Shown piece after piece: positions 1 through 64,000 of a DNA stretch of 64,000 nt. Under the pieces are notes generated by a model. The model searched no databases. It was not told the origin of the DNA and saw only the letters and a program-made list of their open reading frames with translations. Origin of the DNA: Blastobasis lacticolella (Eukaryota; Arthropoda; Insecta; Lepidoptera; Blastobasidae); the NCBI GenBank assembly GCA_905147135.1, contig LR990067.1, positions 7,874,001-7,938,000 on the forward strand, read 5' to 3'. Each line of letters begins with the position of its first letter. The stretch's first letter is position 1. The translations under genes were made by a program, and so were the position numbers.

Positions 1-102
1 ATAAACTGACACTTACTGACACTTATCGACACACTGACGCTAACACTCAAGACATACCGACGCCCACTGACACAAACTCACTGAAGGGTCATGTGATCAC
101 CG

Positions 103-190
103 TCGTCGGGCGTAGTGAGACAGCTTGGGGAGTATGGCTTCGGCGGTGGCCAAGCAGCATTAAAGCCAGCACCTAACAGTAACACGCAGA
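103..190 (-). pseudogene. Truncated copy of KANSL2 exon 3
   Basis: Read on the minus strand this gives a peptide like TAEAILPKLSHYA, matching TAEALLTKLSHYALPRQR of the exon at 879-1081. It then runs into an in-frame TGA and loses the RTTSGAS and SVVSE part. It shares about 30 bp of upstream flank with the copy at 353-485, so those two are closer to each other than to the intact exon. The stop makes it a pseudo-exon. Confidence 0.7.
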
Positions 191-352
191 TACTCACCGA
201 CACACCCAACGCTCACTTACAGACTGATGCTAATCGACATACCGACGCTCACCGACATACAGATACTCACCAACGCCCACTGACAGGACGCTCATAGAAC
301 ATCGTCGCTCACTGACACTGACTCTAACACTCACTGACACACCGATACTCAC

Positions 353-485
353 TAAAAGGATCAAAGCCAGGCGTGGGTTCCTTATCATCCTCACTGACCA
401 CGGAGACCGTACTGGCGCCCGAGGTGGTCCTCTGCCTTGGCAGGGCGAAGTGGGACAGCTTGGAGAGTAGGGCTTCGGCGGTGGC
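353..485 (-). pseudogene. Second, still open copy of the 3' part of KANSL2 exon 3
   Basis: The minus strand reads TAEALLSKLSHFALPRQR, then TTSGASTVSVVSEDDKEPTP and GFDPF, ending at the donor A|GTGAGT exactly as in the intact exon. Differences are mostly conservative (T/S, Y/F, EGEEE to EDDKE). The frame is open, but the 5' part with the zinc-binding Cys-His (MCYEH) is absent and no convincing acceptor in the right phase is visible. It could be a decayed duplicate or an alternative exon; which one is undecided. Confidence 0.65.
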
Positions 486-878
486 CAAGCAACAATAAAG
501 CCTACTCCCTACAGTAACATAAGGATACTCACCGACACATCGGACGCTCACTTACAAACTGATGCTCATCGACATACCGACGCTCACCATAATAACGATT
601 GTCGACGTACACCGACATACAGATGCTCATGAACGCCCACTGACACAACGCTCACCGACTCTACGCTCATAGATGCATCGTCGCTCACTGACACACTTAT
701 GCTCACTGATACACCGATGCTTACTGAAACTCTCGCCGACATACAGATGCTCACCAACGCCCACAGAGGACACGACGCTCATAGACACACCGACGCTCAC
801 TGACACACCGACATTCACCAACACACTGACGCCAACACTCACTGACACACCGACGCCCACTAACACACCAATACTCAC

Positions 879-1081
879 TAAACGGATCCAACCCTGGCGT
901 GGGCTCCTCCTCGCCCTCGCTGACCACGGAGACGTTACTGGCGCCCGAGGTGGTCCTCTGCCTTGGCAGGGCGTAGTGCGACAGCTTCGTGAGGAGGGCT
1001 TCGGCCGTAGTTACGGGCGGCGGCGGGGCTGCGGCGCGCGCCCGAGCCAACATGGCCGCTCTGGCGTGCTCGTAGCACATG
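879..1081 (-). CDS. KANSL2: KANSL2 homologue (NSL complex subunit 2), coding exon 3; gene continues past the left edge
   Basis: Acceptor CTTCCAG precedes the exon and donor TTTA|GTGAGT follows it. The first base completes a split Gly codon with exon 2, giving EHGMCYEHARAAM. This supplies the last Cys-His pair of the second C3H zinc-binding unit. The following residues (TAEALLTKLSHYA, then a Ser-rich acidic stretch and EEEPTPGLDPF) match the order in vertebrate KANSL2, where the Cys-x2-His is followed by an Ala/Arg-rich helix, a [L]LCQLSSYAK-like helix and an acidic linker. The family acts in the nucleus in the NSL complex with the MOF acetyltransferase (H4K16) at housekeeping promoters; the Drosophila homologue is dgt1/NSL2. 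The exon ends in phase 1. Downstream exons, with a second zinc-binding pair expected, are outside the window. Confidence 0.85.
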
Positions 1082-1139
1082 CTGGAAGGGCGATGGTCGA
1101 ATGTTAATTTCTAGTTTTTTATACCACTAAAGATACCGC

Positions 1140-1215
1140 CGGATGACTTCAAGACAAGAGTGAATAGGCAGGAATTACTGTCTAGTAATGCTCCATCTTC
1201 GGACGCATCGTCACT
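1140..1215 (+). mobile_element. LINE 3' tail fragment
   Basis: The plus strand reads DDFKTRVNRQ, the end of the reverse transcriptase frame of an insect non-LTR element whose longer copy is at 16924-17190 ([12 protein letters not shown]). Only the tail survives. Confidence 0.6.
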
Positions 1216-1218
1216 TCA

Positions 1219-1465
1219 CCATCACAGTCCACTGCAGGACTAAGGGCCTCTCCAACAGAAGGGGAGGTTATTGCCATAATCTCAACGCTTGGCAGGAGGG
1301 TTGGAGATCGCGGTGTTGTAAATATAACAATGGAAAAAGCTGCTGCCCATTTTCATGCCTACGGAGACTCTAGATCTTTTGTATCGAAAACATTAGTCGC
1401 CTTATACGACACCCACGAGTGTATGGGCTTGGTGCTATTCTACTCTGCCGGACACCACACGGCCA
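1219..1465 (+). repeat. Dispersed repeat, family A
   Basis: The segment contains AGTCCACTGCAGGACT..GGGCCTCTCC, GGTTGGAGATCGC, CTGCCCATTTT and a tail CGACACCCACGAGTGT..TTCTACTCTGCCGGAC. Copies in either orientation occur at 21460-21735, 23675-23930 and 24775-25042, with pieces at 31955-32030 and 32925-33075. It is about 250 bp with no coding capacity, probably non-autonomous or a LINE 3' end. Confidence 0.75.
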
Positions 1466-1524
1466 TCGTCACTTACCACCAGGTAATATGGCGGTCAAAT
1501 GCCTGGCTAGTCTAATATAAAAAG

Positions 1525-1768
1525 ATGCTCGGTGGCCTAATGATTAATGGGTCGAACCCCTGTGCTGCCATGTACCAATGACACTTTTCTGCCACCGATA
1601 CTCTCACGGTGAGGGAAAATATCGTAATGAAACCTGCACATTCAGGCGACTAAATGTGTAACCATGATCTAATCTGGTCAGGTTCCCCTGGGAGCAGGGT
1701 TGCGGAGGTCGGATGGCAGTCGCTCCACTGTAATTACCTGATATGCCAAATCCTGGATCAGTGTGTGC
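1525..1768 (+). mobile_element. tRNA-derived SINE, family B
   Basis: The head GGTGGCCTAATGATTAAT..GGGTCGAACCCC resembles tRNA A and B boxes. The body carries CTCACGGTGAGGGAAAA, AAACCTGCACATTCAG and GGTCGGATGGCAGTCGCTCC..CTGTAATTACCTGAT. Related copies occur throughout the window. It lies in KANSL2 intron 2. Confidence 0.75.
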
Positions 1769-2347
1769 GTGTCAACGTGACTGTGTGTGACTACAGCGCC
1801 ACCAACTTATCTGTGAAATTAAGATTTTAACCTGGCAGTACAACTGCCAGGTTAAAATATCATTTGCCAGTGTCTATGGTATCTTTGCACGGTCCAGTGG
1901 CGACTGTAGCCACAAATGCCAGTTCACAGAAAAGTTGGTCGATCTGTACGTGCCCCCATGTTACCGAGTGTCAATGCCACTGAAAACCAGCGTCATGGCA
2001 TCAGCCGTGGCTTATGCTGAGTGTAGCCCCATTACACATCTCCTCAAGTAACAATAAAACATCATAATCAGCGCTGTGGTCTTACTACCTACAGCATATG
2101 CTGAGCTGAGCTCTAGTTTGGCATGACACTACAATATTTAACCTAATCTATGTTAGTAAGAAATATTTTAGTTAATTTATATTGTAGAAATTGCCAAATA
2201 AATGAAATTGCCAAATAAATATTATGTCTATGTCTATAATAGTTGTGTCTTTGTCAATTGTTAATGATATTGTCATGTGTGAGATTCGTGTAATAAACGT
2301 ATTTATTAATATGTCAGTCAGTATCTACGCGTCACAGACTCACTCAC

Positions 2348-2529
2348 CCGTGCTCATCCGTGTCCCGTGCGGGCATCGTGCACCTGTCCTGCACGCATCG
2401 GCGGTACGGTGCGCTGGCGTCGGCCAGCACGTGTCGGGCGCAGTGCCGCCGCCCCGACAGCACGGGCAGCGTGCAAGGGTATCGGGTGTACGCGCACGCA
2501 CGAGACCGGGATACGATCTCTTTCTGGAG
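2348..2529 (-). CDS. KANSL2: KANSL2 homologue, coding exon 2 (zinc-binding domain)
   Basis: The acceptor TTTCCTCAG and donor CGG|GTGAGT are both strong. The exon is 60 codons plus two bases, entered in phase 0 from exon 1 and joining exon 3 through a Gly codon. It encodes most of the KANSL2/INO80D-type double C3H zinc-binding region. Numbering from the first Met, the ligands visible are C88, C95, C106, H109 and C121, C126, with C139 and H142 supplied by exon 3. The motif RRHCARHVLADASAPYRRC corresponds to the vertebrate EFC-x2-HILEDKNAPFKQC segment, which is the main reason for the family call. Local GC content is far above the flanking introns, as for the other exons here. Confidence 0.88.
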
Positions 2530-2835
2530 CTGAGGAAACACGTTACAAGTCGTTAGGCTCAGATGAAACTTAACATGATAAAGTAATATGCCGACTACCA
2601 AATTAAAACAAATTATAATTCACTTAATATGCAGTAACGATGCGATTGTAAGACCTGTACATGGATGCAAACAAATTTGTTATGATTTTTTTTTTAGTCC
2701 CATAACTAACAAATAAACCTTACCAAATGATGAACGTAAACCTTCCTCATAAATCACTCTGTCTAGTGAAAACCACATGAAAATCTGTTTTGAGTTTATC
2801 GCAAACAGATAGACAACCAATGTCTCTTTTATGAG

Positions 2836-3282
2836 TTAGTAACCGATGACTGTGGTAAGCGAAAACATCATGATGAAACCTGCAGGTGACTGAAAGTGTA
2901 ATCATGATCCAATCTGATCAGGTGCGTTAACAGGGCCATGGAGGTCAGATGGCAGTCGCTCCACTGTAATTACCTGGGTACTATTTTTGAATCGCTCGCC
3001 TCGATTCGAACGGATTTCAATTTTGATTTTCTGCTTGACACATTCAATATTTTTCAAATTATATTGGCAACACCGAAATAGTACGGTTCAAAAATAGGGA
3101 AACTCAGCATTATGCATAAAAATATCGAATTTTTCAAGCCGTAAGTTAAAATATAAAACCGTTCGAATTGAGGCGAGCGTTTCAAAGAAAGGGCCCCTGA
3201 TCCGCCATATCCTGGACCATAGTCAAGGCGGACCCCGGGCCCTCGTGCGCAAGAGCACAACCGGGACATTAACGATAAGATG
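2836..3282 (+). mobile_element. SINE family B copy split by a MITE, ending at the exon 1 donor
   Basis: Two SINE parts (2836-2975 and 3198-3282) join into one element when the intervening foldback element is removed: TGTAATTACCTG continues as CTGATCCGCCATATCCTGGA, then GGCGGACCCCGGGCCCTCG. The final SINE bases lie about six bases into KANSL2 intron 1. Confidence 0.75.
2976..3197. mobile_element. Foldback MITE nested in a SINE
   Basis: The left end GAATCGCTCGCCTCGATTCG is mirrored by the right end CGAATTGAGGCGAGCGTTTC, giving imperfect terminal inverted repeats of about 40 bp. The element sits between a duplicated CCTG of the host SINE. It is about 220 bp, AT-rich inside and non-coding. Confidence 0.75.
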
Positions 3283-3288
3283 CCTCAC

Positions 3289-3516
3289 CTGAGCCCTAAG
3301 CCGTTCCTCCTCGCGCCTCTTCACGAAGTCAGGATCCGGAGGTCTAATCGACTTCACGTTGGTGATCCTGATGGCCGGGGCGGCGCGGCCACGCGACAGC
3401 ATCCGCACCTTCGGCAGGTGGATCACCTTCCGAGGCGGCGTCGGGCCGGGGTTCGACATCGTCGATGATGATGATGGTTCAACTGAGGAAGAAAAGCAAT
3501 TTTTTTCGTTATACAT
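3289..3516 (-). CDS. KANSL2: KANSL2 homologue, coding exon 1
   Basis: This is the N-terminal exon of 76 codons ending GCTCAG|GTGAGG in phase 0, which fits the phase of exon 2. The encoded segment starts with a low-complexity Ser stretch. It then carries a basic region (RKVIHLPKVRMLSRGR) comparable to the short basic IRIHVLPTNRGR-like N terminus of vertebrate KANSL2, and ends in a charged KRREEERLRAQ helix leading into the zinc-binding exon. The first ATG is at 3514-3516. A second in-frame ATG at codon 20 (MSNPGPTPP) would remove the Ser stretch and could be the real start. A SINE begins about 11 bases upstream of the first ATG, so the promoter and 5' UTR are disturbed or have been rewired. 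Confidence 0.8.
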
Positions 3517-3526
3517 CCTTCGTTAT

Positions 3527-3905
3527 ACGACGATTTGAGTGGTTCAGTTGGTTAATATTGGCCGGGCCGGGACAGGTTCGATTCTGGGCCGGGTAGAAAT
3601 TGAAATGATGAATTTTAATGTTTTTTTTATATATATTTTGACAAGACAGGTATTTGACCGCCATCTCACCTGTTGGTAAGTGACGATGCGGCCGTAGATG
3701 AAGCATGCCCGTTTTGGAACAGCCTATTCTGTTACGGGCGCAAGAATATTTATTATATTATATTATATTTATTTATATTCTGTTATATGTATAATAAGTA
3801 TGTATTTAAAAATATGTAAGTTTATCAGTTTTCTGGCACCCTTAACACAAGCTTTGCTTACTTCGGGGCTAGATGGCGCTGTATGAATTGTCTAACCATA
3901 TTTAT
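3527..3905 (+). mobile_element. tRNA-derived SINE, family C, interrupted
   Basis: The head TGAGTGGTTCAGTTGGTTA and AGGTTCGATTCTGGG match tRNA A and B boxes. The body GAAATTGAAATGATGAATTT and tail TTATCAGTTTTCTGGCACCC..GGGGCTAGATGGCGCTGT match copies at 29800-30048 and 21748-22375. A LINE tail fragment in minus orientation (about 3630-3740) interrupts it. CGTTATAC occurs at both 3508 and 3521, near the insertion edge. Confidence 0.75.
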
Positions 3906-5700
3906 TTATTTTAAAGCGCACTGGGCAAGTTTCAACGTGCTTCCAGACCAGTAACCACGGTTGAGTAATGCACGCAGTGTCCGGGAACTGGATGGGTGAC
4001 TCCTACTTTGAGACTAGTCTTAACTTAGGCACCGCAACGAGCTCGACACTTGTAAGATTTGCCTCCGTTGGCGAAGCGAGGTTGACCAAGGTCTTTCGCT
4101 GGGTCCCCAGCGAACTAAGAACTAAGACTACTTGGACAGTCTCGGGAGCCAATCGGCACCCCATATGCGTCGTTCGACAGTAGCAGAACTGAAAATAAGC
4201 AGGCCCCATAGCTTGTAGAACCGATGACCTATGAGGCGGAAAGGTCCTCAAGTAGCGACCACGTAAAAGAAATGGCAGCGTAGGACGACATCTCCATGAA
4301 ATGTAAAAAGTTCGTGGGGATGCAAAAGACAGAGCCGATCGGTTGAAGGCGTGAGAGGAGGCCTAGATCCAGCTGTGGACGCCTACGGTGTAGGAGGCGG
4401 TGACCATTTTCCATAGTGTACTTTGTATCCGCTTGCGCGTGTGTTTACCCACACAACCTAGAATTACTATATACAAAAGATTATAACACGGATAACTTGT
4501 CAACTTATAGATACGTAATTGACCAAAATAGTCCGTAGTCCGTCAGGCGGACCCCGGGCCCTCGTGCGCGAGTCCGTAATCCGTCCAAAGGGACGAATTC
4601 TTAATACGTAGGTACGAATGGGCAGTGGAAAAACACTCGCAGTATTATATCGAGCTTACAAAGTAGCCCGGTAGTTCTGTTACAAGATTTCGAGCGATTA
4701 GCTAGCGAATAAACGAATAAAAATCGTTAATAATTTACTAATTAGGTGATCATAATTGGTTCGGTCATGCGTCATCGAATATCGGACCACAATTCGCGAA
4801 GTGAGACTGTAGAGCCCATGCCATGAGCGCCTAAACACCACAAAAAATTCAACACAATAATGAGTACGAACAACCCTAGCTTCTAGGTAGGATATAGACC
4901 TTTGTAGTTCCACTTTTGTATTCACAAAGAAGGGTCGTAAAACAGGGGTGGGCGGGCCAAATCCTTTAAACAGACCGCCGTGCGAAATTCTTTTAGTGCG
5001 GAATAAAGATATATCTTGTCCGATCTCGAGTGAAAAGAAAACAATTAATTTTTATGTTATACGGCAGGCAAACAGGCAAGCGGGCTACCTATGGACCTCA
5101 GCAACACCAGTGGCGCTGCCAATGCGTTGCGCGCCTCTGAAGAGACCTCAAATATACCTCTAGAACGGTCCCAAAGGAAACACTGTGGCTGGGAGCTCAT
5201 TCCACAAATAATATATATTGTGATGTCTGTCCATATAGTTAGCAGCCTCGCCATGAAGTATAATGTCTCGGCTAGATTGGCGCATTGTAATGTACTGAAA
5301 CAGCACATCATCATCATCTTGGCGTTAACTAGCTAGTGCTAGCGAACTGTTGAGGATGAAGCGAGTCTAAAAATTCAAAAATTACTTCACCAACATATAT
5401 TACTTTCGCACATAAGTTACTTCAATGGTTTTCTGTTCAAAATGAATGAAAGTTTAAACTTGCAAATTATGCCACAGGACTGAGGCACGAGGCTAATGGC
5501 CTTACCTGCTGAATCCTTTCTTTAGAAATGGCTAATCTACTAATAAACACAAATTCCAAAGCACGGGACATTTGACTCAGGTAGTTTTGGCAACCATTAT
5601 TTGCAAACAATAGGATAATTTAGACAAGGAAAGGTAGCTTTCCGGTAACAGAATTTGGAATAAACAATTTTAGTTAATTTTACAAATAATTTTTTAGTTT
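3906..5700. other. Intergenic, decayed repeats only
   Basis: No exon with plausible splice sites and conserved motifs was found. The tract holds an unclassified repeat-like stretch (about 3960-4410), a SINE B scrap around 4540-4575, and a fragment of another dispersed repeat (5045-5190, GGCAAACAGGCAAGCGGG) that recurs at 14035-14190. Confidence 0.5.
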
Positions 5701-5719
5701 CAATCTGACTGCTGCAGTG

Positions 5720-5914
5720 AGAACATCGTTTCGGTGCTTTCGAATCGAAAAGTCTCTCGTGGTGCTTTCGTCGAATTCGCTCCGATACTCTTGCGAGTTT
5801 GTGATTTTAAACTGTGCTTCAAAGTGATTCTAGATAGACGTACTGAAGTGATTTCAAAAACAATTTGTGACTAGAATTTGTGGTTTGTGTTAACGAAAAC
5901 TTTGGGCAGGAAAG
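5720..5914 (+). other. Candidate 5' untranslated exon, possibly of CycT
   Basis: A moderately GC-enriched, repeat-free stretch ends in GGAAAG|GTGAGT, a near-perfect donor, and has no long frame. A good acceptor (TGTTTGTTGCAG) lies at 10422, ahead of the CycT start exon, so this could be the CycT leader exon. If so, the VMA21-like gene lies antisense inside CycT intron 1. No transcript evidence is available, and it could belong to nothing. Confidence 0.35.
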
Positions 5915-6223
5915 GTGAGTTGATTTCCTAATTATATCATAAAGAAACGAACAGATTTCTTCTTAATAGTTAGATATTGTGATATGAACTGTAGATGTGC
6001 ATATTTTACCATGTCTCTTCATAATAAGAGAAATAAACGGCCAAATCAAAACCTCGTAAACTAACTAGGCAATCTTCTGCTTGCTCATAGAATTCGAGAA
6101 AAGAAATTTTTTATTTCTGAAATATTTGAAATTCACGGAAAAATGTTACATCTAGATATAGTTAGAATTGTCAAACGATAAATATAAGCACAAGCATTAA
6201 GGAATTGGTGTAAATAAGCAAGG

Positions 6224-6414
6224 TACAGTCGGGTTCATTAATATGTGAGCATTGCCAAGGCTTTAAATATAAATGTACATGGAAGGGTACTTATATATCT
6301 GAGCAGATGTACATATGTTTGATTGATGAATCTGCTCAGATATATAAGTACCCTTCCATGTACATTTATATTTGAAGCCTTAGTAATGCTCACATATTAA
6401 TGAACTCGACTGTA
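6224..6414. mobile_element. Long-hairpin MITE
   Basis: This is an almost perfect foldback. TACAGTCGGGTTCATTAATA at the left is mirrored by TATTAATGAACTCGACTGTA at the right, and the match continues for about 85 bp per arm (GGAAGGGTACTTATATATCT and its complement). TA at both ends fits a Tc1/mariner-type target duplication. It has no coding capacity. Confidence 0.85.
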
Positions 6415-6648
6415 CATAATGAAAGTAGATATAGGTACCTACTTGGAGATAATGACCACGCCACATTATCTAACAATTAATCCAAAACCGGTACAGTGGC
6501 AAAGTAACGATCGTGCAAACAAACATACCGGAGGGAACAGCCGTTTGCCCACACAAATCGGTTTTTAAAGTAAAAGAAAATTATCGAACAAAATACTATT
6601 TAATCTCCTTACACTGCGAAACTAGATACATTTCTACTTAGGTTATCC

Positions 6649-6921
6649 TTAGTCAACTTTAAAAAAAGGTTTCGGCGCCTTTCGGCTTTCCAACCAAGCT
6701 TTGTAAATAAAAAGGCCGACTACTGCATGTAAAACACATACAGTAACAACCGTCGAGTAGACGCTGGTCGAAACCACATCCAGGTATGAAAGGTTAAGCA
6801 AACCCTTTGCGATGAAAAAGCTTAGCACAGGCACCAGGATGACGACAACGGTGTATTTTATCACCACGCGAAAGAATACCGAGTCAGGTAGCAGTTCTTG
6901 AAAGTACAGAATGGCTGGGTC
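6649..6921 (-). CDS. VMA21: VMA21-like V-ATPase assembly factor, last exon
   Basis: Ninety codons follow an acceptor (CATCCACAG) and end at TAA. VMA21 proteins sit in the ER membrane and escort assembly of the V-ATPase Vo sector. The exon shows the family layout: a short N-terminal stretch, a first membrane helix at about exon residues 18-38 containing the ILVP turn, a short lumenal loop (NLSYLDVVSTSVY), and a second helix at about 54-74 ending in the signature H-x-V-x2-LF-x-Y-x-AW (read here as HAVVGLFIYKAW), then a basic tail. The C terminus FFKVD lacks the double-lysine retrieval signal of yeast Vma21. An in-frame TAG upstream with no ATG shows that the start lies on another exon. The only phase-compatible candidate I see is an ATG directly abutting a GTAAGT donor at 7397. 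Confidence 0.83.
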   Translation of the reverse strand, partial: DPAILYFQELLPDSVFFRVVIKYTVVVILVPVLSFFIAKGLLNLSYLDVVSTSVYSTVVTVCVLHAVVGLFIYKAWLESRKAPKPFFKVD

Positions 6922-7420
6922 CTGTGGATGACATTGTTGTTTAGTTTTACAGGTCTACGGTTCGCCGTAGGTACCTGCGGTAGTTCTATTGTGTGTTGTA
7001 AAAGTCTGTGCTTGTGGTGACTTCTCTACAGGTATACTACGTGTGTATTGGCGACAAAATGTTTGTAGGGAAAATAGAAAGAAACCGAAGTATCTAGTTC
7101 AGCAAAATAACATGTGGCTGCTATGCTACTATAATGTAAAATCTGATCTGGATATAAACACAAAATAGAGATATAGGGCTGTTTTTTATTTGTGATTTAA
7201 ACATAGACAGAATATAATAGAGCCTCAAACCTTTTCTGTTTCACCCATTTTTCATTAAATGATTTTTTTATGCCAGCAAAGTCCAATCCCATACCAAAAA
7301 TTAGAAAGATCTTTTGACAGTTCAGACTAAGTAGTTTTTGGCATCAAGTTTAGTTTCATGAAGATTGCATGTATATCTACATAAAAAGGTACTTACCATA
7401 GAAAATACACTTCTCTTTAC

Positions 7421-7654
7421 ATAGTGTAAAACAAAGTCGCTTCGCGCCGTCTGTCCCTATGTATCTATGTATGTACCTACGCTTGGATCTTTTAAACTAT
7501 ATAACGGAATTTAATTCAATTTTCAATAATAGATAGTGATAAGCAAAACAAAAAGAGTAGGGGGCAGTATAGTAGGGGTAGGATAATATAGGGTAGGGGT
7601 AGAGTAATGTAGGGGTAAGACGCCACGCGAACGAAGTCGCGCCGGGTCCACTAG
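7421..7654 (+). mobile_element. Non-autonomous Helitron-like element
   Basis: It contains AGTGTAAAACAAAGTCGCTT, TCTGTCCCTATGTAT and TTTTAAACTAT. It ends with a short GCGAACGAAGTCGC hairpin and GGGTCCACTAG|T, typical of Helitron 3' ends (hairpin followed by CTAG). A closely related copy lies at 14925-15117 and a truncated one at 22060-22244. Confidence 0.7.
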
Positions 7655-7770
7655 TGTCCTATAATAACCACACAGCAGTTAAAGAAATGATCGCACATCA
7701 TTCAATCCCGCCATTATCACATTCACAATCATTGTTATTATTGTGAAACTGTTGTTGTTATTGTGAAATT

Positions 7771-7784
7771 CCACTAGGTGGCAG
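7771..7784 (+). promoter_or_regulatory. CTCF-like motif
   Basis: CCACTAGGTGGCAG matches the animal CTCF core without mismatch by eye. It lies in repeat-poor sequence between the VMA21-like exon and CycT. Binding is inferred only from the motif. Confidence 0.4.
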
Positions 7785-8159
7785 CAGCGACCGGCTACAG
7801 ATTGCCTTTGCCCAGGTAGCGACATCTATCCACTGAAGGCGGCAACTCGCGCTCCCCACCACCGTCACATTCGTCTTGCAGTGTCCGTCGCGTCCGCCAC
7901 CTCTTCCGCCACCAGCGTTGCCAGATCGTACCTTTTGGTACGTACTATTTGGCCGACTGTCGTACCTTTTGCGTACTTTGTTCCACATCGTACTATTTAG
8001 TACGTTTTTACAAAATGCTACATTTTGCTGAGGGGGTTGGTCACTTTGCCTTTGTGCTCATGTGCTCACTGGCACCACCACCGAGTAAATAAGGTCGTGT
8101 CTTGTCAAAATAACAACCCCCCCGCCACGCCAGAACTCTTGCACCTCTTCGATGACTTT

Positions 8160-8700
8160 CTAAGCGATTTCGGCCTTCTTCCGCCTCGCCGTTGAAAGCG
8201 AATTCATTGTGCGGCTTCCCGTCAGGCACTTTGTACACTCGGAACCACTCCACGACGGTGTGTAGAAGCCTGGGGCAGTGATTCTCCACGTCCGCGACAC
8301 CACTATCAGCTTCCAGTCGGTGTCTCCTTCGACGATGAGTGCGATGGTGCCAACTATCTTCACTGTGATGGCGTCTCCCCTGGAGGCTACACGTTCGCCA
8401 ATCTCAATGACGTCTATGAGGTTGTTGTCGCCTCGCGCCTGCGTGCCGTGGGTATTACCATGTCTTCGGTCTCTTCTTGGGCGATACGCTCTTGACAGAG
8501 CGGTCGTGGTCGTTGTGTTGTGGGCAGCTGTCACTCGCCTCACGATTTCTTGCCATCTCGATCTTTTAGCTGTCATCCTGGTACACTCACTCAAGGGACC
8601 GCCCAAAGCAGATTTGATCAGGTCGGTCCATCGCATGGGTGACCTTCCGCGCGGTCGAGTACCCTCCACTCTGCCCTGCACGGCGAGACGCTCGATGGTG
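8160..8700 (-). mobile_element. LINE reverse-transcriptase 3' remnant
   Basis: The minus strand encodes RPRGRSPMRWTDLIKSALGG, then SRWQEIVRRV. This is the usual end of an insect non-LTR retrotransposon polyprotein (GRP-x-RW-x-D then RW-x2-[IL]). The frame is broken on both sides and related debris extends to about 8930. Confidence 0.65.
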
Positions 8701-8930
8701 TCATGGTTTCGTCGTAATGCATCGTAATTCCAAATGGATCCGTGCGGGAAAGCTTTCTTTTCGTCCTTCTTGATAGGGTTAAGGGCCTCTCCATCTTAAC
8801 GTTGGACCAGCGAGGGACCTGCACCATCATGTGTGCCAGGCACCGCGGTCCGCCCATAGCGGGATGTCGTGCAGCGGTGATATGGGGCGGCTCTCGTCTT
8901 TGACGAGCACTCGATTCGATAGACACGCCA

Positions 8931-10422
8931 ATAAGCGGATCCTCGTTCTTTGGCGATATAGGTGCATGTTGAGGCGGGCGCTAGAGGGTTGGCGATGCTC
9001 GGGGCGCCAACGCACGAGGTGGTTTTGAAATTTTATAGAATATTAGCTTTTGCCTTTTGACCTTGTCCGCGTGGAAATAGTTTTTAGGGCGGTAAGCGAC
9101 CATTTTAAATGACCTCACTAAAGTATGAAAGATTGTACTACCGAGAGGCCAAGCTGTATCTCTGGTTCTACCCAACCGAATTAGATGAAACATGGCCAAG
9201 ATTTTAAGTTGGACCCCCAACTATCAAACTGTGAAAACCCCATCAAAATGGATTCGGCGCCATTTCCATATTTCTTATAGTTTTGCTGGTCTGTGATGAT
9301 TCTACATCAATGTTCCAGTTTTCAAAATCAATTATACCTGTATAATTACACAGCAAAAAAAGTTTCATTCATATCCGTACCTTGGGGCGGGCCGTTCTTT
9401 ATTTTATGTCCATAAATTCAGAAAAATTAAAAAAAGAAAATATTTTATTTTTGAAATACATTCAATGTGACAAACAGACCCCTTTTTTACTGGTTTATTA
9501 TAGAGCAGTTTGGTATTGGAGTAGTGAACGAAATCGTGTTGAAAGAAATAGCCTTATGGAACTAAAAATACTCTACACATCGCAAATATGTCCTAAACAT
9601 CCTAAAAGCTGTAATAAAATCAGGCTGTGGTGTAATTATCAATTTAGGTAGGTCATGCGGTCATACATGCATGCCAATAGGTACCACACACACATTTCCA
9701 CACTAGAACCCACACACAAGTATTAAATACACAGCTGCTGGCTCCCAAAACGGAAAGCATGTAGGTAGAGATAATATGGAATAAATTTAATTGGCATTTG
9801 AACTTACGTTGAGTTATTCGTATGTTATGCGCTTCTAAACTATCTTTTTCTTCACTTCCAATTCTATACATTTTAGTGGAGTACAAACAATCACTTCGTT
9901 TTATTGTGGGACGAATAAAGAATGCACAGAAGTCGTAGTCAGAATGGAAAATGAAAATACGTAGGAACAACGTTGTTACTTGTTAAAAACTACGTAATAA
10001 AAATGTAGGTACCTAGCTACGTACCTACCGTGTCTCCTCCATTCACCGCGAAAAAAAAAGACGACACCAAATTATCAAATAAAATCTCATTAAAATGAAT
10101 AATTGCAGCTAAGATCAAATAAAAATTCAAAGTTTAGCATAATACTTATAAAAGAATTTCACTAATTACTGTTTTATTAGCAGTCGTTTTAGTTATAAAC
10201 TGACAAATTTCCAAATAACTAATAAAGCATTGTATTGTAAACAGTGGTGGGTCGGCCATTTGCACGGCGTGACAGAGAAATTTAGGTCCGTAATTTTACA
10301 CGGTTTAATTTTATACTAAAAGTTATCAAATGGCCACTAAAATATGCACATCTTACAGCATTCAGTTTATATTATACGATATTACATAGTGAAATAGTGT
10401 AATTTACCTGTGTTTGTTGCAG
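8931..10422. other. Non-coding, no gene seen
   Basis: AT-rich unique-looking sequence. No frame shows codon structure, conserved motifs or paired splice sites. It is either intergenic or CycT leader intron. Confidence 0.5.
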
Positions 10423-10775
10423 AACATCATTCTGTCACCGGAGTCATCACTACGTTAACCACAAAGTTTCACAATGGCGTACGCTTGAAAGACGAGAAAT
10501 ACCTAACAAATATTTCGTTTTGTGATGTAATTTTTCTACGCGTTGTTGTAGTTATTAGTGTTATCAAAAACTTTATTTTAATTCATACTGATTATAAACA
10601 GTTTGTTTCGTGCTTACTACTTAGAAATGACAAGTTTTTAATAATTGAATCATTCAAATGTTAACGTGGTCAACATCCGGCAATCGCTGTCATAGCGCTG
10701 TCCCTTTCCCACTCACGCACGTAGACGGAGCCGAGCTATCCGTCGTGCTTTGGCAGTCATTGGAACATCCGTTCA
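10423..10775 (+). other. Probable CycT 5' UTR with upstream ORFs
   Basis: It follows a good acceptor (TTGTTGCAG). It contains a tiny upstream ORF in good context at 10474 (ATG, three codons, stop), a start-stop ATGTAA at about 10525, and an out-of-frame ATG at 10658 whose frame overlaps the CycT start. If transcription begins as far upstream as 10423, translation of CycT would be dampened. A start site nearer 10690, in the GC-richer stretch, would avoid this. Confidence 0.4.
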
Positions 10776-10924
10776 ATGGCTGGTGGACAAGAAAAATGGT
10801 ATTTTTCAAAAGATCAACTACTGAGTTCTCCAAGCAGAAAATGCGGTTTAGATGCAGATAAGGAGCTGGCATACCGGCAGCAGGCCGCAAACCTCATCCA
10901 GGATATGGGCCAGCGGCTTCAAGT
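10776..10924 (+). CDS. CycT: Cyclin T (P-TEFb subunit), coding exon 1
   Basis: Cyclin T pairs with CDK9 to form P-TEFb, the kinase that phosphorylates the RNA polymerase II tail and negative elongation factors to release paused polymerase in the nucleus. The gene has eight coding exons with consistent phases, giving 813 residues: cyclin fold at about 8-250, basic and Pro-rich tail after. This exon gives residues 1-49 plus two bases of V50. The N-terminal signature [17 protein letters not shown] and the [20 protein letters not shown] helix are close to animal CycT1. The start ATG (TTCAATGG) is the first in frame after a TAG at 10722. The donor is AAGT|GTATCC. It is followed by an intron of 8.7 kb. 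Confidence 0.96.
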
Positions 10925-12984
10925 GTATCCTTTTCAAAATAGTGGTGGTTACAGTGCAATGTTTTTGTCGAGTCATGTGGTCGAAATGCTTTCAAATGGC
11001 TCCAAAACGTGTATTTATTAGTGATAACATCATTATCTATCACTATCGAATGTTAAAATGATGTTTCAAAGTGTCGTGACGGTGTTTTCTGTGTGGAAAG
11101 TTATGATGAAACATCGCCGTGCAGACGGCGTCACTGTTGAACTTTCGCTTTGATGACTGGGATTTCCCGCAGTCCCTTGAGTAATGCTGCTTTGTATCGA
11201 GGTATGTGAAGATATTGTTGTTAATTTATCGCGTTAGTAACATGGGCAAGTTGTATTTAGGTTAGGGTTGCGCGTGATGGCGTGGTTTTGTAGGTCAGTG
11301 CTCTCTTGCCAGCTGCTCAGTCGGCGGCAAGGCGGGAACGCGTGTGTGTGACGTAGGGCCGTCTGGTGATCGACCTGTCTGCCCTCCCGCTAAATTTATC
11401 AGTTACTCGGAATTTGCGCACCAATCTTGCAACAAAATGCTCGCCGCTCGTTTTCCTGGTAGCCTGCTTTTTTCTTCCTGTCTCATATATAGACACCGAC
11501 AATCTCGGACGAGAATAATATGGTTTTCCCCTCTGTAGTGGTTATTTCTACAATTTATTATCCTGTTGAAAACGTTCGGTTCTCTGTTGCTCTTGTATTT
11601 TACAAGATCAAGCTTCGGTTATTCTGGGCACCTTTTTTACTCATATAGTTGTCTAAATTCCTTGTAACTGTGTAGATTTTATTGTTATCATAGTCTCAAG
11701 TTCAAGTATGGAACATAAACATTCCACAATAACTACTATACTGATAAGGCTTACTTACCATGCTGCTATGTTGGTATATACTACTCGAATACAAGGACGA
11801 ATAAAATGCCAGCGTTGAAAAATAGTACATAGATTACCTAGGTACAAATTGAAATGGAATGTTAAATGAAATCGTTATTCATTCTATCCCAAATAATACA
11901 TACATATATTATCCCAAAAAATTTCCCCATGTAACATACACCAAATCCTTGCTACATGTTGATAAAATGGTTTGATAATAATAATAATATATATACTAAC
12001 ATAATAAAACAACAAACGGAAAAGTGAATACAATTATGTATTTCCCAGAAGTCACTTTTAAATAAATGACATGATAATATTTAAATTTCAATACTATGCT
12101 GTGTCGGATGTTCTTTTAAGATATGTTGGGGTTATCTCTAAAGAAATATTGTTATAGGTATGATATCACGTTTGTTTTTGATTAGATAAGCATTCATACA
12201 TGCAGATATCGTACTTTCATTATCGGCTTTCCTCTTTCTAAGTTTCATGAAAATAATTGATTGAAATGTTAATATTTTTGACTGGACGTCCAAGGCCATA
12301 AACTACCAACTTGGGCTTAAGGTGATTCTTATTAAATTCCATTTTCAGTGCTCTCTCATTTAACTTAATATTCGATAGGATATTATTAATTTAATATTTG
12401 ACATGTTGTTAGGGTTTTCATTTTATGGTTTCTAAATTCAAAATAGGTACAGGGTGCCAATGGGTACTTAAGACTGTTCAGAGATGAAATAAGGTTCACC
12501 AGGGTGTTCCACTGAGGACCCATCTAAGCTTTTGAATCATTTTTAGTTTATGGTCCACTGCAAAAAATGTCTACTACTGGTGATTAGTGATTTTGGTAAC
12601 TTTAGTCTCGTAGTTAGGTGCAGAATGACTCTTTCCGAAACAACCTCTGGTTGTTCTCATAACAAATGTTTCTGGGTTAAACCATGGACAGACAGACCAA
12701 ATCTATAAGGGTTCTTTGTTTTACTACATAAATTTTAGGGGAAAAACATTTTGGTTAAGAAACATTTTTGGGAATGAACATTTTAGGTAAATAACAATTT
12801 TGGGTAGGGAAATGTTGCTCTTAAATGCTGCCTCCTGCAATTCTGTTTGTTTGGTTCTGGACATACATCTTCTAGAAACTTCAAAGCATTGTCATCAATG
12901 TGGATAAGGTTCAAAACATAGTGCTAATCTCAAATTTTAGATGTTGAGATCATGAACTTGTTTGCTACTCCAAATACTATATTA
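10925..12984. other. CycT intron 1, repeat-poor part
   Basis: AT-rich sequence without recognised exons. Short ATA microsatellite runs occur near 11975. Nothing else supportable was seen. Confidence 0.5.
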
Positions 12985-13225
12985 TACTAGCTTATACTAG
13001 TTCACTGCTGGACATAGGCCTCACCCAATGAACGCTAATGCACCATATCCTCAGTTTACCGTATTCAGAATCCACCTGCATCCTTTTGCAAATCTACACT
13101 CCATCTGGCTGGAGGCTGTCCCTTGCTGAGTTGCTGCACTCATGAACAACTTATTTACCCCAGTGATTATCAATTCTTCGGCAGATATGGCCAGCCCACT
13201 GCCACTTCAGCTTACTAATTCTGTG
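12985..13225 (-). mobile_element. LINE (RTE-like) fragment
   Basis: The minus strand encodes RISKLKWQWAGHICRR, the end of an RTE/BovB-type reverse transcriptase frame. It is followed by the widespread lepidopteran tail containing GGCCTATGTCCAGCAGTGAA. Stops interrupt the rest. Confidence 0.7.
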
Positions 13226-13977
13226 CACTATTATGGGTACTTATGTAGGCTTATGTAGTATGTATTAAAACACACAAACAATTTAATTATTTTTTCCATA
13301 AATTGTTGTAAGTCCTAACATCATATTGGCTTGTCCTAGGTACTGGCAAAACTGGTGTTGCTTTGGATCACAGCATAGATTGTGGTTGTGGCTGAATAGG
13401 CTTTGCACCAGTAGAAATAAAGTATAAAGTATAAATAAATAAATATAAATAAGTAGGAGTCCCACAATTTTTACAAATGTTGTAGTTTGTTGTAGTGTGT
13501 TCTATGTTTTTGTAGTGTTGAGTCTCAATATTTTTCAGCATTTTCTATACCTAAATGTCTGAAATCACTAGTGAACTGATGCTCTTTTAAAGGATAGATT
13601 CCTTATTCTTAAAGGTTGTTATTCGCACCCTATTGGTTATGTAGATCTTACACTAACTATTTTAGTGTATTTTAGCTGAAAGTATGATGTTTAAGAAATA
13701 ATTCAACTTAATATTCTCATTTTATTTAGTTGAAACTGTAATTAACTTAGTATGTTTCAAATCATAAGGAAATACATGAACCTGCTAATGGACATTTTAT
13801 TCTCAAGTAAAATAACCTTGGAAAACATTTAGTTAACATTTGATAAGAATTTTCGAGGTCACTGAATTAAAATTTTAAGCATTTTTAAAAAATATGTGAG
13901 ACTGATAATGTGTGGCCTCGTGTTGAAATAATGATTGTGAAAATGACTCTTTTTAGGTACTTAATCATTTAGGTATT

Positions 13978-14358
13978 AGGAGCATTGGTTGCCGTGTGGT
14001 TAAGGTATCTGACATGTAAGTTAGTGGTACCTTTTTTTTTTTTATATACGGTAGGCAAACAGGCAAGCGGGCCACCTGATGGAAAGTGGTCACCACTGCC
14101 TATAGACATTAGCAACACCAAGAGTATCGCTAATGCGTTGCCCACCTCTATAACACGTTGCTCTGGCAGCAAAAAGCAAATGCCACTCCACTGCCAAAGC
14201 CACGGTTCCCCAAATCCCCACCCCATGGAGTCCATGGTTCGAATCCCATTGTGGCCATGTACTAATGACTCTTTTCTGAGTTCAATGCTAACCGATGCTC
14301 TTACGGTGAGGGAAAACATTGTTTTGAAACCTGCACATTCAGATGACTGAATGTGTTA
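13978..14358 (+). mobile_element. SINE family B copy with an inserted repeat fragment
   Basis: The tRNA-like head (GTTGCCGTGTGGTTAAGGTA) is separated by about 170 bp of another repeat (GGCAAACAGGCAAGCGGGCC) from the rest of the SINE (GGTTCGAATCCC, CTTACGGTGAGGGAAAAC, AAACCTGCACATTCAG). Confidence 0.7.
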
Positions 14359-14924
14359 CTGTAAAAAAGCTGATAAATATTTATCCAAAATTTTATTTTG
14401 AAAGGGTGAATCCATTATTTAGAACACTAAATTTTGTCCATATGGTAGTAATACATAAAAAAATTCTGTTAAACTCGAGCTACAATTCTTAGATTTATTA
14501 GAATGTCTGGTGCCAAAATCATATTAAAAACCTACGCAGTGACAGACATCCCAAAGAATAGACACTAAATTGTCTGGAAAGTCCGAACCAACCTTGAGAG
14601 GCCCAGTATACACAAGTGTCCAAATTTAAACCAACTTCCTACAACACAAAGAGATTTCGCATTTTACCACAGTTCTGCTTTTCGATAATGGTAACAATAT
14701 AGTTCCACGGAAAAATATGCTATTACAGATGTTTGAAACGACACAATAGGTACCTGCCCTTTCCAGAACTTAACAATGGGTGGCCTTTTTTTTGTGAACA
14801 CTGCAAAGTGTGCCGTTGAATAAGCTGATGTAAGTTTAAACAAGTGCCTTGCACTTTTCCTGGCAGCAATTGACAAGGATTTGCTTTACATATCTGAGGC
14901 GGCTATGATATCACTATCACTACA

Positions 14925-15117
14925 TAGTATAAAACAATGTCGCTTTCTCTGTCCCTATGTCCCTTTGTATGCTTAAATCTTTGAAACTACGCAACGGATT
15001 TTGATGCGGTTTTCAACAAAACATAGAGCGATTCACGAGGAAGGTTTATAAGCAAGAAAAAAGGGTAAGTAGGGGTAAAGCAGGTGTCCGCGAACGAAGT
15101 CGCGCCGGGTCCACTAG
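14925..15117 (+). mobile_element. Non-autonomous Helitron-like element
   Basis: It shares TGTCGCTTTCTCTGTCCCTA, AACTACGCAACGGATTTTGA and the 3' end CGAACGAAGTCGCGCCGGGT followed by CCACTAG with the copy at 7421-7654. Confidence 0.75.
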
Positions 15118-15204
15118 TTGTTGATAAAACTATATTTTCGTCAATATCTTTTTTTGTTGGTTGTGCTGTGCTCTCGCACGCTAGGGCACGGCTTAAGCGT
15201 TACA

Positions 15205-16190
15205 TGATCCATGACTCGGTAGATCAGGTAAATTATAGTAGAGCAACTGTCATCTAACTCCCGCGCGGCATTTTCTACTGGCGTAGTGTAATAAACAGTC
15301 AAAATTGTATTGTATAGTAATTGGCCCGCCGTATAAAGAGAATTTCTCGCAAAATTGCACATATTTGTTGACGTTGCTCGTCCGTATCACTGAATTCGCT
15401 ATAGTGTAAACAGTCACTCTCTGGGCGTTTGCCACACGCCTCTGAACTTGCGCTCGCCACTCGCCACTGTCCTTGACCAATGTAAATTGGGCATTAAAAC
15501 GCAACTGCCCGGCCCATACCCCACGAAACAAACGGTTTCTCCAGCGTTCGCTCCAGGACACTGCACAAGTCAAGCGCGCTCCACATGTGGACAGTTCCGC
15601 GGGAACACGAGAATGTAGAGGTAGTATTCGTGTAGTCCCGTGCATATTTGGCATGTCTCGCCTATTTCATAGACTAAGTAGAGATAGTTTGTTGTCGTCT
15701 CGATTCGATCGATTTTATATTTATATTCCTAGCGCTTTTTCCCGTAACAGGTTCGGGGTACTCTCGACCATGATCCAGGATATTAGTAGAACAAGTAATT
15801 ACAGTAGAGAAGCTGCCGACACCTCTGTGACCCTGTTTACAGTAGATTACGGATATTACACCGATGAATCGATAAAATGTCGCGCGTTTTGACACCACCA
15901 TATCCCTAATAGACGAGAATGTAGAGGGTCGACCAAAGTCCCGCCAAAGTTTCGCCGGAAGTTTCGGCGAACATGTGGAGCGCGCTTCAGTTCTGGCAGT
16001 TTGGCATGATCTGAAGGGCGGTGGATCGACCACGTTCGATCCGTGTCACCGAAAGAGTACTCGTTTGGCACCGCCTGGTGCTGCTTGTGTTGTGGGCTTA
16101 CGGGCGTAAAAGGCTGCGGTGACTGCTTACCATCAGGCAGGCCGTAAGCTTGTTTGCCACCGTAGTGGTATAACAAAAAAACCCACAGTC
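15205..16190. repeat. Mosaic of repeat fragments
   Basis: Contains SINE B scraps (15205-15260, 15765-15840) and two copies in opposite orientation of GCGCGCTCCACATGTGGACA-like sequence (about 15578 and 15970). The latter suggest a decayed terminal-inverted-repeat element bracketing the block. Long open frames here carry no known motif. Confidence 0.5.
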
Positions 16191-16923
16191 CGCGCATTTC
16201 CGGCAAGTGTAACTCTGATAATATACAGTTATTGGCGTAAATTGCGTAGAACAAAGCAAAACAGAACTCTTATCTGCTTTTGCAAATAGAATAGGTACAT
16301 AATTAACAAATAATAGTGTTGATATATTATTTTAAAATGCTTTGCTTTAATTAGGTAACTAAATGAAACAAATTATTTGAGCTTGACAATTTATAAACTA
16401 TGCCATTACGAATAAATAAGTTAAATAGGCACGCAGTGCAATGTATGTATGAGTCACAAATTCTCATTAATCCACGTTGTGTGAGTCAAATGTTTTGATA
16501 GGTACACACACACGGACACACCTGTGTATACATTATACAACGGTTTTGTGAAATGCCTACTTATCCACGACAATGATTCACGCATCTGACCTTGTTTTTT
16601 TTTCGCTGACATTTACTTTGGCCTAGAATGCCCTCTTCTTGCTACTTTGCGGTAAATTGTCATCACAAGACGTCATGAAAATCATTTTGCACGTCTAGAT
16701 GCAAAATCTATATTATCAAATACTTACGTCATACTGGTGCAACAATGCTGAGTAGGTGAGATTCGAACCCGGGCATCTAGCAACGCTGGTGCTGTCGTTA
16801 CTCGGTCGCTACAGTTTCACACCTTTTCTTTTTCTTTTGTTATGTAATTTTCTTCCGCAACGTCATCCGAATTGTCTGTCTGCTCGTGAACCAGAACGTT
16901 GCAGCATTTAGGGGTTCATCTTA

Positions 16924-17190
16924 TTGTTCACGTGCCCTTTTTATTATCGAACAACGAGGGGGACAAAAGATCGTCATCCATTTATGGTAGACGTCCCACC
17001 GTCTCGTACTAAGCGTTTTGCATCCACTTTTCTTATGCGCACTGCAAAGGACTGGAACTCTCTGCCTGAGTCATTGTTCCCCGATAAGTATAACCTTGGG
17101 GTCTTCAAATCGAGAGTGAATAGGCACGCATGCTACATCTTCGACCTCATCGTCGCTTTCCATCAGGTGAGTTGAGGTCAAATGCAAGCC
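16924..17190 (+). mobile_element. LINE reverse-transcriptase C-terminal fragment
   Basis: The plus strand reads [20 protein letters not shown], then [20 protein letters not shown] and FKSRVNRH. This is the well-known end of a jockey/R1-type reverse transcriptase in insects. It is truncated at the 5' end. Confidence 0.8.
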
Positions 17191-17194
17191 TATT

Positions 17195-17460
17195 GACAAT
17201 AAAAATCGGTGTTTTTAACCTTCTGCGAAAAAATAGGGGTGTTATAAGTTCGACGTGTGTATATGTGGCTTTGTGTATCTGTCTGTGGTATCGTAGGTCA
17301 CGAACTGATGAACGGATTTGGATGCGGTTTTCTCTATTTCAAAGACAGTTTAATCGAGACGGTTCTTAGGTTTGTTTTATTGAAATCGGTTCAGTAGTTC
17401 AGAAAATATTTGAGTGTACGTGAGTCGGAACTTTTTCTGTCGGTTAGGTTATTCTAAAAT
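17195..17460 (+). repeat. Dispersed repeat shared with 33790-34025
   Basis: Both copies contain a conserved order of GATGCGGTTTTCT, CAGTTTAATCGA, ATTGAAATCGGTTCAGTAGT (or a near match) and GAAAATATTTGAGT. It is a common non-coding lepidopteran repeat of unknown class. Confidence 0.6.
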
Positions 17461-18326
17461 GCTTCCCGCTTAATGTTTGGATATTTATCGCGGCACTCGC
17501 CTTAATGACAACAATCATTAATGACCGATATCTTTGTAATGACTATTTGTTATGAATGCGATTATTCTTTCTTCATTTAGTTTTTGTTCCATTTCACTTT
17601 ACATTGCCAACGTATATTGGTCAATATACGTATGGTCTTAATTTTCATAGCTTGAATTGAATTTAAATAGTCATTCGGCGTGTTTGTTTGTCGTTATGCG
17701 TAGAGAGGCGATCGTTACAGGACGATAGAATTGACAACAGAAAATTTCAGTCGTAATATTTAGCATGCCTTTTCTTTGGCAAATTGAACGCCATCTGGCA
17801 TGTGCTCTGCCTATTCGAGATCTTCGCTTTTGGCATTAATCTTTGTCCCCTCAATGTCGAAATTCTATCAACAGTTTACATTGAAACGAGTATACACGGC
17901 TTGATAATCCATCAACCCGCGGCACGTGTAGACCGATGTGTTTGTCTTCGTGCGCTAACCTAAAATACACATCTGCGTATCAGGCGACGGTCTTTATCGC
18001 GCTATGAAGAGCTATGTACGAGGTGACCAGCTAGCTCTATCTATTTGCTATGAACTGAGCGAGACGCAGCACAATCTGGGGCGAAAACGGCCGTTATGTT
18101 ATGTAAATAGGTCTGTGTCGTCCAAAAATTGTGAGCAGTAGGTACTACTAATACTAATACCAGATTAGAATTGGCGCGTGGCGGGAAATGGGACATGTTT
18201 TATCACCAGGATACAGACTAATCAGTTGTCGATCTGCCTGCCTGATTGCCTGATTAGAGATAATTGTAATCCAATAATAGATTACTTAAATTAATCTACA
18301 GTATTCTTGCCGCCAGCCGGACCGAC

Positions 18327-18382
18327 AGAAGCTTGCTGTCCCTCTCATTCCGCATAAAGTATGAACGGGACAGCAAGCTTCT
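18327..18382. repeat. Short foldback
   Basis: Perfect 16-bp arms AGAAGCTTGCTGTCCC and GGGACAGCAAGCTTCT are separated by 24 bases. It could be a MITE remnant. Confidence 0.6.
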
Positions 18383-18389
18383 ATCTCGC

Positions 18390-19639
18390 GTGTTTTACTT
18401 TTACACTTACTCATCTCATGCTACCCCGGAAGATGTGCTCTTGTCATCTTGCCATGATGACACAAGAAGGAGGTGGCGCCCTTTGAATTCCAGCTTATAT
18501 TTGATACGTAGTTTGATAGCTTGACACGGTTGTGCTCGATGGATAGTATGCGTAACGTGCGCTCTTTTATGTGATTTCTGTCGTCATCATCTTAGCGCTC
18601 AATCCTGGCTTCTGCCAGGGTTCGGTTTCTAATGCTTTCTCCTTCACTTCGCCCAGTCTACGGCATACAGGTGGCTAACAATTAATACTAATCATTACGT
18701 AGTATAAAACCTTTGGCACGACATTAGAAAGGTTCGAGAAATATTTCATCTGACGTTTCATCATGCAGGTTTTGAAAACACCATCACGGCACTTTATTTA
18801 TTTATTTTACGTTTTTTTTGTTCGTAATTTTATGGCCAAGCATTCGACCGCATTCTTTTATCCATGTATATGAAATGTGTTTATATCATGTACTTTACAG
18901 CTGGACCAAAGAGTACAAAACGTAACTCCCCTGAAGTAAATACATTTTTGTTAAAAATTAATCTCCTTCCAACGAATTTACTCGATATATCATTTTGTTC
19001 TTATACCGTTTACCAAGGTCGTCCGCTTAGGCGTCTGCGAGACTGGTTAAACAGTCTCCGATTGAAATGTAATGAAATGAAAGACCTTTATTGATTAACA
19101 AGGACGCAACATTACAACAATCACATAACAAATTACAAAATCAATAAATCGATCGAAATTGCTGTGCTGTAGCACACCCCGCACTCCTTGCCAACGAAAG
19201 AACCTCACTCAGCATGAGCCACGGCCAGAGCCGCAGCGCTGATCTTCCGCGAGTCCCGCGAAGTGAGGTCTATAAATAAATAATCAATTTATTTCTCCAC
19301 AACAACGTATACATAATATTTTTATGTATTATGAAACAAGGTACATTATTAACATGTTGGATATGTATACATATTTGTGGCGACTGGTGCCTGAACTAGG
19401 GAAACCTGTGCTACAGGTCACCAGGTCTCCACCCCAGAGCAAACTGTCTTATTATGTTTAATTTAAATATACTATAGAGAAGAATGTGCAAACTAGAAGC
19501 AGGAAGTATAACGCTACGGTGCACCCCATGACCGTTACTGAACTTTGTGTTCCAGCTGTAGGTACTGCTACTTTGACAATGTTTATCTTATCTCTGTTCC
19601 CCATGAACATGTGAATTTCCTTAACCAAGCACTCAACAG
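18390..19639. other. CycT intron 1, 3' part
   Basis: No gene seen. It contains repeat scraps and ends in the acceptor CACTCAACAG before exon 2. Confidence 0.5.
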
Positions 19640-19757
19640 GTCTCAGCTATGCATCAACACGGCAATAGTGTACATGCACCGGTTCTACGCGTTCCATTCG
19701 TTCACGCAGTTCCACCGGAACGCGATCGCCGCGGCGGCGCTCTTCCTCGCCGCAAAG
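19640..19757 (+). CDS. CycT: Cyclin T, coding exon 2
   Basis: It completes V50 and adds 39 codons ([16 protein letters not shown] to AALFLAAK), the central helices of the first cyclin fold including the hydrophobic AIVYMHRFY and ALFLAAK core. Acceptor CAACAG|G, donor AAG|GTATGG, ending in phase 0. Confidence 0.96.
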
Positions 19758-19799
19758 GTATGGGGGAAGACCCGTTTTTTTTAGAAGTTGTTTTTTATG

Positions 19800-20360
19800 T
19801 CATACGTGAGCGTCGGTGGTCAGTGGTTACGGTATCCGCTCCCACTGCGGCCATGTATTAATGACTCTTTTCTGAGTCATGTAGAGCTCGTCTAATTTAA
19901 AATGACGCGCCCCACTATCGCATTAACGCACACAAGCAACTTTAAAATATGGACGCAATACATATACAAATGCCGTTGTCATTGGTCATTCAGTTGCCGG
20001 TGAGATTCAAACGTCGGAGCACGCGCCGTTCATTGGCTCCCACACAGATGAAGTGTCGTTATTATTATTTGCACTCACACATCGAAATCAACTAACTAAG
20101 TAGTGGGGCGCGTCATCTTAAACTAGACGAGCTCTACATTAGTTGAATGCTAACCGATGCTCTTACGGTCAGGGAAAACATCGTGATTAAACCTGATCCA
20201 ATGTGTTCATGTTCCCCTGTCAACAGGGTCACGGAGGTCAGCTGGCAGTCGCTCCACTGTAATTACCTGATCTGCCAAATCTTAAATCATGATCAAGGCA
20301 GACCCCCGGGCCCTCGCGCGTTAGAGCACTACCGGGGCATTAAAGCCAAGATTTTTTTTT
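19800..20360 (+). mobile_element. SINE family B copy split by a MITE
   Basis: The SINE reads GGTCAGTGGTTACGGTATCC and TGCGGCCATGTATTAATGAC before the insertion. It resumes as AGTTGAATGCTAACCGATGC, CAGCTGGCAGTCGCTCCACT and GGCAGACCCCCGGGCCCTCG after it. Confidence 0.75.
19880..20138. mobile_element. MITE nested in a SINE
   Basis: Terminal inverted repeats of about 38 bp: TGTAGAGCTCGTCTAATTTA with GACGCGCCCCACT on the left, and AGTGGGGCGCGTC with ACTAGACGAGCTCTACA on the right. The interior is non-coding. Confidence 0.85.
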
Positions 20361-20469
20361 ATGTTATACGGTTGACAATTTGTCACCGTTGCCCGTAGTT
20401 ATTACATTATCATAATACCCGTTATATTATATTGGACGAAGATTGGTTATCCATATCTGTTCAGCTGTA

Positions 20470-20640
20470 GTAGTAATCTTGGCGTTAATGTCCCGTTTGT
20501 GCTCTTGCGCACGGCCCGGTTTCCGCCTTGACCATGATTCAGGATTTGGCAGATCAGGTAATTACGGTAGAGCGACTGCCGTCTGACCTCCGTGACCCTG
20601 TTAGCAGGGGAATCTGCCCAGATTCGATCATGGTTACAGG
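20470..20640 (-). mobile_element. SINE family B fragment
   Basis: Minus-orientation copy: CCATGATTCAGGATTTGGCA, CAGATCAGGTAATTACGGTA and CCTGTTAGCAGGGGAATCTG. Confidence 0.7.
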
Positions 20641-20829
20641 TTTTCTTTTATGCTACGCAGTGACAAACAAGCAGATAGCCCAGCTGATGGTAAGCGGTAA
20701 CTGTTCCCAATAACATCTACAGGTGCGTTGTCACTGTGAGGAATAAGATAAAATGCCTTGTGCCTATAATTGCGCTGGCTACCTATTCTTCGAACCATAA
20801 CACAACAATGCAAGCACTGTTTATCATCA

Positions 20830-21030
20830 TCATCTTGACGTTATATCCCGGTTGCGCCTCCGCCCCACACGCGAGGGCCAAGGGTCCGCCATCTCTACTC
20901 CTGGCCCACCTCGCTCGGTCTTCGGCATCCTTGGTGGTGAGCTTATAGGCACGCCTTTCATTCTTGACGACGTCAAGCCATCGCTTCTTGGGTCGACCTC
21001 TCCTTCCCGTGCCCGGCAGGGGCAATCATT
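20830..21030 (-). mobile_element. LINE reverse-transcriptase C-terminal fragment
   Basis: The minus strand encodes [16 protein letters not shown], then YKLTTKDAEDRARWARSRD. This is the typical end of an RTE-type polyprotein. It lies about 100 bp upstream of CycT exon 3. Confidence 0.75.
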
Positions 21031-21125
21031 GCTGCTTGGAGAGAAATAAGGCGGTGGTACACACCCAGGCAGATGTCCCACCACCTAATCATACGCTGTA
21101 TCTAAAGCATCTCCCATACCCTCAG

Positions 21126-21233
21126 GTGGAGGAGCAGCCTCGCAAGCTGGAGTACGTGATCAAGGTGGCGCACGTCTGCCTGCACCGCGGCGAGAGCGTG
21201 GGAGCCCTGGCGAATGAACAGTACCAAGAACAG
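21126..21233 (+). CDS. CycT: Cyclin T, coding exon 3
   Basis: Thirty-six codons in phase 0, from [20 protein letters not shown] to [17 protein letters not shown] spans the exon 2/3 junction and is a hallmark of transcriptional cyclins of the T group. Acceptor CCTCAG, donor CAG|GTACCT. Confidence 0.96.
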
Positions 21234-21459
21234 GTACCTATCTATGCGAATTCTTTTTGATGGTTCGTCACGTAACCTATACTAAATTTAAGTGAGTAAG
21301 TAAAATCTCGTTATTGCACCCACAAAAGAAAAATATAACAATTTATATGCGCGCAAAGGCGGCCTTATCGCTTTGTTTATGTTTCCATTCTTTCGTCAAC
21401 GGTCGTGCGGCCATGGTCGTACGACGGACGTCGCCCGACCAATAGGAGTATTCATTCAG

Positions 21460-21735
21460 GAGGCCGTCATCACAGCCCATAACAGTCCACTGCAGGACTT
21501 AGGGCCTCTCCTACGAGAGGGGAGGTCATTGTCGTAATCTCGGGTGGGGTTGGAGATCGCAGTTTCATAAATATAATAATGGAAATTATAAATATAACAA
21601 TGGAAAACGTTGCTGCCCGTTTTCCAGCCTATGGAGACTAGATCTTTTGCCTCAAAAACATTAGTCGCCTTGTACGACACCCACGAGTGTAAGGGGTTGG
21701 TGGTATTCTACTCTGCCGGACAACACACGGCTAAT
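21460..21735 (-). repeat. Family A repeat
   Basis: Same order of blocks as 1219-1465 (GTCCACTGCAGGACTTAGGG, GTTGGAGATCGCAGT, ACACCCACGAGTGTAAGGGG), with a small internal duplication of ATAAATATAA(T/C)AATGGAAA. The orientation relative to a parent element is unknown. Confidence 0.65.
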
Positions 21736-21747
21736 TCATGATTCAGG

Positions 21748-22375
21748 ACGACCTGAGTGGTTCAGTGGTTACCATACCGGTTTGCCACGCAAGAGGTCCC
21801 GGGTTCGGTCCAGCAGAAATAGAAATGATGATTTTTTTTTTAAATTAAAATTACATGAATTTAAATTTCTGTTACGGGTCTAGGTGTTATATGTATTATA
21901 TTTTTTAGATACTGTTAAATAAAAATGCATGCTGTGGTCACTTTTAAGTAATTTAGCACTTAGTTAAGTTTGTAAGTGAAAATCTGTGTAATACTACATT
22001 ACATATTTATGTATGAGTGCATAAATTGTTGGTGATCCTCAATAAAAAGAAAAAAAAAGTCGTTTTTCACCGTCTCTCCCTATGTATCTACGCACGGTTA
22101 GATCTTTTAAACTACTCAACAGATTTTACAACAATAGATACAGAGATTAAAAAGAAAGGTTTATAAGTAAGAAAGAGGTAGGTAGGGCTAAATATAGGTG
22201 GTATAAAAATAGGTGTAGGGTAGGGATACACGTGAACGAATTTATATATTAAGTATGTATTTAAAAGTATTTAAGTAGTTTATCAGTTATCTAGCACCCA
22301 TAGCACAAGCTTTGCTTAGTTTGGGGCTAGATGGCGCTGTGTGAATTTGTCCACGAATATTTATTTATTTAATTT
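21748..22375 (+). mobile_element. SINE family C copy split by a truncated Helitron-like element
   Basis: The head CTGAGTGGTTCAGTGGTTAC and GTCCCGGGTTCGGTCC is followed by the body. A Helitron-like fragment at about 22060-22244 (CTCTCCCTATGTATCTACGC, TTTTAAACTACTCAACAGAT) interrupts it. The SINE tail (TTATCAGTTATCTAGCACCC, GGGGCTAGATGGCGCTGTGT) ends it. Confidence 0.7.
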
Positions 22376-22379
22376 GCGC

Positions 22380-23674
22380 ATGGTCCACTAGTTCGCATTA
22401 AAATATGGGACACGGTCAAAATGATAGTTGCAATATCCTGTTAATTACAAGACAGATGGTCAGCTTAACACGGTTATTTACGTACCGCGAAACACGTTTC
22501 GGCGCATTTAGTCCAGTTTGCCAGAACGTGGTTTCGAATTTCTTGCAGTCGTAAATTCGTAACGGTGCTAATTTAGGGAAAAGTAGGAAGGATTTTCCGT
22601 ATTTTGTATGGAGAAATACATATCCAAGTATCAAAACGTTTAACAGCGTGAAAGGCCCAATGAGCAGTAAGCCTAATGAGGAGTTTTCCAGTAGGTATTG
22701 TCAGTTGGTTCCAAAAAGCATCAATAGATGGCGCTCCTACAATTTTGGTAACCTTTTTTTCATGCAGTCAACTAATACTAAACTTAAAAATAATGTGTTT
22801 ATTAATATAAACAACTGTTAAACGTTGAACGAAATGTAAAAAGAAATATTTATAGAAGTTGGCACTATGTTCCATTATTATTACAACCTCTAAAATGGTT
22901 GAAAACTATTGACAAATACAATATTATCCAATACAAAATACCCAGTGTTTATGTCCTGTTTGCTAAGAATATATTTCAAGCGATTATTAATTACCAAAAT
23001 TGTCGGGGCGCCATCTAGTGAATGGTTAGGAATGCTTTAGATACCTATTAAAAAACTGCTCATTAACAAAATGTTCAACTATCAGATGGTCTATAGGTAT
23101 AGCAGAACATCTACTTAGCAAATCGTCAGATTCTCAAAATGTCTGAGAAAGCCGCTTCTGTCTCGCGAAAAGCGAAGTTATGGACTCATTTACAGCACTT
23201 TGAAAGAGCCTGTCTCTTGAAGATATAATATGGTGTCCTAGCAATAATAACTTTCGCACAAACAATGCACTCGACGGTTGGCACAAGATCGGGAAACACG
23301 AAAAAATCCTTTCTTGAATTGTAAAATCAACAAAATTAGTCTTAAAACAGGAATCCTCGCCGACCAAGGCCCTTATCAACAGGTTTCCTCGTTTCTCTTT
23401 GTATTGTGGTACTTGTTAGTATCTCCACTGCCGCACGGGATTTCCCTAACATATTATATTTACATGTAATGTAACATTATCGCTACTCAATTCCAAGAAT
23501 ACATAACAAGGATACTGCGTAGAGCGATAATAACGTCGATGTATGACCTTAATCACGTTCTAAGCTGATTATGACGTTTGTTTCGGGTCATTTAACTCGA
23601 TATCATGCTGTTGGTTATTTCGTTAATTAGTCGTGAACAAAGAGATTCGACTTCTGATCAGGTATTGGCCGCGT
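22380..23674. other. CycT intron 3, no gene seen
   Basis: AT-rich sequence without supported features. Confidence 0.45.
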
Positions 23675-23930
23675 GGTGTTCGGCAGGGTAGAATAGCACC
23701 ACCCCTTACACTCGTGGGTGTCGTACGAGGCGACTAATGTTTTCGAGGTGAAAGATCTAGTCTCCGTAGGCTGGAAAATGGGCAGCAGCGTTTTCCATTG
23801 TTATATTTATAACACTGCGATCTCCAACCCGGCTGCCAAGCGTGGAGTTATGGCAATAACTTTCCTTCTCGTGGGAAAGGCCCTAAGTTCTGCAGTGGAC
23901 TGTTACGGGCTGTGATGATGATGATGATAG
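23675..23930 (-). repeat. Family A repeat, opposite orientation
   Basis: Carries GTCGTACGAGGCGACTAATG, GGGCAGCAGCGTTTTCCATT and GCAGTGGACTGTTACGGGCT, the complement order of the copies at 1219 and 21460. It ends in a (GAT)n run. Confidence 0.7.
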
Positions 23931-24774
23931 TGTAGAAGAAATTCCCAAGTACATAATAATTCTCCAACTATTGTTGTATCTTAATATTGTATGTTATGAC
24001 ACATAAATGTATTGCTATAACATATATCTTGCACGTGCCACAGGACTAAGATAGTTTGGCCGTTCATTAGCGGGTGTGTGTACTTCACACTGCCATTTAT
24101 AGAAAATAAATATTAACGTACCTATGTGTTTGTATATCAATTTAGATCGTACATTGTTATGTAAGTATTCAGTAACTGTTCGCTAGTGGCCTTGAGTCCC
24201 CTTCACATGAGAAGGTGTCAAGATCACCAGATATTCTCCACGTTGAAGATGACGAGTGTTCTAGATGTTTAACAGAAAACTGCTACTCATGCTGAACGGA
24301 TTTTGATGACGCTTTACATATTAATGTACCACCACTTGTGCTATCTATTCGCAGTTCGGATCTCTGTAAACATTTAACTGTCCTGTTGGATCCGATGATT
24401 TTTCCAAAAAAAAAAGTATTCTATTTCACTTGGGAATAATGTAGCTTTCAATCAGTGAAAGTATTTTCAATATCAGTTCTGTAGCCCAACTACATAAATC
24501 AAAATGAGATAAGAAAATACAAAGCCATGCGTCAAGATTATCGAGAATGCTTGTCGCCACCTTGGCCACTACTGCGCATAACTGTAGTACCGCGTAATAA
24601 CTCTCGGGTGTCAGATACTGCGGCAGTCACGCGAGCATAAGACTTCTAATTGACTTCTTCATCATCATCGTCCTAGCGCTTATCCTGGCCTCTGCCAGGG
24701 TCCGCTTTCCTACAAATTATTCTCCACTTCGCCACTCCTTGATTTAAGTGCCCCAACATACAAACCCACAACCA

Positions 24775-25042
24775 TACATCATCATCATCACAGCCCGTAA
24801 CAGTCCACTGCAGGACTTAGGGCCTCTCCCACGAAAAAGGAGGTTATTGCCATAATCTCCACGCTTGGCAGGCGGGTTGGAGATCGCAGTGATTAAATAT
24901 AACAATGGAAAATGCTGCTGCCCATTTTCCAGACTACGTAGACTCTTGATCTTTTGCCTCGAAAACATTACAGCCTTGTACGACACCCATGAGTGTAAGG
25001 GGTTGGTGCTATTCTACTCTGCCGGACACCGCACGGCCAACC
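24775..25042 (+). repeat. Family A repeat
   Basis: Begins after a (CAT)n run with CAGCCCGTAACAGTCCACTG and ends with CTCTGCCGGACACCGCACGG, 56 bp before CycT exon 4. Confidence 0.75.
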
Positions 25043-25098
25043 ATACAACCATACAAACTTACCCTATTTATAATATGTATCTCTCCACCTTGTTGCAG

Positions 25099-25207
25099 GC
25101 GCAAGACCTGGTATTCAACGAGAACGTGCTGCTTCAGACACTTGGGTTCGATGTCGCCATAGACCATCCGCACACGCACGTCGTACGCACGTGTCACCTT
25201 GTCAAAG
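25099..25207 (+). CDS. CycT: Cyclin T, coding exon 4
   Basis: Thirty-six codons plus one base: [20 protein letters not shown], then [27 protein letters not shown] followed by IDHPHTHVV is the strongest T-type cyclin signature and marks the link between the two cyclin folds. Acceptor GTTGCAG, donor AAAG|GTGAGA, phase 1. Confidence 0.97.
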
Positions 25208-25249
25208 GTGAGACCGCCGTGTGTACTGGACAAGGCCCAACGGCGGGCG

Positions 25250-25385
25250 GGAAAACTCCACGCAGCGGCGCCATTTTCGCTAAACCAACGCGGCGGCCAT
25301 CTTGTTGGCGGTTTCTTTTCGCGCGGTTTCCCCGCAGCGGCCATGTTGGCGATGTCTTTTGGCGCGGTTTCCGGCCAGCGTTGCT
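25250..25385. promoter_or_regulatory. GC-rich intronic block with YY1/Pho-like and E2F-like motifs
   Basis: Forty bases after exon 4 the sequence becomes GC-rich and contains GCGGCCATCTTG, GCGGCCATGTTG and GCGCCATTTTCGC (YY1/Pho-like GCCATNTT). It also contains TTTTCGCGCGGTTTC and TTTTGGCGCGGTTTC (E2F-like). The two GCGGCCAT..CGCGGTTTC segments form a tandem dimer of about 60 bp. Promoter or enhancer function is inference from motifs. Confidence 0.35.
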
Positions 25386-25420
25386 GGTTCTTTCGTTCAG
25401 CGGGGCTTTTGGCTGACTTC

Positions 25421-25537
25421 GTTGGAAACTGAATTTGGCATTTAATAATGCTACACTACGTTAGCTACGTAGGCCGCTGGCAATAGCGTCTGCGTATTTT
25501 GAGTAGTGTACGATTTTGTATGTCAAATTCAGTTGCC
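25421..25537. mobile_element. Foldback MITE, family with TGAATTTGACATTTAATA ends
   Basis: Left AACTGAATTTGGCATTTAAT and right ATGTCAAATTCAGTTGCC are inverted repeats. Sister copies are at 27930-28040 and 49342-49495. Confidence 0.65.
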
Positions 25538-25539
25538 CA

Positions 25540-27925
25540 CTAAGATAGCCAATAGCCCGTCAGCTCTCAGTCAGTTATGGGGTTAGGAGCTTTGATTGGC
25601 GTATCATAGATGGCTCGAACCATGCCATGGTGAGTCTGGTTAGATCGTTCAATAATATATGAGCGCATAAAATACTTCTCGAAGTTTATCGAAATATCCT
25701 TTTGGTACGAATCCTTGACGACGTTTTTCAATATGTAGCAACATCGTGAATTCTACCTTATGGAGGACGGCTCTATATTCAAATTACGTTAGAAATTAAG
25801 ATCAATAAAAAAAGGAACCGTTGCAACTTAAGTGGCGGGCGTTCGAATTGGCGCCGCTGGCGTTTGAAATGCGCGCCAAAATCTTGGCCAACCAAAAAAA
25901 TGGAAAAAGCTATGTATACTTCTCCTCAATTGAAAAGAAACAAGGTTTGTGGAACTATTTTTGTCTCTATTGTGTGTCACCCCTTGCACTTTCACATTTT
26001 TCGAATTCCTAACAATCCGCCATTTTGAGCAGGCGCCATGTATAAGTATAAAATTCATTTTGTTTCGCTTCTTTTTCTTTATTATTATTATAGTTGGCAT
26101 AATTCATTTAAGTAGTGCTCTTTTTGTTTTAGAATCTTGATTTTCTTTCAATTTCACGCTCGTCAAATTCATTATTTAAGTTAACCTATCATTCATTTAG
26201 AAAGCTATAATTTTGTAGTTAAACGACAAGTAGACTGACAGCATTTTTTTTTTTTAAATTGTTACAAAATATTCGTAAAAAATTTAATTATTAATATATT
26301 TGAGAAAAATAGAAAAAACTTAATTTTTTCTTTGCTAAATTATATAAAAAAAAATATATACCGTTAAGGGATGCCAATCGGTCCCCGACACTGTTCTCTT
26401 TTTTGTTCAGTGCAATTTTTTCTTTCCTTCTCCTTCCGAAATTTTGCTTCGGTGTTGAATTCCTATTAATTGTAGCTTAATTTGATGCTAGAAATTGTCG
26501 CTTTATTATCATGACGTACAATTATTTAGGTATGAATTAAATATAGAAGGACATAAGCAAAAGGCCAACATCATTGCACATTTAAATTCAAGCAACTAAT
26601 AATTTGTTTGGAATTTCTAGCTCGCCCATTCTAAAACTATCGTGAAAACAATTTTTGAGTTTGCTTGTGTGATATTGAGTTAAATTTCACAACTTACTCA
26701 CTTACATTTTTACAACCTCTATGAATTCTTTGATTTTTTTTATTTGATACGGTGACAAACGAGCATACAAATAGCCCGCCTGATTGTAAGCTGTAACTGT
26801 CGCCCAATGACAGCTTCGAGTCATGCTCTTAAGTTTCATCTAACAATAATGCAGAACCGCAGGTGCGTCGTCACTGTGAGGACTATATTTATTGCCTAGA
26901 GAGGCACACTGTCGGACGGGCCGCCTGATGGAAAGTGGCTACCGTCGTCTAGGATGCCTGTGCGTTTTCTGCGCTAGAGAGGCACGTGGTCGGACGGGAC
27001 ACCTGATGGAAAGTGGCGTTTAGTCTCAAAATGTCCCAGTTGCAAAATGTAACTGAAAGTGGCTACCGTCGTCCAGGGTGCCTACTATTGCGCTGCAACA
27101 TTATGTATTCAATATTTTTAGATACAAATCTGTATTAAAAGGACACAGAAAACGATATCCGACATAAAATTTTCGAAGGTCGTTGATTAAGTGTTTTTTT
27201 ATAACTGCAAAAGAAATTTCAGTCTCATTTTAATGAAAACGTAGCTAGAGGAAATTTCGAATTCGAGATGGTGCATCTTAGGCCATCTGGATCTGCAACC
27301 TATGCCTTATCCAACCTAAGAATTATGGATGTAATTGCACTGGCTACCTCATTCTTCAAACCGAAACACGTCACACAGATATAGATAATTCAGTGGCACC
27401 CAGCCAGGCGGACTTCTCAGGCTCGACAGACACCTACCAACTGATAATTTTTGCCCTGAAAAAAAATCAATCTATTAAATTCATTACTAACTAATTTCTC
27501 CTGCGATTTCGTTCGCACATCGTCAGATATAAAGTAGCATAGTCCTTTGATAGGAATTGAGATATTTCATCGAAATTCGGTTCCAAACTAAAGCCAAGGC
27601 TGAGCGAGAAAAATCTACCTAGTTCTCTAGATCTACGATGAAATAAACGAAATACAAAGTTACATCTCGCGGGACAAATCCTCTCATGCTAAGCAGGCAG
27701 GAATCGATATCCTTTGCACACCTCTGCGCAAGTTTTATTTGACTCCAACCGAAATATTATCTACATATTTTTTAAATTGAAATATGGGATGTAGCCGCCC
27801 AATTTTTGAAGCTATGGTTACATTTTTTACGATAAAACAATCCCATTTTTGCTTGCTATACATCACAGTATTATTATTCATTTATTCATTAACAGTTACA
27901 CTGTGTGCGAATATTCAGTCAACTC
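25540..27925. other. CycT intron 4, mostly AT-rich
   Basis: No coding features. Around 26880-27085 there are two imperfect copies of a segment with GAGAGGCAC, GTCGGACGGG and CCTGATGGAAAGTGGC. A repeat fragment (GGTGACAAACGAGCATACAA) precedes them. Confidence 0.5.
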
Positions 27926-27929
27926 ATTT

Positions 27930-28040
27930 GGACAGTGGACAACTAAATTTGACATTTGATAAGTCTGATATGTCCAGTCGCTAACGTAGATGACGGTAGT
28001 GTAGAATGATCAAATGTCAAATTCAGTTGCCAACTGGGCT
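27930..28040. mobile_element. Foldback MITE, second copy
   Basis: Left CAACTAAATTTGACATTTGA, right ATCAAATGTCAAATTCAGTT. Interior shares CTAACGTAGATGACG..TAGTGTA with the copy at 49342-49495. Confidence 0.7.
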
Positions 28041-28084
28041 AGCTAATAGCCCCGCAAGAAAATTACGAAGATGTTATCAATTGC

Positions 28085-28290
28085 GAACATTATCAGCTGC
28101 GCAAGTGATCACTTGATAGCATTGCCACCTGCGCTAGTGATCACTTGCCAGCATTGCCACCTGCGCTAGTGATCACTTGCCAGCATTGCCACCTGCGCTT
28201 GTGATCACTTGAGCTATGCCACCTGCGCCAGTGATCACTCGCGAACTATGCCACCTGCGCTAGTGATCACTTGATAGCATTGCCACCAGC
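28085..28290. repeat. Minisatellite with a 10-bp palindrome per unit (about 32 bp)
   Basis: About six units of the type GCCACCTGCGCTAGTGATCA followed by CTTGCCAGCATT. Each carries the palindrome AGTGATCACT. Two to three further units lie at 28630-28720, about 70 bp before CycT exon 5, so the array flanks a 340-bp unique segment. Confidence 0.85.
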
Positions 28291-28629
28291 ACGCGTAGTG
28301 TGACGGGCTTTGTCGCGCAAGACTGAAGTTTATGTCTCGCTTACTTCAACACTTTATTACTTAGATATGTAAATATATTTATAATTTCCTAACTACTTAA
28401 GATATATTTAATGAATAACTTGGTACAATACCATAAGTACGTACAAAATGTATTACTTAACCTTTGTGTTTATGTATAATACTTACTTTTTAGTTTAAAA
28501 TTGCAGTGCCCGTAAGCGTTCATAATGTTATGTAACTTATGAAGCAATAAGTAAATAAACCAATGTCACTAATGGAAAGAGATAGCTAGAGTTTTCTCGC
28601 ACTCGTCCGCGCGACAATGCCAGTCACGC

Positions 28630-28720
28630 TATGCGTGCTGCGCTGGTGATCACTTTCGAGCATTGCCACCTGCGCTAGTGATCACTTGCCAGCATTGTCA
28701 CCTGTGCAATTGATCACTTG
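28630..28720. repeat. Second block of the AGTGATCACT minisatellite
   Basis: Units CTGGTGATCACTTTCGAGCA, CTAGTGATCACTTGCCAGCA and a variant with AATTGATCACTTG. It is separated from the first block by unique sequence beginning near CGCGTAGTGTGACGGGC. Confidence 0.8.
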
Positions 28721-28786
28721 CGCCTACCACCCTAGCCCTAGTCACCACCGCCACGCCCCATTACCAGTCCCCTATTCTTCTTCCAG

Positions 28787-28923
28787 CACCCAAGGACCTG
28801 GCTCAGACCTCGTATTTCATGGCGTCGAACAGCCTACACCTGACCACCATGTGTCTGCAGTACCGGCCTACGGTCGTGGCCTGTTTCTGCATACACCTCG
28901 CGTCTAAGTGGAGCAACTGGCAG
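28787..28923 (+). CDS. CycT: Cyclin T, coding exon 5
   Basis: Completes an Ala codon and adds 45 codons: [20 protein letters not shown], then a hydrophobic helix [17 protein letters not shown]. This is the start of the second cyclin fold; [18 protein letters not shown] and KWSNW are near invariant in animal T cyclins. Acceptor CTTCCAG, donor CAG|GTGAGT, phase 0. Confidence 0.97.
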
Positions 28924-29319
28924 GTGAGTCGACGCACTGAAGAGGAGGATGGTTATGTTTTGAAGGTACATGGCTTTTTTTTTTTCGTTTTTTTTTTTTG
29001 TTGGGTAGTTTTTTTTTTTTTTTTTGTGGTAGTTAATATTGTTCGTGTGCCGAATAGGAGTAGTCAGTAGGGACAGATAGTAGCTGGTCTGCCTCTTAGA
29101 CATTAGACGTGACTTTATCCATACCTACCCTTTTTTTCTTGCTCATAAACCTTCCTCTTGAATTACTCTATCCATTATTGAAAACCGCATTAAAATCCGC
29201 TGCGTACTTTAAAATATCTAAGCATAATAGGGACAGACGGCGGGAAGCAACTTTGTTTTATACTATTTATAGATTAAAGGATCCTAGATTGGCTCTGCCG
29301 CAGCGTCTTATGTAGCCAC

Positions 29320-29480
29320 CTTTCGGCATTTGACCACCATCTCGCCTGGTGGTGAGTGACTATGCGGCCTGTCTAGGAACAGCCTATTCACTCTAGCCTT
29401 GAAGGCGTCCAGATTATAGTGATCAGGGAACACACTCGCAGGCAACGCGTTCCATTCCTTTGCCGTACGCATTATAATGG
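29320..29480 (-). mobile_element. LINE reverse-transcriptase tail fragment
   Basis: The minus strand reads MRTAKEWNALPASVFPDHYN, then LDAFKARVNRLF. It is a relative of the plus-strand fragment at 16924-17190. Confidence 0.75.
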
Positions 29481-29799
29481 TTGAACCAAAGCGGTTTAAT
29501 GGTTCACCAAAAGTTTATCAAGTAAAAACCGCATTAAATGTCTAAAACCAATTATAGCCAAGGAGGCTATCATAAACATGTGGTGATTGCTTTTCGACAT
29601 ACGGAATGCAGTGTAGAACGATATTTACACAAAATATTGGATTCGTTGTGTGAGGAATTTGCGTATATCTCTTGAATGACATTCGCGTAACTTTTGATTA
29701 TAAAATATCGTCTGGGCTGTCGCTGTAAAGTGCACAACGTGGCACAAAAAAATCTTTTTTTAAGTGACCCAAACTTTGACTTTTCGTAGTGATATTACT

Positions 29800-30048
29800 T
29801 ACGACTTGAGTGGTTCCGTGGTCAACATGCCGTCTGCCACGCAAGAGGTTTCGGGTTCGATTCCCGGTCGGGCAGAAATTGAAATGATGAATTTTAATTT
29901 CTGTTACGGGTCTGGGTGTTCTATGTATAATAAGTATGTGTTTAAAAAAAAGGTATATAAGTAGTTTATCAGTTATCTAGCACCCATAACACAAGCTTTG
30001 CTTACTTTGGGGCTAGATGGCGTTGTGTGAATTTGTCCATGAAAAAAA
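29800..30048 (+). mobile_element. SINE family C, most complete copy
   Basis: tRNA-like head CTTGAGTGGTTCCGTGGTCA and B box GGGTTCGATTCCC, body GGCAGAAATTGAAATGATGA, then TCTGTTACGGGTCTGGGTGT. Tail GGGGCTAGATGGCGTTGTGT and an A-rich end. Confidence 0.85.
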
Positions 30049-30049
30049 A

Positions 30050-31104
30050 AAATATATCCTCTTGCAGTTTCACTTTCGTTTAGGATAACCTGCGTCGCCC
30101 TCACGCGCAAATCTGTTTACAGTCACACACCAATGAGCTGACCTCATACTCCATATTTTCATATGGATTATCATTAGAACGGGGGTCAACTTATTAGTCC
30201 CACTTCTGATGTCGTCGCGTGAAGGAAAGGGGTGTATCAGGATCATTGTCATTAGGGTGGTAATATCAGTATTAGATCGTATTCGTCCAGATAAATTAAA
30301 GACAAGGTTCACATTTACTCCACTGTATTTATTCCAATTAATTTTTGCACATCACTTATAATTTCACTTGAAATCAGAGCAGTGTCACAATATAGGCAGT
30401 TGAGGTAATTAACTTTCCTATTTCAAAGGTGATTTTAAAATTACTTTATTTTCAAACGTAAATAACACTTTCTATAAACGAAATGTGGTGACAGTTTCAA
30501 GACGCGTCACTCCTCGGCGGCGGCCATTCTTGATGACACACATTGACAATAACAACTACCTGCTACTACTGCACATGTGTTTACAAAACCGGCCTCATGT
30601 CACTTTGACAGCGCGCCATCTTTATTTCTTATAGGATCTGTAGGCCTAGCACAAGTTGCTCTCGCGCGCGATAAGCCAGAAAAAGCGCGACATAGGTATT
30701 GCTATCTCTTTCGTCTTAGTATTGAGAGAAAGAGACTAGGACCACTGGAGATCTTAAAAGCACAAATTAGCGTTTCATTTGATGATTCATTAATATCTAA
30801 TGAGTGCCACCAACTTATCTGATCCGGTGGCCAAAACTGGAACTAAGTGACGCCATTTTGAATTGTCGTGTCAATGCCGACAACAGCGACGCTGCAGATT
30901 AGTTAGTGACAAATTAGTATGAATCATATTATAATACGCTAATGTGGCCTTTTTAGACCCCCTGATAACAAACTACGCCAAGCACAAACATTTACGAAGC
31001 CGGCCTTATGTCACTGTTGACAGCGCGCCATTTTTATTTCTTACATGAGCATAGTAATATTTCCATCTACCTAATCGTACCACTGTTTCCTCTGATCTGT
31101 TCGA
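30050..31104. other. CycT intron 5, repeated pieces
   Basis: Two similar segments (30577-30632 and 30988-31046) share GCCGGCCTTATGTCACT-like sequence and GACAGCGCGCCATNTTTATT. No exon seen. Confidence 0.45.
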
Positions 31105-31677
31105 CTACAGCCCAATCTCTCCACAGTCGAGCGAAGGCCGCCACTGGTTCTGACCTTAGTAAACCCCCTTTGATTCCCGGTGACCCATATACCTAATTCT
31201 ACCCCTATATTCCCCCCATCGACAGATCTGTTTGCCTACAACCCAATCTCTTCCAGATACCGCAGTCGAGCGAAGGCCGCCACTGGTTCTGACCTTAGTA
31301 AACCCCCTTTGATTCCCGGTGACCCATATACCTAATTCTACCCCTATATTCCCCCCATCGACAGATCTGTTTGCCTACAACCCAATCTCTTCCAGATACC
31401 GCAGTCGAGCGAAGGCCGCCACTGGTTCTGACCTTAGTAAACCCCCTTTGATTCCCGGTGACCCATATACCTAATTCTACCCCTATATTCCCCCCATCGA
31501 CAGATCTGTTTGCCTACAACCCAATCTCTTCCAGATACCGCAGTCGAGCGAAGGCCGCCACTGGTTCTGACCTTAGTAAACCCCCTTTGATTCCCGGTGA
31601 CCCCATGACATAATCGTACCTCTGTTTCCCCCTATCCCATCGAAATATCTGTTTGCCTACAACCCAATCTCTTCCAG
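31105..31677 (+). repeat. 139-bp tandem array carrying decoy copies of the CycT exon 6 acceptor
   Basis: Four units precede the real exon. Exon-like starts after CTTCCAG are at 31257, 31396 and 31535, plus a partial first unit near 31125. Spacings are 139, 139 and 143 bp to the true start at 31678. Each full unit repeats the polypyrimidine tract, the AG and the first 34 bases of exon 6 (ATACCGCAGTCGAGCGAAGG onward). It then diverges into GACCTTAGTAAACCCCCTTT, giving an in-frame TGA right after HWF. Confidence 0.92.
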
Positions 31678-31828
31678 ATACCGCAGTCGAGCGAAGGCCG
31701 CCACTGGTTCTCGTACGTGGACCGCTCCGTGACCAGCGAACTGCTGGAGCGTCTGACCGCCGAGTTCCTGCACATCTTCGACAAGTGTCCCTCGCGGCTC
31801 AAGCGGAAGATGATGACCATGTCCAATA
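31678..31828 (+). CDS. CycT: Cyclin T, coding exon 6
   Basis: Fifty codons plus one base: IPQSSEGRHWFSYVDRSVTS, then ELLERLTAEFLHIFDKCPSR and LKRKMM. The last helices of the second cyclin fold; EGRHWF-YVD and LKR match CycT1. The exon starts at the last of five similar acceptors; only this copy stays in frame past HWF. Donor AATA|GTGAGT, phase 1. Confidence 0.95.
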
Positions 31829-32084
31829 GTGAGTGTTCTTTTCAAAATTATAAAAAAATTGCTACATATTTGCCGCCTGAACAAGTGACAAACACAAGTG
31901 CTAGCGAAATGCACGCATCAGCTTCAAGCTGCTGTCTCTCTTTCAATGCGATGCAGCCGTGTGGTGTCCGGCAGAGTAGAATAGCACCAACCCCTTACGC
32001 TCGTGGGTGCCGTACAAGGCGACTAATGTAAATAAAAGTGTCCTAGAACATATAGTGGTAGACTAAAAATAGATAAAAATAAAA

Positions 32085-32400
32085 TAATCATCTTAGCGTT
32101 AATGTCCCGGTTGTGCTCATGCGCACGAGTGCCCGGGGTCAGCCTTGACCATGATCCAGGATGTGGCAGATCAGGTAATTACAGTGGAGCGACTGCCATC
32201 TGACCTCTGTGACCCGGTTAACAAGTGAATCTGACCAGATTGAATCATAGTTTCAAATTCAGCCGCCTGAATGTGTGCTTCATTACGATGTTTTCCCTCG
32301 CCGTAAGAGCATCGATAACCATTCAACTAATTAACTAATGTATATAGTGTATATACCGCAGAAAAGAGTTATTGGTACATGCGGTACTGGGATACGGACC
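32085..32400 (-). mobile_element. SINE family B, minus orientation
   Basis: ACCATGATCCAGGATGTGGC, CAGATCAGGTAATTACAGTG, TTTTCCCTCGCCGTAAGAGC and CATTCAACTAATTAACTAAT. A family A scrap at 31955-32030 precedes it. Confidence 0.75.
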
Positions 32401-32787
32401 GGCCCCCATATTTTGGTAAATGTCTAAACTAAAATCGATTCCGATTATGAAGTGTCAAACACCATGGACTTGCAATTTCGCGAGTTCATCCATGGTATTA
32501 TCGATAGTTCTCATACGCAAGAGGCATTGCTGTTTGACATTTAATCGATCAATTCGGGAACGTGGCTCCTTCACCGAAATCACCCTGCCGGTACCTCTCG
32601 CTTATGAGTCGCATACCTTACAAAGACCCACTTCTTTCGACACTGTATGACTTAATCACACATTCAACTCACCCAACCGCTAGCAGTACTAACGAGCCTG
32701 TCTTTCCCCCAACACCGTATGATTCTTTTGACACGTACAATGTACCCGACCAGTACTAACAAGCCTGTTTTTTTCCCCACCAACCAG

Positions 32788-32889
32788 GCGGCAGTTCCCC
32801 GCTCTCGAGTGCCTCTGCGCCCGGAGCGCCGTTCGACAAGAAACACGCTCCCCCCGGCGACGAGTTCGACAAGTCCAGCTTTGATAAAG
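32788..32889 (+). CDS. CycT: Cyclin T, coding exon 7
   Basis: Completes a Ser codon, then 33 codons (GSSPLSSASAPGAPFDKKHA to DEFDKSSFDK) plus one base. A Ser/Ala/Pro-rich linker after the cyclin folds with no known motif. Placement rests on the phase match, AACCAG acceptor and AAAG|GTAATT donor. Confidence 0.85.
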
Positions 32890-32924
32890 GTAATTGAAAT
32901 CATTATATCTCGCTATATTCCTTC

Positions 32925-34030
32925 TGTGCCCGTGTGGTGTCCGGCAGAGTAGAATAGCACCAACCCCTTACACTCGTGGGTGTCGTACAAGGCGACTAAT
33001 GTTTTCGAGGTAAAAGAGTTCTTTCTAGTCTCCGTAGGCTGGAAAATGAGCAGCAGCGTTTTCTATTGTTATAATATAATGTTTTATTATTGTGAACGCT
33101 TCACGCAAAAACTACTGAACGAATTTTGATGAAATTTGACAGCTAAATTGCTTTAAGCCCAGAATTTCACATAGGCTATGTGTTATCCCAAAATTCGTGG
33201 TTCCAGTGGGAACGGGTCTGGGAACGTTATAACCGAATTTTACGCGAACGAAGTCTCGGGCAAAAGCTGTCTGTTACACTTTCACGGCTAAACCACTGGA
33301 CCGATTTTAACGAAATTCGAAATGGATATAGTTAGGACCTGAGGATGAACATAGGCTACTTTTTATTCCCCTCCACTCGCAAGATATAGACAAAATAGTC
33401 TACACCAGAAAACTAGTAATTAATTAAACCTTTTTTTGCTCTCCACAATAATCATCTTACAATAACTAGGGCGGTATACATTTTATTATACATAAAATAT
33501 TTACAGCTGACAGCTGTCATCGGTATTAAAATATTAAAGTTACATTCAATCACGCAACGAAATTCCAATACTCAATACTCAAATGTTTATTGCTTCATTC
33601 TTTATTTCGCATAAATTGTCGAACTTATCGGGTTTGTCACCGCGGTTGTTATTATTTTTATCTCAATATTCATTGTGAGTACTAAACACCAATAATGTAC
33701 GACATTTTTGTGCGTATTTGAATGTAAAAGTTTTTATATTTTGTTGCCCGTCCTCTATATGATAGCAGATTTCTGATGAAGCTATATTTTTAGCCCCCAA
33801 CGAAACAAAGAGGTGGTTTAGGTTTGACGTTTGTATGTGTGAATCTGTATGTCTGTAGCACCGTAACGCCCAAACGGGTAGACCGATTTCAATGCGGTTT
33901 TCTTTATTCGAAATGCAGTTTAATCGATACAGTTCTTAGCTTTGTTTCATTAAAATCGGTTCAGTAGTTATGGAAATATTTGAGTATATGTTTGGTCGGG
34001 GGTTTTCCGACGTTAGGTTATACGAACTAT
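32925..34030. repeat. Repeat cluster in CycT intron 7
   Basis: Family A piece (32925-33075), a Helitron-like segment (33090-33290, CACGCAAAAACTACTGAACG and GCGAACGAAGTCTCGGGC, related to 50220-50405), and a copy (33790-34025) of the dispersed repeat at 17195-17460. Confidence 0.6.
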
Positions 34031-34594
34031 AGCAATAAACATCCAGTGGTAGAACTCTTGTGAAGCCTGAATACGGCGGATAGCTGGACTTTAGGTACAC
34101 TAACAATATTTTTAAAGTCGTAGAGCTAATAGATGCAGGTCGTATAACTCGGTCATAGAATGGGATTGGAAATAGCAGTAATGCAAATGCGAAGTCAGCC
34201 AGCGTAGAATATTTACGGTTGAGGTCTATGTCCAGTTTTGATGTCCAATTTATGATGATGACACCTCTTTGTTAACGATGGTAGCCAGGAGCCTACAATT
34301 AGGCAAACGTGGTAGTTGAATTATGTAACGGGTAATTATTATGACACTATGAAATAATGTAGCACCTATCAGTGCAAGAATTTTCAAAATCGACACAGTT
34401 ATTTCCGAGAAAACCCCCAACATACAAACTCAGCAACGTACAAACTTTCCCTCTTTATAATATTAGTAAGATAGACTATAGCCATACCCTTCACCCAACA
34501 GAAATACAACGTCAGAAACGTACAACCTTCCCTTCTTTATAACACTAGTATTAATACACATGAGTATACCCTAACCGTACCCTTAACCCAACAG

Positions 34595-36162
34595 AATACG
34601 AACGCGAGCGCGCCAGGGTCCGCGCCTCAGCCCCCGGCGGGTACGTCCCGGCCGCGCCCCCCGCCCCCCAGAAGATCGACTACAACCTCTACCGGGAGAA
34701 GCGGGAACGGGAGGAGCGGGAACGCCGGGAAGAGCGGGAGAGGCGCCAGCAACACCCCCTCCACCGGTCCGGGCAGCCGCGACAGCCCCAACAGCCCCAC
34801 AGACCGCCGCACACGGCTACCAAACCGCCCTGGCCACATGCGAAGCCTCCGCACAAGCCGCATGAGCATCGACATCATAGACCCCCGGCCGCCGTGCCGG
34901 CCCAGCCAGCCACGCAACCGGCGGCCCCGGAACCGGCCCGGACACGGCCGCCGTCGCTGTTTTCCCCGGAGAATGCCACGGCCCCGGCCGCAGCCGCCGC
35001 GGCGCCTAGGAGAACGGCCCCGGCTAGACCGAAAGAGAGACCGCCTAGCCCGAGAAGGCGACCAGATTTGACGGCCACAGCCACCGCTACAGTCCGAGAG
35101 ATGCAACCTCCGGCGATACTGTCGCCGTTCTCGTCGCCACCACCGGCGCTGGTAACTGTACCTGCTGCCATGCCGTCGGCTTCGGTACCTTCGCAGCCTC
35201 GCCCGAGGCAGAGACACCACTCCAATTCCGAGCCAGAGTTGATCCCGGTCGTGAAGAAGCTAGAAGAACAGCCAGGCTTCGAAAACGTTGCGAGGGAAAA
35301 TCGCAGCGCCGGTTCTAGTTCTAGTAGTTCAAGGCCGCGGCCCGACCAGCGGCCTGAGAGGCGACCGGAGCCCGCTAGAGCCCTGAACGGGATAGAAACA
35401 GACCCCACGCTAGTGTCGAATTTGCTGAAGGAGAGTCTAGCGAAGCCTGTGCCTATTACGGCCCCGGTGGAGAGGCCGGAGCCGGTGAGGCGAGAGATCG
35501 CCCCCGAGCCCCCCCGGCCGGACCCCCCTGCCCCCCCGGTGGCCCCCCCTGCTCCCATGGCCCCACCCCAGGCCGAAGAGCAACCCGACCACGCGAAACA
35601 CAAAAAGGAGAAGAAAAAGAAGGAGAAACACAAGCACAAAGATCGCGACAAGTCGAAGGAGGAGCGCAAGAAGCATAAGAAGGACAAGGAGCGAGAGAAG
35701 AAGAAGGAGGCTAGTCCTGTCGCTGTGGCGCCTCCTCCAATAATGGAGTCCCTGGACGGGCCGCTCAGGATCACGATCCCTCGTGAAAAGCTGTCCGCGA
35801 GCCCCGGACTCAAGATCAAGATCCCGAAAGAGCGCTTGGCCGCGCCCCCGCCGCCTCCCCACCAGCAGGCGTCGTCGCTGAAGATCAAGATCTCGAAGGA
35901 GGTGCTGGAGACTTCGCGCAAGCGGCCCGGTGTCGGCTCCCCCGGTGGCCCGGCGAAGCTTCCCCGCAAGGTAGGACCCCCCCCGCCGCCTGCCCCCCTA
36001 CCGTACTATATGGTGAGGCCGCCCCCGCCTCTGTACTACGCCATGGATGCGTACTACGCCATGCCGGGGTATGGGATGCCGGTGCCGATGTTTGCGGCGC
36101 CGCCCCCGCCGCCGTTGCCAGCAGCGCCGCCGCCGCCGGTGCCACCGCCGCCGCCAGAGTAG
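34595..36162 (+). CDS. CycT: Cyclin T, last coding exon (8)
   Basis: About 521 codons completing E292 and ending at TAG. In order: a charged Arg/Glu coiled segment (YREKREREERERREERER, about 310-330), a His-rich stretch (PHAKPPHKPHEHRHHRPP, about 370-390), Ala/Pro-rich sequence, an EPELIPVVKKLEEQPGF segment, a Lys/His-rich block at about 624-664, three repeats of the form L-x-I-x-I-x-[KR]-E-x-L at about 682, 697 and 720, and a Pro-rich, Tyr/Met-containing C terminus. The His-rich region of animal CycT1 promotes condensation with the RNA polymerase II tail; a similar role here is inference. High GC content creates long antisense frames that are not genes. An in-frame CGCAAG|GTAGGA near 35970 could act as an alternative donor. 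Confidence 0.93.
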
Positions 36163-39100
36163 CCTGGGTCAGGAATGGGTGGATTTAGGCCCGCGGGCCG
36201 AATCCGGCCCGGGATCGGGTGAAATGTAAAATGTGTCTCTCGGGTGACCTTTTTTACGAAGTACTTATGTCGTATCACATTCGTGTGTGTTTCGGAAAAT
36301 ACTTTAAATTAGCTAGTTTTTTTGTTTCAATAACGAAATGTAGGTAGATAAATATTTATAAATCTGGCCTGGCTAGGATTTTGTCTGAAAATATTGGCAC
36401 GAAAAGGAAAAAGTTTGCCCATCCCTGGTCTGGGTCCTAGCAACATAGGCGGTACTGGGTCCGTAAGGAAAGTTAGGAGCTATATCGTGACGAATGGATT
36501 GAGAGTAGTGGACGTTCTATCGGTTAGAAGTAATTTTTACCTTGTATTTTTTTTTATTGTCTTATTTGTTACTATTGATGGATAAAAAGAGACTTCATTG
36601 CATTTTCATTCATTTTGAGATGGATTTCACGAATTTTCGTGCGGTAGGCGACCCGAGAGGTTAACGTATGCTATTCTCAATATATTTGACACAATATAGT
36701 GGCTATAGTAGTGTCTTGGCACCGTGGTAATGTAGGGACTTGATATGGATAACCATAGGTCCATGGTCGGTATAGGAAAAGACAGGTATTAGTTTTAGCG
36801 AAGGCATTGGCATTGATATACAGGTAGGTTCGCTACAGTACTAGTAAAATAACAAAATGTGGGCAGCATATTGTCAAAAGTACAAGGTGTCAAAGGCTCA
36901 CAAAATGTCAAAAAGGTATTTGAATGTCTTAATTGCTTGGATAAGAATAATCTCATATCTATATTGCTGTGCCCTACCATCAATGTATTTGATTATGCAA
37001 TACAACTGAATTACTCTAATCTTTTTATGAGTCTGGGCTCCCCAATTTAATAAAAATATTTTTCTTAAACTAATTTTTAAAAAGTAAATTATAATTAAAA
37101 CTGATGACTAAACTTGTGCACTTTTGTCATTTTACACTTTTTGCATTCTGCGCTTTTGACAATTTGCTACACATTAGACATTATACCGCTTAATCGAATT
37201 GGTCGATGCTCGAAACAAAATGATGTAAAAAGTACTGACAAGTAGCCGTTTTTAGAACTTGTTTCAAAATGCACATGTTATCTAAGTACATAAAATATTA
37301 AACTAAATATAACAGCAGGCAGCAAATGTTTGTGAGAGACTTAAATATAATTAAATACATTATACGGTTTATTAAAAACCTTTCTTATTGTACAAATTTT
37401 ATATAAAAATATACAAAAATAAACATACAATAGGATTATCAAGTAACAGTTTTTGTTACAGATATCTTAAAACTTCCATTTTTCTTGACATTTATAAAAA
37501 CACATCACAAATGACTAAATCACTTATTGTCAAATATATACAGGGCTTTATGTATTTAAATATAATACGGTAAAATCGCTAAATATAGTAACTATTTATC
37601 CTATTTTTAATAAACTTTTAAAATATGACTAATAAATCTAAAATTATATCATATTTACTAAGCTTATGGCTTACATTATTATTATTATATAACATTGAAG
37701 TATACAAAAGCTGTTATAAAAGAAATAAGTTTGAAATATAATACATATTAAAATCACGTATATATGTGGTACTTAAATAGTGTAACTTTATACAGAGACT
37801 GTAACAAAGTTATATATAAATAATAAGCTTCAAATCTGCACACTTGAAGGTATAATATTTTCCTATCTATGTAAGATCCAGCTTTTATATGCTTAAAATG
37901 TCTTGCGTAAGTGAAGCTTAAAATATTCTATATACACTTTTACAATCATTATATACGAATACATTATATAGCTACTTATATATGCGTTACATTTATTATA
38001 TATTAAGTACATTTATGTATTTAAACTCATATTTGTAGTCGTGACGTAGGGTTGTACGAATGTTATTGGTTTTCTTTGGGTATTTGATGATAATATTTGA
38101 ACATGATGTTTGGATAATGTTATATAATAATTAACAACGAATTGTCTATTATTGATCTAAAGTCAACCTAAGTACGATTAGACAATTATTTAAAAATAGT
38201 TAGGTACATTTTTTATTTTCTATTAAAAATTTATAAAAAAAAGATCAGAAAAATTGTAAAATTTCCGCCTTTCATATTCGTATGTCATGTTTCTTTCATA
38301 TTTTTACATTCATATACATACATTACATTCCTAACTTAAATTTTCCATTGCTTCGAATCTGTGATTCTTAATCTGTGGCTTCATATTAATATTTTATAAG
38401 AAAAAATTTCTAAATATTTACTATCTCACCCTGAACACATTACCATGTCAGCTTTAAAATCTTTATTTAGTTCTTAAGTTGATTAATGTTAATCGTTTTC
38501 TATATTTAAAATATTTACAAATTTAAAAAAGAAAACATGCGTAAATGCTTGCTCAAAAATATATTAAAATAATACAGGGTAAAATCATAAAAGTTCCTCT
38601 AAGTGGGCAAATCTAGTTTTTTCCGTATCATGCAAATATAGTTTGTTACGTAATTTTTTTTATATTAATGCTAGCGATTCCGCGCCAAGAAATTTTAAAT
38701 AAAAAGTCTATTGTTTGTGTATAATTTTTGCACATATGGCGCGCAATGTGTTAATTTTCATGGATCTCGTCGTTCATATAATGATATGTTGCTATATATA
38801 ATTTATATAAAAAATAAATAAAAAGTATAAAATTAAAAAATAATGTAACAAAAAAATTATTAAAAATAATTTGTATATATTACCAATCTTAATGTCTTTA
38901 ATCATGAAAGAGAATGTTTTGGTGCCATTTGTCGTTACCATTTTTCTGTAGCTATTAAAAAAATAGAGTAGTTTTTTTTTTCTGACATAACTTTTTATTG
39001 TCTGTGTAATGTACTTAATTGATTGTAATTATTTTATTAGGTTTAAAACTTAGTGTCTAAGTGTTAGCTGAAACGTATATTTGTCGATTTATTTTTCAAG

Positions 39101-41560
39101 TTGAGATTATTTTTAGAATTTCATTAAAATTTATTTTTCTAAGTTAGTTTTGACTAGATTTATTTTTAAGTTTGAGCTAGTTTACTACGGAGTTGGAAGT
39201 TGTTACATTAGTTAGTTATTGTTGCAATGCGCAGGAATTTGAATTTGATATTTTAGCATTTGTTTTATTTTTAATTTCGTCAGTAGTTACAAGTTTGGGA
39301 AAATGTATAGACTGTCGTATAGTTGTACTGCAAACATAGGCATAGGTTCGAAATGGAACCGTGTACTGCAATTTACATAATTTGTTACTGTAATTTTACG
39401 ACGAGGCTCTTTTATCATATTGATAAAAACTTGTTTACGTATAAATAAAGAATGTATAGTTCCAATGATTTTTTAGTTTAAATGAATCAACCTTTTGACA
39501 CAATTCTTATCTTCATACAATTCTCTCTCGTTGCCTGACACACTTAAATTTTACTTTACAAGATTTTTATACCAATTTAAGTGCAAAAGAATAAAACAAA
39601 TTACATTTTACATTAATATATCAAAAATACACCTGATGCACCGCTTATATTTAGAAAAACACTACACACTTGCAAGATAAGACAGTATCATTTGATTTAT
39701 AAAGGAAAATAATTATTTAAGTCGATACAATAATAAAAATAAGACACTTTTAGTATTAAGTGCTTCAATCTAATACTATGAGGTACTTTTTTGGTTATTT
39801 CTTAATGACTCACATAATCCCATTAATAATTAATATGAATAACGGGGCTTTGTATGGAGATAACAATATAAATTTCTTTTATTTTGCATTGGAACCATAC
39901 ATTTTAAGATTTGCATGTGTGTTGCTTTGACACGTTTTTTTTTTCTTGTCACTTCGTATGGTGAGATTTTTTGCACTTATTTTTTTTAGTCTCATCTCTT
40001 TTTTTGGCTATTTAAAAATTGAGCGGTAAAAAATTAAATTGGCAGCGGAGTAATTTTTCCAATGCGACATAAAAAAAATCTTTTTCTTTTTTTTTTACTT
40101 CACTGGCCTAGCAATATCCGCTGCCCATTTATGATTTTTATTAATTATCGCCAAAAGATATAGTTCTCATTTTTATTTGGCTGTTATATTTTAGTTTACT
40201 TTTTTTGTTGTTTAGAATATTTTAAATATTTTGATGTCTTTTTTTAAATGTGTACCTATTTGCAATTTTCGGGAAAATTGTGTGTTTTGGAAACACTGAC
40301 TGGAATTTATCTCGTTTTTGACTTGAATAATGGTCGTGTACATTCCAAAACATATGCTTTTCCTTTCCAATGTTGAATATAACAGCTAATCATTAGCTTC
40401 TTGATGCGCAGCTGTGTGGAAACCGTACAGTGGGGCTGTGACCGTTCCAAAAAGTGACAATAACCCCTTTCATATAACTAAGGAGACAAATTTTTTGGAA
40501 CACTAGTTTGTTTTTTAGTTAAACCGAGTTGGTTTGCACCACATGTTATATATTCGCTGGGTTATCGCTCCGCTTTTTCTAAACAATATCCTGGTGGCGG
40601 GTGGCGTGGTCTTCTGTTTGTGTTGCGAAAAAAATAAATAAAAATATCTTGAAATTTGACCTACAGACACTCAACTCTCATTTATAATTTGAGTCAGTAT
40701 ACTGACAAGGAAATTGTCAATTTTGAGTTTACTAGAGCTCGCGCTTGAACAATGAAACCAGGCTAAGGACTCCCTTTTTTTTTATAAAAAAAAAATAAAG
40801 ACAAAAAATCGCTACACAAACAAAGACCTTGTAAATAGGACGTGCGGCGGTGGTTGTTTTTTTTAACATATTAATTCGGGAAAGACTAGACTTTGTGTTC
40901 AAAACCTCGTATTAATTGTAGTCATTTGGCTTTATCTGACTCTCGCTATCTGATTGCCAGAATTGGAGTCCTAGGAACCCAGAACTTGACTTACCAAAGC
41001 ATTTTGTATGATCTGGAAAGATATAATCAATAATAGGATCAAAGATGGCGTCTGTTACGTATAGAAGGTTACGTAAGACTGATGGAAATAGCATCAAATG
41101 TGACGCGTCATTTTATTACGGTAATACTTTAGTTGGGTTTTGAGGGTCTAAAATTCATATTAGAGTGCGGTTGCGTCTCAGGGGTATCAATTTTTTTCAT
41201 AAAATTTTTATGAAATAAAAATCATTCAATTTGACAAAAAATATGTCAATTGTATGAATAATTTCAATTGTATGGGATGATAAAAAATCTGGCCAGCGGA
41301 AAATGGCATGCCAATGAGCCGTTATCTAGGTTAGCTTCCTAAAAAAATACATAGATGGCGAATGACCTTATTCTATGAGCAATACATTCCACTTTGATCG
41401 TTCACGATTTTTATTTCTATATTTAGACGGCTAAATTTAACCCCTTCTCTGAAAGACAACCGCACTAAGTTGCCAGACTTTCATTAGGGTCTTAATCGTA
41501 ACTGAAATACTCCACTTCAATTTTCATTGCTATCCCTCCGTTTATTAGTCAGACAAGTTG
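36163..41560 (+). other. Gene-free AT-rich tract, probably CycT 3' UTR at its start
   Basis: No SINE, LINE or coding feature was recognised in the very AT-rich sequence after the CycT stop. Candidate AATAAA signals are at 37049-37054 and 39444-39449. The lack of transposons compared with the introns suggests constraint or transcription as untranslated sequence. Confidence 0.45.
37049..37054 (+). terminator. Candidate CycT polyadenylation signal (proximal)
   Basis: First canonical AATAAA downstream of the CycT stop, about 890 bases after it. Not proven. Confidence 0.3.
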
Positions 41561-41625
41561 CCCCTACATCACCGACGATGTGACCAATAACGGACACGCC
41601 ACTACCGGCCTTATGCCGTAGACAA

Positions 41626-41883
41626 TTGAGACGAAACTCGCAAGCAACCACCGCCGCCTCCGGCCACAAGCAGCCTCGTTGGGACGGCGACACACGGCGC
41701 TCACAGCTCCCTCGCTTTGCAGGTAGCCGACCAGCCGCCGCTGGGGAACGGCCACGGCCACGGCCACAAGTGAGGGCCCAAGTGAGGCCCCAAGGGGCCC
41801 CAGCCCCCCCACCACGGCCCCCAGGCATCGTGTGTCGACGTACCCCCCACCATCAACCTATGGACCTCACTAGCGTAGTGTAA
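41626..41883 (+). other. Isolated GC-rich island with a possible alternative terminal exon
   Basis: In an AT-rich desert this block is strongly GC-rich, like the exons of this genome. A good acceptor (CTCGCTTTGCAG) at 41722 is followed in phase 0 by VADQPPLGNGHGHGHK and a TGA at 41771-41773. A CycT internal donor at about 35970 is also phase 0, so an alternative CycT C terminus is conceivable. The block could equally be an exon of an unknown transcript or a GC-rich simple repeat (GGCCAC)n. Confidence 0.3.
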
Positions 41884-42424
41884 TGACGGACGGACGATGT
41901 TTTTGTACTTTGAGTTTCTCACGGCATCATTTTCTCGCCGGTTTTGGGAGGGGAGCGTAGTTGGGCGGCTTGCGCGGGTATGGGGTTCTTCATGGGGGTG
42001 AACACGAGTCCGAAATTCGCTGGAAGGTCAATTGTCAAAAAACAACCCCCATTCTTCCCCCATCAGATCTAACCTTGGGTGACTCTGTCGACTGTGGAAA
42101 TGGTGGCGTGGCGTAATGTATTACTGCCATTTGACATACAAACTTGTATTTTCCGTATTCGAACAGAACATGACAATATCGACCGCCATTTTTCTTTTTG
42201 GTTTTCGCTCCCAACTACCCTCCCCAAGTTTCGCGGGTGGCGTCAGAGGCATCCATCATTTAGTTTTTAAGGTTGTTGGCTGTATGGATGTTTTTGCTGT
42301 TGACCGTTGTCAGATATTTTTCTTGTATTACCTATTGTTTTTCAAAATGTTTGTAGTTACGACCGGGGCCGGATATAGGAGCCGCGATGTGCGACCGCGA
42401 CGAAGGTACGATATTTGACTGTAC

Positions 42425-43860
42425 CACGCACTTCTTGCGGGTGATACTTCATCGCGGGCGACACAGGAACGGCTTGGTTTTCGTTAGCAACTGCCTCTCG
42501 ATTCTGTTACCTCAAATAAGGATGATTGTGGCTTAACTTACGATAAAGAAGCCACAAATAACGTAGTGTAAAATCCAGTTTCGACGGTGGGTGTGTTTGA
42601 CTCCAACGTCCGCCAGAGGGCAACGCTTGAGCGTCGCGAATGCTGCCTCCGTATTGGTGGATATACTCCGCCAATAGCGAGTTCAATTCTGTCCAATTGC
42701 GTGAGGGTATTTTGAATAACGAATAGCTACAGTGGCGTCCTCTGGCAGGAAAGCTGTATCCGTTGCTAACGACATTGTAATAATGGTAAGCCCCCGTTGT
42801 CTTGGGATCAAATTAATGTTTCCGTCGATACAAGATTGAAACGTGGAACGTTTGTCGGACTCCTATTTATTTTTTCGACTACACTTGACTATAAAGTGGT
42901 TTAAAAGTCCGAGAACGGTATGCCACTTTTCTGTACTTGTTATTTATAATAGAAGGAACGGTTTTGGCTCGCCATACTGGCACCATGTATGGGTGTTTTG
43001 TTGGTACCTTCAAATTCACTTTCTAACAAACACTTGTACAGTTAAAAATTGGGGTTGGGCTTTTGTAAATAGATTGGTATCGAATCGGTCAATTTGTAAA
43101 TATGAAACCTAAATCTAAGCAAACGATTGTCTACTCTTATATGGATGTGTATAAAATTATATAAAAATATTCAGTACTTATTATTAACTTCTAAGTAAAA
43201 GAACCTTAAAGAAAAGTTTAATATTTAGCATAACATTTCCGAGGGCATAACCTGCGGTGTGTGAAATCGGAATTTTGTTGAGAACTTGACATTTTATTTT
43301 CGCATCGAATTGTTATAATATACTCGGTACTTACGCAAAATTGTAAAGAATTTACTATCTAATATTATAATCAATTAAATTTTAGATAGAACGATCTACA
43401 GTAGACCTACGATGTAACGATTATTATTAGAAAAGAGAATTTATAAATCATACTTTTTAAGTAATAATTCTAAATTATAAATATGCTAAAAGGCAACATT
43501 ATCGATGTAAGATCCGGTCTAAATTCATATAAATTTAGACAGTCTCTTATCTTAAATAGAATGTTGCTTATTACATAATACATATATCCAGTAAAATATA
43601 TATTACATAGATAAAGAATTAACCGCCCTTTAAGCCCAAATATGCTAAATGTGTAACACCTCGCTAATCAGCAATAAAAAATATACAAACTTAGTTATAA
43701 TCGGCTTAGGCGTTAGAATAGTGTTATTATATAATTGTTATAAAATAAAATAGACTGAATTTTCTGAAAATGAGCCAAAACCGTTACCGTTACATTTTGC
43801 CGTGTACAACTCTAGCTAGCATATTGTAGTTGCTGTCACTGTATAACTGTGTCATTTATA
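42425..43860. other. No feature seen
   Basis: AT-rich, non-repetitive by eye, no supported coding frame. Confidence 0.4.
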
Positions 43861-43894
43861 AGAGGTCTGATGGGAGCTAACACGAATGAAAATG

Positions 43895-43997
43895 CCACTA
43901 GGTGGCGCTACTGCATCGTGAGGTCTTGCTGTCAAAATATCTCGTGCTTGGAGCAGTTTTCAAGATAAGTTTCTTAAAAAATCCCATAGGTGGCGCG
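43895..43997 (+). promoter_or_regulatory. Pair of CTCF-like motifs
   Basis: CCACTAGGTGGCGCTA at 43895-43910 matches the CTCF core shared by Drosophila and vertebrates. A weaker second motif, CCATAGGTGGCGCG, starts at 43984 in the same orientation. The pair lies between the convergent CycT and E(Pc) genes. Boundary function is inference. Confidence 0.4.
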
Positions 43998-43999
43998 CT

Positions 44000-46139
44000 G
44001 TTACGTCTCATACATTATTGTAATATTTTAACTGCTATTGGAGCTATTGTTGTTGTTGTATGGCAAACCTTATGTGTGATTATCATACAGCGCCAATTAT
44101 TATTTGCTGACGTGTTACCATTCTAATCTGAAGTTGAGTCCCACGGAGCACAAAATTAAAAACCGTTGAATTATTAGATCTAGAATAAATTTCATCGAAA
44201 GAAATATAAATATCAACACCGTACAGTCTACAAATTATAATAATGTTCGAGTCGTTAGACCGTGCCATCTATGGGAATTTGTGGGAAACTAGTCTTGAAA
44301 ACGGCTCATTGGTGAGCATAAAACTGTCAGTTGACAGTTAGATTTAGCCAATACAACGACGTTAGACAACAAGCGTTTCGTCGTCGCAGCTGACGCGTGA
44401 GTAGAATTACGACAGCCCCAATCTCGCTCCTATTTGCCTCACTCGCACAGTGTATGGAAACAGGTATGAGAAATCAGATAATTTAGATTGCTTCTTTAAC
44501 TAAGTATATCTATCTAAACAATGTTGTGACTAGTTATTGAGAACTATGCGAACCATTATAACGAAATAGATGATCGTTCTAAATGAGACTGAAAAAGAAA
44601 CACGGCATAAGGTATAATCAACGGTCGATTAGCAATATAGGTTCTCAAGCAATAACGTTAATTTAAATTTGAAAATAGATCGATAACGGTGTAGTGTTAG
44701 GCGGTCGGGTGCAAGTACGCTAGTATTACAATGCGGGTGCTTTTTGGCGGAATTCAAAATGTGACGGTAGTTTGAGAAGTATTTTTTTTTCTTTTTTTTA
44801 TCATGATAGACAAGCTGTTTGATTTGTGGATGATATGTCTTGGCGAGTTTCCGGGTTTATCCCTGTTGTCTCCAGGGCTATCGCGCTTGATTTGTATTTA
44901 ATAAAACTAAACCGCAGCCGTTGTCTCAGGCCGTCTGTTTGTCTTATGTACACTTTATCTGACAGACTTCAGAGCATCGTGCGTGACACAAAAGTCGATA
45001 TATCAGATAATTTGTGGATAGGCCGTCTACGTTTTTAGCAACGGGCGGTGAAACTACCCCCAAATCTAGGAAGATATTTTTTCTCATCACCGCGAGAAAA
45101 CGCACGGGTTCTAGATGCATTTGATGCCGTCGCATTTTGAATTTTGCTCAAATATTAATTTATTAGTCAGTAGGTATGGTTTTCGTCCAGTGACTTGGTA
45201 ACTTGAGTCGCGTTAGTTTAATTCACACACACACAAACTCATGAAGAAATCGTATACCTCTAGGATTAAAAACAATACAGATTTAAGCGTTAGATAGGTA
45301 AATTAAATTACTGCTACGAAGCATAGAAAAAAAACTTTTTTGCGAGGCATTGTCCATATAAAAGACCTCAACGATGTCTATAGTTTAAACAAATGCCTAA
45401 TTTGTAGTAGAAGAAATAAGATCCGAAGTTAGCTGTAAGTCGTTAGAATCATTCGATAGAGCGTTCAAGAAAAAGGTAAATGAATAAAAAGAAAAGTTAA
45501 TAATTTTATTTCCTCGGACGATACATGAATAACGTTCTTTAGAGTAAATGTCTTTTTTATTTATTCTTTCGGGCTTTCGATAGTTGTATCGGTGCTGTTA
45601 GGTGTAGAGACTGATTTTTCGAGTATCCATTTTGCCTTGAGAGTTTTTACTGTAGGTTCTACGCGTCCATTTTTGTTCTAGACTTCAGTTCAGACTTTTG
45701 CTTGTGGAATTCAGTCTTCAGTGTGATTATTTTGTCTGACAAGGTTTTCAATATTTTGCCAAGACGGTATGCCATTTATGGTATATTCTCAAAAGAAATT
45801 ACCTGGGAATATAGATGACATCTCCGATACAACTGTCTTAAGGCAAAAACTTGGTCTTATGATTATGTAACTTGACGGTTAATAATAAGTAGGTGTTAAA
45901 AATATAAATATGATAACTTTTAGGGTAATTAGTTTAAAAACAATATTTAGTTGTCGCGTGGCTGTAGGAACAAAACTTGTTTGTTATATAAAATAAATTT
46001 AAAACGAAAAAAATACCAAAAACATTGGTTGTCAGTCGCGTTTGGACTTGGTCTGGCCAAATATTTATGAAAACGGTCAGTCCAAATGGATTTTTATTTT
46101 ACATTCTCGCTTTAAGTAAGGGGGCATCTCTGCTTCTTT
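44000..46139. other. No feature seen
   Basis: AT-rich single-copy-looking sequence without coding frames, long repeats or recognised elements. Confidence 0.4.
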
Positions 46140-46310
46140 TACAATCATCATTTTTCTAGCGGTCTATCCCAGCTGCCGGGGCTTAAGCTCTGTCGTCCGA
46201 CGCAGCGGTAACAATGCTTCTCTATTACATACACAAAGGAACCCAACTAACAAGGGGATCTGGTCAGGTTCCCTTTTTAACTGGGCCACGGAGGTCAGAT
46301 GGCAGTCGCT
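46140..46310 (-). mobile_element. SINE family B fragment, rearranged
   Basis: GATCTGGTCAGGTTCCC and CCACGGAGGTCAGATGGCAG followed by TCGCTCCACCAG are recognisable. Confidence 0.55.
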
Positions 46311-48795
46311 CCACCAGATGGTAGTGGCCTCATCCTTCCAAGTTCTAATTGCCGCGATTGAATTGAATATACCACCGTTCTATGGTCCTCAGAGATGGAC
46401 ACGTTTGCCTCAGTGCACTACCTATTTCCTCGATAACATTTTTGTTAAGTCAAGCCACGCTTAAAGTTATACGAAATAATTACACGAATATGATTACGAG
46501 AGACCCGCCATTTTCATTTTGAGAATTAATTTAAAAATCGAACAAACATCCTTGCCGCAATTTTTTTTATTAGATTTTGTGGCTGTAGCTTTGAATTACA
46601 ATATTATGATGTAGGCTAAAACTTATGCAGCGCCCTACGTACAACGAAACAATTTATTTTTGTTCTGGTACTTTAAACTTTTTAGTTCGATTGTAAAAGA
46701 AGCATGTTTATCCCCTTAAATGAGGAAAGAGTGTTAATCTCTGTATATAGGTAATACAAAACTGTTCGCTAAGTAGGCCTTTACAATTTAATTTGGTGCA
46801 AAGAATTTAAGCAGTTTAGTTTTATACACATACAAATTACTAAACCATGGGACTTTGTTTCTTGGTTCCAACTGAAGTGATTTGTCTCTTCGTGACAAGG
46901 AATTTTACTGTTGAAATTGTTTGAACCAAATCGGAATTACAAACTAAACCTAGTTAATAAACTTAATTGAAAGTAAAACATTTTAGGTTAAGTTAGTTTT
47001 TAATTATAGAACTTAGATTTCTTTTGTTAGTAAAAGTCTGTTTTGTTATTTCAGATACGTGTTAGGGTTGTACATATAAAAAAACTTTGTATATGGATGA
47101 AAAAAAAAATAGTAATAAATAATTTTTTTTACGAGATTTCAACTATCTAGCGTCCTTTGCACCCGATTTTTGAAGCGGTTATTTAACCTTTCACCGGTAG
47201 CGTGGTGATACGGTTTATCATTTTTTGCTTCGCTCATTTTTGGGGTAAAATTACTGACAGCGTTACTACGATCATACGATTTATATAACTTAAAGTAGTG
47301 TTAAAATATCGCTACAATTAACTAACTTAACGGTAACGTCTAATTTTACCTTTTTTTCAGTCTGAAAATAACCCTTCAGGAGATCTAGGAGAATGTAGGT
47401 CTATCTACGTGGTTTCTGAATTGTACATATTTAAAGTTTAATATCTTTTTTTATCATAGTTCTTCGCTCGTGTTATTTAGATTCGACTTTTTTGTTGCTC
47501 CTTCTAAAATTAACCTGAATCACATAGTTGCGGTTTTTTTTTTAAATCATTAGATAAGAATTTATTGGTTAATTTCCTTTAACGATGGTTGCGTTGAATC
47601 TAATAGTCTTGATCGATTAAAATTGCATGTGTATACGTAAATTTGTTTATATTATAACGACTTCAGTTTTATTATCATAATATAAGAAATTGAGTTATTA
47701 CTTTGAACGTTTACTTCGGAAACTTATACAAATAACGAGTTCTTAATCTTCGCCATCGGGATAAGGAATACTTTCAATTACTTTTCATTCTTCGTACGAT
47801 GTTTTCTTAAATCAATTGTTGCAAGATTTTATTTTTTTATTCATGAGCGTACTTGATTTTATACACAATAATAAAAAGTTAAAATGTAACTCGGAAATTA
47901 AAATATCTATTTCAAGTGCCCATCAGGGTCATAATTGTAAAAATTACTTTTATGAAGCAATAAACATTTGAGTATTGATTTCAGAATCGAAAACTATTCG
48001 GCTAAAAAAATAATGAAATTTGCGTACTAAAACGTTTTAGACAAACAAAAAAGAACGACTTTTCTATGAAACTATACTTCGTACAAACATAAATTTTGAA
48101 GCAAAAAGTTAATATGACCTTCGGCGCATTCTAATCGCACGAATTAAATATTGAGGTTTTCACAAGTCTTATGCGACTTGTACCTAATGATTATGTTATA
48201 GTTTGCAGTTTTTTTTCTAGTTTTGTTATAATAATCACATAGATCGGACACAAACTACAACTATGAAGATCTTAGGCACTTCTGCCTTTGATATATCCCT
48301 GTCATATTCGTTAAAACTGTCAAAGTTAACGTGTATGGGATTTTAATAGAAAATTACCTCTTAAAGATCACCTTCTAAGCGTGTAGCACTTGGCAACCCT
48401 TCTCGAGTTTTGACCGGGTTCCTTTGTTGCGCATTGAGAACATGTGTATTCGGTAAAAATAATACACATATGATAATAATTAAAATTGTACTCTTCAATT
48501 GTTCCTGATTGAGCTAAATATTCAAACGTCGAACCTCACGAAACATATTTATTTACTATGCCTATTAATCTTTAATTGCTAGGAATACGTAGGAAAACGT
48601 GATTTTTTCCCGACGTCATGTATCCCATAGGTGAAAGTCTATGTTATACTCACATCTGTGTCTTGATTTGCATCAGACATTTAGCAAATTTCCTAAACTA
48701 TAAGTCCAGTGTATAAATTACACTGAACATCCTAGCTTTTTTATAAAGTTATACTCTAGGGTTGTCGCAAATATTTTCATGAGTACCTATTCCCA

Positions 48796-48930
48796 TTGTA
48801 CTGGTATCGGCCATGAATAATGCACATTGGCCAGTTTCGGCTTCGTTTTTACTCACACGCGCGCGACAGAGTCGGAAGCTCTACGCAGCCGAACTAGACA
48901 ATGTGCATTATTTACGACCGATACCTGTAA
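48796..48930. mobile_element. Foldback MITE
   Basis: GGTATCGGCCATGAATAATG with CACATTG on the left mirrors CAATGTGCATTATTTACGAC with CGATACC on the right, around a GC-rich centre (CACACGCGCGCGACAGAG). Confidence 0.75.
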
Positions 48931-49341
48931 TCTTGCTGATTGAAAATTATGTCGGTAGAAGTATAAAAAGTATGTTGTAAAAAATTAAATAAATGTCGTT
49001 GAAACTACACAATTTCTATTTTGTATGTAAAAATTATAAGGGCATATAAGATTGGTGTGATTATATGTAGGTACTCGTTTGTATAAGATATAATAGAAAT
49101 GAAGGTAGCGTATTTTTTTGGATCATAAGTCTGTCTTACAAGATGTCTAGGGGTTTTACAGGGACTCAATTCTGCTGTATTACTTGTATGTAATAAATGG
49201 CAGAGGAGTTACGTTACGTTACCTTACGTTGTAAGGTTTTATCCGGGTCACACTGGATGCGTTCTGGAGGTGAGGTCACGAAACTCGGTCATATTGCAGA
49301 CAAATATTCCAGCTATAATTGTACCAACCTGTGAAGCCCTG

Positions 49342-49495
49342 GGCTATTGGCTATCTCAGTGAGCAACTGAATTTGACATTTAATAATCTCGTACTACTAT
49401 AATTTGGTAGACGCTATAGCCAATGGCCAACGTAGATGACGTAGTGTACAATTATTTAATGTCAAGTTCAGTTGCCAACTGAGTTAGACAATCGC
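49342..49495. mobile_element. Foldback MITE, third copy of the TGAATTTGACATTTAATA family
   Basis: GAGCAACTGAATTTGACATT on the left and AATGTCAAGTTCAGTTGCCA on the right; interior GCCAACGTAGATGACGTAGT matches 27930-28040. Confidence 0.75.
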
Positions 49496-49663
49496 TGGAC
49501 ATGTCACGAGAGAATTAGAGCGGCAACCCTACGCTAAGTACGTTCGCAGTAACGAAAATGTTCTATACGTTTTTCCAAAGATGTAACGTTCTTACTAAAT
49601 ATATTTTTTTAGAAAACTGCCGGAGGAAAGCAACAACTCTGTAAATATAGTTTGTAATTGGTA

Positions 49664-49669
49664 AATAAA
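49664..49669 (+). terminator. Candidate distal polyadenylation signal
   Basis: AATAAA followed within 20-40 bases by a GT-rich stretch (GGATTTGTGTTGTTTTATTG). If used by CycT, the 3' UTR would be about 13.5 kb. Confidence 0.25.
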
Positions 49670-49738
49670 TGCATTCTCTCTGGATTTGTGTTGTTTTATT
49701 GGTTTTGTCAACTATTCGAACATCGTTATATCGTAATC

Positions 49739-49892
49739 GCTACGGATAGCACAAGTATGCCCACCACACAGCTCGCGCTGCGAGAGAGCGTTTGTTATCT
49801 TCTCTCAATACTAAAATGAAAGTGATAGCAGTACCTATGTCGCGCCTTGTCTCGCTTTTCGCGCGCGAGAGCATACTTGTGCTAGCCGTGCA
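49739..49892. mobile_element. Foldback MITE with GC-rich centre
   Basis: TAGCACAAGTATGC at the left and GCATACTTGTGCTA at the right. The interior contains GCGAGAGAGCG and CGCGCGCGAGAG. A related half-element lies at 30645-30740 (AGCACAAGTTGCTCTCGCGC). Confidence 0.75.
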
Positions 49893-49894
49893 GG

Positions 49895-50155
49895 TACCTA
49901 ATAATTAGTAATGGCTCAGAGCAAATAAGGATCAGGAAAGCAAAATTGCAGTGAAGCGACTGCCGTCTGACCTCGATGACCTTGTTAACAGGAGAACCAG
50001 ACCTTAATGGACCATGGTTTCATCAGCATTAGTTAGTGATCAACGAATGTACTTATCACAGAAAAGAGTCATTGGTGCCATGGCAGTGGGAGTTGTACCC
50101 GGGAGCTCTCACTTACGAGTCGAACCCCTCAACCACTAGACCACCAATGGTGATT
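49895..50155 (-). mobile_element. SINE family B, minus orientation
   Basis: GCAGTGAAGCGACTGCCGTC, CTTGTTAACAGGAGAACCAG, GAAAAGAGTCATTGGTGCCA and a tRNA-like 3' side ending GAACCCCTCAACCACTAGAC. Confidence 0.75.
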
Positions 50156-50219
50156 AAAGAGTTTCGCAAAACTTTCTATGTACCGATACCTAACTAAATA
50201 AAGCAATTTAGGTCGGCTC

Positions 50220-50405
50220 AGCATTTCGAATGTTTGTTACTTGTTCACGCAAAAACTACTGAACGGTTTTTGATGAAATTTGACAGTTAAAAACCCAGAA
50301 TAGCTATAAATATAATTTATCCCGAAATTTAATATGGTTCCTGCTGAACGGATCCGGAATGTAAAACCGAATTAGACGTGAAAGTTGCGGGCAAAAGCTG
50401 TCAGG
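50220..50405 (+). repeat. Helitron-like or related repeat
   Basis: CACGCAAAAACTACTGAACG, TTTTTGATGAAATTTGACAG and GCGGGCAAAAGCTGTC in the same order as 33090-33290. Confidence 0.55.
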
Positions 50406-51359
50406 TAGTGTATAAAAGTCAAGTTACTGTACCTGCTGAAAATAAACAGATATAAGGTTAAAACAGTGCCTTCACTTCATCAGGCTTACCCGTGGCACAA
50501 AGTCCTTGATTCAGAGGGAGGTCCGGTGGACCTTTATGTTGCTTGTTCATCAGTTTACCGCGCTTTCGTCTGTAACAGGTATACCATGAGAGGCATATAT
50601 CCACAGCAGTACCTACCTTTACTTACACACTTTCATCACCAAGGATGCTGAAGACCGAGTGTGTGTCGAAGTGAACAAAGAGAAGTATAAGCCAAAATTC
50701 GTTATTAACTTTTAGGAGTGTGAGGATTGAAGGCCAATTTTGAACAAAGATATACTGAGAACGATAGCGTAGATTGTGATAATATTTTATTTTCACAAAT
50801 TTTGATTGTTATTGACTTACATTTTGTCTTAAAGACTTTCTCTTAGTGCGCATAGTTGCCTGGTACGGGTGGGCCCTCAATCCTCTATGTGAGAATTGAG
50901 GGCCCAACTTTTCTGTCAATACCTCACTTAATTGATTTTCACAAAATCTGATTCCAAGTTCCACAATTGTTTTGGAATGTTCACCAAATCCTAAGCAAAT
51001 TTTCAAATAGTTTTAACGGAGTGGCCCTCGCACCACACGCACATGCTTCGTACGGCCTCTCAGGAACTGTACTCTAATGAAGGGCTAGAAATGGGCGATA
51101 ACTAACGTCACTGGTATCGGCGGCATGTTAGCATCTTTTTACACTACATTCATTATCGTCTTAATATGGCGTTGATTGGGAAACTGCTGATGAAAAGACA
51201 CTGACGCCCCCTTACGGTGCTTAATATCTTGTGTCCTAATGTTATGACGTGATTTTGTAACAGTGAAAAGTCACAGTGATACTACCATAAAGTTATTTAA
51301 CACGTATCTCTAGCATTTATTTCATAAAATATAAAAACTTATAATATAATAAAAACAGG

Positions 51360-51900
51360 TAATAGGTAGGCGAATCCCGGGCCAGAGCGTGCCAGTGCAC
51401 AACCGTGACTGCAGCCAAAATGATGATGACTTAACGTGGTTGACCGTGTGATGACCAGCAAAGTAATTTAAAACACGAATTCCATCCGTTGTTGATGAGT
51501 GTCGTACAAGACAGTTGACTATTGTGGCAGAGGTGTGTGATCTATTTAAAAACCAGAATATGGGCACAGCATTTTCTCTTCTCCATCTTGGTGGTTGTCC
51601 TCTTGGGACCCAGGGTCCGCCTTGACCACAATCCAGGATTTGGCAGATCAGGTAATTACAGTAGAGCAACTGCCATCTAACCTCCATGACCCTGTTACCA
51701 GGGGAAAGAAACTGATCCGATTGGATCATGGTTACACGTTCAATCGCCTGAAAGTGCAAGTTTCATCACGTTGTTTACCCTCAATGTAAGAGCATCGGTA
51801 AGCATTCAACTAATGTATATAACTCAGAAAAGAGTCATTGGTACATGGCCGCAGTGGGATTCGAACTCGGTACCTCTCGCAAGGTCATCGATATAGCACT
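51360..51900 (-). mobile_element. SINE family B, minus orientation, with flanking debris
   Basis: CCACAATCCAGGATTTGGCA, CCTGTTACCAGGGGAAAG, AACTCAGAAAAGAGTCATTG and GGGATTCGAACTCGG; the last is the complement of a tRNA-like B-box region. Confidence 0.75.
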
Positions 51901-52218
51901 AAGGATTGCCAGACTGAAGACGCAGCGTGGGTAGGCCTCCCACAAGGTTGACCGACGACCTGGTAAAGATCGCAGGCACTAGCTGGATGCGGAAGGCACA
52001 GGAACGGCCTTTGAGGAGATCACGGTGGAAGGGCTATGCCCAGCAGTTCTATAACTATAGTTAATAAATACTGAGAAAACAAAAACATTAGACTCTTGAA
52101 AGCGGGGGAATTGGGGATTGGAAGGAATTGGCCTTACTATGGACATGTAATTGCCCAAGTGATGATGATAATGGTTAGAGAAGAAATAAAACAAAACAAA
52201 TTGAAACAGAATCATCGC

Positions 52219-52224
52219 TTTATT
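52219..52224 (-). terminator. Candidate E(Pc) polyadenylation signal
   Basis: The minus strand reads AATAAAG followed by CGATGATTCTG. It marks the point where repeat-rich sequence to the left changes to repeat-poor sequence to the right, which would suit the end of a 7-kb E(Pc) 3' UTR. Confidence 0.3.
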
Positions 52225-54333
52225 CAGCATATTCCGGTTGAAAAAAATAATCAACGTACTACACTGAAATTCTGAACATGACTATTTTTACAAACAATTT
52301 ACAGCGATCATTTAATATTCAATAGACCGGCTGGCATTATGGGCGTGTCCCCTCGCCCAACTACGTACCACTAATGAAAAAAAAAAGAAATAAAAAAAAT
52401 ATTATATACAGTGAAAAAAATCAGCACATTCCCTTGCATTGTTACCCCTAGAGGGAAGCTAAGAAAGCATACATCGCAGGGACACGCCCTCCGCCCTCGC
52501 CTCAAGCTTATCTATGAAATCAGAAACTTATGAGGTACTCATCATCCTATTCACTTTACTAAGCGTATGCAACGACCCCGAAAAAATGGAGCCACATTTT
52601 TTTTACATTTTTTTCCCAAATTTGCAGCCTTTTTTGTACAGTATATGATACTTACTACTTATATATTATGTATAGACATAGTTAAAACCATTACTTTTTT
52701 TGTGGCAAACGTTTTTTCCTAGCAACTCATTTTGGGGATGGACTGGTAGGAAAAAACGATCGCAAAGTTTTTTTATCTTCAAACAACATGACATTTCGCG
52801 AAAACACTGTCAAATATTATATCGCAGTAGCTAGATTTATATCCCAATGTTTTTTTTTTAGTTTACATTTATAATACATAATAGTCACGATATTTTTTCA
52901 ATTAACTTTTTTTTTTCTTTTTTTTCAGTGAATTTTAAGAAGTGATTTTGAACGGATAAGTTAAAAAGTTTAAGTTCAATCCCGAAAAAGAAACTACATT
53001 TTAACTTTTTATTTTCTTCTAAATACATTAAACACTCACCGGCACAATTATTCGCCCACCCCAATTTTTCTATTTACGCTCATACATTTTTGACGTTACA
53101 AATCTGCTTTTAACTTCATAAATACTCAATCGATTTTAATGAAGTGTTCGCGGTTTGATAGCCAATGATAATGCGTATTTAGAAAAATATGGAGAGGACG
53201 GATAATCGAGCCGATGAGTGTACATTAATAACATTTTAATTTAATTTTAAGTTTACAAATTACCACAGACTTACTAAAATGAAACTTATCTTTAACATTA
53301 AAAATGTTGTTACGATAAATCGCATATTTTTTTATTTTAGCAGCAAAAATAACATCACATCAAGATATTGTAATTGAGACTGACCAATTATTTCATTTTA
53401 TAATTTTTTTTTCAATTTTTTTCCTATCTACCAGTATCTACGTTATTATGTAATACTAAATTTTAATGGACACTTCTCTAAAATACAGAATACTACATAG
53501 TACATACATACATAGTAATAATTATATACCAATTATGTATAATTTTTAAATAGTTAAGGTAATACGGATTCACGTAGCATATTGATTTAACTTAAATACG
53601 TTTTTTATTTTTGAGAGAAAATATATTCATCACACAAAATCTTTTCGCAAGAATATATTTTTATTTTCAACAGTAACACTGATATTCAAGAATAAAAGAA
53701 ATAGCTTTTTTAACGATATTTGTGTTTAAATAATTTCTGAATATTCTATATACAATATAGGCATATCTGTGCTGGCTAATATAGGTATTTGTGAACAAAA
53801 ACATTGGTTAGAATAAAAACGAAAATAAGTAAAAAACGAACTGATGAATATACGGTCTCCCATTCCAGAAATAACAGAATAAGTTTCCAAAAATACATTA
53901 GAAAAATTTAGTATGTTTTTTCTCACTTCGCGTCATATTTCAACAATTTATTTATTTACTATACAAGACAACCTAATTTTAGTTAACTGTAGTTTCTTTA
54001 TCCATGATAGCTTTTAACTTGGATGAATAGGGGTTTGCTTTAAGAGAGACGTTATGTGGCAAAATAGAGACTATGGTTCATGTAAAACATTCTTTGATCA
54101 GAGCCCTTGCTTTTACTGATAAGTTCAAAAGTGAAGTGAAGTTTTCCTGGAGTCATCAGCTACTGCTGGACTTGAATTTTATAGATTTTTATTTGTTTTA
54201 TTATTGTACGTTATATGGCAATGACGTCCCAACTATTAACATTGTATTCACTTGAATAACCACGGTAAACTACGCAGCTACGTTAATCTAGATTTCTAGA
54301 TTAGGGTACCTATCTAAAACATTTCAAATGATC

Positions 54334-54371
54334 AGTGATATCGGTCATACTGTCACATAACCGATATCACT
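54334..54371. repeat. Perfect short hairpin
   Basis: AGTGATATCGGT and ACCGATATCACT, 14-base loop. Confidence 0.6.
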
Positions 54372-57301
54372 CCTTTTTTGCAATTAAGCCATAAACCAAT
54401 AGAAGTTTACATGAAACATAGGATTTTATACTTACTACGCTTTCTAAGTGGAAAGCATTCTAACAAGTGACATTTATAAGTTAATTTTTAAAGCCCAGAC
54501 TGGTATTTTTATTTTTATATTCCAAATGCATTTTTTTTTCATGTCTGTGTTAACAACGGCATTATGAAGATTGGAAAATGGATGGGTTCTACATTTTGCT
54601 ATTACTCAAATAGTTGTATTAAAACAGTTTATGCTTTATTTTTGACTATTTTTAATATTTTTAGTTTAAATAACAATTTATAGATATTATCATTATTAAT
54701 GTCAAAAATGCCGTTGAGTCATCAAAAGTTAGATATTTAGTAGTTTTTGCTATGAAGTATATAATTTATATTTTTTTTAAGTCCATTTAGATAGCACAAA
54801 GAAAGAAACAAGATAGTTACTCTCTACCGCACAACTTACTACACTCGCGAGCAAGATAATCGACTCACCCATATTTTTCCATAAACGCTTATATTTTCGT
54901 TATAGTCCTTGTCAATTAGGTATACTTCACTTCGACACTAACGGGCCCGCCTATCTAATATCTCAGTAGTTCACTTTGTTTCTTTTTAATAATATTTTAA
55001 ATCAGTTTTCGTTCGAAATTACTGAGATAAAAATCTCGTCTAGCGATAATTAGAGATACACTCATTACACGTTAGTTCGGGAGTTTTCGTCCAATATTGA
55101 TGATGATAATAACAATAATAATAATGCATTTGTTAAGCGAAAGTTCAAGAATCGAAGATGCAGAAAACTTAAAGACAACATTAATCATACAAACAAACAA
55201 ATTTAGATCCATGAAACGTTATCAGCGAAAAAACTACCACAGAACTGGCTAATTTAGGAAATTGACCAGCTCCTTCACACAAAAAAGGAAATTTATCCAT
55301 ACAACTATACCATTTGTCACTGGGCCTGCCAGAACAGCTGTTTTCTAAAGTAAACAATATTTAATCGTAGTTTATAATACACATAAAACTATATAATACA
55401 CCGAACTCAACTATGTTACATTTCCCTTTTATAAATAATTACACATGTTTGTTGTTAGAGCTTCTAACCCATTTTCCAGCGATTTATCCATTGAACTAAT
55501 TAAAAACAACGTATACTAAAAATGGTTAACGCACGAAACGCCAACCCTGGGAAGCTTGACCAAGACCTTTATCATTCCTAAAGTCGAAGGTCACTTGCAA
55601 CAAGGTCTATTTTCCATTGCAATGACATTCTGGCAGTTGACAGTCTCGACCTTAACGACATGTTGGTTACACGGGAATTTTCGTCAAAACTAGGAGGCAA
55701 TTTCTTGTTCTGACTGTATATTTGTCAAACAGTGGCCCATCACGGAACAATACCTATCGAATTGCAATTTAATACGCTCCGCATAAGACTCAAATTGGCA
55801 CAGCAAATAAAAAGTAGTGTCATTTTTTTTTGCTACGCCAATTTCAGAATTATGCGGAAACAATTAAGTCGCAAATCTATCGCACTCACTCGCAATGGGG
55901 GCTCTGTGAGGCCTAGCAGGACCACATAAGCCAGGCAGATGTAAAACATCGAAATTAAGTATTACAACCACGCAAGGCGACGATGGACATGATGGCGACA
56001 TAGCGTGAAAATAGACGCGCGAAAATAATTTATTTTGCGCGATTATGTCAATAATTTATGACACAAAAAGAACATTCTGACCAAAACTTTTAAAAAGTCT
56101 GGTATTTTCTTTCGGCTACTATTCATACTGCAATTTATTAAAGTAAATGCCAATTTTCACAAAAAAATATATATATTTTGAACGAGATTTTGAAAGGAAA
56201 AATTTAAAATATTCTAATGTGTTTTTTTACCATCAGCCCCTTGTTACCAAAAGTAGCAATGCGCCTATTGGAACCAAATATTCCTGATGGACGCTAGACT
56301 AACCTAGAAATATTGGTACATGTTACTTTTCTTACCATTGGGTCACACCATTGCTCAAATGAACACAAAGTCCCAATAGGTCGCAGTATGGCTCGAGTTA
56401 TGGAATGGGGACTGAACTAGGGAGACGCCTGGCTTCGCACGGGTGTCATTTAAAAAAAAGAGGTGAAAATGTACAAAAGCCTTCCGTGAAAAGTTTAATA
56501 GCTGAAGGTGAAAACCGCATCAAAATCCGTTGCGTGGATTAGGAGGAGCTAACCGATATACAGACAGACGCGGAAATGTATTCCTTCTTCTTTATTATAT
56601 ACTATGAAAGAATTGTTGAAACTAGTCTACTGCCGAATCAAATGGGGCTGATAGACGTATTTTTGCTTACCAGGTGGCGCCACTGGGCTTGGTCAAAGAT
56701 TTTGGATATAGACCACAGATGGAGCCTCTACCTATAGCGAATGTACACTGCCAATCCGTCACAACTGTATATCATGAACTCAATGTTAAACAAAAAGCTA
56801 GAACATTAGGTGACAAAGGCCACAAAATTTTACAACAGCAGTGGTTATGGAGGGATATTTGACAACTTACAGCCGTCCCTTTTGGACACGTTATATGCAC
56901 TATTAAAAAAGGGAACAAACTATAGACTGTGACTTCAGCTGTGAGTAGGCTCCATCTATGTCCAAAATCTTTGATCTTGGTACGGTCTTGTCACTGTCAA
57001 AATGACACCTGTCAACTTTGATTCTGACGAACTGACAGAATGATCAAAAACTAACTTCCAGGGTCCGCGTCCGTCGTCACACAAGGATTTGTTTTACATA
57101 AACAAAATTGTATGTATTTTACTACATTCACAGCCACATAAAACATACAAAAAGCTTGGTATGTGGACCGTCCATGTGGAATACAAATACATTGTTAGAT
57201 TCATTGTGTCTTATTGAATCTGTAAATACTATGGAAGGCGAAATTTGTGTCTATTTGACTAATGTAATAAACCATAATTGACAGTAATTAAATTAAAAAA
57301 A

Positions 57302-57620
57302 TATGCTTGCACAATTCACACAGCGCCATCTAGCCCAAAAGTGTTATGGGTGCAAGACAGCTGGTAAACAACTTATATATTTTTAAATATACAGAGGATG
57401 TTACATAATATATGTGAATATGAAGCTGTGAACTGGATGGAGTGCTAAACGTATTAAAACGATAGGTACAATTATTTCTGTCATACGAGGAATAGTTGTA
57501 CCCATCGTTTTCATACGTTCAGCACGCCATCCAGTTCACGGCTTCATACATATGTTATGAAACACGCTGTATACTTATTATATGTATAACACCCAGATTT
57601 CTTCATAAAATTATCAGTAA
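57302..57620 (-). mobile_element. SINE family C tail split by a long-hairpin MITE
   Basis: ACAGCGCCATCTAGCCC and GGTAAACAACTTATATA are the complement of the SINE C tail and resume after the insertion as TATACTTATTATATGTATAA. The MITE (57390-57571) has arms of about 75 bp: GAAGCTGTGAACTGGATGGA mirrored by CCATCCAGTTCACGGCTTC. Confidence 0.75.
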
Positions 57621-59108
57621 AAGTGTAAGTGTTTTGTAAAATTGTAATGTATATAAGTAATTACCACAAAACCTTACAATATATCGTTTCCACATAGACG
57701 GCTAAGATTAAATAAATTAACCATTTTGGGGGTGACAAAAATATAAACATAATGACGTATGGTGATGGCTAAATTTTCTGTTTCAAATAACAATTTTAAA
57801 TACACACAATTACAGCAAGTTTGCTAACACAATGGAGATGTAGGAGAATAAACAGCCTTACTTTAAATCTCCAATGAGTGTAATAATTGATATAGTCTTA
57901 CAATGATATTGGTGCAAGGTTTACAAGTACCTATCGGGCATACCCACAAACCATATGAGAGTATACTGATCTCTAAACTATAATTTTAATGGTATATTGA
58001 TCTCCAAACTATAATTATAACAGTATACTGGTCTAAAAACGATAATTTTAACAGTATGCTGATCTCGAAACTATACTTTCCCAGTTTTTTAGAAATTACA
58101 TGTTTCAGATATTAATAATATTGACAGTTGGTCTTTTATCATGTAAAATATAGCTTGATTTTTATATATCAAAACACCAGAACAAGAATATCCTAATCTA
58201 TTGGTGTTTAGTAGTGAAAATAAGTAGCTATGACATTATATAGTATTTCAATATAACCAAATACAATATTTTAATTTGTGAACCGGACCAAGCTATATTT
58301 TATGAACTCCACGGCATCCATAAGATGGATGGATTTTAGAAATAGTGATATTGTATTAGTATTGATAGCAAATTTAAGCAAATAAATAGGAGATGCAGTT
58401 TGATCGGTTCACGGAACAACGGGCAAAAAAGAAAACCGGTACATTACAGAAATAAACGTAAAGATTCGCTACACAGTAAAATTTAAAACAACTATGTCTA
58501 CAAACAAAGTACAGATACCTTAAATACCTTAATATAATTCCTTGTAAATTCATTTCTTAAATTTCATACCTTTAAACTTACAAATTAGAATGTGTTAATT
58601 TTTAATTTACAATACAATATTCCTTTAAAAAACATCCCCAAAATGGTTCTAAGCTAACAATGGAAAATAACTTAAGATATTCGCTTTTTTATTCATTAAA
58701 TTTTAGGGTCAATAAGTTACTTTCTCAAAGTGTTTCCCGCAAAGATCCAAACTTTTACCGACACTAACAAATCAAATAAAACCTACATCTGTTTCAAAAG
58801 AACTGCAAATTTACATGAGAAAAACTGGAATAATTATCCCTATAGAAAAAGAACTACAAACTAACCATAATCATAATATCATACAACTCTAATCCAACGA
58901 TCACATTTGTTTTTTGTATTTTTTAAAAATTAAAACAAAAAGTTATATTATTTACATGCACGACAATTTAACAGGGGGCGGTATAAAAAGGGAAACAAAA
59001 AATAAAAATTAAACATAACATCGTGTAGTAATAAGTAAACATAGGAGAACACAGTAACGGCGAGAAACACTTCCTTTCACGTTATAAGTCCGGCATTTAG
59101 TCCCTGGG

Positions 59109-60803
59109 CTAGAAAGCTAGGAGCATGGGCATAGATTTGACTTCTTTATCGGTGGCCTGGGCAACACCCATATCACTTTGGTCGTTGAAATCTGTGGGAC
59201 TCTTCTCATCTTTAGTCTCACTTGTATCTGTAGAATTACTCGTATCAGACGTGCTAGCCAAAGTTTCATTTGTGTTATCACTTTTAGTTGAATTTGCATC
59301 AGCTTCTGTAGTTTTCGATTCTGGAATTTCAGAAATATCTGAAACGCTAGTTTCAGGCGTACTGGCGACTGTTTCAGAGTTTTCAGCGGTTACGATGTCA
59401 GGTTGATCTGTTTTATCGGTGCTTGTTCCTGATGCGTCGGTATTGGCTTTAGCAGTGATTTTGGCTACAATAGCGGTTAAATTTGCGACTTTATTTTGAG
59501 TTTTGGTTGTCTCATTTTTGTTCGTACCACTCTCGACATTTTTGGTGACATCGTCGTTTGTGTCTTTAGAAACATCACCAGCGTTTAGTTCAACATTTTC
59601 ATCAGCCTTTACATTATTCGTTGCACTTTCACCAACACTAATTTCCGATTCTTCTACAATTTTGTCGTAATTTTGAACTTCAACATTGTTATCAGGACTA
59701 ACATCACTTTTTTCCGCCACCTCTTCGACAACCTCCATGTTAGTAACAACCGTATCTGTCTCTAAACCAGCACTAGAACTCACATCACTAAACGCTGTCT
59801 CTTTACTGATCGCTAAGAAATCGTCATCCCTCGTGATCATGTCTATTGCGTCATTGAATTTGCTATCATTATCATCATTGTCGCACACCGTGTTAATAAC
59901 TTTCAGGGAGGAGAGGTCGATTTTCTTATGCACCAATATTGGGGTACTCTTCCCGCCGCTTACTATTTGAATTGTGTTGTAATTGCTTATTGTCTCACTG
60001 GATAAAGTCGTAGCTACGGTTATGACACCTCCGTTGCTATTCGCTGGCAAAGTCACGTTTGCAGCCGTATCTGAATTGGCCGCTTTATTTCGGATTAGCT
60101 GTAGTTTTCCAGCGTTCTTCGAGAAGTTAGGAAACGGAGCCCTATTCCTTTTACGTGGACGATCATACGCTAGAGGTGCTTGGTTCTTCACATTCTTCTT
60201 GCATTTCGACTTATGACAATGCTGCTTGAATAGCAAATGCTGTGCCTCTTCCTCCAAAGCTCTAGCCTTTTCCTTCGCCAGCGGATCCTTCTTCGGAACA
60301 CTCGCGACAGATATATTATTTAACTCCAGATTGATTTGTTGTCCCACAGTCAGTGGTAATTTCGCATCTTTGTTGGTCTCGCTGCCAAATTTAGCGTAGC
60401 TGACCTTGGTGACCTTATCTAGACCCTTCGAAACGCCGGCCTTATCACTGATCGACACTAGACTGTACCCGTCCACTTTACCCGCATCGGAACTTGTCGC
60501 TTCGGTTTCTTCTGTGGCGTCCGACAGCCGCCTAGCCGTGTCGGACGCGAGTCGCAGCGCTTTCTGTCGGAGAGCGTCGGCCTTCTGTCGCGCCGTCTCC
60601 GCCACATGTCGGACCGTGTCCGCTGCCTGCCTCGCCGTGTCGGCCGCGTGTCGGGACTCCGACACGTGTCGGCACGTGTCCTTGTGCCGAGCGTCCGACG
60701 TTGGTCGGGTCGCGTCCTTGTTTCGGGTGTTGTCGGGCTGTCGGGGTCGCGTGTCGGACACGTGTCGGGCCGGGCCGGCGGGCGGGGGGTCTGCGGGCGG
60801 CTG
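59109..60803 (-). CDS. E(Pc): 564-codon open frame directly after the E(Pc) TGA (readthrough extension candidate)
   Basis: The frame is open from the codon after TGA to a TAG and is the same frame as the upstream E(Pc) coding sequence. No ATG occurs in the first 321 codons, and no strong acceptor is seen just after the TGA. It starts Pro-rich, then has a 21-bp repeat encoding heptads such as RHAADTA, RQAADTV and RHVAETA (60549-60653). Next come a basic/Cys-His segment (LLFKQHCHKSKCKKN), a bipartite-like nuclear signal (RPRKRNR), an IQIVSGGKSTPILVHKK segment, and a long acidic Ser/Thr/Glu/Asp-rich tail ending KSMPMLLAF. I recognise no domain. Continuous coding over 1.7 kb in AT-rich DNA argues against chance. 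Alternatives: an unseen alternative exon joining after the TGA, or a separate gene starting with a non-ATG codon. Confidence 0.65.
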   Translation of the reverse strand, partial: QPPADPPPAGPARHVSDTRPRQPDNTRNKDATRPTSDARHKDTCRHVSESRHAADTARQAADTVRHVAETARQKADALRQKALRLASDTARRLSDATEETEATSSDAGKVDGYSLVSISDKAGVSKGLDKVTKVSYAKFGSETNKDAKLPLTVGQQINLELNNISVASVPKKDPLAKEKARALEEEAQHLLFKQHCHKSKCKKNVKNQAPLAYDRPRKRNRAPFPNFSKNAGKLQLIRNKAANSDTAANVTLPANSNGGVITVATTLSSETISNYNTIQIVSGGKSTPILVHKKIDLSSLKVINTVCDNDDNDSKFNDAIDMITRDDDFLAISKETAFSDVSSSAGLETDTVVTNMEVVEEVAEKSDVSPDNNVEVQNYDKIVEESEISVGESATNNVKADENVELNAGDVSKDTNDDVTKNVESGTNKNETTKTQNKVANLTAIVAKITAKANTDASGTSTDKTDQPDIVTAENSETVASTPETSVSDISEIPESKTTEADANSTKSDNTNETLASTSDTSNSTDTSETKDEKSPTDFNDQSDMGVAQATDKEVKSMPMLLAF

Positions 60804-60936
60804 TCACGTGACCTCCATGGGTACGGTGTCGGCGGGCCGTCGGCGGACGGCTGCGTTGGTCGTCTGGTCGTCGTCGGCGACGTCCATTGTGGTCGTGTCG
60901 TTGGCGGACGTCGTCGCTACGGCGTCAGCGATCTCG
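60804..60936 (-). CDS. E(Pc): Enhancer of Polycomb homologue, last exon up to the TGA
   Basis: Acceptor TTGTCCCACAG. The first base completes a Ser codon with the previous exon (phase 2). It encodes SEIADAVATTSANDTTTMDV, then a short Asp/Arg-rich stretch and ADTVPMEVT, stop TGA. Vertebrate EPC proteins end in a near-identical DNTVAMEVT; this, with the preceding exons, is the basis of the call. E(Pc)/EPC is a core subunit of the Tip60/NuA4 acetyltransferase complex in the nucleus; its conserved EPcA region, nearer the N terminus, is outside the window. The TGA is followed by CAG, the UGA-C context known to be leaky. Confidence 0.75.
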
Positions 60937-61385
60937 CTGTGGGACAAGGGGTAGGGGGTTAGGCTCGAGTTTGATATGTTTGAATGTCATGTAAGACTTT
61001 TTGGAAACACAGTGGTTGTTATAAATTCGCTAGCACTTAACCTTATGGTGTTTTAATGATTATTTACAGGACCTGATGTCCGCCAATTTGTTGATGGCCC
61101 GATTGAATTGTAATTGGATCGCCACCGCGGCTTAATGGTAGTTTTACCCGTTTTTGGTTCTCTGCTACAATTATAACTATTGCGAACTATTTACAATTTA
61201 ATCAAGCCAAGTAAATTAGCGGACTCGAGGCCTTGACAGTTAACCTCATGTATGCGTGTGTGAGTGCGCGCGTGCGTGTCCGTATAAATGGTTTAGTGTG
61301 TGCGTGTGTGTGAGTATGTATAAACACTTTTGAAAAAATTACATAAACACAGACCGTAGACATTCTCAAACAACCATTCACTCAC

Positions 61386-61614
61386 CTCCTTACCACCGCC
61401 TGGCCATGCCCATGCCCGTGGCCATGGCCCACCCTGGCCGGCACCGTGGCATGTGGTGGGTGCGTGTGCGGGTGGGGGTGGGGTGGGGCTGGGCGCGGCT
61501 GTGCCAACAACCTGGCTGCGGCCCGGGCCTTCAATTGAGCGGCGGCCGAGAGGGCTAAAGCTTGCACGCTGGCTGGGAGAGCTGCCCCGCCGGTTATGGC
61601 TATCTTTTGGCCGC
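61386..61614 (-). CDS. E(Pc): E(Pc) homologue, penultimate exon
   Basis: Acceptor AATTTCAG, donor AGGAG|GTGAGT. It completes a Gly codon and adds 75 codons plus two bases: GQKIAITGGAALPASVQALA, Ala-rich helix LSAAAQLKARAAARLLAQ, then His-rich repeats (PHPHPHTHPPH and GHGHGHGHG). LPASVQALAL-AAAQ resembles the vertebrate EPC stretch VPSSALKLAAAANCQ that precedes the C terminus. A competing donor GTG|GTAAGG eight bases upstream would change phase and break the join to the last exon. Confidence 0.7.
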
Positions 61615-62891
61615 CTGAAATTGGAAATTGTTTGTTTAGAATACAAAAGCATTAAGCGGACATATGGAGTAAGGGGTCAGCTAATTAGTTGTAGGACTGT
61701 ATTCAATACTCAATACACAAAAGTATGTTTTGGCCGCCTGGAATGGAAAATATAAAGTTTATGATACAATATGCAAAAGTATTATTTGCCTGCAACGTGA
61801 TTTGCGTGCAAGTTAAGAACGCAAAAGTATTTTATTTGTTTATCAAAACTTTATGCACAAAAAGTATATAAACTATATAAAAATAACCTTATCTATTAGT
61901 CAACCGGGATAAAACAAGCCTGAGAAAGTATTGTATAGTAGTAAGTTATTATATTCGGATGTCTCACAGCTTACGGCAATAAGATATGTGTAATAGCAAA
62001 CTTCTATCAGCCATTTATGATCTATGATATTATATAATATTTATAAAAAATTGTAATCTTGGCGCCAATGTCCCGGATGTACTCACTAAGTATAACTTAA
62101 TCCACAGATAGCCAAAAACGGATCCTTTTCAGACGTAGACCGAACGAAAAATCAAAAAGCCTGACAAACTACATACATGCATATTTTTCAAAACTCGGTT
62201 TCATTTATTAAAGCAATAAAGCAGCCTCTTTACTGCAGCGCCTGCGTGGCAGTCGGAACACCATCCTAAAGATGATAGCCAATAGGCTCGACTGCCCTAT
62301 CCAAAGGCATTGGATAGAGTTAGCTATAGGCCTCAAATAGTGTTACCTACAAAGTAATCTTACTAATGTTACTAACATAACATATAAGTACAATTGTTAC
62401 TAATATAATACTAACAAGTTATGGATCTATGGTCTGAAATAAATATATTTAAATTTTAATTTAATTTAATATTGATTTCAATCAAAGTTAACAAGTAACA
62501 ACCACCTGGTTTTCAAAAGGAGACCGCATGAAAATCGGCCCCGCCGTTAGAAAAGCATGGTGTCATATACATATGACAAATGTATAACACGCCCCGTTTT
62601 ACACCGGGAGTTAAAATCAATGGGTAATACATTCGTGAGATAATTTTTAAAAATGTTACTTGAATAATAACATCTCGCATGTCTACACAACGTTTAGTGT
62701 GCAAAGTTCATCAGCTGATTACACCAAGTGTCAATGACCTCTCGGTCAGCCGGCTGGTCATTGACACAGAGACATTTTTAGACAGCTTTTTTCATATAAA
62801 TTGAATCAGTCATCTCATGCTTCTCTTGAAATATATTACATTATGATTGTAAGACCCTACCCACACTCCAATAACAACAAAACACACCAAC
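61615..62891 (-). other. E(Pc) intron
   Basis: AT-rich, no exon or clear transposon seen. Confidence 0.5.
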
Positions 62892-63065
62892 CTTTAGTAA
62901 GATGCAAGTTATTAGGCAGCGGATGCAAAGGCCCCGGCTGGTCGGGCCGCGGCCTTGCTCTCAGCCCCACCGTCCCCACCGCCCCCACTGTCCCCACTGT
63001 CCCCACCGTCCCTACTGTGCCCACTGTCCCTACTGAGGTCCGGACGCTGGCGGCTCTCACGCCTG
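62892..63065 (-). CDS. E(Pc): E(Pc) homologue, third exon from the end
   Basis: Acceptor CTTTCCAG, donor AAAG|GTTGGT (weak beyond GT). It completes an Ala codon, then GVRAASVRTS, a simple repeat of V-G-T encoded by (GGGACAGTG)-like units, and LRARPRPDQPGPLHPLPNNL with HLTK. Both ends are phase 1 and fit the neighbours. The low-complexity repeat suggests recent expansion. Confidence 0.68.
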
Positions 63066-63330
63066 CTGGAAAGATTAGGTATTATTGCGTTAGTAATGTT
63101 TGTAAAAATTAAACTTTGTTGTTATTATAATGTTATCAAACCATAAAAAATCGTTGTTTTGAACGGAAATAAATTAATGGCACGACTTTGTTAACTGGAG
63201 GGCATCGACAGACGCAAAGTTTGACTAAATCATAGGGAACGATAATCTTCAAACCATTGGTATTGAAGCAATTTTCCACCAACCAAGAAACCTGTTCCTA
63301 TTTAAAGTCAGTGCGGCTGTTTCGAGAATT

Positions 63331-63617
63331 CGTTATTTCGAGCCGTCGTCAATTCGACAAGTCATCATTTCGACAAGTCGTCATTTCAAGAAGTCATTAT
63401 TTCGACAAATCGCCATTTCAAGAAGTCTTCATTTCGACAAGTCGCCATCTCGACAAGTCGCCATCTCGACAAGTCGTCAATTCGAGAATTCGTCATTTCA
63501 AGCCGTCTTCATTTCAAGAAGTCGCCATTTCGACAAGTCGTCATTTCAAGAAGACGTAATTTAGACAAGTCACCCTTTTCATAAAGCGTCATTTCGACAA
63601 GTCGCCAATTCGAGATT
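63331..63617. repeat. Minisatellite of TCGACAAGTCGTCATT type
   Basis: About 18 imperfect units of 16 bp (TTCGACAAGTCGTCAT and variants TTCAAGAAGTCGCCAT, TTCGAGAATTCGTCAT) in an E(Pc) intron. An open plus-strand frame through it is a by-product. Confidence 0.85.
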
Positions 63618-63731
63618 TCAATACTTGCTTAATTTTATACGGAACTGTAGGTCTGTTTGTGCATTTAAATTGTATGTAATATTTGTAAAAGCCTATTTGT
63701 TTCCTGAAGAAATAAATAAACAAATACTCAC

Positions 63732-63978
63732 CAGGCAAAGCGGCCCTGACGATCTGCCGCGGATCCAAACTGACATTCAGCCGATGCGGCCCATGTATAT
63801 GCGGGCGTGGGTGGGCGTGGGCAGCGTGGGCGTGGGCATGGGCGTGGGCGGCGTGGGCGTGGGTGGCGGGTTTTGCCTCGAGCCGTTTCTTCCCGTCGGC
63901 GATCTCGAGTCTCGCCACTGTTGGGGTTGGCTTCGTGCCTGTCGCCGAGCCGCGGACCACGTTTACTAGGTGAGGACC
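63732..63978 (-). CDS. E(Pc): E(Pc) homologue, fourth exon from the end; gene continues past the right edge
   Basis: Acceptor TCATCCCCAG at 63979, donor CCTG|GTGAGT, 82 codons plus one base in phase 0. It encodes GPHLVNVVRGSATGTKPTPT, VARLEIADGKKRLEAK, a His-Ala repeat (HAHAAHAHAHAHAAHAH) and GPHRLNVSLDPRQIVRAALP. HRLNVSLDPRQIVRAALP may correspond to the NIRLTVPSS and INARHIPRTLSAVP segments of vertebrate EPC. His-rich repeats are known to direct proteins to nuclear speckles; relevance here is inference. No start codon is needed because the frame is entered by splicing. Confidence 0.7.
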
Positions 63979-64000
63979 CTGGGGATGAGATATGGGTGTT

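Follow-up and report, generated by a model that had tools for sequence, protein, structure and literature searches.

A 564-codon open reading frame behind the UGA stop codon of Enhancer of Polycomb in Blastobasis lacticolella, a candidate for stop codon readthrough

Described readthrough systems and the Blastobasis locus

The closest described systems come from Drosophila and Anopheles, in which readthrough genes are abundant (Jungreis, Kellis et al.; excerpts of PMC5100048). These genes share with the locus analyzed here an old first stop codon, a UGA followed by C, a coding signature between the first and second stops, and a fast-evolving tail. The fly and mosquito set rests on whole-genome alignment, whereas the present case is built on one lepidopteran genome and two annotated relatives, and the extension described here lies at the long end of the length range. 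Readthrough tails in Drosophila are reported to span 4 to more than 1,000 aa, and many of the longer ones have features of disorder (excerpts of PMC4528330). An earlier note on this DNA considered an extension of the present size on a chromatin regulator unusual; unusual it is, but because long disordered tails have been reported in Drosophila (PMC4528330, same excerpts) it is not without precedent. The 240 aa tail of Drosophila caps, described in those excerpts, resembles the present case in being a C-terminal extension behind a stop codon with features of disorder; however, the protein extended here is a chromatin-complex scaffold, the extension has 564 residues, and the likeness is one of description. 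In plant viruses, the readthrough context CARYYA has been defined, all six bases of which are reported to be important (excerpts of PMC4132726); the CAGCCG that follows the UGA in our sequence agrees with it at five of the six bases, the final base being G instead of A. For Lepidoptera, the authors of a genome paper state that they are unaware of a documented frequency of readthrough in the order (excerpts of PMC10917498).

The window analyzed here, by which we mean the whole stretch of 64,000 nucleotides from contig LR990067.1 of B. lacticolella, contains on its minus strand a gene that exon matches, an EPL1 domain, and protein matches identify as Enhancer of Polycomb, E(Pc). Enhancer of Polycomb, a member of the EPL1 family, is a subunit of the Tip60/NuA4 complex. 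The present gene shares the EPL1 domain and the MEVT end with its family and differs in a possible second isoform with a long tail. A literature search pairing the full name of the gene with the phrase "stop codon readthrough" found no paper, and pairing that name with the bare word "readthrough" gave nothing relevant as judged by titles and the beginnings of abstracts. PMC5100048, PMC13170385, and PMC3840789 do not use the word "polycomb" in their main texts; a fly or mosquito E(Pc) gene may nevertheless have been listed as a readthrough gene before. The E(Pc) extension would be a striking case of a known phenomenon, the readthrough tails of insects. If true, a core histone-acetyltransferase scaffold would carry a very long tail made by readthrough, and the efficiency of termination could therefore tune chromatin regulation.

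Gene structure and the age of the first stop

The exons of E(Pc) were matched by a human EPC1 query, and a model made by joining these exons by hand matches the EPL1 domain (PF10513) with 30.7 bits against a cut-off of 25.4 (E value 5.8e-07). The E_Pc_C domain (PF06752) matched neither this exon model nor the B. lacticolella genome, and 14 of 14 control genomes likewise gave no match. In the protein search, all of the best 43 matches that carry a name (39 of 43) are lepidopteran, and beetles follow far behind; together with the EPL1 domain, these matches bear out the original assignment of the gene. Splice sites were scored with an approximate consensus matrix. The penultimate coding exon (61386–61614, minus strand; acceptor 3.6, donor 7.4) encodes a lepidopteran E(Pc)-like sequence, QLKAR...LLAQPRP, and ends in phase 2 at the donor AG|GTGAGT. 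The last exon starts at 60936 behind the acceptor CCCACAG|C (score 4.2), in phase with the exon before it. The part of it that belongs to the first open reading frame (60807–60936, minus strand) reads EIADAV...VRRRPADTVPMEVT and is followed by TGA at 60804–60806 and then by 564 codons that run to a TAG at 59109–59111. Its final 12 residues are identical at a mean of 9.1 of 12 positions to those of 32 lepidopteran sequences ending in MEVT, and the family ending TVPMEVT directly before the TGA, with CAG as the next codon, stands in the sequence as the earlier note had read it.

Elsewhere in the gene, at approximately position 84032–84518 if the window is extended (L003:32–518), an exon (SGQTVVTLGEAKLLLERKDD...) is accompanied by two diverged copies in the following intron, which are pairwise 76–91% alike at the DNA level and spaced by 178 and 231 bases. 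Judged by this likeness, the copies are a local tandem exon duplication near the EPL1 region.

To place the first stop, we compared the C-termini of 165 distinct E(Pc) proteins, made up of the best 120 of 2,443 and the best 120 of 203 matches. MEVT is the exact C-terminal end of 91 of these 165 listed homologs, including beetle and bee proteins, so that neither a recent nonsense mutation nor a fault in the assembly is a likely source of the stop. Human EPC1 ends in TVAMEVT. We treated 45 of the listed sequences as lepidopteran (41 by name, with several sequences for some species), and 32 of them end in MEVT. Among the 13 that do not, P0030 from Leptosia nina and P0063, one of the Leptidea sinapis records, run past this point, three (P0002, P0019, and P0021) terminate in QVT or PEVT, and seven further sequences terminate or diverge elsewhere. 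In the Cydia amplana sequence (P0027), DTPMEV is followed by a switch to LLLVMYRL, unlike the lepidopteran sequences that end in MEVT. The E(Pc) proteins of Diptera have a greater length and frequently terminate in NR, and the six that were checked (P0121, P0125, P0143, P0059, P0089, and P0097) lack MEVT; the ancestral C-terminal end seems to have been lost or replaced in Diptera. The conserved position of the first stop that marks readthrough genes is found here at the protein level, in the 32 of 45 lepidopteran and 91 of 165 total listed sequences, and we judge this TGA to mark the ancestral C-terminus and do not regard it as a young nonsense change.

The context of this stop is UGA with C at position +4 (TGA CAG CCG), which qualifies as leaky. 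Excerpts of PMC5100048 compare groups of readthrough genes in fly and mosquito; UGA is the first stop in 61–76% and C the base after it in 49–63%, and these frequencies support the suggestion that the present stop is in a leaky context. The accompanying claim of a structure-forming region failed. The 14-base palindrome CGGACACGTGTCCG said to follow the TGA has zero matches in the window, its 10-base core GACACGTGTC being present at 60757–60766 and 60661–60670, and the 123 bases from the TGA onward fold no better than their shuffles (z 0.06; 99 of 200 shuffles fold equally well), with no unusually stable RNA structure just past the stop in the predicted fold. A palindrome or stem that stimulates readthrough was therefore dropped.

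Coding signal and composition of the second open frame

The second open frame (59112–60803, minus strand) is an in-frame extension of 564 codons closed by the second in-frame stop. Between 59109 and 60803, the other two frames of the strand hold 26 and 66 stops, and frame 0 holds none before the final TAG. Its first ATG is codon 322, so that both the openness over 564 codons and the lack of ATG in codons 1–321 that had been pointed out are confirmed. To estimate how often such a frame would be open by chance, we generated 20,000 sequences per block with a first-order Markov model of matching composition. None of the 20,000 simulations was open over codons 116–321 and none over codons 322–564, and a chance origin of the open frame over codons 116–564 is very unlikely. 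Over codons 1–115, 4,210 of 20,000 were open, and since this block is GC-rich and often open by chance, its openness says little. Codons 1–89 are GC-rich, repeat-like DNA with zero stops in all three frames of the strand, and the early part of the extension holds diverged direct repeats of 36 bases at spacings of 57, 42, and 114 bases, all multiples of three.

Period-3 power is 3.5 over codons 1–115 (reached by 9 of 1,000 shuffles), 6.7 over codons 116–321 (0 of 1,000; shuffle maximum 4.2), and 25.8 over codons 322–564 (0 of 1,000; shuffle maximum 4.3), compared with 0.85 in the 3′ UTR (451 of 1,000) and 2.0 in the last intron (52 of 1,000). Frame-specific coding bias was scored with a position-specific dinucleotide model trained either on 1,500 codons, from 15 exons of E(Pc) together with a long open reading frame of the plus strand that we took as coding, or on 967 codons of E(Pc) alone, each compared with 5,000 composition-matched shuffles. 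With the 1,500-codon model, the score of frame 0 was matched by 401 of 5,000 shuffles for codons 1–20, 406 for 1–40, 57 for 1–60, 5 for 41–80, 131 for 81–115, 0 for 1–115, 0 for 116–194, 1 for 195–321, and 0 for 322–564; the corresponding numbers for the E(Pc)-only model are 870, 1,019, 254, 28, 66, 5, 0, 1, and 8. As a positive control, the portion of the last exon that belongs to the first open reading frame was matched by 6 and 2 of 5,000 shuffles in the two models, and none of 33 and none of 26 windows of the 3′ UTR passed the 1% level. Within the extension, the frame score peaks at codons 116–194. For codons 322–564, the model slightly favors frame 1 over frame 0 (0.013 vs. −0.039); we nevertheless favor frame 0 there because of the period of three and the absence of stops. 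These single-genome tests reveal a coding signature between the first and second stops, as in readthrough genes. The coding character ascribed to the frame is thus supported by frame-0 bias and period 3, but with a weak signal over codons 1–40: it is firm from approximately codon 41 onward and weak next to the stop.

By composition, the extension falls into distinct stretches. Residues 35–103 (60495–60701, minus strand) are rich in Ala and Arg and are predicted by single-sequence AlphaFold2 to form one long helix, with ten-residue pLDDT means of 66 to 90 over residues 41–100. Residues 116–230 (60114–60458, minus strand) form a Lys-rich basic block with a net charge of +13, and residues 322–564 (59112–59840, minus strand), the stretch in which period 3 is strongest, form an acidic Ser/Thr-rich tail that has a net charge of −33 and ends in SMPMLLAF. 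In the same structure prediction, 443 of 564 residues have a pLDDT below 50 (mean 43.7), and the extension is predicted to be mostly disordered except for the long helix at residues 35–103. No Pfam family matched it at E values up to 1, and neither did any of 5.8 billion proteins when the extension alone was the query (7,995 candidates scored; lengths of 310–987 eligible). Within the 577 million bases of its own genome, it matches only itself at E values up to 1.

Tails in relatives and routes into the extension

The two lepidopteran proteins that run past MEVT are pierid. In L. nina (P0030), ...TDTLPME is followed by CDPRGQ... and a tail of 334 residues that ends in PLPLLIF; in L. sinapis (P0063), ...NLPMEVT is followed by VVKSVS... 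and a tail of 289 residues, and a second record of this species (P0032) terminates at MEVT. The tails of these two proteins are alike, with a score of 104, which was reached by 0 of 500 shuffles and compares with 61 for the reversed sequence and 81 for the best of 388 other windows. The extension has a modest likeness to the Leptosia tail, with a score of 99 that no shuffle out of 500 reached and that compares with 77 for the reversed sequence and 95 for the best among 388 other windows. It has none to the Leptidea tail, for which the score of 57 was equaled by 228 of 500 shuffles and the reversed sequence gave 65. The extension and the Leptosia tail also have an LLxF end in common, for which the compositional expectation is approximately 7e-05 and which occurs in none of the others among the 165 listed proteins; the motif had been spotted before its test, which is therefore post hoc. 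A query with the full protein including the extension (lengths of 893–2,840 aa) found no further tailed lepidopteran protein among the best 120 of 203 matches. Taken together, the likeness of the pierid tails to each other, that of the Leptosia tail to the extension, and the LLxF end are suggestive of a shared tail that is old and evolves rapidly. Rapid divergence of readthrough tails in sequence and length has been reported in fly and mosquito (excerpts of PMC5100048).

In-frame readthrough of the UGA is in our view the most likely access to the extension, with a probability of roughly 0.7. Two coding regions would then follow each other in one frame of the E(Pc) mRNA. The majority of ribosomes would terminate at the old MEVT-UGA and yield ordinary E(Pc), and a fraction would let a near-cognate tRNA read the UGA, aided by the UGA-C-A-G context, and yield a second form of E(Pc) with a mostly disordered tail of 564 residues, in which a helical Ala/Arg stretch and a basic block would precede a long acidic Ser/Thr-rich end. 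Such a tail could alter the contacts of Tip60/NuA4 or offer an extra contact surface in the second isoform. From the readthrough interpretation of the earlier note, the gene, its ending, the coding frame, and the UGA-C context stand and the palindrome with its structure does not; readthrough itself we infer. A broader version, which we put forward tentatively and hold to be somewhat less than an even bet, is that programmed readthrough of the E(Pc) UGA is old in Lepidoptera and gives a second isoform of the Tip60/NuA4 scaffold with a disordered tail of several hundred residues, which in B. lacticolella is first basic and then acidic, the frame having been kept open from Pieridae to the present species while its sequence drifted fast, at a stop position common to beetles and bees.

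The main rival is alternative splicing, by which an isoform would skip the TGA and the extension would be an ordinary alternative 3′ coding part. Possible routes lead from a donor at 61394 (phase 0; score 4.3) to right-phase acceptors at 60221 (1.0) or 60116 (2.0), from the real donor at 61386 (phase 2) to acceptors in phase with it at 60381 (−0.9) or 59997 (0.0), or start at a GT within the codons for MEVT. The weak coding bias over codons 1–40 and the two annotated pierid proteins that join across the stop would fit such an isoform. Yet these acceptors would leave codons 1–140 or more untranslated, although codons 41–115 and 116–194 are coding-like; the GT sites before the TGA score only −1.5 and −1.9 against 7.4 for the real donor; and the best acceptor between the TGA and 60350, within 450 bases, scores −0.9 (60381) against 4.2 for the real one. 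In their protein letters, moreover, the pierid models leave the first open reading frame after ME in Leptosia and after MEVT in Leptidea, and exits at different residues would fit artefacts of predictors that dodge a stop better than one conserved intron; both models seem to avoid this stop and may be annotation errors. Splicing around the stop is disfavored on these grounds, and because weak acceptors that we take as real in E(Pc) reach down to −0.5 we go no further than this; it remains an unlikely but serious competitor.

Considerably less probable is a two-cistron mRNA or a separate gene, in which the extension would be started internally or from its own promoter. The AUG at codon 322 has a strongly periodic stretch behind it, and Rfam gives a weak IRES_c-myc match at 60668–60733 (14.5 bits against a cut-off of 40) that is probably due to chance. 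Both open reading frames, however, lie in one frame and, by the splice sites found, in one exon, and the ATG-free codons 41–321 carry coding signal; as there is no ATG in codons 1–321, a downstream AUG start cannot explain the signal there. Less credible again is that the frame is a relic or an accident, such as a once-coding tail that a young nonsense mutation truncated, or a repeat rich in GC: codons 1–89 do have a repeat-like character without stops in any frame, but chance is a very unlikely cause of the openness of codons 116–564, and a stop position common to 91 of the 165 listed E(Pc) proteins, beetles and bees among them, is not young. Selenocysteine insertion, for which the codon would be the right one, has a negligible chance and was dropped, in agreement with the earlier note, since none of the three Rfam matches at E values up to 5 in 57000–61700 belongs to a SECIS family and the Lepidoptera examined in excerpts of PMC2500217 lack selenoproteins.

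Two other features of the window lie outside the extension. An open frame of 532 aa on the plus strand (34564–36162), rich in Pro with runs of Lys, His, and Glu, has no match in Pfam; we take it to resemble the C-terminal part of cyclin T. At 57419–57548, an inverted repeat with arms of 61 bases that are 89% complementary across a gap of 8 bases can form a hairpin, and it coincides with a weak match to Rfam mir-9436 far below the cut-off.
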